A stretch of DNA of 64,000 bases, from assembly GCA_013306675.1 (NCBI GenBank), contig JABLUY010000036.1, forward strand, positions 62,001 through 126,000, given 5' to 3'. The position numbers and the translations under genes are program-made. Shown one piece after another: positions 1 through 64,000 of the stretch. Position 1 is the first letter of the stretch. Each line of letters begins with the position of its first letter. Under the pieces are notes generated by a model, which saw only the letters and a list, made by a program, of their open reading frames with translations, had not been told where the DNA came from and ran no database searches. Source of the DNA: Thraustochytrium sp. TN22. Its lineage: Eukaryota; Sar; Bigyra; Thraustochytrida; Thraustochytriidae.

Positions 1-1316
1 AGGCCAATGGCGAGCCTCTGGTCCACCTCTAGGCCTACCCTACTTGGAATTGCGCCAACTTGCTTGCTGCAGTGGTGATGGGGCTCCCGCCCGCACACCC
101 GCGCGTCCGGCCTGTAGTGTCAGGCTCAGCTGGCTGGCCGGCCTGGTGGCGGCCGCGGCGCCTCGACTCCCTCGAGCCACGACGGGCCGGCCGGCGCACA
201 CCATGTCAGACAGGCAGAGTCCAACATGATGCACCAATCCGCCCCCGCCGGCGGATGCACCAACTCTACTCCGCCCCCGGAGTCCCGGACAACTACGCGC
301 GACGTCGCAAGCGTCAGACGCAGCCTGCCTGCCTGCCTGCACTGCTGCAGTGCCTTTCTCGTCCAGCCCGCGCAATACGGCGTGCATGTCGCAGATGATC
401 GCGCGCGGCACTGGCAAACTGCGCGGCCGCGTCAAGGCAGACTCCCGCGTTACATCATCGAGTCCTCGTCCTCGTCCTCGTCCTCGTCCTCAGGCTGGCC
501 GCCGCCGCGGCGTCCGAGTCGCCGGCGTCGCCGCAAGCCGACCGTGCAGTGCAGTGCCAGCACAAGATGATGATGAGCGAGAGGGTGCCAGTGGTGTCGC
601 CAAGTCCGTACACGTCGACACGCGCGTCGCCGCCCACGCCCGCCTGCGGCCGATCGTGATCCTGGCATGGACGCTAGGCGTGGCAGGCAGGACGTCCATC
701 AAGCTTGGCACCGCGAGGACGGCCAGCGCGGCGCGGCTGGAGTGGTAGCCGCAGAGGTGGGATCTGCGACTCCAAGAGCCTCCAAGCCATGTCCAACAGG
801 GTGTTACAGGGGGTCACGGTGGGTACCGTCACTCCCGTGGTGCCAGAAGCACTCGACGACGCACGCGCGGGCTGCGCCGCTGCAGGCAGGCATCCCTCGC
901 TCGAGGCTCGAGCAACGATCCATGCGATGCGATGCGATGCGCTGTGATGCGATGCCATGCGATGCCACGATGCCATGCAGACTCGCACGATCAGGCAGCT
1001 GAGCAGGCTGCGCGCGGCGTGGCGCGCGCCGAGCGTGGCGCGGAGCGTTCTCCAAAACCAGCCGGGCAGGGGCTGCAGCCGGCGGTGGCGGGTCGGTCGG
1101 CCGGGTCGGAGCCGCGCGGGCGCGAGAGCGCGCCGGCGAGCCGCCGCTTCCGGGGCTGGCCTGCACTGCAGGGCTGGTGGCCAGCTGCGCCACGCGCTCG
1201 GCCTGCACGCGCGGCAGCAGAACCGCAAGCGCGAGGAGGCGAGCTAGGGCTACGCGAGCAGCGCGGAGGGGCTCGCACGAGCGAGGGCGGGAGAACGGGC
1301 CCAGGCGCGCACGGTG
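1..1316. other. Left-edge non-coding region
   Basis: No convincing gene is seen. Open frames here are short, lack familiar motifs and overlap on both strands, as expected from GC-rich DNA. Simple repeats include a TCCTCG run near 462-492 and a GATGC-type run near 921-970. The last few hundred bases are very GC-rich and probably hold the promoter and leader of the small secreted protein that starts at 1317. Confidence 0.6.
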
Positions 1317-1745
1317 ATGATGCTCAAGGCCGTGGCCGCGCTGCTGGCGCTGTGCGCCGCCCTGTCGGGGAGCGAGGCAAGGTCCCTCGCGGCCAGGGAT
1401 GCGAGCGCGTGCAACAATACCCTGCTGGCCGAATCGTGCGATGAGTACTACCAGCTCTGCGCCAACGACGCTGAGTGCAGCGAGCTTCTTAGCGTGGAGG
1501 ATGGCGGCCTGAACGACCCGGACGCGGTGGAGCAGTACATGGCCAACGAACTTCGGAGCGCCTGGTACTGCTGCATGTCGTCCTATTCCAGCGACTGCAC
1601 GGATTGGTTCGAGCTGTGGGTCTCCACGTCGTCGAGCGACGCCGACGCCTCCATGAACATCATCAACGGGGAGTGCCCTGCCGGCACGATGCAGGTCGCG
1701 ACCTTGCTGGCGGCGCTCGGCCTCGTCGTCAACGCCCTCCTGTAG
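1317..1745 (+). CDS. Small secreted eight-cysteine protein, copy 1
   Basis: I do not recognise this 142-residue protein, but it is one of three paralogues in the window (also at 10319 and 14079). It starts with a hydrophobic signal peptide (MMLKAVAALLALCAALSGS) and ends with a hydrophobic tail after the conserved motif GECPAGTMQVATLL, which looks like a GPI-attachment signal or short membrane anchor. The mature part has eight cysteines in the pattern C-x8-C-x6-C-x5-C-x30-CC-x7-C-x25-C, shared with the other copies, so four disulfides are likely. A GTG sits just before, but the first ATG is at 1317, followed by a second in-frame ATG. It is probably a cell-surface or secreted protein; the function is unknown. 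It is the most diverged of the three copies. Confidence 0.8.
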   Translation: MMLKAVAALLALCAALSGSEARSLAARDASACNNTLLAESCDEYYQLCANDAECSELLSVEDGGLNDPDAVEQYMANELRSAWYCCMSSYSSDCTDWFELWVSTSSSDADASMNIINGECPAGTMQVATLLAALGLVVNALL

Positions 1746-2417
1746 CCACTCATGGCGCGCTGCTGTAGTCAACTCAAGGGTCGATTGAGGACGGACGGCA
1801 CGGCGGGAATGCCCTGCTCCGCGAGAATCAGGCTTGCTTCATCAACTTTGAAGCGTATCTCTAACTTACTGTAAGAGAGGCTAACGAGCTGCCCTGTGTA
1901 GACGCGTGCACGTTGTGCGACCCAAGTCGTGTCGCGCCCAGGCGGCCGGCCCGGCAGAAAGCGGCGCTCAGCCATCTTGCCAAGCTCGCCAAGCTGCGTC
2001 GGGTTTGAGGATTGCTTGACGAATATTGCACGCGAGCTGCATGCATACGGTGCCAGCAAGCAACGCTCGTGTCACCTTCCGAGTGTACTTTCGAAAGAAG
2101 ACGCTTGAGAACTGGACCCTGCTCGTGACCATTGTGCCACCGAGCTTCGCTTCTTCTCGCGCCGCGTCGCGCGAAAGTCCTCTGCAATTAAAAAATGATC
2201 CGTCCACACAAGCTCTTGCGAATCCTTTCTCTTATGTACTTAGAATTCGCAACGACACCGCCGCCAGCCGCTTGTCGCATTGACTGTGCCGCTTGGGAGG
2301 AGGGTTCCGGAAGAGCGCTTCTTCTCTCGCGCCGCCTCTTTGCAATCGATGGTCCATCCACACATGCTCTTGTGCGTCAATCTTTTGACTTGGAACCGCC
2401 GCCGGGCGCTTGTTGCA
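1746..2417. other. Intergenic region between convergent genes
   Basis: This 670-base stretch lies between the 3' ends of the secreted protein and the large minus-strand gene. It is less GC-rich than the neighbouring coding DNA. I see no gene, tRNA or clear repeat. Two roughly similar segments near 2170-2290 and 2330-2420 (both with 'tccacaca...ctct/cttg' and 'ccgccg...cgcttg') may be a diverged duplication. Confidence 0.5.
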
Positions 2418-5195
2418 TCATTGCCCAAGATTGCGCCGCTTGGCAGGGGGTTCGTCATAAACGTCTGGAAGTGCGGCCTTGATGCGGCCCTGGTGGGCAG
2501 TCGCCAAGAGCTGCGGCACGGTCTTGCCCGTGATGTTCGCCGCAACGAGAAGCGTGGAGCGCTCGGCGCGCTCGATGGGGTTGATGTTCTTGCGGATGAT
2601 GGTATTCAGGATGGAGTCTGCAAAATTGTGAGTGGTGGCGATGATGACGTGCAACTGCGTCTGCACGAGTGGGAGCTGGCCAGAGCGCGAGAGTGCGTCC
2701 ACGAGGTCCATCGCCTTGTCGCGGTGTGGCATGAGGTCTTCTGGAGAGAGATCAATGGACGTTTTGGCCGCAGGATTCCACGAGGTGCCTCCATAGCTCT
2801 CCCAGTGAAAGGGCATGTTGGCGTCGATTTGGGTGGGGCAGAGTGCCCCCTCGGGGTCGTGCTTGTGCAAGCTCGCTTCGAGTTGCGCCGGGAGACTCGT
2901 GAAATCCTCCATGGCGTTTTCCGACACCTCCTTGTCGTCGTCGTCGCCGCCGCCGTCATTCATGACGTGTACGATGCCGTCTTCGTCCTCCTGCATCTGC
3001 ACATTCAGATTCCCTGCTTGCTGTTCTTGCGAAGGCCCCAGACGCGGCTGTGGCGATGGCGGGCTGTAACTATGCGCTGTTCTGTGCCGCCTTGCGCCAG
3101 CCCTACCCAGTTTTTTCCTTGCCCGTCTCTCCTGCATCTCCCGCTGCATCTGCAGCTGCATCTGCAGGCGTTCCTTGACACCGTCACGGAGCATGTCTTT
3201 GAGACGTCCGACATGACCGCGCACGGCCTCGACCTTGTCCGCAATGCTCGCATCGGACGGGCCCTCGTAGGAGACGAGGTCAGACGGGATCTGGAAGTCC
3301 GTGAAGAGCTCGACGAGGTCCTGTGTAAGCGCAATCTCCTTGGTGAGTGCGCCGGGCCCGAGGTTGAGCAGTGCCTCCAGCTGCGGCTTGATTTCCACCA
3401 CGGCGACGGCGAAGACGGTGCCGGCGAGCTGCATCTCGCGCATGGCTCGGGCAAAGCTCTGCTGTTCTGGCGAGAGGCTCTCGATGTTGTTGTGAAAGTC
3501 CTTGGCTGAGGGGATCGTCCTGAGAATCAGCGGCACGAGGACGCGGTCCTTGTCCCTCATGACGATTGCATGCTCAATCTTGAGCTCGTCCTTGGCCGCG
3601 ACGGTGCCCACCAGGAGTACGAAGCTGCTGAGCGCGCGGGCGCGCACCTCGAGCTCGAGCCCCTCCACGCTCCATTCGTCAACGGCGTGCGCGACGTAGC
3701 CGTGGCAGTACTGTGACCCGTGCATCTCCACGCGCGTTGCTGCACTGAGCTTGAAGCCCATAGGCAAGGCAGGGCTTTGCGCGTCCCCAGGATGCCGAAT
3801 CCTGACACAGGTGTTAACCTCGCTCTCGTGCTCGGGATTGCGAATGGAGAGCGAGCCCTCGGGCGCGAAGCCCGGACGCTTGATGTCATAGCAGAAGGGC
3901 TTGAAGATCTCCTCCTCGAAGAGACGGGAATGATGGAAGGCGAGGTACTTCTCAAAGTCTTCTTCTGTAACCTCCTTGCCGATAGCGTCTTGCAGCTGGC
4001 CACGAAGCAAGCCTTCGACGTCATCACAGGATCCTTTGACCATCTCGTTGATGCTGATGACGCTGGACAAGAGCTTGCAGATCAGGGCCTCGAGCGTCGT
4101 GATCAAGCCTGCCGCCTCGCCGCCGTCCGCAGAAGGCACCAGCGAGCGCGCCTTCTCCAGCCAGCGCTCCAGGTCGATCTTGTGCTCACGCTGCAGCGCA
4201 AGCTGGGTGGCCTTGGCCATGGGTTGCCCCGTCGGCTCCTTTCCCTTGCCTCCAGCGGTAGGCTCGAACAGCGGGAGGACCGGAACAAAGACCTTCTCTG
4301 CGCTCGAGGGGTCCTCCAGGTCGGAGCTCTTGACCAGCGTTTCGATCCCCTCGAAGTGGCACTGCACCTCGCGAGCCCATGCGGAGAGTTTGCCCATGAC
4401 GGTCAAGACGCGATCCACGTCCTCGTTGCGTCGCGGCGTGTAGCAGGACGCGGCGGCGCGGTTGATGGCGAAGCGAGGACCGGCCTCGCTGTCGACGTCG
4501 ACGAAGAGGTCCGTCACGTTCACGCTCTGGCTTGGGAAGGCGTGCACAGCTGGCGCCGGCGCGATCTTTTCCTTGCCTGTGGTGAGGATCTCCGCGACGC
4601 CCGTACGACTGGCCAGGACCACGCCGTCTTGGTCCGGATGCGCTCCCGTGTGCAGAATGATGCGGAAGCTGTGTTCCACGCGCCACTGGTGCTCCACGAT
4701 CGTGTGGACCATGGTCGTTGTCGTGGACCTCGTCGTCCGCTTCTGCTGCAATTGCTGCTCTTCATGATGCTGGGCCGCGACACTGGTGTCGACGGTTTCC
4801 ATGTGCTCATGCTCCACGATGCTGGGTCCCTCCTGTTTGCGCTCCGTGGTGGCCACAAAGCTGCACTTGTGGCTTGCCTCGAGGCGCAGGCTCACGGCAC
4901 GGCCGGCGGCCACCCAGGTGAGGGCCGTGGCTAGGCCCTGCTGGCTCAGGCCGAGCATTTCCAGGTCCGTGCAGATGGCGTGCAACCCGTTGTTGACGGC
5001 CTGCTCCACGAGCAGGTACTTGTCATCGTACGTGTGCTTGGTCGCCCCCGCAAACACGGGCACCTTGTTCTGATCCAGCACCAACTTGCAGCGCTCCAGC
5101 GCCTTGTTCACGCGCTCGGAGAAGCTCGCGCCCCCCACGTAGCGCTCTTGGTATTTGCTCCGCTGCGAGCGCCTGAACGTTCCGTGCGCGAACAT
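2418..5195 (-). CDS. Large uncharacterised protein, paralogue A
   Basis: The frame encodes about 925 residues from the ATG at 5195; a GTG one codon upstream was not used. I recognise no named domain. It is clearly homologous to the divergently transcribed gene at 6427-9381 along nearly its whole length. Shared blocks are an N-terminal segment (NKVPVFAGATKHTYDDKYLL, then a VEQAVNN motif), a central block ending in TPRRN, a block with the YCHGY motif, and a C-terminal block around SRSGQLPLVQTQLHVIIATT. A variable glutamine- and acid-rich linker separates the central part from the last 150 residues. There is no signal peptide or membrane segment. A basic PPAKRR near the C-terminus could be a nuclear signal and is absent from the paralogue. 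From memory, similar proteins occur as expanded hypothetical families in other protists, but I could not check this. Confidence 0.85.
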   Translation of the reverse strand: MFAHGTFRRSQRSKYQERYVGGASFSERVNKALERCKLVLDQNKVPVFAGATKHTYDDKYLLVEQAVNNGLHAICTDLEMLGLSQQGLATALTWVAAGRAVSLRLEASHKCSFVATTERKQEGPSIVEHEHMETVDTSVAAQHHEEQQLQQKRTTRSTTTTMVHTIVEHQWRVEHSFRIILHTGAHPDQDGVVLASRTGVAEILTTGKEKIAPAPAVHAFPSQSVNVTDLFVDVDSEAGPRFAINRAAASCYTPRRNEDVDRVLTVMGKLSAWAREVQCHFEGIETLVKSSDLEDPSSAEKVFVPVLPLFEPTAGGKGKEPTGQPMAKATQLALQREHKIDLERWLEKARSLVPSADGGEAAGLITTLEALICKLLSSVISINEMVKGSCDDVEGLLRGQLQDAIGKEVTEEDFEKYLAFHHSRLFEEEIFKPFCYDIKRPGFAPEGSLSIRNPEHESEVNTCVRIRHPGDAQSPALPMGFKLSAATRVEMHGSQYCHGYVAHAVDEWSVEGLELEVRARALSSFVLLVGTVAAKDELKIEHAIVMRDKDRVLVPLILRTIPSAKDFHNNIESLSPEQQSFARAMREMQLAGTVFAVAVVEIKPQLEALLNLGPGALTKEIALTQDLVELFTDFQIPSDLVSYEGPSDASIADKVEAVRGHVGRLKDMLRDGVKERLQMQLQMQREMQERRARKKLGRAGARRHRTAHSYSPPSPQPRLGPSQEQQAGNLNVQMQEDEDGIVHVMNDGGGDDDDKEVSENAMEDFTSLPAQLEASLHKHDPEGALCPTQIDANMPFHWESYGGTSWNPAAKTSIDLSPEDLMPHRDKAMDLVDALSRSGQLPLVQTQLHVIIATTHNFADSILNTIIRKNINPIERAERSTLLVAANITGKTVPQLLATAHQGRIKAALPDVYDEPPAKRRNLGQ

Positions 5196-6426
5196 CACAC
5201 CAGCTCGGACGAAGCCGGACGAGCTTGGCGCCAGTCAGCGAGCGCGCGGACGGCCGCCGGCAGTGTTCCGCGCTGGCGAACCGCCTTTGATGGAGGGACG
5301 AAGAGGACGAAGCGGGTTTGCTTGGGCCTGCCCTGCTGCCGAGTGGGCTGCTTCTGCTGCCGCTGCTGCCGCTGCTGCCGCTACTAGGCTGGCTGCTGCC
5401 GGCCTGCCGATGCTCGTTCTCACCTGGCTTCACAGGCACAAGCGCTGCGCTTGGCGCTGCGCTTGGCGCTGCGCTCGGCGCTACGCTTGGCGCTGCGCTG
5501 CGAAACAGGTCTGCAAGCCAGCCGGTCTTCCCTCTTGCGGCACGTGGTGGCGCGGCGCATCTGAACGTGGCTTGGAGAGCGATCGCAATCGAGCAAAACC
5601 ATGATGACAAACTGGTTGACGACTTGGAGAACCATGCTGACAAACTGGTTTTCACGGCTTGGACGAACACGCTGGCCCAGCGGCCGGCGCCGGCCGGCTG
5701 CCCGCGCCGTGTGAGAGGCATGTCACGGTCAGTGGCTGCTTGTTGAGAGCCGAGCCGCGCGCACTGTCAGCCGCTGCCCGCGCCCACGTCCGAGTCATGG
5801 TAGAGATGGTGGTTGTTGCCTACCACTGGCAGGCGCAGCGGCTCCGAATCGCTGCAGGTAGAAAGTAACCTACGGCTACCACTGGCAGTGCCCCGCCGGC
5901 TACGACATCATTGGCACTGGCATTTTGGCTCTCTCTCGATCGATCTCTCTGGGAGCCTCAATCTCTCGCTCTCTCGCTCTCTCGATCTCTGACTAGGCTA
6001 GTAGCCCCCAGGGGGCTACGACATTGGCACTGGCAATTTGGCTCTCTCTCGATCTCCCTGGGAGCCTCTCGCTCTCTCGCCCTCTCTCGCGCTCTCGATC
6101 TCTCGCTCTCTCGATCTCTCGATCTCTCGCTCTCTCGCTCTCTCGATCTCTCGATCTTTCGTTCTCTTGATCTCTCGCTCTCTCCGGGTCATCGATCTCA
6201 TCAGCTCCAAGTCAGGCTCGCGGTGCGGCGCTCTCGCGGCGCTCCCTTTCGGAGTCTCCCTCGCTCCAAAACCTGCAGCCGCGTGCCGCGGGACGGGCGC
6301 GGCGAGCACGGCGGCAGAGCTCGGGCGGCAGGAGGCGAACTGCCAGGGCCCAAGCGTCGCCGAATCGGAGCGAGTCCGAGTCCGGGCTCGAGGCCGACCC
6401 CGTGCCTGAGGTCCCGCACGGCGAGG
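5196..6426. promoter_or_regulatory. 1.2-kb divergent intergenic region
   Basis: This separates the start codons of the two large paralogues and must hold both promoters. It is full of short tandem repeats: CTGCCG units near 5349-5380, GGCGCTGCGCTT-type units near 5443-5500, a 22-base near-duplicate (AACCATG-TGACAAACTGGTT) at about 5598 and 5631, and the CTCTCGAT array described separately. A minus-strand frame from an ATG at 5721 is open to about 5200 and rich in Ser/Pro/Ala. It could be an upstream exon of paralogue A, but I found no convincing splice join. Confidence 0.4.
5925..6192. repeat. CTCTCGAT-type array with a duplicated flank
   Basis: A pyrimidine-rich array of CTCTCG, CTCTCGAT and CTCTCGCT units fills this interval. 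It is preceded twice by nearly the same text: a block reading roughly 'gctacgacat...ttggcactggca-tttggctctctctcgat', at about 5897 and again at about 6025. Array and flank therefore seem to have been duplicated together. It lies in the 5' region of paralogue B and could be part of its promoter or leader. Confidence 0.7.
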
Positions 6427-9381
6427 ATGCATCCGGCGAGGTTCCGGAGGACGCTCAAGGAGGCGGTGGAGCGCGCCAAGCTCGTGCTGGAGAGGAACAA
6501 GGTGCCCGTGTACGCGGACGCCACACCGCACAGCTACGATGACAAGTTCCTGCTCGTGGAGCACGCGGTGAACAACGGGCTGACCGCGATCATGACGGTG
6601 CTGGGCGCCCTGGGGCTGGACGCCCAGGCGCAGGCCAAGCTCCGCACGTGGGCCGCCGAGGGCAAGGCAGTGAGCCTGCGCCTGGAGGCCGCGCGCAAGT
6701 GCACCTTTGTGCGCACGGACACGCGCCAGGAGATCGTGGGTGATGTAGAGCACGTGAGCAAGTTCAAGGGCGTCACGAACTCGAGCAAAACAGTGCAGAC
6801 TATCACGGAGCACAAGTGGCTCCTGGAGCACTCCTTCCGCGTGGTGGCTTTCCACGGCTCCAACCCGGACGACGCGGCCGTCGTGCTGACCTCGCGCACT
6901 GGCCAGCGCGAGCTGACCACCGTGGGCAAGGAGAAGCAGGCGCCCGCCAGCGAGACGCACGCGTACCCGGACCGCAGCGTGAACGTGACGGATCTGCTGA
7001 TGCTCCTCGACAAGGAGCTGACGCCGTGCTTCGACATCGACCGCACCGAGGAGGCCTGCGCCACGCCGCGCCGCAACCCGGACGTGGAGAAGCTGCTCGG
7101 CGTGCTGCGGGATCTGGTCGGCTGGATCACCGCAGTGCACACGCACCTGGAGGAGATCTTCCAGTTCTGCGACGACGTGGACCGCGCCAGCTTCTCCAGC
7201 ACTGACGACATCTTCGTGCCGGTGTTGCCGATGCTCCAGACGGAGGGCGAGGACGGCAACGGCGCGCAGCCCATGGACGAGGACAGCGAGCGCAAGCTGC
7301 AGGCCGAGCACCGCATCGACGTGGACAAGTGGCTGAACAAGGTGCGCGCGCTGCTGCCGACGCCGGACGGCGGCGCGGGGGCCGGCCTCGTCACGACGCT
7401 GGAGGCATCCGTCTACAAGCTCATGCTGCACTTGCGCAGCATCATCAACGCCATGACGGCGTCGTGCGATGAGGCGGAGCGTATGCTTCTCGCGCAGCTG
7501 GCGAGCGCCATCGGCAAGACGGTCACGCCTGCCGACCTGGACGAGTACATGCGCTACCACAACCGGCGGCTGTTCGCGGAGGAGATCTTCCGGCCGTTCA
7601 GCTTTGACGTGAAGCGCCACGGCTTCGCGCCGGAGGGCACCCTGTCGCTGGAGGACCCGGACAAGGCCGAGGCTTCCGAGGTGTACACGTGCGTCAAGGC
7701 GCGCGTGCCGGGCGCTGGCTCTGGCAAGGACGCGCCTGTCCCGATGCGCTTCAAGCTCGGCACGTCGACGAGCGTGGCGATGCAGGGTCCGCAGTACTGC
7801 CACGGGTACATTGGCCACCGCTTCGGCGGGCGCGGCCGGCTCGGCGCCGGTGGGCACACCGTGTTGAACCTGGTGGCGCGCGCGCGGCAGTTCTCGAGCT
7901 TCGTGCTGCTGGTCGGCAAGATCGCCGCCAAGGACGACTTCAAGGTCGAGCACGCCATCGTGCTGCAGAACAAGGACTCCGTCATCATTCCGCTGCTGCT
8001 GGACCCGCTGCCGTCTGCCAAGGCGTTTCGCGACGCGATCGAGAGTCTGTCTCCGGAGCAGCAGGAGTTCGCCAAGGCGATGCGCGCCATGCAGCTCGCG
8101 AGCACGCTGTTCGGCGTGGCCGTGGTGGAGATCAAGCCGCAGCTGGAGCTGCTGCTGAAGCTGGAGCCCGGGTCGCTGACGAAGCACATCGCGCTGACGC
8201 AGGACCTGATGAGACTGTTCACCGAGTTCCAGGTCCCGTGCGATCTGGTGACGTACGACGGTCCCAAGGAGGCGAGTGCTGAGGACAAGATCGCCGCCGT
8301 GAAGGCTCACGTGAAGGCGGTCATGGACATGATGGAGGATGGGCGCAAGAGGCGGCTTGCGGAGCAGCGCGATCGCGCCGCGAACAGCCTCCTGGATCGC
8401 GCCGCGAACAGCCTCCTGGAACGCTGGGAGGCAGGGTTTTCCGGGATTTCCGCATCTCTGGCGCCGGACCCTTTCCTGGCCGCTTCTTCCCCCACATCTA
8501 GCATTCAGCACGATGTAGGCCTACTGTTTGACTCGAACGATGACGCTTCGGATGGCGACGAGGACGAGGAGGGTTCTGACGTGAATAAGAGGGCGACGCG
8601 GAGCAAAAGTAGGAGCAGAAGTAGGTCTTCTTCTAGGCCTAGGGGAGGCGGCCTTTCTCGATATCGGGACCCATTTAGAGGCAAACGCCCGTTTGAACGC
8701 GAACTCCGTATGTCTGGTGCGACGGTGGCGCCCAGGTCGTTTCCCGGCGGCGCCACCGTGCAGCCCCGTTCTCTTCCTTCCTTGATGGAGCAGCAGCAGC
8801 AGCAGCAGCCCGCGCAGGAACGACAAATGGTGCAGCCTGCCAAGCCGCAGGCAAGGCGAGCGCAAGAGCAACAACAGACGCAGCAAGTTGCAGAGGGCAT
8901 GGAACCGATGGCGGACATCGCGCTCGACTACACGCGGCTGCCGGCCCAGATGGACGCCAATTTCGAGCAGCGCGACCCAGACGGCGCGCTGCGCGCCACT
9001 ACCATCAGGCCGCGCCATCCTTTTGTGCTCGAGAGCCACGCGTCGCCGTGGATGCCCAAGGAGAAGCAGACTTCCACGCTCGACGACGGCAAGCTCAAGG
9101 ACCACCGCAACAAGGCCATGGACCTCTTGGATGCGCTCTCGCGCTCGGGCGAGCTGCCACTCGTGCAGACGCAGCTGCACATTGTGATCGCCACGACGCA
9201 CTGCTTCGAGGACTCTATCCTGGATACGATCATTCAGTGCAACGTGAACCCCATCGAGCGCGTTGAGCGCTCCACCCTGCTCGTGGCATCCACCATCACC
9301 GGCGTCCCGGTCCCGCGTCTCCTCGCGCCGTCTCACGAGGCCCGTCTGCAAGATCGCATGCCCCAGCTCTTTGCGGACTAA
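6427..9381 (+). CDS. Large uncharacterised protein, paralogue B
   Basis: About 984 residues, starting at MHPARFRRTL. The frame is open further upstream, but only through CTCTCG repeats without homology, so the ATG at 6427, which aligns with the start of the homology to paralogue A, was chosen. Conserved blocks match gene A: TPHSYDDKFLLVEHAVNNGL near residues 35-55, ATPRRNPDV near 215, QYCHGYIGH near 460, and a C-terminal block with DALSRSGELPLVQTQLHIVI near 900. Between about residues 640 and 830 is a variable linker with a 24-base direct repeat giving AANSLL twice (8373-8420), an Arg/Ser-rich stretch and a glutamine run. No catalytic motif or membrane segment is recognised. It is probably a soluble protein of a lineage-expanded family, head-to-head with its paralogue. 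Confidence 0.85.
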   Translation: MHPARFRRTLKEAVERAKLVLERNKVPVYADATPHSYDDKFLLVEHAVNNGLTAIMTVLGALGLDAQAQAKLRTWAAEGKAVSLRLEAARKCTFVRTDTRQEIVGDVEHVSKFKGVTNSSKTVQTITEHKWLLEHSFRVVAFHGSNPDDAAVVLTSRTGQRELTTVGKEKQAPASETHAYPDRSVNVTDLLMLLDKELTPCFDIDRTEEACATPRRNPDVEKLLGVLRDLVGWITAVHTHLEEIFQFCDDVDRASFSSTDDIFVPVLPMLQTEGEDGNGAQPMDEDSERKLQAEHRIDVDKWLNKVRALLPTPDGGAGAGLVTTLEASVYKLMLHLRSIINAMTASCDEAERMLLAQLASAIGKTVTPADLDEYMRYHNRRLFAEEIFRPFSFDVKRHGFAPEGTLSLEDPDKAEASEVYTCVKARVPGAGSGKDAPVPMRFKLGTSTSVAMQGPQYCHGYIGHRFGGRGRLGAGGHTVLNLVARARQFSSFVLLVGKIAAKDDFKVEHAIVLQNKDSVIIPLLLDPLPSAKAFRDAIESLSPEQQEFAKAMRAMQLASTLFGVAVVEIKPQLELLLKLEPGSLTKHIALTQDLMRLFTEFQVPCDLVTYDGPKEASAEDKIAAVKAHVKAVMDMMEDGRKRRLAEQRDRAANSLLDRAANSLLERWEAGFSGISASLAPDPFLAASSPTSSIQHDVGLLFDSNDDASDGDEDEEGSDVNKRATRSKSRSRSRSSSRPRGGGLSRYRDPFRGKRPFERELRMSGATVAPRSFPGGATVQPRSLPSLMEQQQQQQPAQERQMVQPAKPQARRAQEQQQTQQVAEGMEPMADIALDYTRLPAQMDANFEQRDPDGALRATTIRPRHPFVLESHASPWMPKEKQTSTLDDGKLKDHRNKAMDLLDALSRSGELPLVQTQLHIVIATTHCFEDSILDTIIQCNVNPIERVERSTLLVASTITGVPVPRLLAPSHEARLQDRMPQLFAD

Positions 9382-9748
9382 CGGCAACCTGGCCTGCTGG
9401 TACATGAAGTAGACGTGAAGCAAGGTGAGCCGTAGCTGCCGCGAGAGGACTGGCTTGCCGCGCGCCGCGCGTACAGCGGCCTCCTGCGTCGCGCAGCTCT
9501 CGATGGTGGTGGTCAGACGCGCCTTTCGTTGCTCGCTAGTGCCGCTTGTACTTCGCTCCATCGTTTCTGCACACGCCCCCCTCTTCACCGTCCTCAGCGA
9601 TCACGGCGCGCGACCCGTCCATCGCCATCTCGCGCGAGTTGACGGCCTCTGTGCGCCGCCCTCGCGCCAAAGACTTCTAGCCACCCGCTCTCGGGTGTCG
9701 TCATCGAAATAGCTTTCTGCTATCCATGACTGTCAAGTGTTTCCACTT

Positions 9749-9960
9749 ACGACGCGGCGCGGACTTGGCGAAAGCACCCGGGCCGCTACGGGCCGAGGAG
9801 AAGCGAGGAGAACCGTGACACGCTTAGCAGCCTGACTTAGCCTGACTTCAAGTCTGCCCTAACGACGCGGCGCGAACTTCGCGGAAGCACCCGGACCGCT
9901 CCGGGCCGAGGAGAAGCGAGGAGAACACGCTCAGCAGCCTGACTTAGCCTGTACTTCTAC
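9749..9960. repeat. Tandem duplication, period about 113 bp
   Basis: Two adjacent copies (9749-9861 and 9862-9960) share ACGACGCGGCGCG, GAAGCACCCG, GGGCCGAGGAGAAGCGAGGA and CAGCAGCCTGACTTAGCCTG, with scattered substitutions and a small length difference. No open frame explains the conservation. It looks like a simple local duplication in intergenic DNA, old enough to have diverged noticeably. Confidence 0.75.
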
Positions 9961-10246
9961 GGCTAGCTCTAGAGGCCGGTATGCCTTCGGGTCAAACTTG
10001 ATCGGTTCGAGTCAAACTTGATCGATTCGAGTCTGAGACCGGTGTGACCTGGCTGACTCGGACTCGGATCAGACTCGGATCGGTTCGGGTCCAAGTCAGA
10101 CCTGATCCGCGTATCCGGGCCGCGCCCGGCCGCGGGTCGAGAGGCAAGTCAGCGCAAGTCATCGGTCGCGCAAGTGCTATGATTCGCGCGCGGGGGAGGG
10201 GTACGCGCGGCCGCGCGAGGCCCGGCTGGCCGCTGCACTGCGGCTG

Positions 10247-10269
10247 CAGCAAACCTGGAAATCCAGAGC
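10247..10269 (+). promoter_or_regulatory. Upstream element shared with copy 3
   Basis: CAGCAAACCTGGAAATCC followed by AGAGC lies about 50 bases before the ATG at 10319. Nearly the same text (CAGCAAACCTGAAATCAAGA) lies about 74 bases before the ATG of the paralogue at 14079. The intervening leaders are not similar, so the element may be a retained promoter or leader motif. It could equally be residual homology from the gene duplication. Confidence 0.45.
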
Positions 10270-10318
10270 GCACTTCTAGTCAAGAAGCAGAGTCCCAGGC
10301 GCACTCCGCGGGAGAACG

Positions 10319-10738
10319 ATGTCCAGGGCTGTGACTGCGCTCCTGCTCGTGGTGCTGTACGCCATCTGCTCTCTGAGCGTGGCGACGACCTCGGGCACCA
10401 CGTGCGATCCGATCGCGATGGGGGAGAGCTGTGCCGCTGAAGTGTCGGCCTGCGAGGAGGACGCCGATTGCTCGGCGGCGATCAGCACTACGACCACGGA
10501 CACGAGCCCGGACGTCCTCTCTGCTGCTTTCTCAAACGATTTGGCCCGCGCGTCGTATTGCTGCAGATGGAACTTTAACAACGGCGATTGCCAAGATGTC
10601 ATCACCGCCCAGATCAACACGTCTTCGAGCGATCTGAGTGCCTCCCTTGCCGTCGTCCAGGGCGAGTGCCCCGCCGGCACTATGCAGGTCGCCACACTGC
10701 TGGCGGTGCTCGGCCTCGTCGCCAACGCCCTGATGTAG
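10319..10738 (+). CDS. Small secreted eight-cysteine protein, copy 2
   Basis: 139 residues with a signal peptide (MSRAVTALLLVVLYAICSLS), a compact eight-cysteine domain and a hydrophobic tail after GECPAGTMQVATLL. The cysteine pattern is C-x8-C-x6-C-x5-C-x29-CC-x8-C-x25-C, matching the copies at 1317 and 14079. Between the last two cysteines is a Ser/Thr-rich stretch suited to O-glycosylation. The 3' end is very similar at DNA level to the copy at 14079, suggesting recent duplication or gene conversion. Likely extracellular or GPI-anchored; I recognise no named family. Confidence 0.8.
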   Translation: MSRAVTALLLVVLYAICSLSVATTSGTTCDPIAMGESCAAEVSACEEDADCSAAISTTTTDTSPDVLSAAFSNDLARASYCCRWNFNNGDCQDVITAQINTSSSDLSASLAVVQGECPAGTMQVATLLAVLGLVANALM

Positions 10739-13235
10739 TCAATGCACGGGTCTACCCAAGAATCTAGAGCCTGGTGCGGACCTCATTCTCCGCGCGGACC
10801 TGGCTGGCCGTAGCTCTGGCTGATTACAGCTTCATCGAGCAAGAAATTGCAAGCTCTCCCTCATTATGATCAAAGATTTTTCTTTACCGTACCAGGTACC
10901 AGTCGGAGGCGTTCCCCTCAGGCGTCACGACCACTCTTGCGGGAGTCTTCGCATCGTCAATGCTGCAACTGGTTGGCAGCTGTGTGCCGGGCGTGCAAGA
11001 GGGTTGCCTAAGCCTGGGTCAGCGACTGACTTGAGCATTTAGTTAGCAATTATCGAGGGACCGCGTGCGACAGGGTCAGAGGGCGGAAGATCAGCAAGAG
11101 CGACGCCTGGATGCCCGCCCCGTCGGAAGCCTCGTGTGATGCGCCCATCTCGGGCGATCTCGGGGCGATTCCGGGCGCGCGGCGAAAGTCTCAGCGACTC
11201 CCAGCTCGAACGCTCAAAACACTTCGCACGCTGCCGTCAATGCAACCCATGCATGATCGCGCAGCGCCACGAGCTGCCCCCAGCGCGGCTCTGCGCCAAC
11301 CAAGGCGCTCAGCCCTTTGTATCCCGTACAAAGGCCCTAGGCAGCATTACTGCCCAGGCATCGCAACCCTCAGTCTGGCGCCAAGCCTCCCAGCGGCATT
11401 GGCAGACTCGCAACTCCGGCTCGACCTGGCCTCCAGCTCTCGACCGCACCAACAACCTTTTTCACCCCGTTTCTCGCCCGGCCTCCTTGGCCGGCGCGGG
11501 GGCGGGGCTTCGTTGCGTCTCTAAGACCTGTCCATCTTTTAGCTTTCGACTGGATCAGTGCTTCTTCACTTGTTAGCAATGAAAAAAATCGGAAGTGAGG
11601 ACGTGCAGGGTGCTTCATTGATCGTCACAGTGCTGGGACGTTCTCTTGGTTGCTTCTTCCAACTGAACGGCCTCACTGACAGCCGACAGACAACCAACTG
11701 GAAGTCAAAGGATGAGCATGAATTGGCGGTGGCTATTTTGGAGGGGGGGGGGGTGCGAGAGGGGGGGGGCGACAGCGTGCGCGCGCGCCTGGGCAAGTGC
11801 GAGCTCGCACACCCTCCTCCCGTGGCTCCAAGAGTCCTGCCTAATCGCATGTGATCCTCGCACGTGGTCCTGCCAATCATCGCCGAGCCGGCCTCAGCCT
11901 GATTGGGCCTTGATTGGGCCTTTTATCTCCCATGCATTGCTGCAGCACTCGCAGCTACAGCGTTTGTTCCCCGGCGCTCAAGGCACGCTGCATGAGAGAA
12001 GAACACGCTCGTCGCAACCTCCTTTCCTGAGCGACGAAATGTGCGCGCAGCAGTCAGCCACCGGCAGCCACCGGCCCACCGCAAGCGACGCGGCCGCGCT
12101 CCAGTTCAGAACCCATCCGGGCCAGCTTGCACGCGCTTGCTGCACGTGGCGTCCACCTCCGCGGCTCGGAGCCAACGCACACTGGCTCGCGCTGGCCATG
12201 ATTCCTGGTGCTCCAGCGCGCTCGCCCTTCCCGGGTGCCGCGTTCGAGCTCGCCTGGCCCCGCTCCGCGTGCGTGTCCTCTGCGATTCACTGTCCGAGCT
12301 CGCTTGCCCGGCCCCAGGCGCCCCCAGTCTTGAAGACGTCTTGAAGGCGGTCATCCGTTCCCATGCGGCCGGGGCACCCGGGGAGCACCCGTTGCGTAGC
12401 GCTCAAACTGGATCGTGGAAGCTCAGGCTGTCCGAGTCACGGCGCGGTCGGCGGTCGGGGCCGCCGCCGCCTCGCGTCGCGAGCACGAAACTTGCGTGAG
12501 ACTGACGAGCCTCGCTCGAGCCTGAGGTAGCGAGCACATGGCCAAGGCCGGTGGGTGATCGACGGCTTGCGCGCCGACAGTGACCAGCTTGAGGAGGCGG
12601 GCATGCGCGGAAGGGGGCTACTAGTAGTACTAGGCTAGAGCCAGAAGTGAGAAGGCCGAGCGACTCGGAGGCGTTTGGCGCCCAGCTCCAATTGGGTTCC
12701 GCTTGCAAAGCCTGGACTCCTGAAGCCGGAAGTGCGAGGACCGGTCCGGCCGTGGTTGGCACGGACATGGATGAAGAGGGTGCTACGCACAACAGTGAAG
12801 TGGCCAAGGCCTGTAGTAAAACTACTTGTACGCACGGCTGGCTGCAGGAAGGGTGAGCGATGCACAAGCAAGGCCACGCGCGCACCCAGCGAGTGATCGG
12901 TCCGAAACGGGGTTGGCCGCTGGCCAAGGCGTCCGGGACACGCTCCTTGAGACGGTCGCCGTTATGCTTCAAGAGGCGCGACGGCGGACGCTGATTGTGT
13001 CGGCTCTCAAGAATGCTGGTCGGCCGAGGCGCGGCGCTAGGCCCACGGGCTCGCCTCGCGCAAGCACGGAAGCGCGAGGCACGCAGCCACACGTTTATTT
13101 GGCTCCTAAGTAGTGACTGCGTAAGGCCGTCGTGCACAGCTTCTTCTTGCGACAAAAGCCCACTGGCAGCGCTAGCTAGCTAGGAGAGGAAGCCGGATTC
13201 TCGACGCACGCGCAAGAACAGCTCAAGAACTCCTT

Positions 13236-13741
13236 CTTCGCCTCGCGAATGCTCGAACGTCTAAGGCACGCGTCCACGCGTCAAATTGGCCGACAACTAG
13301 CGCAAGGCCGCTGCGCAAACCTGCTCGAGGCACGAGTCGTCAAACCTTCTGCGCTGGCTAGCCAGCTGGAGCAGCGAGGTCCAGCTGGCCGAGGAGTAGC
13401 TCAAGATCCAGGTGTTCGCCCTCCGCAAGATCCGAGTGTTCGCCTCGCGCATGCTCGGACGCTTGGGGCACGCGACCGCGCGCCGAGGACTGACGCAAGA
13501 CCAATGTGTATAGCTCGCTTGACTCGAGGCATTGAGGCCTGCGCTTGAAGGAACGGAGCGTTGTCTGTGCTGGTCGGAGCTGCCACGTGCAGCTTGCCGA
13601 GTTGCAGCGTAAGATCTCCGTGCCTGCCTCGCGCATGCTCGGTCGATCGAGGCACGCGGCCCTGCGTCCAATCAGCCAAGGATTAGCGCAAGGCCGCACT
13701 GCAGTGCAAAGCCTGCTCGAGACGTACGAAGACCGCACTGG
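13236..13741. repeat. Diverged local repeat family
   Basis: Three segments beginning with CCTCGCG(A/C)ATGCTCG lie at about 13236, 13445 and 13627. The first and third are alignable for over 100 bases, sharing TTAGCGCAAGGCCGC-type text, CCTGCTCGAG and a final CTGCGCTGG/CGCACTGG, with many substitutions. The middle copy is shorter. None has a convincing reading frame. The origin (old satellite or decayed gene duplicates) cannot be told. Confidence 0.55.
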
Positions 13742-13983
13742 GAGAGGAACCAAATCATCTGCGCTGGACGGCGCTGGATCGCGCTGCCAGTGGGTGTCGT
13801 TGGGACACATCTCAAGATTGCCATGTCGAGGTCTGTCTTTCCCGGAACGCAGCAAGCTTGACGAACGCGCGAAATGCTGGTCTCTGCTCGACCGTACGCA
13901 GGCCCTAGGTTTAGCGTGCACAGCACGATGATTGGCGCACAGGATCATGAGGAGGAGCACACGCGTGGTCGGGGCAGCAGCTC

Positions 13984-14005
13984 CAGCAAACCTGAAATCA
14001 AGAGC
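13984..14005 (+). promoter_or_regulatory. Upstream element shared with copy 2
   Basis: CAGCAAACCTGAAATCAAGA, then GC, matches the element at 10247-10269 apart from two small differences. It lies about 74 bases before the ATG at 14079. The sequence shows only the similarity; a promoter or leader role is inference. Confidence 0.45.
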
Positions 14006-14078
14006 CCTCAAAAGAAAAAGCCACACGAGAAGCGAGAGCAAACAGAGAGCAAGCAGACCAATTCTCTGCAAGGAAAAG

Positions 14079-14507
14079 ATGATGGCCAAGGCTATGACCG
14101 CGCTCCTGGTGCTGTGCGCCTACTTCTCCTCGAGCATGGCGATGCCCTTGCTTGCGGACATGGCCAAGGACGCGGCCTTGTGCAACCTGACTGCGATGAG
14201 CCTCGCCTGCGGCGCTGAGTTTTCGGCCTGCGAAAACGATCCGGACTGCGCCAACATGGTCTTCACGGACAACTCCAACCCGGACACCGTTTCTACTGCC
14301 TTCACGAACGATCTCGCCAGCGCGTACTACTGCTGCATTTGGACTTTCAGCGATGACTGCCAGGACTTTATGGGCGCCTCGCTCGCAGCGTCGTCGAACG
14401 ATCCCGATGCCTCGCTCGCCGTCGTCCAGGGCGAGTGCCCCGCTGGCACGATTCAGGTGGCAACCTTCATCGCGATGCTCGGCCTCGCCATCAACTCCCT
14501 CCTCTAG
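14079..14507 (+). CDS. Small secreted eight-cysteine protein, copy 3
   Basis: 142 residues from the ATG at 14079. The frame is open back to 13932, but the extra residues are basic and would bury the signal peptide MMAKAMTALLVLCAYFSSS, so the internal ATG was chosen. The mature domain has the family pattern C-x8-C-x6-C-x5-C-x27-CC-x7-C-x25-C and the closing motif GECPAGTIQVATFI with a hydrophobic tail. It shares SLAVVQGECPAG with copy 2, with close DNA identity there. Probably cell-surface or secreted. Biological role unknown. Confidence 0.8.
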   Translation: MMAKAMTALLVLCAYFSSSMAMPLLADMAKDAALCNLTAMSLACGAEFSACENDPDCANMVFTDNSNPDTVSTAFTNDLASAYYCCIWTFSDDCQDFMGASLAASSNDPDASLAVVQGECPAGTIQVATFIAMLGLAINSLL

Positions 14508-15486
14508 ATGCGCAAGCAAGACAACGAGCGCAGCTTCGCCTCACGTTGTTCTGCCTGGCCTCGCGCCGCGCTTGGCCTCGCGTCTCGCTTCCATCTCGCG
14601 TGACCTCGTTTCCGAGCCTAAATAAGCAATGCTTTTCACGTCTACAACATCGCAAATTGAACCATCGATTCGCTGGACACAGCCGCGAGCTCCGCACTGC
14701 AAGACCGTAAGCCTTGAGCCCCTTGCTCTCGTGCAAACGTTGCGACGCAACTGGACTGCCTATTGCTTTGCATAGCTCAGGCTGTAATTCGGGAGACATG
14801 AAGCGATGCAGCCCGTGCGCACTGGAGCGAGATTTGGCAACCTTGCAGCAGTTCAGAGGTATCTTCGTCCCTTCTCGCGCTGCAGCAATCACACCACCTA
14901 CCCTTCGCTTCGACGCAGGCCCACTTTTCGCATTGCGTTTCCTCGTCCTCGCGCTCGCTGAACCAGCAAGGCCCCTTTTCGCCCGGCCCTGACAGTGAGG
15001 CGCCCGCAGCATGCGGGCGGCCTAGCACCCCTCCTCGCGGGCGCGGGCGAAGCCCCCAACCGGCGCCGCCGGCAGCCGGTTCATGCTGCCGCAGAAGTTG
15101 GTCACCACCGTCCCGGCGCAGAAGTTGGTCGTCGTCCCGTTGCAAGAAGAAGTCCATCACAATGGCATCGTCCCGCTGAAGCCTTTTCGTCTCACGACAT
15201 GAGCACCGCCGCAGCAGCCTCCGTCCAGAAGCCCGCGCAAGAGGTCCTCGACGCCGGAGATGGCCGTGCAGTGCAGCAGCGCCGCGGCCGGCAGCCGAGG
15301 CCGTGGCGCGCCGCCGAGACGCGGCCGGGCGCGCTCGGCTCGCGCGACGACGCGCGCCCCGCCCCGGCGCCGCTCTGGCCGGCAGGCGTGACCCCGCCGG
15401 CAGTCCCGGCGGCACCAGGGCGACCGACTCCTGCGCCCAGACTCCAGAGCGGCGCCGCGCCGCGCAGAGGCGCAACGCGCGCGGGC
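14508..15486. other. Upstream region of the sulfotransferase-like gene
   Basis: No independent gene is seen. The frame of the next gene is open back to about 14995, and an alternative ATG at 15199 would add 96 residues, but the sequence there is unlike the rest of the protein. A 12-base CAGAAGTTGGTC repeat occurs at 15091 and 15119. The first few hundred bases are the 3' flank of copy 3. Confidence 0.5.
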
Positions 15487-17511
15487 ATGGCGCGGCGCGG
15501 CGGCGCGCGGCGCTGGGCGGCGGCGGCGGCGGGCGCGCTGGCCCTGCTGGCCGCGACGACCGTGGCGGCGGCGGCGGCGGCGGCGGTCGCTGGCTTGGAT
15601 GTGGATGTGGATGTGAATGGCGGCGAGCATGGCGCAACGGCGACCCGCGTGGACGCGGCGCGCGCGTACCGCGAGCAGGGAGGTCCGATGGTGACGGTGC
15701 TGACCGGGTCGCACGCGACGAACGCGAGCGTGACGCTGGAGCACGCGTCGCAGTCGCCGGCGTGCCAGGAGCTCAACGACGCGGTGCGACTGCTCTGGAC
15801 GCAGTTCAGCGACGGGACGCACTACGTCAAGGCCAAGGCGGCGCTGGAGAAGGCGCTGCACAAACTGGCGCCAACGGACCGCTGCACGCTGGCCTCCACG
15901 TCCAGGGGCTACCTGTACACTTTCCCGATGGCAACCAAGCCGTCGCAGCGCTGCTCGCTGCAGGTGGCGCGCGAGCTGGCGAACGGGAGCTACCGGATGG
16001 GCCCGGCAGGCGAGCCTTGGACGCGCATCACGGTGCCGTGGATGCTGCTGCGGCCGGACCTCAAGACGCTCGAAGACATGTGTCGCGCTGCGGACGTGCG
16101 GCTCCGGTACCTGGTGACGATCGGCCACGACGCGGAGACGGCGGCCTTTGCGACCGAGGGCTGCCCGCGCATCAACACGATCCTGGAGAAACGCGACATT
16201 TACAAGGAGCTGCTGCTGCTCGTGGCCATTAGCGACATGAGCTACCAGCTGGGCAAGCTCGAGTACGCTGAGGTCATCATCTCGGAGTGCCAAGCCACCT
16301 CGCGCATCAAGCGGCTGCTGAGCCCGGACAGCGGCGAGGTCTCGGAAACGGGTCCGTCCAAGATCCGCGCCAAGTTCATCAGCAACTCCAACGGCTCGGA
16401 TCCCGCGCTCAAGTGCTTTCGCAGCCCCAGAGGTGACCGCCTCGAGGAGATCAGGACCTCGCACGTTCCTTCGATTCTGGCCAACGAGCTCTTCGTGGGC
16501 CACGTGCTGGAGAAGAAGGTCTTCGCGGACGGGCCGAGCACGAGCAACGCTACCAAGGTCCCGACCGTCGTCTTCGTCGCCGGCGTAGAGGGCAGCGGCC
16601 ACCACATGACGGCAGAGCTTGGCAAGAAGCACGCGCGCCGAGACCTGTACGAGGCTTTCAGCCAGTATGTCGCGGACAGCCGCTGGCACGATGAGAGCCT
16701 CAAAGAGCACGTGGGCGCGCGGGAGCGCCTCGTGGAGAAGCTGCGCGAGCTGCACAGCGAACGCAACGAGGACGGCTCCAATCTATTTTTCCTCAACACC
16801 GTGTACGTGGACGGCCCCGTGTCCATGTACAGCTTCCCGTGGGGCGGCCCGCGGTGTTTTACGAAGCGCTTCGCGCGCGTCGTGTGTACGCTGGACCTCT
16901 TCGAGCTGGCTCGCATTGGGGAGGAGGCCGGCGTCGACATGCGCTACGTCGTGCTGCGCCGCTCGCTTGGCGCCGCCATCGTCTCGTCCAGCATCAACCG
17001 CAACTTTGGCAGCGTGGTGAGCCAGGCCAGGAGTCTGGGCCAGTCCTGGAGCCTGCTGCGCTCGTCGCTGCGCTCGTTGGACGACGCCTTCGTGGAGACC
17101 TTTCAGTACGAGGACCTCGTGGGCCAGCCCTGGGCGGTCTCGGAACGCTTCATGCGACACCTCAACATTGACCCCAAGTCCGAGCTCGGCACCCACATCA
17201 ACACCACATTGGAGGCCTCACACGTGGAGTTTGGCAAGAAAAACACAGAGAGCTGGAAGACCAAGCTCTCCGACAATCAGTGGACGCTCATCGCCGATCT
17301 GCTCTACTTCCCGCCTGAACTCGTCAAGGAGTTCAACACGGCCAGCGCCATCATGGCTCGTGCGGGCCGTGCCGCGCGCGTCGCCGCAGAGGTTTCTGCC
17401 ACCAAAAAGGGTCTCCCCGTGGACGAGATCACCAAGCTCGGCCAGGCCGCGGCCAATGCCGCCGTCGCCAAGGCCAAGGCAGAGCTCGTTGCCCAGGGCG
17501 TTCTGACCTGA
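15487..17511 (+). CDS. Putative Golgi sulfotransferase-like type II membrane protein
   Basis: About 674 residues. The start ATG at 15487 gives a short basic N-terminus followed by an Ala/Leu-rich hydrophobic segment (residues about 10-35), a typical signal anchor; an in-frame ATG at 15199 is less likely. The C-terminal half resembles PAPS-dependent sulfotransferases. VVFVAGVEGSGHHMTAEL near residue 360 fits the 5'-phosphosulfate-binding loop, and RYVVLRRSLGAAIVSSSINR near residue 490 fits the 3'-phosphate motif with its Arg and Ser. FQYEDLVGQPW follows. Several NxS/T sites suggest glycosylation in the secretory pathway. The N-terminal half (residues 70-320) has conserved-looking cysteines but no domain I can name. 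Acceptor substrate unknown. Confidence 0.65.
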   Translation: MARRGGARRWAAAAAGALALLAATTVAAAAAAAVAGLDVDVDVNGGEHGATATRVDAARAYREQGGPMVTVLTGSHATNASVTLEHASQSPACQELNDAVRLLWTQFSDGTHYVKAKAALEKALHKLAPTDRCTLASTSRGYLYTFPMATKPSQRCSLQVARELANGSYRMGPAGEPWTRITVPWMLLRPDLKTLEDMCRAADVRLRYLVTIGHDAETAAFATEGCPRINTILEKRDIYKELLLLVAISDMSYQLGKLEYAEVIISECQATSRIKRLLSPDSGEVSETGPSKIRAKFISNSNGSDPALKCFRSPRGDRLEEIRTSHVPSILANELFVGHVLEKKVFADGPSTSNATKVPTVVFVAGVEGSGHHMTAELGKKHARRDLYEAFSQYVADSRWHDESLKEHVGARERLVEKLRELHSERNEDGSNLFFLNTVYVDGPVSMYSFPWGGPRCFTKRFARVVCTLDLFELARIGEEAGVDMRYVVLRRSLGAAIVSSSINRNFGSVVSQARSLGQSWSLLRSSLRSLDDAFVETFQYEDLVGQPWAVSERFMRHLNIDPKSELGTHINTTLEASHVEFGKKNTESWKTKLSDNQWTLIADLLYFPPELVKEFNTASAIMARAGRAARVAAEVSATKKGLPVDEITKLGQAAANAAVAKAKAELVAQGVLT

Positions 17512-17659
17512 CTTTACTCTTCTACAAACCGCCTGACTGACAACGTGTGAAAAAGGGCTTCTTCAGAAAGTAGTTGGAAGTACACTCGCTCGCTGTGCTT
17601 GACTTCGCGACGTCACAACTGAGCATGTCCTCAACATCATCGCTCGCGAAAAGCGCATC

Positions 17660-18184
17660 TCACGCCGGCGGCGCCGGCGGAGGAGACACCGCCGCGGGCG
17701 GCGTGCTCGTGCGCAGCGCGGCGCCCTCGAGCAGCTCGCGCAACCACGGCGGCCAGTAGTCGCCGACCCGTTTCGCCGCCGCGGCATCCGAGCCAGCGAC
17801 CTTGGCCAGCTCGTCCTCGTAGTACTTTGCAAAGGGTGTCTGCTTGGGCGGCACCAGGCGGAAGCGCTCGTTCTCGATAATGTGCTCAGCCTCCCGGGTG
17901 ACACGGCGCAGCTTGGTATAGTACGCCATGTCGGCCTGGTACGCCATGCCGATGGGCAGCACCACGAGCGGCACCGCCAGGGGCCGGGGCAAGCTGCCCA
18001 GACGCACGGTCGCCAGCGCGCCCAGCGTGGCCAGCCCGCTCCAGAAGCCGGCCAGCCACTGCAGCAAGTCGCGTTGGCGCGCCATGTTCACCGCCATTTG
18101 CGTCTCGCGCTGCGCCGCCATCATCTGCAGTCCCATCTCGCGCACCTGCTGCGCCTTTTGCTCCATGCCCAGCACGCCTCCCAT
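17660..18184 (-). CDS. PLGRKT: Plasminogen receptor (KT)-like mitochondrial/membrane protein
   Basis: About 174 residues from MGGVLGMEQ. The block QQVREMGLQMMAAQRETQMA, the following MARQRDLLQWL, the two hydrophobic segments, and the YQADMAYYTKLRR and EAEHIIENER motifs match the Plg-R(KT) family (human C9orf46). Upstream on the minus strand is a strong acceptor: CCTAAC, then TTACGCAG, before position 18227. This suggests an intron in the leader or an upstream coding exon I could not place, so the start is somewhat uncertain. The C-terminus is a Pro/Ala-rich extension without the terminal lysine that gives the mammalian protein its name, so plasminogen binding is not expected. It is head-to-head with the PUB gene at 18975. 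Confidence 0.7.
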   Translation of the reverse strand: MGGVLGMEQKAQQVREMGLQMMAAQRETQMAVNMARQRDLLQWLAGFWSGLATLGALATVRLGSLPRPLAVPLVVLPIGMAYQADMAYYTKLRRVTREAEHIIENERFRLVPPKQTPFAKYYEDELAKVAGSDAAAAKRVGDYWPPWLRELLEGAALRTSTPPAAVSPPPAPPA

Positions 18185-18974
18185 GTTTGCTGCCAGGCGC
18201 TCGTACGCGCCGACCTCCTCCAACAGCCTGCGTAAGTTAGGATATTTCCGTGCCGCGCCGGCCGCGTCGTCCGGCCGCCCGTGCCGCCGCGCGGCAGCAG
18301 GCAGGAGTGCGGGCCGGCCAACGAACGGCCGTGCGTGCGGGCACGCGTGCGGGAGCCGAGCCCTCGCTCTGCTCGCCACAAGCTCGCGCGGCTCGGGCTG
18401 GATGGAGGTCTGCCAGCTCCACCGCCGGTTGCCTGCCACCTGCTGCACCAAGTCGAGCTGAGGTGGTGCCACGTTGAACAAGGGAATTTCGCTGGAAATG
18501 GGTTGCGCAGCGTCGTGCATCAAAGCAGCGCAAGCAATGCAAGTGCTTGTGCAAGCAAGGCGGCGAGGGCGCACTGCACGCGGCCCTGGCCCGCTCGGCG
18601 TACAGGAACGTCCACGCGCGTGCGGCGTGCTGCGGTGCCATCACCAATGGTGACGGCTTGGTGCCTGATTCTGTGGAGGTGACTGCGACTGCGGAGCAGC
18701 GCGCGTCTGGCGAGACCGTGAACGGCGTGAGGACTTGGCAGGACTTGGAGCGTCTCGCAGGTTCCCACTGCGGGCACAATCGCGCACAATCTGCTCAGAC
18801 TGCGGTCTGTGAAGACGCTCCCGCGTCGATCGGCCCGGGCACGGCGGAGGCGGCGGGGCCCGCGCTGCGAGCAAACCTGCAACGAGGCTGAGAGCGACGA
18901 GACCGAGAGCTGGAGCCTGCGGCAGCGAGAGCAAAGCAAAGGCAGTCCGTGCTCCGACGTCAAAGCGCGGCAGC
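18185..18974. promoter_or_regulatory. Shared 5' region of PLGRKT-like and PUB genes
   Basis: The 790 bases separate two divergent start codons. They contain the acceptor and branch site of the PLGRKT-like gene (18228-18240) and so probably its 5' exon, perhaps including the minus-strand ATG at about 18517. I could not find a phase-compatible donor. No other gene is supported. Confidence 0.4.
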
Positions 18975-19541
18975 ATGGCGTCGTCGACATGCAACGAGGA
19001 CGTGTACGCAGCGAGCATTCACAATGCGTGGGACGTGCTGGCGGTCCGCGCGTCCTTGCCGCAGCGCCGGCCTGGCAAGCGAAAGGCGCCAGAGCGAGAG
19101 GAAGAGCGAGCGCGGGAGCGAGTGCGAGAGGGAGCGCAAGAGCAAGCACAAGAGCGAGGCCGAGGCCAGAGCAAAAAGCGGAGAGCGAGCGTAGGCATGA
19201 TGACTGCAACGCTACGAAGCGCACTGGCCGACCTCGAGACCTCTGCCACCATCGACAGGAACGCCACGCGGATGGCGCTGCAACGCCTCGTCAAAATAAT
19301 TCGCAACGCAGCAGACCCCACAGACCCCCGACACAGGCGCCTGCGACTTGGCAACCAGGTCGTGCGCTCCACCCTAGATCATGCGCAAGGTGCACCCACC
19401 ATCATCCTCATGGCGTCCGGCTTCGAACTCGCAGTCGACTCCACGATGCTCTACTTGCCCTCCGCACAAAGCGAGCGTTTCCCTGACCGATGCGACTCTA
19501 TCTGTTCCGCGCTCGATAAGCTTTTAGGCCAACTTTCCTAA
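18975..19541 (+). CDS. PUB-domain protein 1
   Basis: 188 residues. The C-terminal 115 residues form a PUB-like domain: LQRLVKIIRNAADPTDPRHR, then RLRLGNQVVRST and a segment matching the 'LL..GF' strand (IILMASGFEL), ending in a helix with LDKLLGQL. PUB domains bind the C-terminal tail of the AAA ATPase p97/VCP. The N-terminal 70 residues are Arg/Glu-rich with a possible nuclear signal (KKRRA). The same kind of domain closes the gene at 20102-21428, so the two look like tandem duplicates that diverged in their N-termini. An internal MM near residue 75 could also be a start. Confidence 0.65.
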   Translation: MASSTCNEDVYAASIHNAWDVLAVRASLPQRRPGKRKAPEREEERARERVREGAQEQAQERGRGQSKKRRASVGMMTATLRSALADLETSATIDRNATRMALQRLVKIIRNAADPTDPRHRRLRLGNQVVRSTLDHAQGAPTIILMASGFELAVDSTMLYLPSAQSERFPDRCDSICSALDKLLGQLS

Positions 19542-20101
19542 CTGTGATTGAGCACGTTGTGTGGCCTCGCCAGCACGGCGCTGCGTGTCGGCGCGGCGCA
19601 GTGCAATGCATCGTGCATCGCAAGTTGTTGTTGTTCGCCCCCTTGGAGCTTCCTCGCTGGCTGCGAGAGCGCACAGGAAATCTTGAAGAGCGAAGGCATT
19701 GCAAGGCAGACCCCGTTCGGCGCCGCGTAACGCATTGCAAGGCAGACCCCGTTCAACTTCGGCGCCGCGCAACGCACCGGTAGTTGTTGTTCGTTCCCTT
19801 CGAGCAAATCTGCTCTTGGCGGACCTGGACCTGGACCTGCTTGCCTGCCTGCCTGTCTGCCTTGCTGCGAGAGCGTGGAGGAAAACCTGAAGAGCGAGAG
19901 CGAGAGCGAGAGCGAGAAGAGCAGGCGCGACGCACCGACGATTTGGTGGACCTGGCGCTTGCCTGCGCTTGCATGCCTGCCTGCCTGTTTGGATGCAGGA
20001 GAACTTGAAGAGCGAGACGAAGAGGCACTGCGCCACTGCAAGGCAGACCCGGTTCGTCGTGGACGAGGACTCCGACGAGCCGCGCGGCGCGGCGCGAGAC
20101 C
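19542..20101. repeat. Imperfect repeats before the second PUB gene
   Basis: There is no gene, but related segments recur. (A)AGTTGTTGTTCG occurs at about 19623 and 19784; GA(A/G)...CTTGAAGAGCGA or CCTGAAGAGCGA near 19682, 19885 and 20002; and TGCAAGGCAGACCC at about 19699, 19737 and 20037. The pattern suggests three diverged copies of a 150-190 base unit, interleaved with GAGAGC and GCCTGCCTGCCT simple repeats. The right end is the leader of the gene starting at 20102. Confidence 0.55.
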
Positions 20102-21428
20102 ATGGTAAGCTGGCGGCGGCAGCGGTGCACCGGGCGGCAGCGGCGGACTCGCCGGCGGCGCGCGGGCCGGCGGTCGCGCGGGCGATAACTGAGGAATGGC
20201 GAGCGCTAACGCGCACGACGACGCGACGTAGGGCAACAGCAAGAGCCACAAGGCGTTCCAGGGCCAGGGCCACTCGCTGCGCGGCGACGGAGGCGCAGCG
20301 CAAGCGGCGCCGGCCAGGGCTCCGGCTGCGAGCAGCAGGGCTGCGAGCAGCAGGAGGCTGCCGATTCGGACGAGGACCAAGGCGCCGGCGCCGACGCCCA
20401 AGACGGCCGCGGAGGTCGCAGCGCAGCGGGAGCAGGCGCTCGCCGCCGCGGAGCAGCGCAGCCGGCAGTGGGACGACAAGATTGCGCGGCAGCGACAGCA
20501 GCGCGCGCAGCTGCGCGAGAAGGAGACGCCGCGGGACACCGGCAGCGGGACGGCGGCCAACTCGGCGCTCGAGTCGCTGGCCGGCCTGGACGCGAACGGC
20601 GCGGTGCAGCGGGACCTCGAGCGCCAGAAAAAGGAGCTGGAAGACAGCGGCTTTGATGTGTACCAAGCGGCCTCGCACAGCGCCTCAGCCGGGCGCGCCG
20701 CTGTCGCGCTCGCCGGCATGCAAGACCCCGAGCCGCAGCCCACGCAGCCCGGGCAGCCCGTGCGGCAGGCTTCGCCGCAGGAAATCATGCAGCGCGCCGG
20801 TGCAATGCTGGACTCCGCCATGGAGAGCCCCGACCTGAATGCGCTCGCCGAAGCGCTAGACTACGCCCATGACGCCGTCTCGTCCGGCGCGGTTGAGAGC
20901 GATGAGGTCGACGGCGACCTTCTCCAAAAGTATGAGGCGGCGCTGCAGATGCACGAGGCAATGCTCGCCTCGGTGCAAGACACCGCAGACCTGGAGGAGG
21001 CGAGCAGCGGGGCAGCGCCGGCGCCGGCGCCGGCGCCGGTGCTGGCACCGAACGCGGACGAGGCCGTCGCCGCCATCACGCAGGCGATGGGCGACCTGGA
21101 GACTGCCGCCACCATGGACCGCGAAGCGTCAGTCAAGACGCTCCAGCTGCTAAACAAGGCGCTGAGCAACGCCAAGGAGAAGCCGGACGAGGACAAGTTC
21201 AAGCGGCTCCGGCTTGCCAACAAGACCATTGATACTTGCTTCGTCAAGCACGCGAACGGCGCCGCGGCGCGCATTCTGCAGTCGGTCGGCTTCCAGAAGA
21301 AGAAGGATCCGGACGCTGGTGGCGAGGAGGTTTTGGTGCTTGAGGACAGTGACCTCTTTGCCACGCGCGTGGACGCGACCTGCGCAATGCTTACAACGCT
21401 TTTGCGTCAGCTTGAGGGTGGGGCATGA
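20102..21428 (+). CDS. PUB-domain p97/VCP cofactor, likely N-myristoylated, ATG-only first coding exon
   Basis: The open frame runs back from the stop at 21428 to an acceptor at 20231 (CGACGTAG, with GCTAAC 21 bases upstream), where it meets an in-frame TAG. Just upstream, ATG at 20102-20104 is followed at once by GTAAGC. Joining ATG to the exon at 20232 gives MGNSKSHKAF, a textbook N-myristoylation start (Gly2, Ser6). The intron is 127 bases, phase 0. Residues 10-17 read FQGQGHSL, matching the p97-binding SHP box (F-x-G-x-G-x-x-L). A Gln/Arg-rich coiled coil follows (about 65-140), then a linker with an Ala-Pro repeat, and a C-terminal PUB domain (TLQLLNKALSNAKEKPDEDK, then FKRLRLANKTID). 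The 399-residue protein would have two p97-binding elements and a membrane anchor. The first exon is inferred. Confidence 0.7.
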
Positions 21429-21697
21429 GAGCCGCTCAAGAGAAAGCCAGACATTACTTAGTTATTCCTCGCCCCGAGTGAGGCGCCTTCGCGGCTCTCT
21501 ATTTGCCGCGGAGCACGTATTGGAATCTTGTTTCTTTTGCGTTGCTTCGAACACATACGAGGAGATGCTGAGCTCCCCACGCAGTGTGGGTGCGTCTGCA
21601 AGAGAAAGTCAAGGCGGTGAGCGGCTCACAAAAAACTTGAAATGCCATTGCGAAGATCTACCTGGGAACAGCAGTGGTGTCCGTGCAATAAACTTGG

Positions 21698-22954
21698 TCA
21701 GCGCGCCGCCACAACGGCGGCAGCGGCCGAGCCGGACGGGTGGAAGCGGCCGCGACGATCGAAGCGAACATGGTACTTGACCTCGAGCGTCATGATGAGA
21801 TCGTTGTCTCGGCCCTCAAAGTGGTCAAAGACAGCGTCGAGATTGCCGAGGCGCTCGGGCGCAATGGCCTCGTAGAACTTGCGCACGACATCCTTGACCT
21901 GGACGTCTGGGTCGAGCCTGGTGGCCGTGGGCGGGGGCGTGGCGAGCGCCTGCTGCAGGATGGCTTTGCCGCGGCGCGCCTGGCTACGGCGGCGCACCTC
22001 GGCAGCATCCAATTCCGGCTTGGGCAGCTCGCGGCGCCAGAGCGTCCCGGTGACCTTCATGCGCTTGAGCACCGTGTGGCTGTACATTTCCAGATACAGC
22101 TCGGCGGGCAGGGCATCCGGAATGACAAAGGTGCGCGTCATGGTGGCGTGGTGGCCCAGGTCGAGGATGCCTCGCACGTCGAGGATGGAGTAGCGCTTGG
22201 TCTGGATGCGGATCTTCACGTCGACGTAGGCGGTGGGCAGGCCACGTGCTATTGCGCCGCTGGCCTTCTCCTCGTCGCGCTCTCCAATGGCACCCAGCCT
22301 GCCAACAATGGCGCTGGCCGCATCAAAGGCGACGTTCTGGTTCAGGTCCGCCGGCAGCTTGAGCTCCAGCTTGTACTCGCCCGGCACGAGCTGCACGGGG
22401 GGCGGCCGGCCGCGCGCCTCGTTCGTGGACATCTTGAGCGCCAGCCAGTCCACGCCGTCCTCCTCATCCCTGAAGCTGTGGTAGACCACGTATCGCGCCT
22501 CCTTGACGCGCGCCTGCGCCGACGGCAGGTCGCCCACGCGGCCGAAATAGTTGGTCGCATCCGCCGACCGGTAGTGCTCCAGCACGCGCAGCGTGTCCAC
22601 CGGGACGGCGCCGTCCAGGTCCTCCGCGTTGAGCGTCCCGTGGCGGCTCACGCGCGCCGCGCGTGCGTCCGCCATCGCCTTCGCCTTGGCCGGCTTCTCC
22701 CCGGCCCGGGCCGCCTGCCTCGCCTTGGCCGCCGCCGACTCCGGCCCCGCGCGCAGCGCCCGCCGCCGCCACCCGCGCAGCGCCGCGCGCAGCCCGCCCG
22801 CGCGCCAGCTCGTCCCAGAACTGCGGCTCCAGGTCGAGCTCCTCGAGCTCCTCGAACCCGAACTCGAACTACTGCTACTTGTACGTGTCGTTAGGCGGGT
22901 GCGCGGCGACCTGGACTTGGACTTGGACTGGGACTTGGTAGAGGACGAGGACAT
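21698..22954 (-). CDS. Uncharacterised protein with uncertain 5' end
   Basis: Up to 418 residues; no domain is recognised. The region from about residue 70 onward has the codon bias of a real gene, with mixed strands and helices (for example RYVVYHSFRDEEDGVDWLAL and VKIRIQTKRYSILDVRGILD). There is no signal peptide or membrane segment. The first 60 residues in this frame are an unlikely Ser/Arg string with poor codon bias. In the next frame the same DNA reads FEFGFEELEELDLEPQFWDE with G or C at every third position, and it is preceded by CCTAAC...CAGTAG ending at 22869, a good acceptor. So the true 5' exon probably starts at 22868, with a frame change near 22800 from a small intron or an indel. 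Confidence 0.6.
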   Translation of the reverse strand: MSSSSTKSQSKSKSRSPRTRLTTRTSSSSSSSGSRSSRSSTWSRSSGTSWRAGGLRAALRGWRRRALRAGPESAAAKARQAARAGEKPAKAKAMADARAARVSRHGTLNAEDLDGAVPVDTLRVLEHYRSADATNYFGRVGDLPSAQARVKEARYVVYHSFRDEEDGVDWLALKMSTNEARGRPPPVQLVPGEYKLELKLPADLNQNVAFDAASAIVGRLGAIGERDEEKASGAIARGLPTAYVDVKIRIQTKRYSILDVRGILDLGHHATMTRTFVIPDALPAELYLEMYSHTVLKRMKVTGTLWRRELPKPELDAAEVRRRSQARRGKAILQQALATPPPTATRLDPDVQVKDVVRKFYEAIAPERLGNLDAVFDHFEGRDNDLIMTLEVKYHVRFDRRGRFHPSGSAAAAVVAAR

Positions 22955-23099
22955 CGTCCACGAGGAGGACGACCAGGACGACCAGGACGAGGACTACGAC
23001 GGCGACGGCGACGGCGACGGCGAACGCAATACCGAGTCGACGCGGCCGGAGCGCGAGGCGCGCCGGGGGCCGGCGTCCAGCGCAGCAGCGCGTGCCTGG

Positions 23100-23146
<47 letters not shown>

Positions 23147-23829
23147 GGGCCGACTCGGAGGACGCGGCGGCGAGGGCGAATTCGTGCGCGGAGGCCGAGG
23201 GAGAGGCGAGCTCCCAAGGGCGAGCGCGAGGACGACGAGCCCGACGAGGCGAAGACGACGGCGAGGAGCTGGGGAAGACGCAGCTTCTCGCGAGACTGCG
23301 GAAGCGGCGCGACGACGAGGGTCTGCGCCACGAGGAGGAGAAGAAAGGCGAGAGGGACGGGAGCGAGGCCGGGGTTCGCTGACCGAGGACGTTGTGGGCG
23401 TGGAGAAAGGGCGCCGGGCATGCAAGGAAAAGCGGGTCGGGGCGGCCTGGCGAGACGACAGGCGTCTCAGGGCGCTGAGATGCGCGAACAAGGGACGCGA
23501 CGGCGAAGCGTGGCGCTGAGAGGCGGCGCCAGGAGATCTGGAGCTGGCGTGCAAGCGTGAATGAATTGCTGCGGCCTTGCGAGACGAGACGGCGCTGAAA
23601 TGCGCGAGCCCAATTCATGCTTGCATTGTCGGCGCCAGAGGCTGCGCTGCCACTCTGGCCAACAGACCGCTCCGAGTCAAGGATCTCGACCCTCTTAAAA
23701 TCTCGTCCCTCTTGTGTTCGGTCTACTCGGCTTGCGTTCTACTTATTTCCACCTTTTGCTTGGAGCTGATAGATAAATTATGTCTCAAGAGTTGGCACGG
23801 CACGGGTCGCCAGCAGCCGCTTGTTCCTT
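22955..23829. other. Intergenic region with a possible small exon
   Basis: The stretch lies upstream of the minus-strand gene at 21698-22954 and downstream of the coiled-coil gene's stop. It contains GACGAG and GGCGAC simple repeats and the weak plus-strand coding candidate at 23041-23382. From 23383 to 23829 I see no gene; base composition becomes more AT-rich near 23690-23790. Confidence 0.45.
23041..23382 (+). other. Possible coding exon with an acidic tract
   Basis: In one plus-strand frame a basic stretch (RRGRSARRAGGRRPAQQR) is followed by a DEDEDE run, then EELGKTQLLARLRKRRDDEG and a stop at 23380-23382. Elsewhere in this window GAC-GAG repeats are always read as Asp-Glu in real genes, which hints at this strand and frame. 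There is no ATG in frame and no clear acceptor, so it would need an upstream exon. It may equally be non-coding repeat DNA. Confidence 0.25.
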
Positions 23830-26800
23830 TCATGGCGTCGGAGGTTTGGGCGTACTTTCGGGATGGATTGTGCTGACAGCGTCGTAGGCAAAGCCGAGCT
23901 CTCGGTGCCTTTGCAGCCGCAGCGCGGCCTGAAGGTCAGTGCACTCCTCCTTGCGCGTAGCGGCTTGACGGTCGGTGCACTCCTTCTTGCGCGTCATTTC
24001 CTTTGGAGGTGCCGCGCGCGCGTCGAGGCCCTTTTGTTCTTCGCACTTTTCCTCCTCCTCCTCGTCGTCGTCGCCCTCCTCCTCCTCCTCCTCCTCTTCC
24101 TCTTCCTCTTCCTTTTCGTCGTCGTCGTCCTCCTCCTCCTCCTCTTCCAATACGTTGTCCTGTTGCTCCATTTCCTGCTCCTCCTCGTGCTCCTCCTCCT
24201 TGTTGTCGTCGTCGATTTCCTGCGTAGCCTCCTGCACGTCAAGGTCGCCGCTGGGCAGGATTTCATCGTCATCCTCAATTCCATCGTCATCCGTACCGTC
24301 CTCTTCACGGCGAACCGTACCCTCGTACGCGCCAGTCTTGGCCTCGTCCTGCGCGCTGAGTTCATCTTCCTCGTCGTCCGTTCCTTCAAAGCTGCTCTCC
24401 TCCACGATGCTGGGCTCCTTCGTGGCGGGAGTCCGTGCAGCGCGCGCAGCGTGGATGCGCGCCTCGAGATGGTCAAAGAGCTTACCCTCGTGATGCGCCT
24501 CGAGCGTGGCGATCTTGACCTTCAGGGCGTGGACGCGCGCGAACTGCTCAACGAGCGAGACGCGGTGCTGCTTGAAGTTGGCGTGCAGTGTGCTGTCATG
24601 CAGGAGGTCCGTGAGACCGAGCGCCTCGGCGCGGGCCTTGGGCGAGCTGGTATGCACACGGCGCGACGGCTTGTGAACCCAAAAGGTCTCGCCCGTGTTG
24701 CGGTCAACGTGCTCCTCGTAGGTATCGAATTCGTCGACTTTGATGGAGGGCTGCGGGGAGACGGGGTCGCTGGGCGCCGAGCACGTCTGCACATCGAGCG
24801 GGATGGAGCTGTGGGAGGGCGTGCGGCTCATGCTGCGGGAGCTTGGGCGGCGCAAGAGCGGCGGGCGCGGCGAGCAAAGAGCCTTGTCGTTCTCGACGAG
24901 GAGGTCTGCAATGCGCTGCTGCATCTCGAGATCCTTTGCATGAAGGGCCTCTCTGTGTGCAATGTCTTGCTCTCGGCGCTGCATGTCATGCTCCTTGCGC
25001 AGGCGCTCAAGGTCGCTGGCGTGCTGACGGGTGAGCGCGGTGCGTGCTTCCGCGGCCGCGCGCGCAAGGCGCTGCAACTCCGCGTCATGGGCAACCTGCA
25101 GCTGCGCGAGGGCCTCGCTGTGCGCCAGGTCAAGCTCGCCGCAGACCTGGGCCACATCGTGTTTGTGCTGCTCGCGGCGCGAGGCAAGCTCGGCCCGGTG
25201 ATCCTCACGTAGACGCTCCACCTCGGCGCGGGCCTGCTGCGAGGCGTGCGCCAGAGCGGTTTGTAGGTCTGCCTGGAGCGAGGCGCCGAGGTCCTTGAGG
25301 CCGGCCGGGGCCGCAGCGAGCTGTGCGCGCAGCTCGCGCTCCGTGCTCACCACCTGGCGCAGCGCCGCGAGCGCCTCCTCCTTGTGCGCGGCCTCTTCGG
25401 CGAGCCGCGCGCGCCCGGCTCCGGCCTGCCCCTCCAGGGCGTCGATGCGTGCCTGCAGAGCGGCCACCTCGGCGGCGTGCTCGCGCTTCATCTCTGAGAA
25501 GATTTCGGCGTACTGCTGCGCGAAGGCGTCCTGGGCCACCAGCGCGACGCTGCGGTCCTCCTGGACGAGGGCCTCGATGCGCGCCGTGCAGCTCGTCACG
25601 GTGGTCTGCACCTCGGCGTGCTGCTCGCGCAGGCGCTCGTCTTGCGCCTCGCTGCGGCGCTCGTGCTGGGCCACGAGGGCGGCCTGCACTTCGGTCAGCA
25701 TGCGCTCGCTGTCGCGCTGCACGCGATCCGCGTGCTCCTCGAGCAGCGCGCGCAGCTCTTCGGGCGTCTGCTGCGACTGCAGCGCCGTGGCCACCTCGCG
25801 CCGCAGCAGCGCGGCCTGCTGCGCTGTCTCCGCGCGTGCCTGCGCCACGGCGCGCTCGTGCTCCAGCAGCAGGCGCCCGATCTCCTCCTGGTGCTGCTTC
25901 TCGGCGCGCAGCATGTCGGTGCGCGCCACGAGCTGGAGCTGCTCACGCTCGCGCTCCAGCGTCGCGCTCCATGCGGCCTCCGCGGTCTCCGCCTGGCGCG
26001 CGAACGCCGCGGTGAGCTCCTCGCGCAGCTTGTGCATCTCCTCGCCGTGCGCGGTCTGCATGACGCTGCGCTTTTCCTCGTACTCCTTGTGCAAGGCGCG
26101 TAGGTCGCCCTCATGCGCCCTGTGCGCCTCCTCCAGCGTCGTCGCGGCGCGCGTGCGCGCGTTGTGCTCGCGCTCGCGCTGCTGCCGCATCTCCTCGTCA
26201 AAAGCCTGCTTTAGCGAGAGCTCCAGCGCGCGCTGCGCCGCCAGGTGCTGCTGCTCCGCCTCGCGCAGGCGCGCGGCGGCTTCGGCCTCGCGCGTCGCCA
26301 GCTGCTCCTGCGTGGATGCGGCAAACTCGCTCTCAAGCCTCGACTTTTGCTTCGAGAACTTGGTCAGCAGCTCGATGCGCAGCGCCTCGCGCCGCTCCTC
26401 GTGCATCACGTGCACGCTCTCGAGCTCTGCCTCGCGCTCGTTTGCCAGCTCGCGCTGCTTCGCCGCCAGCGACTCGTCGTAGTGCTCCTGGAGCTCGCGC
26501 ACCTGCATCTCGCGCTGCAGGCGCTCACGCCGCAGGGCCTCCTCGTGACTGGCGGCCAATCGGGCTGCTTCGCGCTCGTTGGCCGCCTCCAGCATGCGCT
26601 CCTTGACGATGAACTCCGCCTCGCACCGCGCAACCTCCTGGCGGAATTGCTCCGCCTTTTGCTGCACACGCGTGTGCACCGAGTCTTCCACGAGCGCCTT
26701 CGCGGCGGCCAGCGAAGCGTACGCGTCCTGCGCGCGCTTGCGCAGGGCACCAACTTCGGCGGCCGCCTTGGCCTGCACGGCGCACAGCTGTCGCTGCAAG

Positions 26801-27483
26801 TGCTCCGTCGCCCTGGCCACCTCCTCGACAACGCGCGCCTCCTGCGCGATACGCGACGCCTCGCTGCACCGCATCGCCGTCTGCGCCGTCTGCAGCTCCA
26901 ACGACAGCACGCGCTTCTCCTCCTGGAGCAGCTCGATGCGCGCACGAAGCGACGCCACGTTGCCGCGCGGCGAGGACGTGGGTGACTTGGTCGCAGCCAC
27001 GGCCGCCGCGGACGCCGTCGACACCTTTTGTGCGCGCCGCTGCACCTCGTCCAGGTCGTCCTGGACCGCCGAGAACTTCTCCCAGGTCTCAATCTTGCGC
27101 GCAAGGCTCCGTCGCTTCTCGCGCTCCACCTCGGCCCGATCGCCGCCGCAGCTGCTGCCGCTGCTGCACTCCCACGGCAACTCGCGGCCCTCGCCGCCGG
27201 CCAGCGCCTGACGCTTGGACTTGGTCAGCTGTTTCTTCATGCGCTTCAAGAAGACGTCCACATCGGCTCGGCACCTGCGCGCGTCCTCGCTGCAGGACTC
27301 CAGCGCCTCCAGCGCGATGTTGTTCTCCTTCTCCAGCGTCGCGTTGCGCACTCGCTCTCGCTTGAGTGCCGCCTCCAGCTCGCGCGCGCGCGCCTCCGCC
27401 GCGTGCTTCTCTTGCGCCAGCTTGCTCACCTCCGCCATCAGCACCTGGCCCGGGCGCATCATCGCCACGTCGTCGTCCGCCAT
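23830..27483 (-). CDS. Large coiled-coil protein with an acidic C-terminus
   Basis: About 1217 residues from MADDDVAMMRPG; the longer frame begins only at TTG. Residues about 15-900 are almost uninterrupted coiled coil, rich in Glu, Ala, Arg and Gln, with few prolines. Around residue 950, YEEHVDRNTGETFWVHKPSR resembles a single WW-type motif, but lacks the usual spacing. The C-terminal 200 residues contain a long Glu/Asp run and a short duplicated motif (KKECTDRQAATRKEECTDLQ). Such architecture fits a centrosomal, basal-body or cytoskeletal scaffold, but no specific family is recognised. It reads through without introns. Confidence 0.75.
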   Translation of the reverse strand: MADDDVAMMRPGQVLMAEVSKLAQEKHAAEARARELEAALKRERVRNATLEKENNIALEALESCSEDARRCRADVDVFLKRMKKQLTKSKRQALAGGEGRELPWECSSGSSCGGDRAEVEREKRRSLARKIETWEKFSAVQDDLDEVQRRAQKVSTASAAAVAATKSPTSSPRGNVASLRARIELLQEEKRVLSLELQTAQTAMRCSEASRIAQEARVVEEVARATEHLQRQLCAVQAKAAAEVGALRKRAQDAYASLAAAKALVEDSVHTRVQQKAEQFRQEVARCEAEFIVKERMLEAANEREAARLAASHEEALRRERLQREMQVRELQEHYDESLAAKQRELANEREAELESVHVMHEERREALRIELLTKFSKQKSRLESEFAASTQEQLATREAEAAARLREAEQQHLAAQRALELSLKQAFDEEMRQQREREHNARTRAATTLEEAHRAHEGDLRALHKEYEEKRSVMQTAHGEEMHKLREELTAAFARQAETAEAAWSATLEREREQLQLVARTDMLRAEKQHQEEIGRLLLEHERAVAQARAETAQQAALLRREVATALQSQQTPEELRALLEEHADRVQRDSERMLTEVQAALVAQHERRSEAQDERLREQHAEVQTTVTSCTARIEALVQEDRSVALVAQDAFAQQYAEIFSEMKREHAAEVAALQARIDALEGQAGAGRARLAEEAAHKEEALAALRQVVSTERELRAQLAAAPAGLKDLGASLQADLQTALAHASQQARAEVERLREDHRAELASRREQHKHDVAQVCGELDLAHSEALAQLQVAHDAELQRLARAAAEARTALTRQHASDLERLRKEHDMQRREQDIAHREALHAKDLEMQQRIADLLVENDKALCSPRPPLLRRPSSRSMSRTPSHSSIPLDVQTCSAPSDPVSPQPSIKVDEFDTYEEHVDRNTGETFWVHKPSRRVHTSSPKARAEALGLTDLLHDSTLHANFKQHRVSLVEQFARVHALKVKIATLEAHHEGKLFDHLEARIHAARAARTPATKEPSIVEESSFEGTDDEEDELSAQDEAKTGAYEGTVRREEDGTDDDGIEDDDEILPSGDLDVQEATQEIDDDNKEEEHEEEQEMEQQDNVLEEEEEEDDDDEKEEEEEEEEEEEEGDDDEEEEEKCEEQKGLDARAAPPKEMTRKKECTDRQAATRKEECTDLQAALRLQRHRELGFAYDAVSTIHPESTPKPPTP

Positions 27484-28018
27484 GGCGCGCTCCCCAATGC
27501 GCGCGCCTCGCGATTTGCCTGTCGCGCTCACTGTCAAGTTCCGCGCGCATGCGCTGCGCGCACGAGCACAGAGATCAGCTCGCTGTCGTCGGGCTCACGG
27601 CCGCACTTGACAGTGAAGAGAGGAGCTGAAGAAAGAGAGAGGGAAAATGCCGGTGTGCACCGAGCAGTGCCAGTGAGGGGGGCTTCTGATCAGGCGCGCG
27701 GCACGTGCAGGACCACGAAACGGATTTTTCCTCTACTAGTAGCTTGCACTGGCAGTGGACGTTGCACCAGGCAGCGGAGGCGCGAATACAAGGTAGGCTT
27801 GATCCTGGTCAAGCCCGCAGCGGCGGCTGTTCTTTTTTTTTTTTCGAGGAGGTTCTCTTCTTTGCACGCAAAAGTCGTCAAGGCCCGATGTCGCATCCCG
27901 GGGCTACAGAGGCCTCGGACGAAATCTGCAGTCACCGGGTCGCAGCAGAGGCTTGCTGCCTGTAGTGGCAGCGGCAGCGGCAGCGACAGCGGCTAGCTTG
28001 TCAAACGTTTTTAGAGTG
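27484..28018. other. Intergenic region between two minus-strand genes
   Basis: It contains the 5' flank of the large coiled-coil gene and the 3' flank of the CCDC112-like gene. A T-run of about 11 bases lies near 27834. No gene, tRNA or larger repeat is seen; a short GGCAGC repeat lies near 27966-27985. Confidence 0.5.
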
Positions 28019-28657
28019 TTAGGCCCGCCACGAGGCGGGAGCGCGGCCTGCCACTAGATTCTTGACGCCGATCGCGTAGCTGCGGCCACCCATGGCCGCA
28101 GCAGAGGCGCTTGGCACGGCGGCATCATGCGCTCGCGTGCGCGCGCGGCGCTCTTGCAGCTCGTGCAGCTCCTCGGGCGTGAGCCGCTTGGACTGAAACG
28201 CGGCCGTCGCCTCGGTCAGGACGGTGCGAGACTTGATACGCTCGTCGAAGTCCTCGCGCACAGCGGGACGTACCTTGAGCGCCTGGATGCGCGCGGCGCG
28301 GTCCTGCGCCTCAGCCGCCCGCTTTTGCGAGGTCACGGAGCGCCGCTGCGTGGCGAGCGCCAGGTCGCGCGCTTGCCGCTCTTGAAGCGAGAGTGTCGCC
28401 TTGCGTAGGTCGTGCTGCCGCGCGTCGCGCGCAGCAGCGGCTTCGAACTTCTTCTGCCGGTCGCGTTCCGCCTCGCGCTGCAGCCTGTACAGGGCGATGC
28501 TCTCCTTCTCCTCGCGCCGGCGCTGCGCGTCCTCGGCGCGCCGCTCGCGCTCGGCTCGTTCCTCTGCCTCCTTGGCGGCGCGCTCCATGCGCCGCTCGCG
28601 TTCGCGAGCGGCCTTCCACTCAGCCACGGCACGCCGACGCTCTTCGCGCTCCTTTTG

Positions 28658-28694
<37 letters not shown>

Positions 28695-29917
28695 CCGGCG
28701 GTACTCCGATTGCTCGAGTGCTCGCGCGGGCTCGCGGCGACCGCTGGCGCACGCGCGTTGGGGTTCGTCTGCTCCTGGGCCCCCGACACCGAGGCCTTCT
28801 GCTGCTTTGAAGCCTTCCACTCCCGCACCACGCGCTTTTTCTCTGCGAGCAGGTGCAGATAGTGCCCGTACCACCGCGCATGCTCGCGAACCGCGGCCTC
28901 GTCCTTTCCCGGCAGCTCCAAGCCGGCTTTGGCCACGAGCTTGTCGACAGCCCGCGGCGAGGCCCTCCCGCTGCCCGGCTCGGCTGGCCGCGCGAACTGG
29001 ATCAACGCCACCTCCGGCACCTTGAGCCGCGACACAAAGCGCAGAAACTCAGTATGATCGCGGCTGTCCCAGTGGCCCGAGGAGCCCCCGGCGTCCGCGA
29101 TTTCCAGGTCAATCTCTTCGATGCGCTCCTTGAGCCGCGCGACTTGGGGACTCGACGGCTTGTGTGAGCTCCGCGCCGGAGCCGCCCGCCGCGGCCGCTC
29201 CTGGGCCGCCGCGCGGCGCGAGGCGCGGTCCTGCTCCTCCTCTAGGTCGAAGCGGGACGTCAGATGCTCCAGCTCCTGTGTGAGGCTAGCCTCCGTCTCA
29301 CCGAGCTCGTCAAAGACCGCGCGCTGCGACGCCTTGACGGCGGCGATCCCCTCCTCGGCCTGCTCCATCTGCTGCTCCACCGCGCGCAGGTATGCGTCGC
29401 CGCTGCCCATCTCCGTGACCGTGGCCGCCAGCCGCTGAACCGCCCACTTGGCCTTGTCCAAGAGGTTGCGCAGGTCGCGCTCCGCCTGGTCGCGCCTTCG
29501 GTCCAGGTCCACCTCCATCTTGGTGAGCGCCACGGCCTCCTCGTCGATGTCTTGCCGCGCAAGGCGGAGGCTCGCCTGCCGCTCGCGGTCCACGACCTGT
29601 GCCTGATGCGCCAGCTTTGTAAATCGCTGCTTCCACTCGAACACCTCCTTGAGTGCCCGGCGCCGCCGCTTCGCCGCCTCGGCCGCCAGCTTGTACTTGA
29701 GCGCCTCCTCGCGCTCCAGCTCCTCGTCCAGTGCGGCAGCAGCGGCCGTCTCGGGCACCTCCGGCTGCGCCGGCGTCGCAGGCGACGACGCAGCGACCGG
29801 TGACGCGGCCGGCGCAGGGCGCTCGGGTTGCGCGCGAGGCCGCATGCGCGGGCGGGTGGCCTTGGCCGTCCTCGCTTGCGTCTTGGCCCTTGCCTCTGGC
29901 GCCCTGCCCTCGCCCCC

Positions 29918-29954
<37 letters not shown>

Positions 29955-30193
29955 GCCCCGGCCTTGGGCCGCGCCGGCCGCGGTGCCCTCTGCGCGAGCT
30001 TGGACTCGGACCACGCCTCTACCTCGCGCTCCAGCGCCTCGCTGCGCGCCTTGCTCAGGTTCTTGAGCCTGTCCAGCACCGCGAGCTTGGTCTCCACGTC
30101 CAGCTCCGGGTTGTCCAGCATCGCGCGCGCGCACAGCTCGCTCAGCGACGGCACCGCGCCGCCGCCCGCCGCCGCCGCCGCCGCCGCCGCCAT
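28019..30193 (-). CDS. CCDC112/CCDC148-like coiled-coil protein
   Basis: About 724 residues from a MAAAAAAAA start at 30193; the longer frame starts at TTG in an AATTCG repeat and was not used. An acidic DEDEDE run lies near residue 115. Two coiled-coil regions (about 190-350 and 530-680) flank a central block with SSGHWDSRDHTEFLRFVSRL and WYGHYLHLLAEKKRVVREWK. That block matches the conserved centre of CCDC112-type proteins, which are centriolar-satellite or basal-body associated in animals. The C-terminus ends PASWRA, like the 'PxWR' end of that family. Together these support a ciliary/centriolar coiled-coil protein. A Gln/Ser/Asn repeat sits near residue 545. Confidence 0.65.
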
Positions 30194-30610
30194 GGCCCGC
30201 GCGCCGGCCGGTGCTCCGCGCCGGCCAGGGCTCTGCCTCCGCGCGCGCCGCCGGGAGCTCGGCGGTGAATTGAATTCGAATTCGAATTCGAGCTCGGCCT
30301 GGAATTTCAAATTCGAAGACCAGAGCAGCGCGGAGGCGGCCGTTTGAACCGCGGCGGCGCGCCCGGGTCCTGTGCGCGCGCGCGCTGCTTGGGCCCGGGC
30401 GCGGCCCGGACCGGACCCGGGCGGGGCGGGCCGCGGCGGCGGCGGCGGCGCGGCAGACGCCTATACAGCGGCTCGCGCGGCGGGCGGCGGGGCTTGCGCG
30501 GCGGCGCGGGCCGCGCTGCGTGCTCGCGCGCTGCGCGCTGCGCGCCCCCGCGCCCCACGCGCGGCCGCGCGCGGCCCCGGGCGGGCTGCGGGGAGAAAAG
30601 TGGGCCGGGC
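30194..30610. promoter_or_regulatory. Divergent promoter region
   Basis: 417 bases separate the start codons of the CCDC112-like gene and the lectin-like gene. It contains a GAATTCGAATTCGAATTCGA repeat at about 30269-30289 and very GC-rich DNA after it. It must hold both promoters. No TATA box is evident. Confidence 0.45.
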
Positions 30611-33367
30611 ATGAGGATGGGACGCGACGCGCGTGGGACGCGGCGCCGCCGCGCGCTCGGGCTGGCGCTCGCGACGGCGGGCGGGGCGTGGCTCGCGGCG
30701 CAGGGCGCAGCGGGCGTCGAGCTGCCGCAGCACGTCGTGACGTCGTGGGACTTCGAGGATGGCCTCGAAGGCTGGGCGCAGTCGACCTGGGAGGAGATGG
30801 GCGCGCAGGTGTACGCGGAGGGCGGCGAGCTGCACGGGAAGCTGCAAAAGGCAGGCCGCGAGCCAAGGTTTGACTCGCCGCTCTTCCGCGTGGACGCCGA
30901 TGACAAGCACACGGTGGTCATGAGGATGCGGCGAAGCGGGCTCAGGGCGCGGGGCGCCGAGGTGCACGTGCGCCTGCTAGATGACGCGGAGCACGCCGAG
31001 GAGGACTTCCAGGCGCTGCCCCGCGCCTTTGGCGGCGGCGTGGCACGCATCATTCATGTCCCCTTTGACGAGGAGATCTTTCCCGATGGCCGCTACCACA
31101 TCATGCGGGCGCGCGTGCACGAGTATGTGCGCGGGTCCATGGTGCAGCTGCGTGTCGTTCCCGTCATGCTCGGCGAGGACGAGGACGCCGCACGAGAGGA
31201 GGCATGGTCGACCTTTGACGTGGATTGGATCCGCATCGTGGTGGCCCCGACGATCGAAAAGGTGGAAGGCTGCCTCAACAAGTACTTCTCCGAAAAGCCG
31301 GCGCCGCTTGAGCCTGGGCTCAGTGCGCGGCGCGCGGAAGACGGCGAGTACGTCTTCCGCGGCGGTCACGAAAACGGCACCAACTCTGTTTTCGTGGATC
31401 TCGTGGCGAGCAACGCGGACGGTCACCTACTGGTGCGCTCCACCTTTGGCACCGCGAGCGAGGCCAGCCCGTTCGCCACCACCTTCAACTGCCCGCGATC
31501 CGGCCCCGCGACCGTGATCCGCATCACGGGCCGCAACCTGGGCGACTACGGCCTGCTGTCCGCCTCGTATGTTGCAGATGCGCTCCAAGCGGCGAAAGTG
31601 ACAGCAAATACGCTCGAGGCGCTTGACGCCGTCGACTGGCGCACCGTCAGCGTGGATGGCGAGCTGTGCACCCAGGTCCGCATGCTGGAGCGCGAGCGCG
31701 TGCTCGAGTGCACGCTGCCGGCGACATATAAGACGTTTGCGGTGGATCGCGTCCCTGTCCGAGTGGAGCAGCCAGACTACCGGACGCTGTTCGACATCAA
31801 GCACTATCTGTCGTATGCTGTGCCGGCGCCGCAGCCGCTCAACGCGCCGGAGCTGGCCAATCTCGCGGCCCGATCCGTCGACCTCGCGTGGGCCGCGCCG
31901 TCTGACATGTGGGACGCTGCGACCGTGACGGGCTACCTCGTGCAGGTCTTCATAGAGCCGCTCGACCCATACTTTCAGGACAACGCGGGCGGTGGCTTGG
32001 CGGCCGACCGCGCGGACCGCTTCGTGTTGGAGCGCGAGATCGCCCTGGGCAACGTCACCTCGACGTCCGTCGTGGACCTCGCACCGGCGCGAAACTATCA
32101 GTTTGCCATCAAGGCGCTCGTTGAAGATGCGCGAAACCCTACCTGGGATGTGGTGGACCTGTACGGCCGGCGAGCTCGCGTGGAGGGCGCCCTCGAGAGC
32201 GCGGCGTCGGCCCGGACGGCCATCGTTACAACGCTGTCGGAGGATCTCAAGTTTGACGGCTTCCCAGCCGTGCGTACGCTGGACGCCGGCCCGGCTGACG
32301 CACGGACCATGATTGGGCCCTCGCGCAATGAGGGCGGCGAAGGCCACTATGGCCTGCGCCTGGTGGGCGACGCCCACGTGGAGAATTGCAACGCCAGCTC
32401 GGCGTGCTGTGATTACGATTCAGACGGCACAACATGCGTCACGATCTGCGTCGCCTCTGCCGCGCAGGTCGGGGCGGACCCGGACTACCTGAACCTCGCC
32501 GCCGATCGCAGTGTGGCGGGCAACGCCATCGGCGACCCGGATGCCATGTACGTCGGACCGCCGCGAGCCGCGGACCTGGCGGCCGCTGCATCCAGCGACG
32601 GCGTCGGTGCGCGGCCCTTGCCAGCCTGCGGGCCAGCGCTCCGACTCACGCCCTCGCGTCCGCGCGCCACTGGCGCAGCGTGGTACCCGCGCAAGATGAA
32701 CGTGCGCGAGGGCTTTGACACAGATTTTACCGTGCGACTGAGCAACCCGTCGCTCGTGTGCCGCGTCATGGACGACGAGGCGACACACTGTCGCAGCCGC
32801 GGCGCCGATGGATTCGCCTTTGTGGTACAGAACGGGGCTGAGGCCGGCCTCGGGCGCAGCGGCATGCACCTCGGCGCGGCCGGTCTGGCCAACGCGGTGG
32901 TCGTAGAGTTCGACACCTTTCACAATTACGAGCAGGGCGACCCTTACGAGAATCACGTGGCGGTCTTCGCCGTGGGCAAGGGTGAAGACCTCGAGTTGCA
33001 GCACGCGCTCGATTTGGGCGCCACCGCTGCCGTTCCGGACCTTACGCAGGGTCAACATCGAGTGCGTATTCAGTACACTCAGCAGGTAAACGAGGAGGAT
33101 CTGGACGACCCGGCCTTTGTCGCGTCTGCGCAGACCGCTGCCCTTATGGCGGCCGACCCGGCCTGGCACTCCAGTGTTGGCTCGCTCAAAGTCTTTGTCA
33201 ACGACCTGCAGCGGCCCGTGCTTGTGACGCTGATCAACCTTGACGCCGTGCTGCAGCTGGACAGCGGGCGCGCCTGGGTGGGCTTTACTGCGGCCACGGG
33301 CGATGGCTTCTGGCAGCAGCATGATCTCCTCGACTGGCAGTTTCTCGCGAGTAGAAAATCAAAATGA
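30611..33367 (+). CDS. Secreted multidomain protein with FN3 and legume-type lectin domains
   Basis: About 918 residues. A basic start and hydrophobic core (LGLALATAGGAWLAAQGAAG, residues about 15-35) form a signal peptide. Residues 40-200 look like a beta-sandwich opening with SWDFEDGLEGWAQSTWEEMG, typical of carbohydrate-binding jelly rolls. Around residue 300, ATVIRITGRNLGDYG resembles an IPT/TIG domain. Residues about 410-510 fit fibronectin type III (LAWAAPSDMWDAATVTGYLV ... YQFAIKALV). The last 235 residues fit an L-type lectin: GADGFAFVVQN, VVVEFDTFHNYEQGDPYENH, then AWVGFTAATGDGFWQQHDLL. There is no membrane anchor, so it should be secreted and may bind glycans. The Asp and Asn of the lectin metal site seem present. 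Confidence 0.7.
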   Translation: MRMGRDARGTRRRRALGLALATAGGAWLAAQGAAGVELPQHVVTSWDFEDGLEGWAQSTWEEMGAQVYAEGGELHGKLQKAGREPRFDSPLFRVDADDKHTVVMRMRRSGLRARGAEVHVRLLDDAEHAEEDFQALPRAFGGGVARIIHVPFDEEIFPDGRYHIMRARVHEYVRGSMVQLRVVPVMLGEDEDAAREEAWSTFDVDWIRIVVAPTIEKVEGCLNKYFSEKPAPLEPGLSARRAEDGEYVFRGGHENGTNSVFVDLVASNADGHLLVRSTFGTASEASPFATTFNCPRSGPATVIRITGRNLGDYGLLSASYVADALQAAKVTANTLEALDAVDWRTVSVDGELCTQVRMLERERVLECTLPATYKTFAVDRVPVRVEQPDYRTLFDIKHYLSYAVPAPQPLNAPELANLAARSVDLAWAAPSDMWDAATVTGYLVQVFIEPLDPYFQDNAGGGLAADRADRFVLEREIALGNVTSTSVVDLAPARNYQFAIKALVEDARNPTWDVVDLYGRRARVEGALESAASARTAIVTTLSEDLKFDGFPAVRTLDAGPADARTMIGPSRNEGGEGHYGLRLVGDAHVENCNASSACCDYDSDGTTCVTICVASAAQVGADPDYLNLAADRSVAGNAIGDPDAMYVGPPRAADLAAAASSDGVGARPLPACGPALRLTPSRPRATGAAWYPRKMNVREGFDTDFTVRLSNPSLVCRVMDDEATHCRSRGADGFAFVVQNGAEAGLGRSGMHLGAAGLANAVVVEFDTFHNYEQGDPYENHVAVFAVGKGEDLELQHALDLGATAAVPDLTQGQHRVRIQYTQQVNEEDLDDPAFVASAQTAALMAADPAWHSSVGSLKVFVNDLQRPVLVTLINLDAVLQLDSGRAWVGFTAATGDGFWQQHDLLDWQFLASRKSK

Positions 33368-33402
33368 TGTAAAACGAAACTTGAAATCAAAATGCAGCCT
33401 GC

Positions 33403-36072
33403 CTATGCCTCGCCCGCCGCGCTGGAGACTGCGCCGGTGCTTGCAGCCGACGCGCCCAGGAGGAGGCGGCGGCGGCGACGGTGGATGAAGAGCGCAGCGG
33501 CAGCGCCCAGGACGATGACGGCAGCGACGACGCCGCCAGCCACCGCCCCAGCGTCGATAGCGGAGCTGGACGAGAGATTTCCCTCGTTTGACGCGTCGGT
33601 GTCGGCTGTTGGCGCGGGCGTAGGGCACGAGGAAGGGATCGAAGAAGGCAACGTCGCGAATGCAGGGTAGTCTGGCTGCGGGCCGCACAGCGGGTTGTCG
33701 GCGAGATTGCTGTGGCGCGTTGAAGGTTAGTTTGCTGAGGGACACCCAAAGCCAGACCGAGCCGCCGGCGCGGGCGAGCACTTTCTAAAAAAAAAGGAAA
33801 AACATACAGGCGCGTGAGCTGGGTGAGGTTCGCGAGGAGCTCGGACGAAAGCGTTGTGAAGGCGTTCGCCGCGAGGTCCAAGTCCTTGAGCTCCAGCAAA
33901 CCAGCGAGCGACGTGGGGAGCGAGGAGAACAGGTTCGTGGAGAGGTCCAGGGCCTCAAGACTTGCGAGTTCGCCGAGGCTCTCGGTGATGGTCGCGAGCG
34001 AGTTGTTGTGCAGGTCCAGGTACACGAGAGCCCGAAGTCCCGAGATGGAGGCTGGTACGTCCGTGAGCTCGTTGTCGTCCAGGTCGAGGTACTCGAGGTT
34101 GCTGAGGTTACCAATGCTCTCTGGCAGAAACGAGAGGCGGTTGGAGTCCAAGTCGAGGTACTCAAGCGACGAGGCGTCCCCGATACTCTCAGGAAGAGCC
34201 GTCAGCGCGCAATTCTCCAGGTCGAGCACCGTGAGATGGGTGAGCTCGCCAAGGCCCTCTGGCAGCGCCGTGAGCGCCGGGTTATAGACGAGGTCGATCT
34301 CTTCGAGCGTCTGGTGCAGGGTCGTCAAGGCGTCGGGGAGCGCGGAAAGCTGGTTGTGCCCCATGTAGAGCGACTGAAGGGAGGTGTTCCTGAGCGACGA
34401 CGGGAGCGCAGTCAGGGCGTTGCTCGTGGCATCTAGAAGTCTGAGCGATGACATGCTCCCAAAGCTCTCCGGAAGGACCGTGAGAAGGTTCCTGGCGACG
34501 GCGAGAGCTTCCATGCCGGTGAGATCTCCAATCGTGTCGGGCAGCTCCTGGAAGAGGTTCTCTGAGAGATCGAGGTCCTCGAGGTTGGAGAGGCCGGTCA
34601 GGTCGATCTCAGACGGAAGCGTGGACAGACTGTTGTGTTCGAGCTTGAGCGTGCCGAGTCTGGTCATTGCAGGGATGACACCCGGAAACTCGGTGAAGAG
34701 GTTGGTCCCGACGTAAAACGTGTGCAGACGTGTGAGGTGCGAGAGCGAAGTTGGCAGCGCGGTGAGCAGGTTTCCCTCGAGGTAGAGGGTGTTGAGCTTC
34801 GAGAGCCCGCTCAGTTCAGGCAGTTCGCTCAGGCGATTCTTATTGAGGTCCAAGGTCTTCAGGTTTCCGAGCTTGGAGATCCCGCTCGGGAGTGCCGTGA
34901 TCTGGTTATCCGCAGCTTCGAGGATCGTAAGCGCGGAGAGGGCTCCTATCGTGGAGGGCAGCTCAGAGAGGTCGTTGTCCTCAACTTCCAGCCGCTTAAG
35001 GGCAGTATTCCCCCCGAGGCTATCGGGCAGGCTCTCCAGAAAGTTGGAGCTCGAGATAAGTTCCGTTAGTCTTGTGAGGTCGCCGAGGTTAGACGGGAGG
35101 CCCGTAAGTTGGTTCGATGACACCTGCAGGGAATATAGGTCTTGGAGGCTGGATAGTGATTCCGGCAGCACTGCGAGGTTGTTCTCCGACAAGTGTAGGT
35201 CCCTCAAGGAGGCCAGATTACCAATTCCCTCCGGAAGAGATGCGAGCTTGTTGTGGCTGAGGCCTCTAAGGCGGAGAAACGAAACGAAGATGGCGGGAGA
35301 GAGGGGAGAGTCAGCGAAGGTGGCTCCTGCGCACGGGGCGGAGCAACCGAAAATGGAGCAACCTACAAGAGCAAAAGCGAGGTCAAATTCCCGAAGTGCT
35401 CAGGGAGCGCGGTGAGCAAGTTGCTGTCGGCGAAGAGGCCAGAAAGGCTCTCGAGCTCCGGGAAGGACGACGGGAGCGACTCGAGCTCATTTTCTTGAAT
35501 ATACCTTTCCAAGAGCCCCCGTTGTACCGCTGTCAGCCATATTGCTTCTGAGCATGGCACTCGGTTCTGACGTACAGCCATTGAAGTCCGACCAGGGAGC
35601 CAAAGCTCTCCGGCAAAGCGCTAAGCTCGCCTGACTCGAGCAGGCTGTAAGCGCTTGTGTGAGTCGGACCAGCTTATTTGAGCCGCTCGCTGCCGGCCGG
35701 GCTGTGCTTGAAAACTCACAGGTACCGCAGAGAAACGATGTCGCCAAAGTCCTCAGGCAGCCCCCCCTGGAGTCCGAGCAGCTTGCTGCACTCGATCGCG
35801 GTCGCGGTCAGTCTTTGTTTGGCGAACGCGCTCGCGACCGCTTCGCCAGGCGTGACTCACAGATTCTGCAGCTCGGACATGTTGAGCAACTCCGTCGGGA
35901 AGCTCGCGCAAATCTCGCAGGTCACCCACTCGAGGTCGTACGTTAGCGCAAATTCGTCCAGTCGTCGATTAACAGCCGTTTCCACGAAGCCGCCGCTGCA
36001 CTCCTCGCACTCGTGGCCGCTGGCGGCTGTCAACATCGCCCAGGCCGACATCGTCGCCATCAGCGCCCTCAT
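33403..36072 (-). CDS. Six-exon LRR transmembrane receptor-like protein
   Basis: Exons, read on the minus strand: 36072-35861, 35785-35720, 35644-35576, 35504-35367, 35265-33808 and 33709-33403. Donors are GTGAGT, GTGAGT, GTACGT, GTAGGT and GTATGT; acceptors all end in AG with CTGAC- or CTAAC-like branch sites in most. All five introns are phase 2 and split a leucine codon. The joined frame is 750 codons, open throughout. It encodes a signal peptide (MRALMATMSAWAMLTAASG), a Cys-containing cap, about 20 leucine-rich repeats of 23 residues, an LRR C-cap with NPLCG, a Thr/Pro/Ser stalk, one membrane helix (AGGVVAAVIVLGAAAALFIH) and a short basic cytoplasmic tail. There is no kinase domain. It is probably a surface adhesion or recognition protein. 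Exons 2 and 3 each encode exactly one repeat. Confidence 0.8.
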
Positions 36073-37121
36073 TGTCTCCCTCTGCGGGACCACTGGACGG
36101 CCCGCTCCTCGTGACCTCCTCGTTATAGATTTGCGCTTGCTCGCGCGCCGCGATGCCAGCTGGCGCCAGCGGCCATGGTGGCCAGCAGAAGAAGCTTGCC
36201 GAGCCACACCAGTGCACTGCGCTCAGGCTCAACGCTCACTGGCAGGCTCCACGCTCACTGTGCCTGAGCTGGGCGGCCTCGGCCGGTCGGAGCGGCGCAC
36301 ACGAGACCAGTGCCAGTGCCGCCCAGCCTGACGGCGCCCGTCCGTCCCACTGAGACTTCCTCGCCCGTGCATGGCACATGCACGGCTGGGCCAGCGCGCG
36401 TGTGCATCTTGGGTAGGAGCGAGCGAGGAGGAGCTGGCTCGCGCAGTGGAGCGTTTTCGACTCTCTCGCCTCCCGGGCACGGACGAGCTGGGCGCGGATG
36501 GGCTCAGCTCGCCGCCGGCGAAGGCACATCAGCCCCTCTCATGTCAGTGGCAGTGGCAGGCGGACTCGCGCGGACTCAAGGATGGAAAAGTGCCGGCCGT
36601 GGCCGGCCGCGCCGCCGCGTACGTACACTACTACACTGGGACTCAGAGCCAACTCCAAGTTAAACTTGCCACGATTCAGGGTTTGGCGACCTGGCCGAGC
36701 TGCCTGGCTGTTGGCTACTTCGGCCTTGTCTGCAATGGTCGGCCACGGTCACTGTGACTGCATACACGCTCCGCTTTGCAGTGGTGCTGGTTGGAGATTG
36801 GGATGCTCTTCGGCACTGCCAGTGGCCGCCACCGGAACTTGGCAGCGCGCGATGACAGGAGGAAAAGGAGGGGGAGGGGAGAGCTCGGCGGCAACGCCAA
36901 GAGCGAGCATCATGGCGGTGGCGTCAAAAACAGTGCCAAGAGCGAGCACGGCGCCGCCGCCGCCAAGAACGAACGACGAAGGTGGTCACGACGACGCCGG
37001 CCACAGCGCCAGGGTCTGCATCTGAGATGGTCGAGCTGCCCCTCGGCATCGGGCGAAACACTGTAGCTGCGTCGAAACGCTGAATGGTCTGGCCGCGGCC
37101 AGCGGACCGCAGAGAGGCATG
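36073..37121. other. Intergenic region upstream of the LRR gene
   Basis: It holds the LRR gene's 5' flank. Open frames on both strands are short and overlapping, without motifs. No tRNA or repeat beyond short GCC runs (near 36950) is seen. Confidence 0.5.
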
Positions 37122-37740
37122 TCAAATCGTGTGATGCGTCAGGCCAGATGGCCGCGCGGACAAATAACGCGGGCCAACACCAACGACAAGACAGGAATTG
37201 TACCGGCAGGTGAGTTGAATGAGACTCGTGAAGATGTCGGATGGAAGTGTCGCGAAGGCATTTGCAACGAGGTCCAACGTGAAGCCCTCGAAAACCAGCA
37301 GGTCAGCGAGCGTCGCAAGAAGCGAGGAGAGCAGCTTTGTGAAGAAGAGTTCCAATACCTCTAGTCACATGAGCCAACCGAAGCTTTCGAAAATGGTCGT
37401 GAGCAAGTAGCAGCGTTGATCACTGGGCGAGCAAGTGGTCTCAGGGCAGGCTGCCGGCTAGCGTCATCTCGACACCGGTTTCGCGGTTCTTGCTGATGCC
37501 GGCCGGTCTGTGCCATCCGGCCAACAGGCCCCGAGTGACGATGGGAGGACCGTCAAGGTGTTGCTTGTGGCGTCGAGGTGATCGAGCATGGAAGTTGCGC
37601 CTGCACTCTTCGGAGTTACCGTAAGGGTGCTTCTCGCAACGAACAAATGCTTCAAGCCGGCAAGGTCGCTCATGGCTCTGGGAAGTGCCTGGAGCAGCGC
37701 CTTATGTCCAACTACCTGTCGAGCGCCCCGTCCAGCCAAT
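37122..37740 (-). pseudogene. Decayed partial copy of the LRR gene
   Basis: Two minus-strand segments match the neighbouring LRR gene in order. 37739-37470 encodes LFVARSTLTVTPKSAGATSM and LDATSNTLTVLPSSLG, corresponding to AVARNLLTVLPESFGSMSSL and LDATSNALTALPSSLR in the parent. 37355-37190 encodes LVANAFATLPSDIFTSLIQL, matching LAANAFTTLSSELLANLTQL at the end of the parent's long exon, and a GT donor-like site follows as in the parent. About eight repeats are missing between them and the frames are not continuous. The retained donor suggests DNA-level duplication, not retroposition. It is unlikely to be functional. Confidence 0.65.
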
Positions 37741-38725
37741 GCCAGACGAGATCAAGAATATCGGCTAAGTACCTACACGGTACGGCAAGTATATCACTGG
37801 AGCATCCTCAGTGGCTCGAGCTGGCCTGGTGCGATGTGCGAGAGGACAAGAATGCCGTGCGTCGTTCAAGTAGTCTTTCCCTGCAACTCGTTTGCGGCGG
37901 CGACCTCTGACGTCCGCTCCATGGTAAGCGCAAAAAAACGCTGTTCATCAGCAATAACACAGCGCTCCCTCGCAGCTGAGCTTTCGGCTCGTTTGCCTTC
38001 GTCTCTCCCCCTGCTACCCTCCAATCGCGCCGTCCCCCCTGTGGCCCGAGTCAGTCAAAGACGTCCCCCCGTCCACACCATCATACTCAAGCATTGCGTC
38101 GTCCCTCCTCAGGCACGTCGTCTCAGCCTCGACTTGAGAATCGAGCAAGCATCCGCGACGTTCGTTCGCCCGCTCGCCCGCTCGCTCGCTCGCCCGCTCG
38201 CTCGCTCCTTCCTTGGCTCCCGAGTGTCCTGCTCGTTCGACACCTCCGCTCGTTCGACACCTCCTCCATCATGGTGGCACGCTCGCTCGCCCGCTCGCTC
38301 GCCGGCACTGCGCCTCGCAGCCCGTGCGCCGGCCTCCGAAATCGCCAGCCCGCCCCGCCGCCTGGCGCGCCGAGTCATCAGAAGGCCGGCTAACTAACCA
38401 TCCTTCGCCCATCATCAGGCTGCATCCCAGGAAAATTGGATTCTGCTCGCTCGCTCGCTCGCCCGCCCGCCCGCGGGCGGGAAGACTCGCCCCGCGCCCC
38501 CGCGCCCGCCGGCGGCGCCGGGTCGCGGCGGGCGCACACGGGGCTTCCGCGCGAGTCTTTTGGGAGCACACGGGGTCCGCGAGGGGGCGCGCGCGGCGCG
38601 TGCAGCGGGGCCGGCGCGGCGGCGGGCGGCGGCGGCGGCGGCGCGGCAGTCCCGGTCGCGCGCGCGGGCGCGGCGCGCGGCGGCGGCGAGGGCGGCGGCG
38701 GCGGCGGCGGCGGCGGCGAGGCGGC
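37741..38725. other. 5' region of the PH-RCC1 gene
   Basis: No separate gene. It contains CGCTCGCTCGCC-type simple repeats at about 38160-38215, 38278-38305 and 38441-38475, and an increasingly GC-rich leader with GGC repeats before the ATG at 38726. The open frame extends upstream of that ATG but in low-complexity sequence. The first part may include promoter-proximal remnants of the decayed LRR copy. Confidence 0.45.
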
Positions 38726-41638
38726 ATGGAGGCGGAGGAGGCGCGCGGCGGCATGGAGGGCGCGCTGTGGAAGCAGGGCGGGCGCAAGGGCGCGCAGTGG
38801 CGGCGGCGGCACTTCGTGCTGCGCGACGGCCTGCTGCTGTACTTCGAGGCGGAGCCGACGGCGGCGAACGGGCTGGCGCAGCGGCCGAGGGGCATCGTGG
38901 AGCTGTCGGCGTTCTCCGTGGTGCGAGCGTCGAGGTCGGCGAAGCAGTTCGCGTTCGAACTGGTGGCGAGGCCTCACGTGCTCGTGCTGCACGCGGACAG
39001 CGAGGAGGAGGCGGCGGCCTGGGAGGCGGCGCTGGGGGAGGCCATCGAGGAGGCCAAGTTCGCGCGCAGCGAGCGAAGGGAGGAGACGCGGCGCGGCTGG
39101 CTCACCAAGCGCGCGCTGCACTCGAGGCGCAACTGGCGCAAGCGCTTCTTCGTGCTGCGCAACGGCCGCCTCGCGTACTACGAGACGCAGCCTCGCGCGC
39201 CCACGGACCGGCCCAAGGGCATGATCGAGATCACCCCGGATGCCGTGGTGCGCGAGTCGACCGCCACACTGGGTTGGGGCAAGCGCAACGCCTTCGCCAT
39301 CGAGACCGGCCCCCCGCGGCACCGCCAGGTCATGCAGCTCTCGGCGCCCAGCCGCGCGGAGCGCGCAGCCTGGATCTGGGTGTTGCACCTCACCGCGCTG
39401 CGCCGCGCCGGCATCCGCGACGAGGACGCCGTCCGGGTTGGCATCTGGCTGCGCGAGCACGCGCTGGAGAAGTACGCGCGCCCCGTCATCGTGGACGCCG
39501 GCTTCAACGACTTCGACCTGCTCAAGCGCCTCAGCGAGGACCGCATGAAGGCGCTCTTTCGCCAAGCCAAGTTCACCCTCAACGACGCCCGCAAGTTCCA
39601 CGCCGCGCTCAAGGATCTGCGCACGCTCACCACGCGCCAGCTTGACTTGCTCGGTTCGCCGCTTGGCGGCGCCGTCCTTGATGGCGCCCGCAGCGACAGG
39701 CCCGAGCCGGACGGCGAGGAATATACTTACGGCGACTTTGAAGGCCTCGACCTGGGCCGCGACACGGACGCAGAGGCAGAGGAAGAGGATGCCGACGATG
39801 TTGACGACGCGGACCACGCCGAGGGCGGCAGCGGCAGAGCCGGGGCCAGAAGAGCGGGCGCTGGAGCCAAGGGCCCATCCGCGGCGCCCGCAGCACGCCT
39901 CTCGGTGGCGCCTCCTCCGCCGCCGGCGCCCAGGCCGGAACCGCGGCGCGCCTCGGCGGACCGCGCGCAGGCCGACCCATCGTCGGCCTCGCCATCGTCC
40001 TCAACATTTGGCAGCGCCGCAGCCGCCGTCGGCACCAGCACCAGCGCCAGCAGGGGCTCGCTGGGCAGCGCGCTGGGCCGCAGGAGCACCAAGCGCTGGC
40101 GCCACATGAGCAAGCGCACGAACCTGGCGCCGGAGCGCCGGCTCTACTCGTGGGGTGACGACTCGGACTTCCAGCTCGGTCTCGGCACGCGCAGCGGCGG
40201 GGCGTCCTTCGCCACCCCGCAACACGTCAAGGCTATCAAGCGCAAGACTGAGCCGCGCACGCTGGTCGCTGGTGAGACGTGCATGGCCATCATCACCGAG
40301 GGCCAGGGCCATTTGCTCATGTGGGGAAAAGGCCCGCTCGGCCTCAAGCCCACGGAGCGCAGCAACCGCCCCGTTCTCGTCACGGCGCTGCGCCGCGTGC
40401 AGATTGTCGCCGTCAGCATTGGCGACGAGCACGCGGCCGCCGTGTCCGGCGCCGGCGAGCTGTACACCTGGGGCGTCGGTTCCTATGGCGAGCTCGGCCT
40501 CGGCGAGGTGCGCACCGCCACGCGCGAGCCGTACCGTGTTGACGGCGTCGGCCCTGCGAGCGGCTACGCCGTGCGCTCTGTTTCCTGTGGCGTTGCGCAC
40601 ACCGTCGTGCTCGCGGAGAGTGATCGCCTCTACGTCATGGGCAAGGGCCGCCACGGCCGCCTTGGCCTGGGCGACCAGGACAACCGCTTCACACCCACGC
40701 ACGTCAGCAGCCTCGGCGGTCACAAGATCGAGCAGATCGCCGCCGGCCACCGCTTTTCGCTCGCCGTCACGGCCAACGGGATGTCCTGTTTCATGTGGGG
40801 CCGCCTCGGCCCCGAGCCCGGCTCGCTCGTGCCCTTTCGGCTGCGCGCCTTCGAGGAGCACAGTCGGCCCATTCTCAGTATGGCAGCCTCGGGCGATATG
40901 GCGCTCTTTGTCGTCGGCGAGTCGCTCGGCCGCGACACGATCCTCAGTGCCGCCACCGCGCTCTCCGACCCAGATGCCGACATTGACACCTCCGTCTTCG
41001 TCATGGGTACGCGATCCGCACCCCTCGGCATCGACTTTGACGAGGACGCGCCGGCGCTTGCGGAGCCCACGCTCATCGAAGACCTTGAGAACGAACACAT
41101 CGTCCAAGTCTCCTGCAGCTCCTCGCACGCCGCGGCGCTCTCCAAGGACGGCCGCCTGCTCACCTGGGGCTCTGACGACTGCGGCGCCCTTGGATCTGGC
41201 TTTCATGTTTCCGTGCGCAAGCCCATCTCCGCGCAGGGTATCCCGGAGTATGCCTACAAGACCGTCGCCTGCGGCCTACACTGCACCGCCGCCATCGGCG
41301 AGTACGACCCGGACGCTGTCGTGGACCAGGACGCCGAGGCGGCGCTCGCCGCCGCCAACGCGGTCGCCGCCCCCCTTCCGGCCCACATTGCCAAGGCCGC
41401 AGCCTCCGCCCACGACCCGGACATCATCCGCCAGGTCCAGGCGCTCACCGAGCTCCTCCGAAAGGTCGAGGAGGCTGATGCCGAGATGCCCCCCCCGCAG
41501 GTCGACGACAATGGCAACGCGCTCCCAGACGGCTCCGTCCGTTTCAAGCCTGGCTGGGTGCGCCACGTGGACCCTTCGTCCGGCAAATACTTTTACGAGC
41601 ACATGGACACGCACAAGGTCCAATGGGCTGCGCCTTGA
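38726..41638 (+). CDS. PH-PH-SAM-RCC1-WW domain protein
   Basis: About 970 residues. The ATG at 38726 is 9 codons before the first PH domain. PH1 (about 10-105) opens with GALWKQGGRKGAQWRRRHFV, and PH2 (about 122-225) with RGWLTKRALHSRRNWRKRFF. A SAM-like helical segment follows (about 235-300, VGIWLREHALEKYARPVIVD). After an acidic and Pro/Ala/Ser-rich linker come RCC1 repeats from about 470 to 855 (LYSWGDDSDFQLGLG, LYTWGVGSYGELGLG, LYVMGKGRHGRLGLG, LLTWGSDDCGALGSG). The end (about 940-970) has GWVRHVDPSSGKYFYEHMDT, a WW-type motif. Membrane phosphoinositide binding plus an RCC1 propeller suggests a signalling scaffold or a regulator of small GTPases; exchange activity cannot be read from sequence. 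It is followed in tandem by another PH protein. Confidence 0.8.
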   Translation: MEAEEARGGMEGALWKQGGRKGAQWRRRHFVLRDGLLLYFEAEPTAANGLAQRPRGIVELSAFSVVRASRSAKQFAFELVARPHVLVLHADSEEEAAAWEAALGEAIEEAKFARSERREETRRGWLTKRALHSRRNWRKRFFVLRNGRLAYYETQPRAPTDRPKGMIEITPDAVVRESTATLGWGKRNAFAIETGPPRHRQVMQLSAPSRAERAAWIWVLHLTALRRAGIRDEDAVRVGIWLREHALEKYARPVIVDAGFNDFDLLKRLSEDRMKALFRQAKFTLNDARKFHAALKDLRTLTTRQLDLLGSPLGGAVLDGARSDRPEPDGEEYTYGDFEGLDLGRDTDAEAEEEDADDVDDADHAEGGSGRAGARRAGAGAKGPSAAPAARLSVAPPPPPAPRPEPRRASADRAQADPSSASPSSSTFGSAAAAVGTSTSASRGSLGSALGRRSTKRWRHMSKRTNLAPERRLYSWGDDSDFQLGLGTRSGGASFATPQHVKAIKRKTEPRTLVAGETCMAIITEGQGHLLMWGKGPLGLKPTERSNRPVLVTALRRVQIVAVSIGDEHAAAVSGAGELYTWGVGSYGELGLGEVRTATREPYRVDGVGPASGYAVRSVSCGVAHTVVLAESDRLYVMGKGRHGRLGLGDQDNRFTPTHVSSLGGHKIEQIAAGHRFSLAVTANGMSCFMWGRLGPEPGSLVPFRLRAFEEHSRPILSMAASGDMALFVVGESLGRDTILSAATALSDPDADIDTSVFVMGTRSAPLGIDFDEDAPALAEPTLIEDLENEHIVQVSCSSSHAAALSKDGRLLTWGSDDCGALGSGFHVSVRKPISAQGIPEYAYKTVACGLHCTAAIGEYDPDAVVDQDAEAALAAANAVAAPLPAHIAKAAASAHDPDIIRQVQALTELLRKVEEADAEMPPPQVDDNGNALPDGSVRFKPGWVRHVDPSSGKYFYEHMDTHKVQWAAP

Positions 41639-42077
41639 ACCAGCCAGAGCCAAGCTCCTCCTCACCCGTCGCCAATCCCTCACCCGTCTTCCGCCTCCTC
41701 AGCGGCCTGACCCTGATTTTTATCGCCAACGCAACGCATCATCTCTAGTTTTCTTCGCACCGTTGTTTGTTCCTTCATTGTGCGTGCAAGGATCAGCGTG
41801 AAGCGGCCATGATGAAGCTGCCGTCGCTTTTCACGCACCGCCATTGGCAACTTGATGAAGATGATTGATCGTGGTCGATCGCCACGGCGACGTGCTTCGA
41901 CTTCGAGCCTTGAACTTCTGGCTGCCCAAGTCGTCACACGGTTCAGGTTGTTCGCCTGGCAAACCTCGTTCGACCCGAGCCTCGCCGCGCGGCGGGCACT
42001 GCGGCGGCGCGGCGCCGCGAGCGCAGCTGCTGCTGGCCGCGGCGGCACCCGGCGGCGGCGGCGGCTCGGGCGCGAGC
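41639..42077. other. Intergenic region between two PH-protein genes
   Basis: 439 bases between a stop and the next ATG. The frame of the downstream gene is open back to a TTG at 41865, but the homology to a PH domain begins at the ATG at 42078. No repeat or RNA gene is seen. Confidence 0.5.
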
Positions 42078-44262
42078 ATGATCTTCTGGACGGGCTGGCT
42101 GCTCAAGGCGAGCGAGGAGTCCGGGCGGTGGCGCAAGCGCTTCTTCCGCGTGCGCGACAACAAGCTCGAGTACCTGGAGACGGGCGCCGGCGAGGAGGCG
42201 GCGCTGGCGCTGGCGGCCGCCGCCGCGTCCGCCGTGTCAACGCTGGTGGACGCGGCCGGCGGCCGGCGAGGTGCCGGGTCGCCCACGTACCGCAGCAACA
42301 GCAACAGCGTCGAGGCCGCCGAGGCGCCGGCCGAAGCGCGCGTGCGGCGCGCCGGCGAGAGCGAGACGAGCTTGCAGAGCGTGGACGAGGCAGGCGACGA
42401 TGACGAGGCGTCCTCCTCGGCGCGAGCCGGCCCGGCCGCCTCGGTGGACGCCAAGGACTGGGAGGTGGCGCGCGAGGTGGGCGAGGCGCCGCGCGGCTTC
42501 TTGAACCTGGACGAGGTGGCGGGGTACTTTGTCTTTGGCAAGCAGCGCAGCGATCCGGTGCTCGATCACCACGTGCGCCTCTGCTCGAGCCGCCACGCGC
42601 GCTTCCACCAGGGCAAGGTTAAGCTCCTGCTTTGCGCGCGGCCGGGCCGGCCGTCCTGGCGCCTAGCGCTCGGCGACGACTGCAGCGGCGACATCCACAA
42701 GCTCTTCACCTGCGTCGAGCGCAGTCTCGCGCGCGGTGTCGTGCTGGCGGCCGGCTGGGTTGTCTCGCCGGGCACCATCAACTACAACCGCCGCTACGTG
42801 TTGCTACTCTCCACCGGCCGCCTGCTCATCTTCAAGGACGCCTCGCTCGAGAGCCTACGCCGTGAGCTCTGGCTCGGCGAGCCCGGCTGCACGCTGGCCG
42901 CTGTGCGCGAGCCGCCGGCCGTCGGTTCCAACGAGGACTTTGCCTGGCTCGACGCCATCGCCCGAACGCACGACAGCGTCAAGCCTTATGCGGAGCTCCT
43001 CGCCATCCGCGTGCACCACCCGGCCGTGCCGGACAAGAAGGGCTACCTCTTCGCCATCGAGCGCCTCGACGCCAGCGAGTCCGCCGCCTCGCACGGCGCG
43101 CGCATGCGCGACTGGCTGCGCGTGCTGCGCGCCTCTGTGACGCAGGCCCGCGCACACCACCAGCGCCGCCGCACCGTGGCCGGCCAGTTCGAGGAGTTTG
43201 CGCGCCGAATGGCGGCGCTGCGCCACGCCGAGGAGTCCCGCCTCTGCCTGGAGCGCATGCTGCTGGCCAAGGACCTCTTGCCCTGCCCGTCGCTCGTCGA
43301 GCTGGCCCGCGCCGGCCTCTTTGACGCGCTGCGCCCCGGTATTTGGGCCGGCATCGCCTCTCGCGTCACGCCGCGCTGGGCGCACCGTCTGCTCGACACC
43401 GCGGTCCTCCCTGACGCAGACGCAGCCAAGTCACCGCACGCCAACGCTGCTCCAACTTCCGCAGCAGCTGCTGCCGCAGCCGCGGCTGCGGCAAGTCTGA
43501 ATGCATCTGCCGCGTCTTCACAAGCGCTCCCCTGTGCGCGAACGGCGGGCTTCGCCGTCCCGCTCATGCCGGCCAGGCCCGCTGCGATGGCCTCGGCCAC
43601 CGCTCTGCGCAGCCTCTGCACCGGCGAGCGGCCCGAGGTCGTGCGCGCTCTGGAGCGCCTGCTCAGAGACCATGCCCACCTGGGCGTTTCGCCCGAGCTC
43701 GTTTCCGTGGCGTCCTTTGCGTGCGCCACCGTGCACGCCGCTGCCGACGCGCGCGCTCTTCTCGAGGTGCTCATCATGGGCCCCTTTTGCGCCTACCACG
43801 TGGCGGCCGACCCGCTCGCCACAGTGGCGACCAAGTTGCTGGCGTCGTCCTCCCCAACCAGCGGCGGGGCTCTCTGGCCGCAGCACTCGCTGCTCGTGTC
43901 TGGGAGTGCGGCTTTGCAGATCGACACACAGATCGTCCTCGACATCGTGCGCGACCTGTGCCCCGCCATGGCTATCCACGGCAAAGTGGAGGCCAGCCGC
44001 GACATTGTGCGCACCTGGCTGCGCTCCGTCTTCACGTCCAAGGTGCCGCTAAGTCTGGGCTGCCGCCGTCGCGTCTGGGACCTGCTTCTCGTCGAAATTG
44101 ACAGCGACGATGATTTGCACCTGCGCGACCGCTCCGTCCAGGTCGCGGTGGCCCTCATGGCCCTCGCCGCCCGCGACGCCGCCGCGGCCGGAGGCCTGGA
44201 TCGGATCGACGCAGACACCTGGCGCGCGCTCTTGTGCGGCTCGCGCGCCGAACCCAACGACA

Positions 44263-44295
<33 letters not shown>

Positions 44296-45455
44296 ACGAG
44301 GACGGCGCGCGCGCCGACGCGCTCGTCTTCGCCGTCACTCGGGATCGCGAGCTCCTGCGTGCCACGCGGTGGACGCTGCTCAAGGAGCGCCGTTCCCAGC
44401 TCTGGAACACGCTCGAGGTTGAATCGCGCGAGTCTGCCGTGCTAGTGAACCGCTGGACCGCCACGGCACGAAGCTTGGGCGACCTCGCGCACTCCGTGCT
44501 GAACACCATGAACAAGATAAACCTCGAGGCCGGCCTTCGCGACCGCGCGCTCGTGGGCCGCCTCGCCAAACCTGTACACGCCGCGCTGCTGCCTTTTGAA
44601 GACACGCTGCGGGCGCTGCTGGAGGCGCTGCGCTTCGCCAAGACCTCCCTGCTCAAGCTCGCTTCGCGCGCCGCGCAGACGCGTCCGCCGCTGCACGTGG
44701 CCGCGGACCTGGACCGCCTGCGCGACGAGGCCTCTGCGTGCACGCACCTGCGCTTCTCCGCGGCCGGCCAGGCCGCCGTCAACCCGGCACTCGTCGCGCA
44801 GCTTACGCAGTGCTCCGTGGCCCTGGGCTGGGCCATGGCCGCTGCCTGCGGCCGCTGCATCGCCTTCGCAGACTCGCTTGCCTTTCGCCGCATGCACCTC
44901 GTAGCGCGCTGCGTGCCGCTGCCGCACCTCCCGCTCTTGCGCGCCTCCGACTTTGTCCGCGTCAAGCCTGCGCCGCACCCGCTGGGCGCGGGCCTGCACA
45001 GCGCGAGCGACGATGACCTCGCGCCGCTCACGCCCGGCATTGTGAGTGCCGCGGGAGGCGCCGCGCACTCGACCGCGCCGTCACCGACGCGCGCGTCGGC
45101 GAGTGGCTCGCCGGACTTTCGCTCCAAGTCGCACAGCCTGTCGCTCTCGGGCGTGGCGCGCCTCACGCGGCCGCCGGGCGACCCCAAACTCGCGTCGCCG
45201 CCGCTCGCACAGCGCATCTACGACGAGCTCTGCCACCTCCTGCACTCGCTCCTCATCCACCTCGACGACATGGCGCACTGCATGGTGGACACCGCCGTGG
45301 CCTCGCAGCGCCGCACCGCGGAGCAGACGCCGCTCACTGCCTGCACGCTGCTTCCGGATCCCTTTGGCGGCCACGTCCAGCCCCTCAACCGCCTCGTCCC
45401 TGTGCTCGTGCGCCACGCCGGCCTCATCCGAGCCCAGGCGCTCCCTGACCTCTGA
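42078..45455 (+). CDS. PH-PH protein with a TBC-like region
   Basis: About 1125 residues. The ATG at 42078 directly opens a PH domain (IFWTGWLLKASEESGRWRKR). That domain appears split: its first strands (1-36) are separated by about 100 low-complexity residues from the rest (VKLLLCARPGRPSWRLALGD). A second PH-like domain follows (about 222-360, AAGWVVSPGTINYNRRYVLL). From about residue 415, LRPGIWAGIASRV, and near 650, WLRSVFTSKVPL with RRRVWDLLLVEID, resemble the beginning and middle of Rab-GAP TBC domains. However, I cannot see the catalytic IxxDxxR and YxQ motifs, so it may be inactive or another helical fold. A DEDEDE run lies near 735. Likely peripheral-membrane trafficking or signalling protein. 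Confidence 0.65.
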
Positions 45456-46261
45456 CCAGGCTTTGGCCGCTCGGCTCTGCCAGGCCGCTGCTGTACAAAA
45501 CCTTGCGAACCTGCTGACGCTCCCCATCGCTGACGCGTCAGGCAGCCTAGCTGTCCAGCATCTTGCGATCCTTGCGAATGTACTCTCTTTCTATGTTTAT
45601 CAGCGCCGTGAAGATGGAGATCCCTTGTTCCGATTCGTACAACCAACCCACCCTGCGTCCTTCCGGACGTGACCCGGCCCGTGTTCCAGACCTGGCCTCA
45701 GCCGACCGTCCTCTCGCGCTCCTCCTGCGCTGCGATTCTCTCCTCGCGTCCAGCCCAGCTCATCCTCGCCACCGCGTCCGCCCAGCAGCCTGGGGCCTCG
45801 TTCTCTCCGCGCGCACCTCCGCTGTCCCGCCTCAGCTGTGCTCCTCCCTCTCGGTCCCGGCCAAGCCCCCATGCGGAGCCTTGCGAGCCTCGCGGAGTGC
45901 TTGAGCTTGCTAGCGAACTCGGGCTTGAGCATGAGCTTGACCTTGATCTCGAACTCGAAGCCGGACGTGGCCGCGTCCTGCCCGACCACGGACACGGGGT
46001 CCGCCGCCAGGTCCGAGTCGCCGCGGAACTTGACAGCGAACTTGGGCTTGAGCATGAGCCTGATCTTGATCTCGAACTCGAAGCCGGACGTGGCCGCGTC
46101 CTGCCCGACCACGGACACCGTGACGGGGTCCGCCGCCAGGTCCGAGTCGCCGCGGAGCCACCCACGCACCCACGCGCGCAGCGAGCAGAGGCGAGCGCGC
46201 AGACGGAGCGCGCAGAGCCAGGCCGGCCGGCGCCCGGGCGGCGGCGAGGCGGCGCGGCAGG
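45456..46261. other. Upstream region of the TRMO gene
   Basis: There is no supported gene. It includes the 3' flank of the PH-TBC-like gene, which is relatively AT-rich near 45570-45620, and the 123-base tandem repeat listed separately. The last 100 bases before the ATG at 46262 are GC-rich. Confidence 0.45.
45912..46155. repeat. Tandem duplication, period 123 bp
   Basis: Copy 1 (45912-46026) and copy 2 (46035-46155) share long identical blocks such as TCGAACTCGAAGCCGGACGT and GGGGTCCGCCGCCAGGTCCG. They differ by a few substitutions and a 6-base insertion (CGTGAC) in copy 2. Both copies stay open in one minus-strand frame, reading GQDAATSGFEFEIK in each, because period and insertion are multiples of three. 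No start, homologue or splice signal supports a gene. Its position 100 bases before TRMO could affect that promoter. Confidence 0.75.
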
Positions 46262-47455
46262 ATGGCGGACGGGGCGGCGGACGGCGACGGCGAGGTGGAG
46301 GCGCTGCGGCGAGAGGTGGCCTGGCTGCAGCGCAAGCTGGAGGCCGCCGATGCGGGGCGCACGCGCGCGGAGCGCGAGCTGCGCGAGCGGTACCTGGAGG
46401 ACACGGACGGGCTGGGCCGGTTCCAGGCGGTAGGGCGCATGCGCACCATGTTCAAGACGAGGTTTGGGACGCCGCGGCAGGGGTCGCTGGCCACCGAAAG
46501 CCGCGGCTACGTAGAGCTCGACCTGCGCGTCGTGGGCGCCAAGGCGCTCACGGGGCTCAGCGGGTTCAGCCATTGCTGGGTCGTCTTCGTCTTCCACGAG
46601 AACACCAACATGCACAAGCTTGCGCGCCCCAAGGGCCAGGGGCCGGCGCCAAAGGGAGGGCATGAGCCGCGCGGCGACGCCACCAACCAGTTCCCTGCCT
46701 TCGTCAAGCCGCCGCAGGGCGGCGGGCTGCGTGTCGGCCTCTTTGCGACGCGAACGCCGCACCGCCCGAACCCGATCGGCCTTTCGCTCGCGCGCGTGCA
46801 TTCGGTCGACCTGAAGCGGGGCACTGTGCATGTGCGCGGCATCGACCTGGTCGACGGCACACCGGTGCTCGACATCAAGCCATACGTGCCGCACGTGGAC
46901 GCGCCGCTCGCGGCGGACGACCTTCTCGATCGCGCGGATGCCAAAGACCAGGATCTCGCCGTGGCCTGCCCCTCCTGGGTCAAGAACCCCAAGTTCGACC
47001 TTGTCGAGGTCCGCTTTGCCGACGACGTCTTGGCCGGTCTGCGCGCGCTCTGCGAGGGCGGCCAGTCCGAATGGTTCGCCGCCTCCGAGTTTGACGACAT
47101 GCTCACCAGCCTGCGCCAGATTATCGCCCTCGACCCGCGAGGCGTCATTCACGGCCGCGGCAACTTCAAGGCGCCCAGCAACTCCAAGCCGTTCGCCGCG
47201 CAGTCTGGCGACGCCGAGGCGGAGGACGCGCCCAAGCTCAAGGAGCACCTCTTCCGTAGCAACTTTGTCGTTGACATCGATACCTTCCGCCTCGAGTTCA
47301 GGCCACACGAGACGGACCGCGCCATCGACGTGCACAAGCTGCACCCGCCAGGCTCGGACGCCAGCGTCGAGCTCTCCCGTGTCACGCTCGACGACAAGGA
47401 GGACGAGCCCGCTGCGGCGGATGGCGAGCTCAGTGAGAATGTATCGAAGGAATGA
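46262..47455 (+). CDS. TRMO: tRNA (adenine-N6)-methyltransferase, TsaA/TRMO family
   Basis: 397 residues. After a short coiled coil (about 10-50) comes a TsaA-type domain (about 55-240). It includes FGTPRQGSLATESRGYVEL, LTGLSGFSHCWVVFVFHENT and the signature RTPHRPNPIGLSLARV, then GIDLVDGTPVLDIKPYVPHVD. In bacteria and animals this family (TrmO/C9orf156) adds the methyl group to N6-threonylcarbamoyladenosine at position 37 of certain tRNAs, using S-adenosylmethionine. The signature residues all appear present, so the enzyme is probably active. The C-terminal 150 residues extend beyond the bacterial enzyme, as in animal TRMO. It is tail-to-tail with the CX9C gene. Confidence 0.85.
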   Translation: MADGAADGDGEVEALRREVAWLQRKLEAADAGRTRAERELRERYLEDTDGLGRFQAVGRMRTMFKTRFGTPRQGSLATESRGYVELDLRVVGAKALTGLSGFSHCWVVFVFHENTNMHKLARPKGQGPAPKGGHEPRGDATNQFPAFVKPPQGGGLRVGLFATRTPHRPNPIGLSLARVHSVDLKRGTVHVRGIDLVDGTPVLDIKPYVPHVDAPLAADDLLDRADAKDQDLAVACPSWVKNPKFDLVEVRFADDVLAGLRALCEGGQSEWFAASEFDDMLTSLRQIIALDPRGVIHGRGNFKAPSNSKPFAAQSGDAEAEDAPKLKEHLFRSNFVVDIDTFRLEFRPHETDRAIDVHKLHPPGSDASVELSRVTLDDKEDEPAAADGELSENVSKE

Positions 47456-47579
47456 GGTAGGAGAATAGGAATGAGGTAGACAAATAGGAACTCTGTTCAC
47501 AGCACGCACCACCAGGGTCCGGCCCGCCCGTGCAGCTCCACGCCGCAGGTGCCGGCGCGCGGCGCGCGGCCAGCGCACG

Positions 47580-47927
47580 TCACACCTTCTTGGCGTACTT
47601 GTGCAGACAGTCGCCAAGCGCATACGAGGCCCACTTGCACCGCTTGGAGATCTTGGTCACCGTCTGGCCTTCCTCGCTTTCGTCCGTGCAGAATCGCTCC
47701 ACGATGCGCGAGCACGGTTTCGCCCCGCCGTAGAACGACAGATACTCCGCCGGGCACAGGTGCTCCGCCAGGCACCGCTTCTCGTCTAGCTTGAGCCGCG
47801 TGCACAGCGCGCTCTCCTTGCCGTAGTTCTCCTGGCACGCCTCGCGCCGCGCCACCGCATCGGCGCAAGGGCCGCGCTCCACCTGCCGCCGCTCGTACGC
47901 GCGCTGCAGCCCGCGCAGCCACTCCAT
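47580..47927 (-). CDS. Twin-CX9C (CHCH-type) protein, probably mitochondrial
   Basis: About 115 residues from MEWLRGLQRAYERRQ. The longer frame begins at GTG within a GCC repeat and adds only an Ala run, so it was not used. CADAVARREAC and CTRLKLDEKRC are two CX9C motifs separated by 10 residues, the hallmark of coiled-coil-helix proteins oxidised by the Mia40 pathway in the intermembrane space. More cysteines follow (CLAEHLC, KPC, FC, RC, DC), suggesting additional disulfides. Such proteins are respiratory-chain subunits or assembly factors; I cannot assign which. Presequence not expected. Confidence 0.65.
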   Translation of the reverse strand: MEWLRGLQRAYERRQVERGPCADAVARREACQENYGKESALCTRLKLDEKRCLAEHLCPAEYLSFYGGAKPCSRIVERFCTDESEEGQTVTKISKRCKWASYALGDCLHKYAKKV

Positions 47928-47951
47928 GCCGGCGTGCGCGCCGAGGCGCGC

Positions 47952-47996
<45 letters not shown>

Positions 47997-48843
47997 GCGA
48001 GCCCGGCGTCCGGCTTTGATTTCGATTCTGAGGCCTCGTGAACAGCTTCGCGCGGCTCAGCCTGCCGGTGCCAGTGCCAGGGGCTCACCACCACGGGGCT
48101 CGCCACCTCGACGCCGTGCCGGAGGCCCACGGGCCTTGCCAATGCTCATGCTCCGTCGGGCTTTCTTTGAGAGTGGATGAGTCGCTGGTCATTCTCTGTC
48201 AAGGCAGCAAGAGAACCGACGTCATGGCAAACCGAGATTGTAAGGCTCGAGAACGAAGTGGTTTATATAAAAGTCGGTCGTGGTCAGGTAACTTACAGTT
48301 AGCTGAAGACTTGGTGGGTTCTGCCAAGTCGCTTCAAGCTCGCCTGCACCGAACTGTCGAAGGATGGTGATGCTGGCAAAGCGAAACTGCGAGTTCCAGC
48401 TTGTAGCTCGTTGACTCTCGGCTCGCACCATGCACGCCTGAACCCGCCGTGCGCGAGCCAAGACGGCCCGTGCAAGCCTCATGCCCCAGAGAGCCTGATA
48501 CCCGTCCGAGCCTGACGGCGCCTAGAAGGCGGCGCCCGTGCGAGCCTGACGGCGCCTAACCTAAAAGGCGGTACCCGTGCGATCCCTGGTTTTGCAGAGC
48601 TCCCTTTGTTCCCGACGCACATGTCAGATTTCCATATCCCAATCCCATCGCCCTAGACGGAGTTTAATCAGGATAGCCATATTATCCCTAGTAAATCGGC
48701 TCTCCTGCTTGCGCTCGACTGACCTGTTGCTATCATGATTCTAATCATTTTTGGAACTTTCAACTACTGGGTTTGTATGGAAGCGTAAAGTGTTGGTCAC
48801 TTCCGACTGGCCTGTGCGGATGCTGAGGCCAACTTGGGCTGCA
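47928..48843. other. Intergenic region before the broken mobile element
   Basis: Starts with a (GCC)n run at about 47952-47992. From about 48200 the DNA is visibly more AT-rich than the surrounding genes, as is the following element. A near-duplicate, GAGCCTGACGGCGCCTA, occurs at about 48508 and 48543. I looked for terminal inverted repeats or TTAA ends matching the right side of the element and found none convincing. Confidence 0.5.
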
Positions 48844-50519
48844 TCAAGGGCACGATGGACTCGTGCTGAGGCTGCTGCGAGAGGATCTTGAACTATGGCT
48901 TGATGGGGTGTCGGTGTAGCTGGCTTGGGCTACGTGGTCGTTCCTGCTCTGCGCTGTAGGGGTACCGGACGAGGCACTGGCGCTGCTCGAATCGACATGA
49001 TCGAGGCAAATGGGCGAAGGTGTTCCGTTGACGTTTGTCTTGCGCTTCTTGAAGCCTTCGTGAGGCTCGACGCGCACGCGCGTGTGCCACTTGGAAAAGC
49101 AGGTTGTGCGTTCATTCTTTCTCATGAACACGTGCAGAGGCACACCGCAGATGGTGCAACGACGGTGCGTTTGCTTGCCGCAGATGACGCAGAGCCGCTT
49201 GGCGGGAATCCTCTTGTTGTTGGCGTTGAAGGATGCCTTTCCCGCTGCCTCTGAGTCATGTTGCAGTGCGGCATCGAGGCGGATGTCGCGGGCTTGGCCG
49301 TGGTTGAAGAACTTCTGCAACTCGGGGGTTCGCTTGCGCTTACCGGCGGTCACGAGGTCCCTCGCCGCTTCCCTGGTGAGCCCAGTGGGCTTGGGCATGC
49401 TTGGCTGCATGTTGAACTCCACCTGCGCCGTATCGAGCTGCCTGCTCCTGTAGACGTGACGGACCATGTCGACAGTGAGGCGGAACGAGACAGTGCTGAG
49501 CGCTTCAGAGCGGTTCACCTTGTCGCGGAGGGCCTTTAGCCCGTCGCTGTCTTCGAGGTTGCTCTTCCTCGCAGCCTGTAAGTAGCGGTAGACCACGATG
49601 GCGTTGACAACGAGCTGCTTGTACGTGCGCAACGCGATGTTCTGGTCGCAGCTCAGATTCATGCACTGCGTGTTGGTGATCTGCTCCACGTACTGTGTGC
49701 TTCCGTCGACGCCGCCCTTTGCGACGTTGTATAGCTCCTGCGGTAAGCACTTGATGACATGCACGGGCCGCATGGGCCCCTTCAGAGCGACAAGCTTGCG
49801 CATGGCGCGCCACAGCCGGAAGTGCGAGCTCAGCACCGCCCCCTCCTCCTCGCCGAAGATGGCAGGTGGCTTGGGCGGCGCACCCGCTGTCGATGCTCTG
49901 GTGCGCCCATGTCGTGAGCTTGTCCGCCCACGGTTTCAGAGCGCGCTCCATGGCGAGCCGGGCGTCCGGAGGCACTTCAACGAGGCAGGCGTACAAACAC
50001 GAACTCGTGCTGGCAGCAACGTAGAGCACGTGATCGATTTGGAGGACCACAGCTTGGTGCAAGACTTGCGCGCGGTGCTCGGCAGGTATGGCCTTCCACC
50101 AAGTCTCGTCCCCCACGTGTTCATCTGGGTGCTCACGATACGTGCGTCTACCGCGCCTCCAGGCGCGACGCGCGTCTTGATCTCGACGCTGCATAGTACT
50201 GACGATGCGTCGCACTCCGCGCCTGGAATCCGGAAGCGAGCGACTCGATCCGGCGAGCCTGCGAGCCCCGGAACGGTCTTGTGCTGAATGAGGCCGACCT
50301 CGAACATGCACTCGCACCACGCGTCGGTTCGTCGACCAACGCAAGTATGTCTTCGAAGTCTTGCTGCGCAGCGGCCTCAGCACGAGCATCCTCGTCGCCA
50401 AGCTCCTCTCCTTCTTCGTCTTCGTCCCCTGTGTCCCGCTTGTCCAGGGGCACGAACTCGCTGTCGCTGTCGCTGTCGCTGTCGTCCTCCACGCGGTGGT
50501 TAGGCCTCGCCGATGCCAT
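48844..50519 (-). mobile_element. Broken DNA-transposon-like gene: YqaJ-type nuclease plus piggyBac-like C-terminal half
   Basis: Reading from an ATG at 50519, an acidic N-terminus (DDSDSDSDSEFVPLDKRDTG) is followed by a segment with GSPDRVARFR and CSVEIKTRV, the D...ExK core of YqaJ/lambda-exonuclease nucleases. Then come AQVLHQAVVLQIDHVLYVAA and VEVPPDARLAM, also typical of that family. Further on, ELYNVAKGGVDGSTQYVEQI matches the third-aspartate region of piggyBac transposases, and CVICGKQTHRRCTICGVPLH with CFSKWHT matches their C-terminal zinc-binding domain. The first two catalytic aspartates of piggyBac are not seen. The pieces lie in different frames, with two or three breaks or unrecognised introns, so the gene is probably dead. 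DNA is less GC-rich than neighbours, suggesting foreign origin. No terminal repeats were found. Confidence 0.6.
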
Positions 50520-51449
50520 GATGTCGCAGTGCGGGCCCGACTCCACGTCCAAGCGCTGCGGCAGGGGCGTGCGAGCTGAGAGCAGGCACAAGGCACCCGC
50601 CAGGGCCGCCTGCAGCCGCGCGCCGCAGCGCCTGCGGCTCCAGCGCGCTCCGCGACGAAGTCGCGCGCGAGCTCCCCCCAAAGCCGCTCTGGGCGAACTG
50701 CCGAGCTCATCTCATCCTAACCACCACGCCTTCGGCCAAAATGAATAGGGGGCAGGAGCCTTGGGTCGCTTCGAGTGGGCCTCTTCAAGCTCGGCCCCAT
50801 CGCTGCGTTTTTGATCGAATGCGGAACTAACTTCGCCAGACTCTAGGCCACTTTTTTGGAGCAAATCGGGAGTAAAGTACCCTCTTAATACGCTTTAGTG
50901 CCCCCTGTGCCGGGCGTCACCGAGGGACCCCCGCGTGGTAGGCGGATACGAGTAAGCATAGAGGTGTGATTGGGATATGCAGGGCACAGTGGTCGTGCGG
51001 CCCACGCATTCCTTCTCACGTCCAAGCTACGGATGACCGAGGCCAAGAGCTGCTTTTACAACAACAGCTTGGCCGGTAAGCGATTGCGGCATAGCATGGC
51101 CAGTAAGCGATTGCAGAGGCTGATGGTGCGGCGAACGAAGGCAAGCCTTTCGTTGCGCTGTTCGCGTCCTCGTTCCCGCCGCAGGACAACAGAAAAGACA
51201 CGCATCGCTTTTGCATCCATATCCAAGTGAATCCCCTCCGTTTCTTTTGGGCTCTTCGCTCACGCAACAGCTCTTCCCCGGCGCTGCTCTCTGCAAGATT
51301 GAAGCACATTACAGGCTCGCAACTGACTTTGATTTCTCGCAGGCCAGCTCCCAAGCCCGTCTTGCACCTCCTTCTTTTTTCTGTTTTGTTCTTCTGTTTT
51401 GTTTTGGCGCGGCCATCGTTCATCAGCATCATCAACATCAACATCATCA
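50520..51449. other. Intergenic region right of the mobile element
   Basis: It contains the presumed 5' flank of the element (to about 50960) and the 3' flank of the NDR kinase gene. No gene is supported. GTAAGCGATTGC(G/A)G repeats at about 51076 and 51103. T-rich stretches near 51365-51410 and an ATC/AAC run at 51421-51452 adjoin the kinase stop codon. Confidence 0.5.
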
Positions 51450-53096
51450 TCATGAGGAGGCGGTGGGCGGGGGCGGGGGAATGGCACCACCGGCGGGCAC
51501 GGCAATGTCGGCCGGGGTGAGTTCGTCGTTGTTTACAACAGAGGAGACGAGCTCGTGCGTCTGCTTCATCTTGGGCTTGGTGTAGGTGTAGCCGAGGAAC
51601 TTGGCGTCGCGGCGGGTGTTGCCGAGGCGCGAGGTGCGTCCGATGCGACCCTCGTGCGCGCCGGGCAGCGGCTCGTCGGGGAAGTCGTCGAAGAGGGAGG
51701 TAATCTCCTGGATGAGTGCAGCAAAGTCGGGGGCATCGTGGTCGAGCGTCTGCAGCTTGTCAAAGATGGCATCCACGTCCTGGGAGAAGCGCGGCACGTG
51801 GGGCGCCTGCTGGTCGCGGAGCGCCGCGAAGTCCGTGGACGCGAGCCAAGGGTGCGCCTTGATGTCGGCGGCGCCGTTCATGCCAAGGCGGTGCTCGGGA
51901 TCGCAAATGAGCTTCTGCACGAAGTCGACGCACTCGGGCGAGAGGCGCTGCAGGGCGTCGCGCGGGAAGACGAGCGAGCGGCGCCAGTGGATGATCTTGC
52001 GGCAGGTGTCCATGGGCGAGTCCGCGTAAAAGGGCGGGTAGCCGCAGAGGCACTCGAAGAGGATGACGCCGAGGCTCCACCAGTCGCAACCCATGCCGTA
52101 GCCAGACTGTGAGAGCACCTCGGGCGCGATGTAGTCTGGCGTGCCGACGGTGGAGTAGGCGAGCTTGCGGTCGCGGCGGTAGTTCATGCCACGCTGCGCC
52201 GTGGCGGCGTCTGCGGGCGCCGCAGCGGCGGCGGCGGAGCCCGATGCCGCGGCGGCCGCCATGGTGCCATTGCGTTGCACGGTGCCGGTGCTGGCGCGCG
52301 CGCCGGGAAGCGAGCGCTGCATGCCGGGCAGGGGCTCGGACTCGACCTTCTTGCAGAGGCCGAGGTCGGTGAGCTTGAGGTGGCCGCGCCAGTCGAGCAG
52401 CAAATTGTCCGGCTTGAGGTCGCGGTGGATGTAGCCGAGCGAGTGCACGGCCTCGATGGCCAGCACGGCCTCGGCCGCGTAGAAGCGGGTGGCGTCCTCG
52501 GAGAGCACGTCTTCCTTCATGAGGAGCGCCATGAGGTCGCCGCCAGGCAAGAACTCCATGACCAGGTATAGGTTGTGCTCATCCTGGAAGGAGTAGTGGA
52601 GCTCGACAAGCCACTGCGCAGAGTCGCTGGGGCCGGCATGGGCGAGGATGTTGCGCTCCGCGCGCACGTGCGAGACCTGGTTCTTGAGCACCATGGCCTG
52701 CTTGATCATGGTCTTCATGGCGTAGACCTCCCCGGTGTCTCGCTTCTTCACGAGGCGCACCTGGCCGAAGGCGCCCTTGCCGATGATGCGCAGCGGGACG
52801 AAGTCGTCCGTGGTCATGCGCTTGCGCATGGACCTGGCCTTCTTCATCTCCTCACGCATGAGCTTGTCGCGCAGCTCGCGCTTCTTGTCCTCGTCCAGCC
52901 CGAGCCGCAGCATCTCGCGCTCCAGCACGTCCATGCGCAGGCGCCGCTCGCGTCGGTCGCGCTCGATCTCCCGGTACCTCTGCTCCAGGAACTCCTTGGT
53001 GGCCGCCGCTCGCTCCGAGGCCGCGGCGCTCACCGGCGCGCCGCCCTTCTTCACGCCGCCGCCGCCGCCGGGCCTGCTCGCCGCGTACGCCATCAT
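51450..53096 (-). CDS. NDR/LATS-family AGC protein kinase
   Basis: About 548 residues. The N-terminal helix (about 30-85, [20 protein letters not shown]) fits the MOB-binding region of NDR kinases. The kinase domain begins at [20 protein letters not shown], has the ATP-binding lysine in YAMKTM, the HRDLKPDN catalytic loop and [11 protein letters not shown] long Ala/Gly-rich insert and a basic segment ([11 protein letters not shown]) before GTPDY correspond to the auto-inhibitory insert of this family. The C-terminus carries the hydrophobic motif FLGYTYTK, with the regulatory threonine. The metal-binding motif is DLG, not DFG. In other eukaryotes these kinases act with MOB proteins in Hippo/MEN-like pathways that control cell shape and division. 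The upstream frame is open but low-complexity, so the MM at 53096 was chosen. Confidence 0.9.
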
Positions 53097-53759
53097 CGCC
53101 GCGCCCGCGCGCGCGCGCGCGCCTCCTCTGCCCGCCTGGGGGCCAGCCGGCCGCCTCCTCCTCGCTCCCGCCTCCGCTCGCGCGGATCGCGCCCTCGCCC
53201 TCGCGCCGCGGCCGCCGCGGCCGCCGGGCGGGCGGGGGGGAAGGGCGGGCCGCGCTGGGCCGCCGCGCCGCTGCGCCGCTCTCCCTCGCTCGCGCGCGCG
53301 CGCGCCGGGCCTGGGCGGAGGGGTCTGCCGCCCAGGCTGTGCTCTCCCTCTCTCTCTTCTTTCTTTCGGGCGCGCCCAAGTGGTTTCGCCGCCTCTGGCG
53401 CGCGCGCGCCCCTCGGGGCGGCGGCGGGGCGCCTCTCGGGCCAATACAGAATCCAGAGCTGCACTTGCGCCGCGGCGCGCTACTAGGGCTAGGGGGCCGC
53501 GGCCACTGCGGCCGCGCGCCGGGCGGCACTTGCGCGGGCTCGGGCGGCCAGTGGCGGGGAAACCACCGGCGCCGCGGGGGTACAGAAAGAGGTCGGGACG
53601 CCGTCGGCGACGCCACGCGGCGTTTTGTACACGGCAGCGAGCTCGGAGAACGTTGAGCCTGGGCCAGGCAGGCAGGCAGGCGGGCGGGCACGGCGCGCGT
53701 GGCCAGGGCTGCTCGGCCGGGCGCGGCGGCTGGAGGTCTTGCTCGTACGGGCGCAGCAT
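53097..53759. other. 5' flank of the NDR kinase gene
   Basis: Extremely GC-rich, with GC dinucleotide runs at about 53100-53118 and 53290-53308. The kinase frame stays open here but reads as Arg/Pro/Ala low complexity. It lies between the kinase start and the 3' end of NOP53. A CAGGCAGGCAGGCAGGCGGG run is at about 53667. No other gene is seen. Confidence 0.5.
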
Positions 53760-54651
53760 TTACTTCTTGGCCTTGCGAGCCTTGCCGGCCTTGGCCGCCT
53801 CGTCCTGCTCTGGCACGAAGGGCTTGCCCGTGCGGACATACTTGACAAAGGGCTTCTTGCGCTTCCTGTGAGCTCACCAGGGGCGAGAGACGCCGAGAGA
53901 GTTAGTTTGCCTGAGTCGTTTCTGTGCGGATCGGGACACGCGGCGGCGCAGTGGCTAGTCGGCGTCCGCCTGGGACGCCCAGTGAGCGTCGCGCAGGGCC
54001 GCCGCGTGTGTGCCGCACGCGGCGGCGCGTGCGCGAGACTTGAGCGAGCGCGCCTGGAGCTGTCAGGGATAGGTTTCGTTTCATTGACGGTCAAACGAAA
54101 GATGGTAAAAGTTTGGGTATCATCACCCAGCTCCAGGCGCGCCGCGCACCACCACACCAAGACCTGCTGCGACGCGCGAGCCGCATGCGAGAAAACGTAC
54201 CCGAGGCGACGCTTCAAGTCGCCCGTGTCCATCTTGTTGCGCTGATGCAAACTGTGGAAGCGCTCCAGCGCCATGTTGCCGTGCGGCTTGAGCGCACGCA
54301 TCGTGCTGGACAGATCCGACGGCAGCACCGCCTCCACGAAAGGCTCGCGCCGAACCACCCTGCCGTTGACCTTGGGCTCCGGCTCGGTCTGCGCCAATTC
54401 TTCCTCGCGCGCCTTCTTCTGCGCGGCCTTTTCGGCGGCCAAATCCTCCAGCTCCTGCACCTCGCCTTGGATCTGCCCCATGCGATCCAGCGAGGCCACA
54501 AGCTCCGTGCGCGCCTTCTTGTCGCGCGCCCGCACCTCCTGCTCGCGCCGTCGCTTCGCGCGGTTGCGGTCGCGCCGAGTCATGCGCTCGCCCGCCTCGC
54601 GCCTGCGCTTTTTTGAGCCGCCCTTACCCTCGCCCTCCTTAGACTCCTCCA

Positions 54652-54691
<40 letters not shown>

Positions 54692-54992
54692 CTCACTCGA
54701 GCTCGCGCCCTCATCGTCATCCAGCTGGGCCGGCGCGACCGGCGCCAGGCCGGCCTCGCGCGCCTTGCGCAGGTCCATGGCTTCCGTGAAGCCGGCCGGC
54801 TTCGAGTACGCCGTCAGGCTCTCAATGTACTCGCTGTGGGCGCGCGCCGAGTCCTCCAGACCCTTGCGCAGCGCCTCCGCCTCCGGGTTGTACGAGGTCG
54901 CCACCTTCGGCTCCCGCACAGCCGGCACGAGCGCGTGCCGCGTCTCGCGGCCAAAGTGCGCCTGGCGCAGCTTACGAGGCCGCCGCTTCGCA

Positions 54993-55025
<33 letters not shown>

Positions 55026-55417
55026 ACGGGCGCCGCCGCGCCCACCTCCTCATCTGCCCACAGGTCCAGCTGCGGCTCCTTTGCCTTCTTCTTGGTCTGC
55101 TTGCCCGCGGCCGCCGCCGAGGACGCCGAGGACGAGGCCGCGGCCCTGCGCTTGCGCAGCAGCGCCGTGTCCGTGCGCGACTCGACCGGGTTGGCGCGCA
55201 GCTCCTCCTCCTCGCGGTCCTTGGCCTCTCGGTCCAGGCGCGCGCGCTCGCGCCTCGACAGCTTGGGCGCGTCGTTCACGTCCGTGTAGAAGAGCTGCTC
55301 GTCGGCCTTGCCCGCGGCGCCCGCCAGCGCCTCGCGCAGCTCCGCGTCCAGCTGCCGCGCGCCATTCTTGCCGCGCCGCCTGCGCGCGCCCGGCTTGCCG
55401 ACCTTCGCCCGCCCCAT
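53760..55417 (-). CDS. NOP53: NOP53/GLTSCR2-like ribosome biogenesis factor, two exons
   Basis: Exon 1 is 55417-54201 and exon 2 is 53865-53760, with a 335-base phase 2 intron (donor GTACGT, acceptor CTCACAG, branch AACTAAC about 40 bases upstream). The joined frame is 440 residues. It starts MGRAKVGKPGARRRRGKNGA and has QLFYTDVNDAPKLSRRERAR, KVATSYNPEAEALRKGL and a DEDEDE run near residue 230. A basic coiled coil follows, then RALKPHGNMALERFHSLHQR and the basic end KRKKPFVKYVRTGKPFVP. These blocks match NOP53 (GLTSCR2/PICT1), a nucleolar protein that recruits the exosome helicase Mtr4 during 60S maturation. Without splicing the frame runs into unrelated sequence. It is head-to-head with the reductase gene. 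Confidence 0.85.
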
Positions 55418-55868
55418 CGCGCCAGCCGCCGCCGCTCGCCCGCCGCCCGCCGCCGCCCACGTGGCACTCGGGTCTGCCTGCGCGCCGCCGCGCCGCGCCG
55501 CGCCGCGCCGCGCATGGGTGGCGCGCGCGCGGCCTCCGCTGCGCAAGGCCTGCGCTGGGATGGTTGGCTGGCCCGCGCGCCGCGCCGCGTAACCGCCCCG
55601 CGCGCGTTGCCCGCGCCGCGGTTTCCCGGGGTCGCGGCCGGGCCCTGGCGCACACCTTGCGCACCGGGTCCCCGCGAGGACCTCCCTGGCGCCCCCCGGC
55701 TGTCGTGATCGCTGCTGTCGCTCCGGCACGCGGCGTGAGAATCAATCGCGAGCTTGGCGAGAGCGAGCAGGTGAAGACGAAGGCGCTGCGGGCGAGGCTG
55801 CACGGGAGCTCGCACTGCAGCTGCAGACACGCAGGCGCGCAGGCACGCAGGCTGGAGCGGCGGCCGAC
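55418..55868. promoter_or_regulatory. Divergent promoter of NOP53 and the reductase gene
   Basis: 451 bases lie between the two start codons. The left 150 bases contain GCC and CGCGC repeats (CGCCGCGCCGCGCCGCGCCG near 55488). Both promoters must lie here, but no known element is recognisable. Confidence 0.45.
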
Positions 55869-56909
55869 ATGGGCGAGGAGGTCGTGCTGGCGGCCAGGCC
55901 GGGCAAGGACGCCGCCGTGAGCGAGGCGCAGTTTGAGGTGCGCGAGGGAGGGGCAGAGGGCGAGGTCGAGGACGGGGAGGTCGAGCTGGAGCTCCTGGTG
56001 GTCAGCGTGGACCCGTACATGCGGTGCCGGTTTAATGCGAGCACAGGGGCAGAGTACCTGACGCCCTTCGAGCTGGGCCAGCCCATCTGCTCTGGTGGAG
56101 CGGCCACCGTCAAGGCGTCGGCGCACCCGGACTATGCTATCGGCGACCTCGTGGTCTCGCAGATGAACATGCCCTGGCGTAAGACGGTCCGCACGAGGCC
56201 CGAGGCCATCCCGGACCTGGCCAAGCTGCCGGCGGGCATGGACCCGCTGCTCTCCGTGGGGCCGCTCGGCATGCCCGGGCTCTCTGCATGGTTTGGTGTC
56301 GAGCAGAGCAAGCCGCAGCAGGGTGAGCTCGTCGTGCTGTCCAGCTGCGCCGGCGCCGTGGGCTCCGTGGCCGGCCAGCTCTTCCGCCGCGCCGGCGCCC
56401 GCGTCATTGGCATTTGTGGCAGCGACGACAAGGCCAAGTGGAGCCTCGACATTGGCTGCGCCGATGTGGCGCTCAACTACCGGGCCCCCGACTTTGCGGA
56501 CCAGCTCAACCAGGCGTGCACGGGCGCGGTCGACCTCTACTTCGACAACGTCGGCGGCGACATTAGCGAGAAGGTCATCATGCAGCTCAGACAGGGCGGC
56601 CGCGTCGTGGTCTGCGGCCAGATCTCTAGCTACAACCAGGACACGACACGCGAGGACTATGTGTACCCGGACCCGCTCCCACCGGCTGTCGCCAAGCACC
56701 TCGACGACATCAAGGGTACCCGCGAACGCTTCTTTGTGGGCTGGTACAGCGAGAAGAACGAGAGCGCTCTTCTCGAGATGCAGTCTTTGCACGCGGCAGG
56801 CGATCTGCGCGCCCCGGTCGCCTGGGTGCAAGGTCTCGAGTCCGCTGGAGCTGCCTTTTGTGACATGATGGCCGGCAAGTACATGGGCAAGGTTTTGGTG
56901 CGCTGTTGA
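55869..56909 (+). CDS. Prostaglandin reductase 2-like NADP-dependent oxidoreductase
   Basis: 346 residues, the usual length of the leukotriene B4 dehydrogenase/prostaglandin reductase branch of the zinc-free MDR superfamily. The catalytic-domain start has VSVDPYMRCRF. The cofactor fold has VLSSCAGAVGSVAGQLFRRA, with the variant AxxGxxG loop of this branch. YFDNVGGDISEKVIMQL and GRVVVCGQISSYNQ are the family signatures. These enzymes reduce the carbon-carbon double bond of alpha,beta-unsaturated ketones or aldehydes with NADPH; in animals the substrates include 15-keto-prostaglandins. Here it more likely detoxifies lipid-derived enals or enones. Cytosolic; no targeting signal. Confidence 0.85.
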   Translation: MGEEVVLAARPGKDAAVSEAQFEVREGGAEGEVEDGEVELELLVVSVDPYMRCRFNASTGAEYLTPFELGQPICSGGAATVKASAHPDYAIGDLVVSQMNMPWRKTVRTRPEAIPDLAKLPAGMDPLLSVGPLGMPGLSAWFGVEQSKPQQGELVVLSSCAGAVGSVAGQLFRRAGARVIGICGSDDKAKWSLDIGCADVALNYRAPDFADQLNQACTGAVDLYFDNVGGDISEKVIMQLRQGGRVVVCGQISSYNQDTTREDYVYPDPLPPAVAKHLDDIKGTRERFFVGWYSEKNESALLEMQSLHAAGDLRAPVAWVQGLESAGAAFCDMMAGKYMGKVLVRC

Positions 56910-56958
56910 TACCAGACAAGCTCTTGCTGTGCTGATGAAGAGAACAAGAAGAAGATCT

Positions 56959-57056
56959 AGCTATGAATTGACAGTGAGTGCAAGCGGGTGCGCCTGTACA
57001 CTTAGGTCTTAGCTATGAATTTTCAGTGAGTGCAAGCGGATGCGCCTGTACACTCG
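56959..57056. repeat. Tandem duplication, period 52 bp
   Basis: Copies at 56959-57010 and 57011-57056 share AGCTATGAATT, CAGTGAGTGCAAGCGG and TGCGCCTGTACACT, with only a few substitutions. It is in the 3' flank of the reductase gene and probably non-coding. Confidence 0.8.
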
Positions 57057-57152
57057 TCATGCGAGCCGGTGATCCGATGTGCGAGCAGCAGCAAAACCAG
57101 ATTCAATGTCTACGTTGCGACGAGCATGTTGCCCTTAGAAAATCTGTGCTCC

Positions 57153-57410
57153 TGCGCACATCATGCCGCACGCATTGTTCATGAGCTTTTTTTTGTGAAA
57201 TGGGAGCACTTGCAGCTGACAGCCTCGGATGCACGCATGTCTCGCATGACCCTGCGCAAGTCGCGCCGCGCGCAAGCTCACTGCGCAAATCATGCCGCAC
57301 GCATTGTCCATGAGCTTTTTTGTGTGAAATGCGAGCACTTGCAGCTGACAGCCTCGGATGCACGCATGTCTCGCATGACCCTGCGCAAGTCGCGCCGCGC
57401 GCAAGCTCAC
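57153..57410. repeat. Tandem duplication, period 129 bp
   Basis: Two adjacent copies (57153-57281 and 57282-57410) are nearly identical. They share ATCATGCCGCACGCATTGT, GAGCACTTGCAGCTGACAGC, ACGCATGTCTCGCATGACCC and TCGCGCCGCGCGCAAGCTCA. They differ at a handful of sites, mostly within the T-run. High identity points to a recent duplication in the 3' intergenic DNA. Confidence 0.85.
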
Positions 57411-57446
57411 ACAGACACACACACAAAAACATGAACGGGTTCGTTG

Positions 57447-59216
57447 TTATCGCAGAGTGAGCTCTACAGAAGGCTCGACGCGCGCGTCGCGTTCGCTTCC
57501 CGGCACGGCGTGGTCTTCCGCAGTAACGACGGAGTAAAGGTCATCGTCCGGCTGTACGCGACGCGCCTCCTCGAGCTCGTGCAGAGCCTCGTCGCGGTCA
57601 CCGCCCAGACGATCCAACAGGTAGCCATCGAGGACGGCATTCGAGTCCTGGTCCGGGTGGTGCTTGAGGTAGTTGCGCAGGATGCGCTGGTCGACGCTGC
57701 GCACGTCGCGCTCCAAGGTGAAGACCGTGGCGCCCAGCATGAGCCCGCAGACCAGCCAACCAGCCATGGAGATGGCGAGCGCGTCTCGACGGCGGTCCGG
57801 CATGGCCTCGATGATGAGGCTCACTGCAAAGGGCCCCACGGCGCGGCCCAGGTCGTCCGTAAGCGTCAAGATTGAAAAGGCGCTGCCGCGCGTCTCGGGC
57901 ACGGTGACATTGAGCATGAGCGCGCGCAGCACGGAACCCGGTATGCCGGCCAGAAAGCCCGCTGGAATGGACAGCACAAAGACGGCCCAGCTCGGGAGCC
58001 AGTTGGCACCGTAGAGGATGATCACGATGGGCACGCCGCCCAGGATTGTGGAGGCGCCCATGCAGAGCGCGATGGCACGCTTGCGTCGGCGAAACCAGCG
58101 GTCCGTGAGCCAGCCCGACCAGAGCTGGCCGACCACGATGCCCACGCCAAAGAGCAGCACGATGACCGTGGCGAGCTCCACGGAGATGCCCAGCTCCGCG
58201 GCGAGGAAGTCGTTAAAGTACACGATCATCACGCCCCACGGTAGCGAGCCGGGCAGGCCTTGTAGCAGCAAGAGCAGCACCGTAGGGCAGGAGAGCAGCA
58301 CGCGCAGCTTGGCCCACGAGATGCGCTCGCTGTAGACGATATTGGTCGAGGCGGCCACCTGGTTGAGCACCTCCTCCTGCGTACCTCGCTGCGGCTCCTC
58401 GGTCGTCAGCAGGAGCAGCAACACGAGCACGTACGCCGGCACGGCCACCATGAGGAAGGGTACGCGCCAGCCGAGCGAGGGCCCGGCGATGCCGGCGATG
58501 ATCTGGCCGAAGCCGACGCCAAAGCCCATGGCCACGCCCGCGCCAGCCACTACTGAGCCGCGCTTGTTGGTTGGCCACAGGTCGCCCAGCAAGGAGTAGC
58601 ACAGCGGGACGGCGCCACCCACGCTGACGCCCGTGACCGCGCGTGCCGCAAGCAGCTGCGGGTAGGTCCGCACCCAGTACGTGGACAAGCAGCCGGTCTC
58701 GCCGATGAGCACGATGGCCGCCAACGTGTACACGCGGTTCACGCTGTCGCTCAGGTAGCCCACTACGAGGGACGTCACGCCGCCCACCACGAAGAAGACG
58801 AGCGCCACGTCGCCGCCTAGGTGTCGATCACGCTCCACGGGCGTGAACCCGAACTCCTCCGCGATGGCGCTCAGCTCCGGCGCCAGCAAGTTCTGGTCCG
58901 CGAACAGGAACACGTTGATCGTGCACAGCAGCACCGTCGCGTACACCCTGTCCCGCACGGGGCACCACGGCAGCCCGCACGCGCCGCGCCTCGCCTCGCC
59001 GGTCGCCTTGCCGCCGCCGGCCGCGGCCTGCGCCTCACCGCGGCGCTCGCCGTCGCCGCCGCCGCCGCCGCCGCCGCCCACCAGCGCGGCGCTGGCGTCC
59101 GCGCTCATGCCGCCGTCGCTCCCCGGCCTCGCCGCCCGCCCTGCCGCCGCCGCGCCGCCGCGCCAGCCAGCCTCGCGGCTTTGCTCGTGGGTCCGAGTCC
59201 GGGTTGGGGCTCTCAT
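57447..59216 (-). CDS. Spinster-like MFS transporter
   Basis: 589 residues from the ATG at 59216; a second in-frame ATG at 59108 (MSADASAALV) may be the true start, since the first 36 residues are low-complexity. About 11-12 membrane helices are visible. Helix 1 carries CTINVFLFADQNLLAPELSA, followed by GYLSDSVNRVYT, the MFS loop 2-3 motif. VTGVSVGGAVPLCYSLLGDL and NKRGSVVAGAG are typical of Spinster-type carriers, and WLTDRWFRRRKRA is the equivalent loop in the second half. The C-terminal tail is about 90 residues, acidic and hydrophilic. Animal Spinsters export sphingosine-1-phosphate or lysophospholipids from lysosomes or the plasma membrane; the substrate here is unknown. It is head-to-head with the ARL gene. 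Confidence 0.8.
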   Translation of the reverse strand: MRAPTRTRTHEQSREAGWRGGAAAAGRAARPGSDGGMSADASAALVGGGGGGGGDGERRGEAQAAAGGGKATGEARRGACGLPWCPVRDRVYATVLLCTINVFLFADQNLLAPELSAIAEEFGFTPVERDRHLGGDVALVFFVVGGVTSLVVGYLSDSVNRVYTLAAIVLIGETGCLSTYWVRTYPQLLAARAVTGVSVGGAVPLCYSLLGDLWPTNKRGSVVAGAGVAMGFGVGFGQIIAGIAGPSLGWRVPFLMVAVPAYVLVLLLLLTTEEPQRGTQEEVLNQVAASTNIVYSERISWAKLRVLLSCPTVLLLLLQGLPGSLPWGVMIVYFNDFLAAELGISVELATVIVLLFGVGIVVGQLWSGWLTDRWFRRRKRAIALCMGASTILGGVPIVIILYGANWLPSWAVFVLSIPAGFLAGIPGSVLRALMLNVTVPETRGSAFSILTLTDDLGRAVGPFAVSLIIEAMPDRRRDALAISMAGWLVCGLMLGATVFTLERDVRSVDQRILRNYLKHHPDQDSNAVLDGYLLDRLGGDRDEALHELEEARRVQPDDDLYSVVTAEDHAVPGSERDARVEPSVELTLR

Positions 59217-59794
59217 CTTCGTTCATACCATCAGCGTCGTCCTCCATCGCGCCGGCCGCCGCCCGCTGCCAGTGCAGGCGGCCCTCGCGTCCTCGTGGTC
59301 GAGCCGCGCATCGAGCTGCAGCGTCCCTTCCTCATGCTCCCCCTGCGCGAGGCCGGCATCGATGGCGAGACTGCCTTCGATCTGCGCTCTGCGACCAGGA
59401 CCATCATCTGCTACAACGCGGTCGTCACTGACATGGCATGGACATGGCGGTCGCCCGCGCCGCGTCCTCCGAGCGCGCCGCCCCCGCGCGGCTGGGTTTC
59501 GTTCTAGCTTTGCAAGGGCCTCTGGCCCAGCCTTCACCGCCTCGAGCTCGGTGGATCCTGGCCGACTTGCGATGGATTGAGATCTGGATTGAGTTTGATT
59601 GACGGCGCCGTGCTAGTATCTTTGGGACGTGGCGGCAGTGTCCCGGCGGGGTGACCGTTGCGAGCGCCGGAGAACGCGGACCAGCGGAGCGCAGGCGGCG
59701 ACCTGGATGGGACGGGACGCGCGGAGCGCAGGCCCGGTGGCAAGCGGCGCGGAGCAGGACGGCAAGCCGGCAACGGCGGCGGCGGCGCGGCGAC
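59217..59794. promoter_or_regulatory. Divergent promoter region of transporter and ARL genes
   Basis: 578 bases between divergent start codons. 59570-59625 is less GC-rich (GATTGAGATCTGGATTGAGT) and may be the core promoter of the ARL gene. The text ATCTTTGGGAC at about 59619 recurs at about 60609, just after that gene. Open frames here have no motifs. Confidence 0.45.
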
Positions 59795-60574
59795 ATGGAG
59801 CGCAGCTACGAGGACGGCGAGTACGACCGCGTGCTGGCGGCGAAGATCGCGTGCTACGTGGTGTGCTGCAGCTGCGTGCGCAGGTGGTGGCGGCGCGCGG
59901 CGCCCGCCAGACGAGGGCTCGACGCGCTCGAGGAGGAGGACAGGGAGGCCGCGGCGGGCTTCGGACCCGGAGGCCCGGAGCGCGTCGCCGGGGTGCTCTG
60001 CCTCGGCCTGCAGGGCGCCGGCAAGTCCGCGCTCCTGGAGAGAGCACAGAGCCTGGCCACGGAGGGAGGGCTCCAGGCGCCCTTTGCGGCAGCTGTCGGC
60101 CCGGGGGAGCCCACGCAGGGCTTCTCCATCCGTGAGGTGCGCCATCGCGGTCTGTGCCTGCGCGTTTGGGACCTTGGCGGCGCGGACAAGATCCGCAAGT
60201 ACTGGGGCGCCTATGTGCAGGAGACCCGGGCCACCATCTTTGTGGTCGACCTGACCGCCTCCCTGGAGAGGCTACAGGAGTCCCTTATTGCCCTTCGCGA
60301 CTTCTTCAACGCCAACCCAATGGCGCGAGCCCAGCCGCTCCTGGTGCTCGGCACCAAGCTCGACCTCCTGGACAACCCGGCCGCCGCGGAGGCGGTCTTG
60401 GAGCGGGAGCTGCAAGACGTCGTGGCCGGCGCCTTGCCTCTGGCGTATCGTGTCGCCGGTGTCTCCGCTGCGCCCTTGGGGGGCTTGACGCTTGCCCAAG
60501 GCCGCGCGCGACGCGATCAGCTCTGGGCCGCGCTCGATTGGCTCTCAAGTCAGCTAGGCTATGTCCACAGGTGA
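59795..60574 (+). CDS. ARF/ARL-family GTPase lacking the catalytic glutamine
   Basis: About 259 residues from MERSYEDGEYDR. The frame is open upstream but without homology. The G1 loop is GLQGAGKS, the switch I threonine is in GEPTQGF, and G3 is WDLGGADKIRKYW. G4 is GTKLDL and G5 probably GVSAAP. The position that is glutamine in ARF proteins (DxGGQ) is alanine, so intrinsic GTP hydrolysis should be weak; ARL13-type proteins also differ here. Instead of a myristoylated helix there is a 65-residue N-terminal extension with CYVVCCSCVRRWWRR, suited to palmitoylation and membrane contact. It probably acts at a membrane as a slow switch or scaffold. Exact ARL subfamily uncertain. Confidence 0.7.
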   Translation: MERSYEDGEYDRVLAAKIACYVVCCSCVRRWWRRAAPARRGLDALEEEDREAAAGFGPGGPERVAGVLCLGLQGAGKSALLERAQSLATEGGLQAPFAAAVGPGEPTQGFSIREVRHRGLCLRVWDLGGADKIRKYWGAYVQETRATIFVVDLTASLERLQESLIALRDFFNANPMARAQPLLVLGTKLDLLDNPAAAEAVLERELQDVVAGALPLAYRVAGVSAAPLGGLTLAQGRARRDQLWAALDWLSSQLGYVHR

Positions 60575-61076
60575 AGCTCTGTACGACCTGAGCGCACACA
60601 CGTCGGTATCTTTGGGACAGCAAAAAAAGGCTTCACACAATACAGCCGGGCGCATCCCTGACCAAAAAGCACAACAGTTCAAAACCAAGGTACAACTTCT
60701 GGAGGTCCCGACTTGCGTCGCGACAAGCCGTCATCAGACAAAAGCTCGCAGACCGCGAACTGTAGCTCTCCTCGACGTTGCGGTTGAAAAATTTGCTCCT
60801 GCTGATCGCAGACAGGCCCGGCGGCGCACGCTGCCGTGGCTCCTTCGTCTCCTTGTACGACTCTCTTTGAACAAAAACAAAATCCAACTGGAACACTGGC
60901 TGGTGCGATTCCCACAATTTCCCCGGTTCCGACTCAATTCGGAGGCAAGAAGCTTTGCAATGGTGCAGTTCAACAAGACAGTCATGAGAGCACCCGGGCG
61001 GGCCTCTCGCCGTGGTCTCGGCTTGGGGCCGTCGAAATCACTTTTGCAAGCGCAACAAACTGGACAAACTCACACA
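60575..61076. other. Tail-to-tail intergenic region
   Basis: 502 bases between the stops of the ARL and phosphatase genes, moderately AT-rich as expected for 3' flanks. ATCTTTGGGACAGCAAAAAA at 60609 partly repeats text near 59619. No gene or RNA is recognised. Confidence 0.55.
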
Positions 61077-64000
61077 TCAAGCGGACGACAGGGATGGTTC
61101 GGCGGGGGCGGAGCTGGCGGCACTGCCGGGGAGAGGCGCGAGCACCAGATCCGGCTCGAGCGACCTCTTGATGTGGTCCTTGAGAATCCTCTCGGCATGG
61201 ATAAACCACAGGGCCTTGGGGTACTTGATGTGATCAGCCTTGCTCTGGCTCGCCTCGTCCTCTTCGCTGGAATCCTTGGCCTTCGCCTCGGAAGCCGCGC
61301 TTGACTTGGCGTCGGTCTCCACCTTGACATCGGCTTCCGTCTTGGCGTCGTCCTTGGGCTCTGCGCTGTCGACCTTGAGCTCCGCGCCGTCAAGCTTGGA
61401 CTCAGCGCCGTCGTCCTTGGGTGGAGCACCATCCTCGGCCTTGGCGCCGGTGGGCTCGGCTTCGGCAGCTTCCTTGGTATTCGCGTTGTCGGAGGTATCG
61501 TCCTCCTGCGGAGGCTCGAGCGGGACGAAGTCGAGCACCATCTTCTTGGAAGTGGCGTCGTAGCGATGCTGGAACTTGCGGGTCTTGGCACGCTTAATAT
61601 CCTCCTCGGACGGCACGAAGCCGTCCGGGGGCGCCGGCCCGCCGAGCGTGACGTCGGTCCAGTGGGCACCCTGGTCGCGGCGGCGGCGAACGAGCTCCCA
61701 GGCGTCGCGGATGCGGAGGCCGTGGTGCTTGGCGAGCCACCAGACGACACTCATGGGAGAACGGTTGACGCCGGCCACGCAGTGCACAAAGATGGTTGGC
61801 GGGACGATGCGAACCTGGGAGCTAGACGCGAGCTGGCAGCGCTCCTTGGCCAAAAGGTGAGCCTTCCACGCTTCCTCGATAAAGTCGGCGCCGCGGTCAA
61901 AGCCCTCGTGCATGGTTTCCTCATGCCAGGTGTCGAGGTCGTTGACGTCGATTCGCACGGACTTGGTTTCTGGGAGCACGTACGAGATGCCTCGCAGTTC
62001 GCGCTGGTGGGGCGAGCCGGCCATGTTGAGCGCATAGCACATATTGTGGTCGCGGCACCAGGCGAGGCGACTTGCCTTGAGCTCCACGGAGTCGCCCTTG
62101 CGGTTGACCAGGCAGCGCTGGTTTTGATCCCAGCCTGCGCCCACGTAAAGGAAGCCCTTGATGACCTCACTCGCGTTCCACGAGGTGCGCGTGTCAGCGG
62201 GCGGGGACAGGTCTAGGCCGGACTTCTTGACGACCTTGCGTAGCTTAGGCCGCTTCTGCTTTTTGGCGCTCGCAGAGATGCCGTTGCTCACCGGGCTGGC
62301 CGTGGCACTCGGAGACCGCGCGCGCGCGGCAGCGTCCGCCGGAGCCTGTGCCCTGGGCGTCTCGCCGCTCGCCATGCTGCCGGTGCTGCTGCTACGCGCG
62401 CTTCGGCCCACGGCGCCGCTGCCCGTGGCGATGGGCGCCGGCTCCGCCTTGCCCAATTTGGACGCCGCGGAGAGCCTGCCCTTGCCAACCGGCGTGGACA
62501 CGGTCGCGGACGACGAGGGGGCAGACGAGGAGGACGGCGCGCCGGACGAGGACGCGGCGGGGCCCGCCGCCGCGCCGGTCTCGCCCGCGCCGTCTGCGTC
62601 CGCCGAGGTTCCATTGCCAGACCCGCCCTGCTTGCGCTTGAGCGCAAGAGCAGCCTTGACGGCTTCCCTTGCCTTGCGCTGCTCCTCGGTCACAGCGACC
62701 GATGAGGAGAAGGACGACGAAGAAGAGGAAGAGGAAGCGGCCGTGGGAGGCGGCGGAGACGGGCTCCCCTTGCGCGCCCCAATAGACTTGAAGAGCGAGC
62801 CCGGCCTCGCACGCACCGCAGAGGCCGCCGACGCTGGCGGCGTGCTTCCCTTCATAGCAGCCTTGAGCGAGGCAGCCTTGAGCGAGGCGAGCTTCTCGGG
62901 CGCCAGCGCGTGTGCCTTGAGCGGCGCCGAGGTCGAGGCCGCCTGCGCGGAGGGCGTGCTGGTGCCCGTGGGGCCGGCGGTGCGCGGGCGGGCCGAGATG
63001 ATGGGCTTGAGCAGGTTGGGCGCCATCGTCGTGGCCGTCGTTGCCTTTCGGTTCGCGACGCGGCGCTTGAGGTCCTTGGGGTCGGGCCGCGGCCGCTTCA
63101 GCGCCTGGCGCGCGTAGTCTGAATCAGACATGGCGGGTCGGCCGCGCTTGCGTGGCTCGGCCTTGGCCGCGCCGCCAGCGTCGCCGCCCGGCAAGCTGGC
63201 GCCGTCCTTGCTGCCGTCCTTGCTGGTAATCGACATGGACCGCGCGCGGCCGCCGCGGCCGCGGCCCGAAGAAGACGCGCCCGCGGCGTCGGCGCCGCTC
63301 GCTAGGGAGGCGGACCCGTCCAGGTCATCGACGGCAGCGGCCTCGGCTTCTGCGTCCTCCGAGTCCTCACTGGACCGCTCACCGGCGGAGAAGTCTTCGT
63401 CCGCGTCCTCCGCCGACTTGGCCCGCCGATTCGCTCGCTTGTCCTCGCGCACCTTCCAGCGCTGCTCCTCGGACTTACGCCGCCGTTGCTCGGCGGCGTC
63501 CTCGCGGCCCTTGGTGCGCAGCTCCGCGTTGCGCCCGCTCCGCCGCGCGCGCCGCGCGCGCCGCGTCTGCTCCTCGTCGTCCTCGTAGTCGTCGTCTTCG
63601 TCATCCTCCTCCTCCTCCTCCTCCTCCTCCTCCTCTTCTTCTTCTTCTTCCTCCTCCTCTTGCTCTTCGTCCTCGTCCGAGTTGGCGGCCTTGCGTCGGC
63701 GGCGGCGGCGGCCGCCGCCGCCGCCCTCGTCCATGGCGCCGCCGTCCTCGTCGTTGCTGCGCGTGCGCCGCCGCCGCCGCCGCGGGCGTTGGCCGTTCTT
63801 GCGCAGCGCGGACTCGTCCGAGGCGTCGTCGTCCACATCCACTGCGTCGCCGCCGCCTTCGCCGTCATCTTCGTCCGACCCGGTCCTCTTGGGCCGTTTC
63901 TTGCCCCTTTTCGCCTTCACGCGGCCGCCCTCGCCCCCGCGCGGCCCGCCGCTGCTATTGTCCTCCCCGCCGCTGCCGTCGCCGCTGCTGCTGTTGTCCT
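61077..64000 (-). CDS. Dual-specificity phosphatase-domain protein (5' end outside window)
   Basis: The frame is open to the right edge, so the start lies beyond 64000; an internal GTG at 63920 is not a credible start. The visible part is over 970 residues. The N-terminal two-thirds are low-complexity: basic and acidic clusters with a long Glu run, then Ala/Ser-rich sequence with many KR motifs, suggesting the nucleus. The phosphatase domain follows, beginning near SEVIKGFLYVGAGWDQNQRC and containing NDLDTWHEETMHEGFDRGAD. The active site is HCVAGVNRSPMSVVWWLAKH (around 61758-61784), with Cys and Arg of the HCx5R motif and the general-acid region intact. It should dephosphorylate Ser/Thr/Tyr in proteins. 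The C-terminal tail is rich in Glu, Lys and Asp with 'AE/LDGAELK' repeats. Confidence 0.8.
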   Translation of the reverse strand, partial: DNSSSGDGSGGEDNSSGGPRGGEGGRVKAKRGKKRPKRTGSDEDDGEGGGDAVDVDDDASDESALRKNGQRPRRRRRRTRSNDEDGGAMDEGGGGGRRRRRRKAANSDEDEEQEEEEEEEEEEEEEEEEEEDDEDDDYEDDEEQTRRARRARRSGRNAELRTKGREDAAEQRRRKSEEQRWKVREDKRANRRAKSAEDADEDFSAGERSSEDSEDAEAEAAAVDDLDGSASLASGADAAGASSSGRGRGGRARSMSITSKDGSKDGASLPGGDAGGAAKAEPRKRGRPAMSDSDYARQALKRPRPDPKDLKRRVANRKATTATTMAPNLLKPIISARPRTAGPTGTSTPSAQAASTSAPLKAHALAPEKLASLKAASLKAAMKGSTPPASAASAVRARPGSLFKSIGARKGSPSPPPPTAASSSSSSSSFSSSVAVTEEQRKAREAVKAALALKRKQGGSGNGTSADADGAGETGAAAGPAASSSGAPSSSSAPSSSATVSTPVGKGRLSAASKLGKAEPAPIATGSGAVGRSARSSSTGSMASGETPRAQAPADAAARARSPSATASPVSNGISASAKKQKRPKLRKVVKKSGLDLSPPADTRTSWNASEVIKGFLYVGAGWDQNQRCLVNRKGDSVELKASRLAWCRDHNMCYALNMAGSPHQRELRGISYVLPETKSVRIDVNDLDTWHEETMHEGFDRGADFIEEAWKAHLLAKERCQLASSSQVRIVPPTIFVHCVAGVNRSPMSVVWWLAKHHGLRIRDAWELVRRRRDQGAHWTDVTLGGPAPPDGFVPSEEDIKRAKTRKFQHRYDATSKKMVLDFVPLEPPQEDDTSDNANTKEAAEAEPTGAKAEDGAPPKDDGAESKLDGAELKVDSAEPKDDAKTEADVKVETDAKSSAASEAKAKDSSEEDEASQSKADHIKYPKALWFIHAERILKDHIKRSLEPDLVLAPLPGSAASSAPAEPSLSSA

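Follow-up and report, generated by a model that had tools for sequence, protein, structure and literature searches.

Can a single protein hold the AAA ATPase p97/Cdc48 at both of its ends and keep it on a membrane? The question is raised by a plus-strand gene in a 64-kb window (by which we mean the whole stretch of 64,000 nucleotides analysed here), whose predicted product, referred to below as the SHP-PUB protein, would combine a start for N-myristoylation, an SHP box and a PUB domain. Judging from these motifs and domain matches, we consider it reasonably probable that the gene encodes a membrane-anchored adaptor of p97/Cdc48 that works through myristate, SHP box and PUB domain.

The window, positions 62001-126000 of contig 299, belongs to a genome of 37.9 Mb in 453 contigs; its G+C content lies between 59 and 73% in 2-kb steps, its Pfam matches of eukaryotic type include Arf, a protein kinase, Nop53 and RCC1 with a PH domain, among others, and Rfam and tRNA scans of the 64 kb gave zero matches. 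Elsewhere in it, two long coding-like frames that run in opposite directions, at 2475-5153 (minus strand) and 6451-8418 (plus strand), contain the similar segments KLVLDQNKVPVFAGATKHTYDDKYLLVE and KLVLERNKVPVYADATPHSYDDKFLLVE and have zero Pfam matches at E up to 0.01.

Open frame and predicted first exon

The PUB-bearing open frame (20232-21428; codons 2-400 and the stop codon) starts directly after the TAG at 20229-20231, and its earliest in-frame ATG is codon 164, at 20718. Codon usage was scored with a training set of 2799 codons from five AAA genes. Across 20400-21389, all 16 scoring windows give this frame a positive value (0.07 to 0.63 bits per codon) and both other frames a negative one, and this frame scores 0.23 in the SHP-containing segment 20220-20309; at 20280-20369 and 20340-20429, which are of low complexity, it is negative (-0.60 and -0.15) and another frame scores above it. 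Since no ATG precedes codon 164 and the codon usage is yet coding-like earlier, a spliced-on upstream start or a non-ATG start is needed.

The start that we predict is a first exon consisting of the start codon alone, the ATG at 20102-20104, which after splicing would stand in the context ACCATGG. The predicted intron of 127 bases (20105-20231) opens with a GTAAGC donor at 20105, contains CTAAC at 20206-20210, whose branch A lies 22 bases from the acceptor, and closes with the TAG acceptor ending at 20231, the first AG past the branch site; a CTAAC at 10-60 bases before the AG is found for 1.05% of the 3803 plus-strand AGs of the window. These signals resemble those of two introns that were read from frame breaks in the same genome, in an Rpt2 gene and an NVL-like gene, both named by eye (GTACGT donors, CTAAC or CTGAC, CACAG or GACAG acceptors). 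The preliminary description had already joined the ATG-only exon to 20232, and the letters bear it out: the join 20104/20232 keeps the frame open and would yield a protein of 400 residues that begins MGNSKSHKAFQGQGHSL and carries a PUB domain at its C-terminus.

N-terminal start motif and SHP box

If the predicted splice is right, the protein satisfies MGXXX[STC], in that its first residues after methionine, GNSKS (20232-20246; G2 and S6), fit the N-myristoylation rule GXXXT/S/C (PMC11310202). The genome contains a myristoyltransferase gene (PF01233, 242.6 bits). An SHP box core, FQGQGHSL, follows at residues 10-17 (20256-20279), next to the GXXXS start as had been claimed at the outset, and agrees with the consensus core F-x-G-x-G-x-x-h (PMC8181520; see also PMC5389986). 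The fuller consensus adds a hydrophobic residue two to three places before the aromatic one (PMC5389986), a place that holds H7 and K8 here; the SHP boxes of PUX proteins are likewise described with a positive residue where UFD1 has F225 (PMC8181520).

Such a core is rare by chance. When residues 2-110 are shuffled 200,000 times the pattern appears in a fraction of 0.0003, and when the whole protein is shuffled 20,000 times, in 0.004; it occurs zero times in the 12,592 residues of the coding-like segments of the window, a set that excludes the SHP box of the SHP-PUB protein itself. On the two strands of the window, 5852 open stretches of 30 codons are preceded by an AG. Exactly one of them, namely this frame, has a G...[STAGCN] start with FxGxGxxh within 25 residues, a rule of our own setting, and 29 match a stricter GXXX[STC] rule, likewise set by us. 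UFD1 of the same genome contains FSGTGQRVDG as well as the C-terminal SSFHGQGRSLADS, in which SSFHGQGRSL is a near copy of the SHP core; with SHP-type motifs in UFD1, the motif is thus in use in one of the core p97 cofactors of this organism. A genome search with the N-terminal 98 residues turned up no further copy (next match at E 0.199).

The first exon being a prediction, the gene could instead encode a cytosolic p97 adaptor that uses PUB and SHP, its real start lying elsewhere (another first exon or acceptor, or a non-ATG codon) and thus giving no myristate, which we regard as unlikely. When joins were listed from any ATG up to 1 kb upstream of the acceptor, with acceptors between 19700 and 20375, the frame stayed open in 200 that use any GT and any AG and in 25 with a GTRNG donor, and this abundance speaks for another start. 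So do the four later acceptors that are in phase with the same ATG: with its five acceptors, the ATG at 20102 gives the starts MGNSKSHKAFQ, MSHKAFQ, MAFQGQG, MGQGHSL and MGHSLRG, the first three of which retain the whole SHP core, the second and third without MGXXXS; a different frame, moreover, has a weak coding signal at 19980-20129 (0.04 and 0.25). Once a GTRNG donor is combined with a CTRAC 10-60 bases upstream of the acceptor, however, only 10 frame-open joins are left, five for either of two first exons. One of these exons, with its ATG at 19272, falls within the PUB gene next door and requires an intron of 870 bases. The acceptor at 20231, as the first AG past the branch site, also gives a GXXXS start that is improbable by chance (29/5852), which argues for the myristoylated form.

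PUB domain, VIM pattern and central helices

At the other end of the protein, where the preliminary description had put it, a PUB domain occupies residues 299-375 (21123-21353; PF09409, 40.8 bits, cut-off 34.3). When the 398-residue open frame was scanned against Pfam with E-values up to 10 allowed, a setting at which the HMMER filters drop most matches above about 0.1, PUB alone was listed and neither a UBX nor a WLM domain; under the same limit, the SVIP profile PF15811 was listed neither for this frame nor for its first 110 residues. The p97-tail contacts of PNGase, N41, K50, Y51 and R55, correspond to N314, K323, F324 and R328, three of the four being identical and Phe replacing Tyr; with these residues kept, the domain is a putative p97 tail binder. 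The best structural matches of the PUB model are UBXD1 and PNGase PUB structures. In Foldseek the top two matches are p97-bound UBXD1, at the weak E-values of 0.074 and 0.13; the model itself (AlphaFold, single sequence; mean pLDDT 61.4, pTM 0.29) is useful for helices and the PUB fold only.

The nearest paralogue, a tandem PUB gene, lies 0.6 kb upstream (18972-19541, plus strand, start codon chosen by eye). It matches PF09409 at 27.7 bits, below the cut-off, and in the PUB region its identity to the SHP-PUB protein is 37% over 115 residues (E 4.9e-16). The two also share a weaker local similarity, partly outside PUB (E 1.3e-4), which was discounted because the low-complexity filter was off. 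A motif scan of the paralogue detected no SHP pattern, VIM pattern or MG start.

Between SHP box and PUB domain, REQALAAAEQR (residues 67-77; 20427-20459) agrees with the VIM consensus RX5AAX2R. It falls within the longest predicted helix of the model (open-frame residues 59-98; block means of pLDDT 77, 86, 91 and 73 over 61-100). Because the pattern is common by chance, occurring in 9% of shuffles and five times in the 12,592 coding-like residues of the window with this one counted, we rate the VIM as possible only; if real, it would give the protein three p97 contacts. Further on, a three-helix bundle is predicted at about residues 182-260 (20772-21008). In structure searches it resembles MIT domains and many other helical bundles, and no Pfam family scores above its cut-off there; an MIT domain in the middle of the protein would thus lack sequence support, and the structural match that suggests it is unspecific.

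PUB domains need not bind p97, and that of HOIP reportedly binds SPATA2 or OTULIN. It is conceivable, though quite improbable in our view, that the PUB domain described here has such a non-p97 partner and that the N-terminal motifs are due to chance: a HOIP-SPATA2 entry is among the structure matches, the VIM pattern is within chance, and the PUB matches of the genome, 15 in number, occur in diverse contexts, but the tail-contact residues are kept, and the SHP core is rare and matches that of the genome's own UFD1.

Other PUB, WLM and p97-related genes of the genome

The 15 matches of the genome-wide PUB search, 10 of them over the cut-off, lie in 13 open frames, three sharing one very long frame. 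All 13 frames were read for motifs (the long one over 3166 of its 6937 codons), and 12, all but L010, were scanned against Pfam. The architectures obtained are thioredoxin-ubiquitin-PUB (L015), PPPDE-ubiquitin-PUB (L016), UBL-PUB-UBX, WLM-PUB, Pex14-PUB and PUB alone (L017), besides OTU and UBA frames, each with a sub-threshold PUB, and a PUB beside a sub-threshold CW finger. SHP and VIM patterns occur together in only one of the 13 frames read, that of the SHP-PUB protein; the other PUB frames contain single hits, namely FGLGNQL in the OTU frame, FGGMGGGL in the Gly/Met-rich tail of the thioredoxin frame, and VIM patterns in the UBA and WLM frames.

Several of these genes deserve mention in their own right. 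The Pex14-like protein (L020, G000:C44:83000-91000, minus strand) has Pex14_N and KPWE together with a PUB domain (35.4 bits, cut-off 34.3), which suggests that a peroxisomal docking protein may be linked directly to p97 or to a different AAA ATPase that ends in a tail of this kind. The frame of 6937 codons, part of which is L013 (G000:C410:96000-105500), adds EF hands and Tudor-like domains to its three PUB matches in the 3166 codons read. Two WLM proteins also attract attention: L033 (G000:C22:79000-86500) has SHP and VIM patterns and a sub-threshold match to the SVIP profile, is without a PUB match and resembles Wss1 in its motif pair, and L018 (G000:C105:36000-44000) has a VIM pattern and a PUB domain. 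The SVIP profile has three sub-threshold hits in the genome, two of them in WLM proteins; the third, in a frame of 66 residues, is not believed.

A canonical p97/Cdc48 gene was not found with CDC48_N, AAA_lid_3, CDC48_2 and a full-length CDC48 model, a search in which part of the 27 AAA_lid_3 places and 24 of the 47 CDC48-model candidates were covered; the candidates from these models were read instead as NSF, Rpt subunits, AFG2-like, NVL-like and other AAA proteins. UFD1 and many PUB proteins are present, and the missing gene probably reflects an assembly gap or a stretch absent from the data, and not a loss.

The UBL-PUB-UBX protein (L019), which contains TUG-UBL1, PUB and UBX and neither SHP nor VIM pattern, brings up the idea that the SHP-PUB protein is a reduced relative of UBXD1, itself a protein with VIM and PUB (PMC10716044), and that the UBXD1 function is divided between the two, an idea to which the p97-bound UBXD1 structures at the head of the Foldseek matches also lend themselves, but those E-values are weak, the N-terminal similarity to UBXD1 is not significant, and the PUB identity of the two is 23-30% by alignment, with some other PUB frames no lower, so that we hold it to be highly improbable.

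Proposed mechanism and significance

The preliminary description had read the protein as gripping p97 at both ends on a membrane. Such a two-ended grip is still the best reading, with SHP core, PUB domain and, on the predicted splice, a GXXXS start all present; what had been overlooked is the VIM consensus. On this reading the start codon, as a one-codon exon, would be spliced to codons 2-400, the methionine would be removed, and Gly2 would be myristoylated, placing the N-terminus on the membrane. Beside the membrane, at a distance of 8 residues from the lipid, the SHP box would then bind the p97 N domain, which the VIM helix may contact as well, and some 220 residues onward the PUB domain would hold the p97 C-terminal tail. 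In this way the protein may recruit p97 to the membrane and bridge the two ring faces, within one hexamer or between two; that p97 would be drawn in by its N domain and held at its tail by PUB is suggested by analogy with SVIP and UBXD1. Because myristate and SHP box are only 8 residues apart, the N face of p97 would be expected near the membrane, and as UBX and lariat were not found, there is no ground for expecting ring opening of the UBXD1 type.

A more elaborate version, which we put forward tentatively and think doubtful as a whole, is a three-point, lipid-anchored p97 clamp in which myristate, SHP and VIM would fix the N face to the membrane and the C-terminal tails would be held by PUB, about 220 residues further along, either setting the motor in one orientation or connecting two rings; an MIT-like nature of the central bundle would further tie the clamp to ESCRT-III membranes.

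If the adaptor reading is true, membrane recruitment of the SVIP type and contacts to both ends of p97 would be united in one protein, in a microbial eukaryote far from animals, fungi and plants, the groups in which p97 adaptors have mostly been studied. With UBX and lariat not found, it would also offer a simple natural test of whether a hold on N domain and tail activates p97, blocks it or only places it. Furthermore, it fits a picture in which p97 adaptors are reassembled from the same few parts, the PUB partners in the scanned frames being thioredoxin, PPPDE, OTU, WLM, UBA, UBX or Pex14 domains.

Comparison with known p97 cofactors

In a search for orthologues, protein scans of viral and of prokaryote contigs gave 3 and 32 pattern matches and no relative, which says little because the scanned collections consist of such contigs. 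SVIP is not known to have a PUB domain. It is described as carrying myristate and a VIM and as bringing p97 to membranes, for which both G2 and the VIM are required (PMC3164199), and the SHP-PUB protein resembles it in the predicted N-terminal myristoylation start followed by a VIM pattern (PMC3164199, PMC11310202); SVIP, in contrast, has 77 residues and palmitoylated cysteines (PMC11310202), whereas the SHP-PUB protein has no cysteine near its start and leaves the SVIP profile unmatched. Wss1, a WLM metalloprotease, pairs SHP and VIM, both reported to bind the Cdc48 N domain (PMC4559962); the SHP-PUB protein shares the two patterns and differs in having no WLM protease domain.

A single UBXD1 (UBXN6) molecule can reach across three p97 protomers with its VIM, UBX and PUB (PMC10716044). 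Common to it and the SHP-PUB protein are a VIM, or its pattern, in the N-terminal part (PMC10716044), the same PUB fold and a weakly similar PUB sequence, and near its N-terminus UBXN6 has a degenerate FKSAGPGQKL; UBXD1, however, starts with MKKFF and has its PUB ahead of a C-terminal UBX and lariat, whereas in the SHP-PUB protein PUB comes last. Leishmania PUB1, a protist PUB protein, co-precipitates with p97 and differs in that SHP, VIM or a lipid start is not reported for it in the accessible text of PMC7403338.

It had further been noted that no described cofactor with this exact layout was known. The exact set of myristoylation start, SHP and PUB without UBX was indeed not found in searches of the open-access literature, but SHP plus PUB has a precedent in PUX2 of Arabidopsis, a plant protein described as having PUB together with a putative SHP box. 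Unlike the SHP-PUB protein, PUX2 contains UBX and a zinc finger besides, a lipid start being unmentioned in the accessible text (PMC8181520). Compared with these systems, the SHP-PUB protein is most likely a mixed build that joins an anchor like that of SVIP, the SHP and perhaps the VIM known from Wss1, and a PUB of the UBXD1 kind without the UBX; each part is known, and it is the combination that appears to be new.
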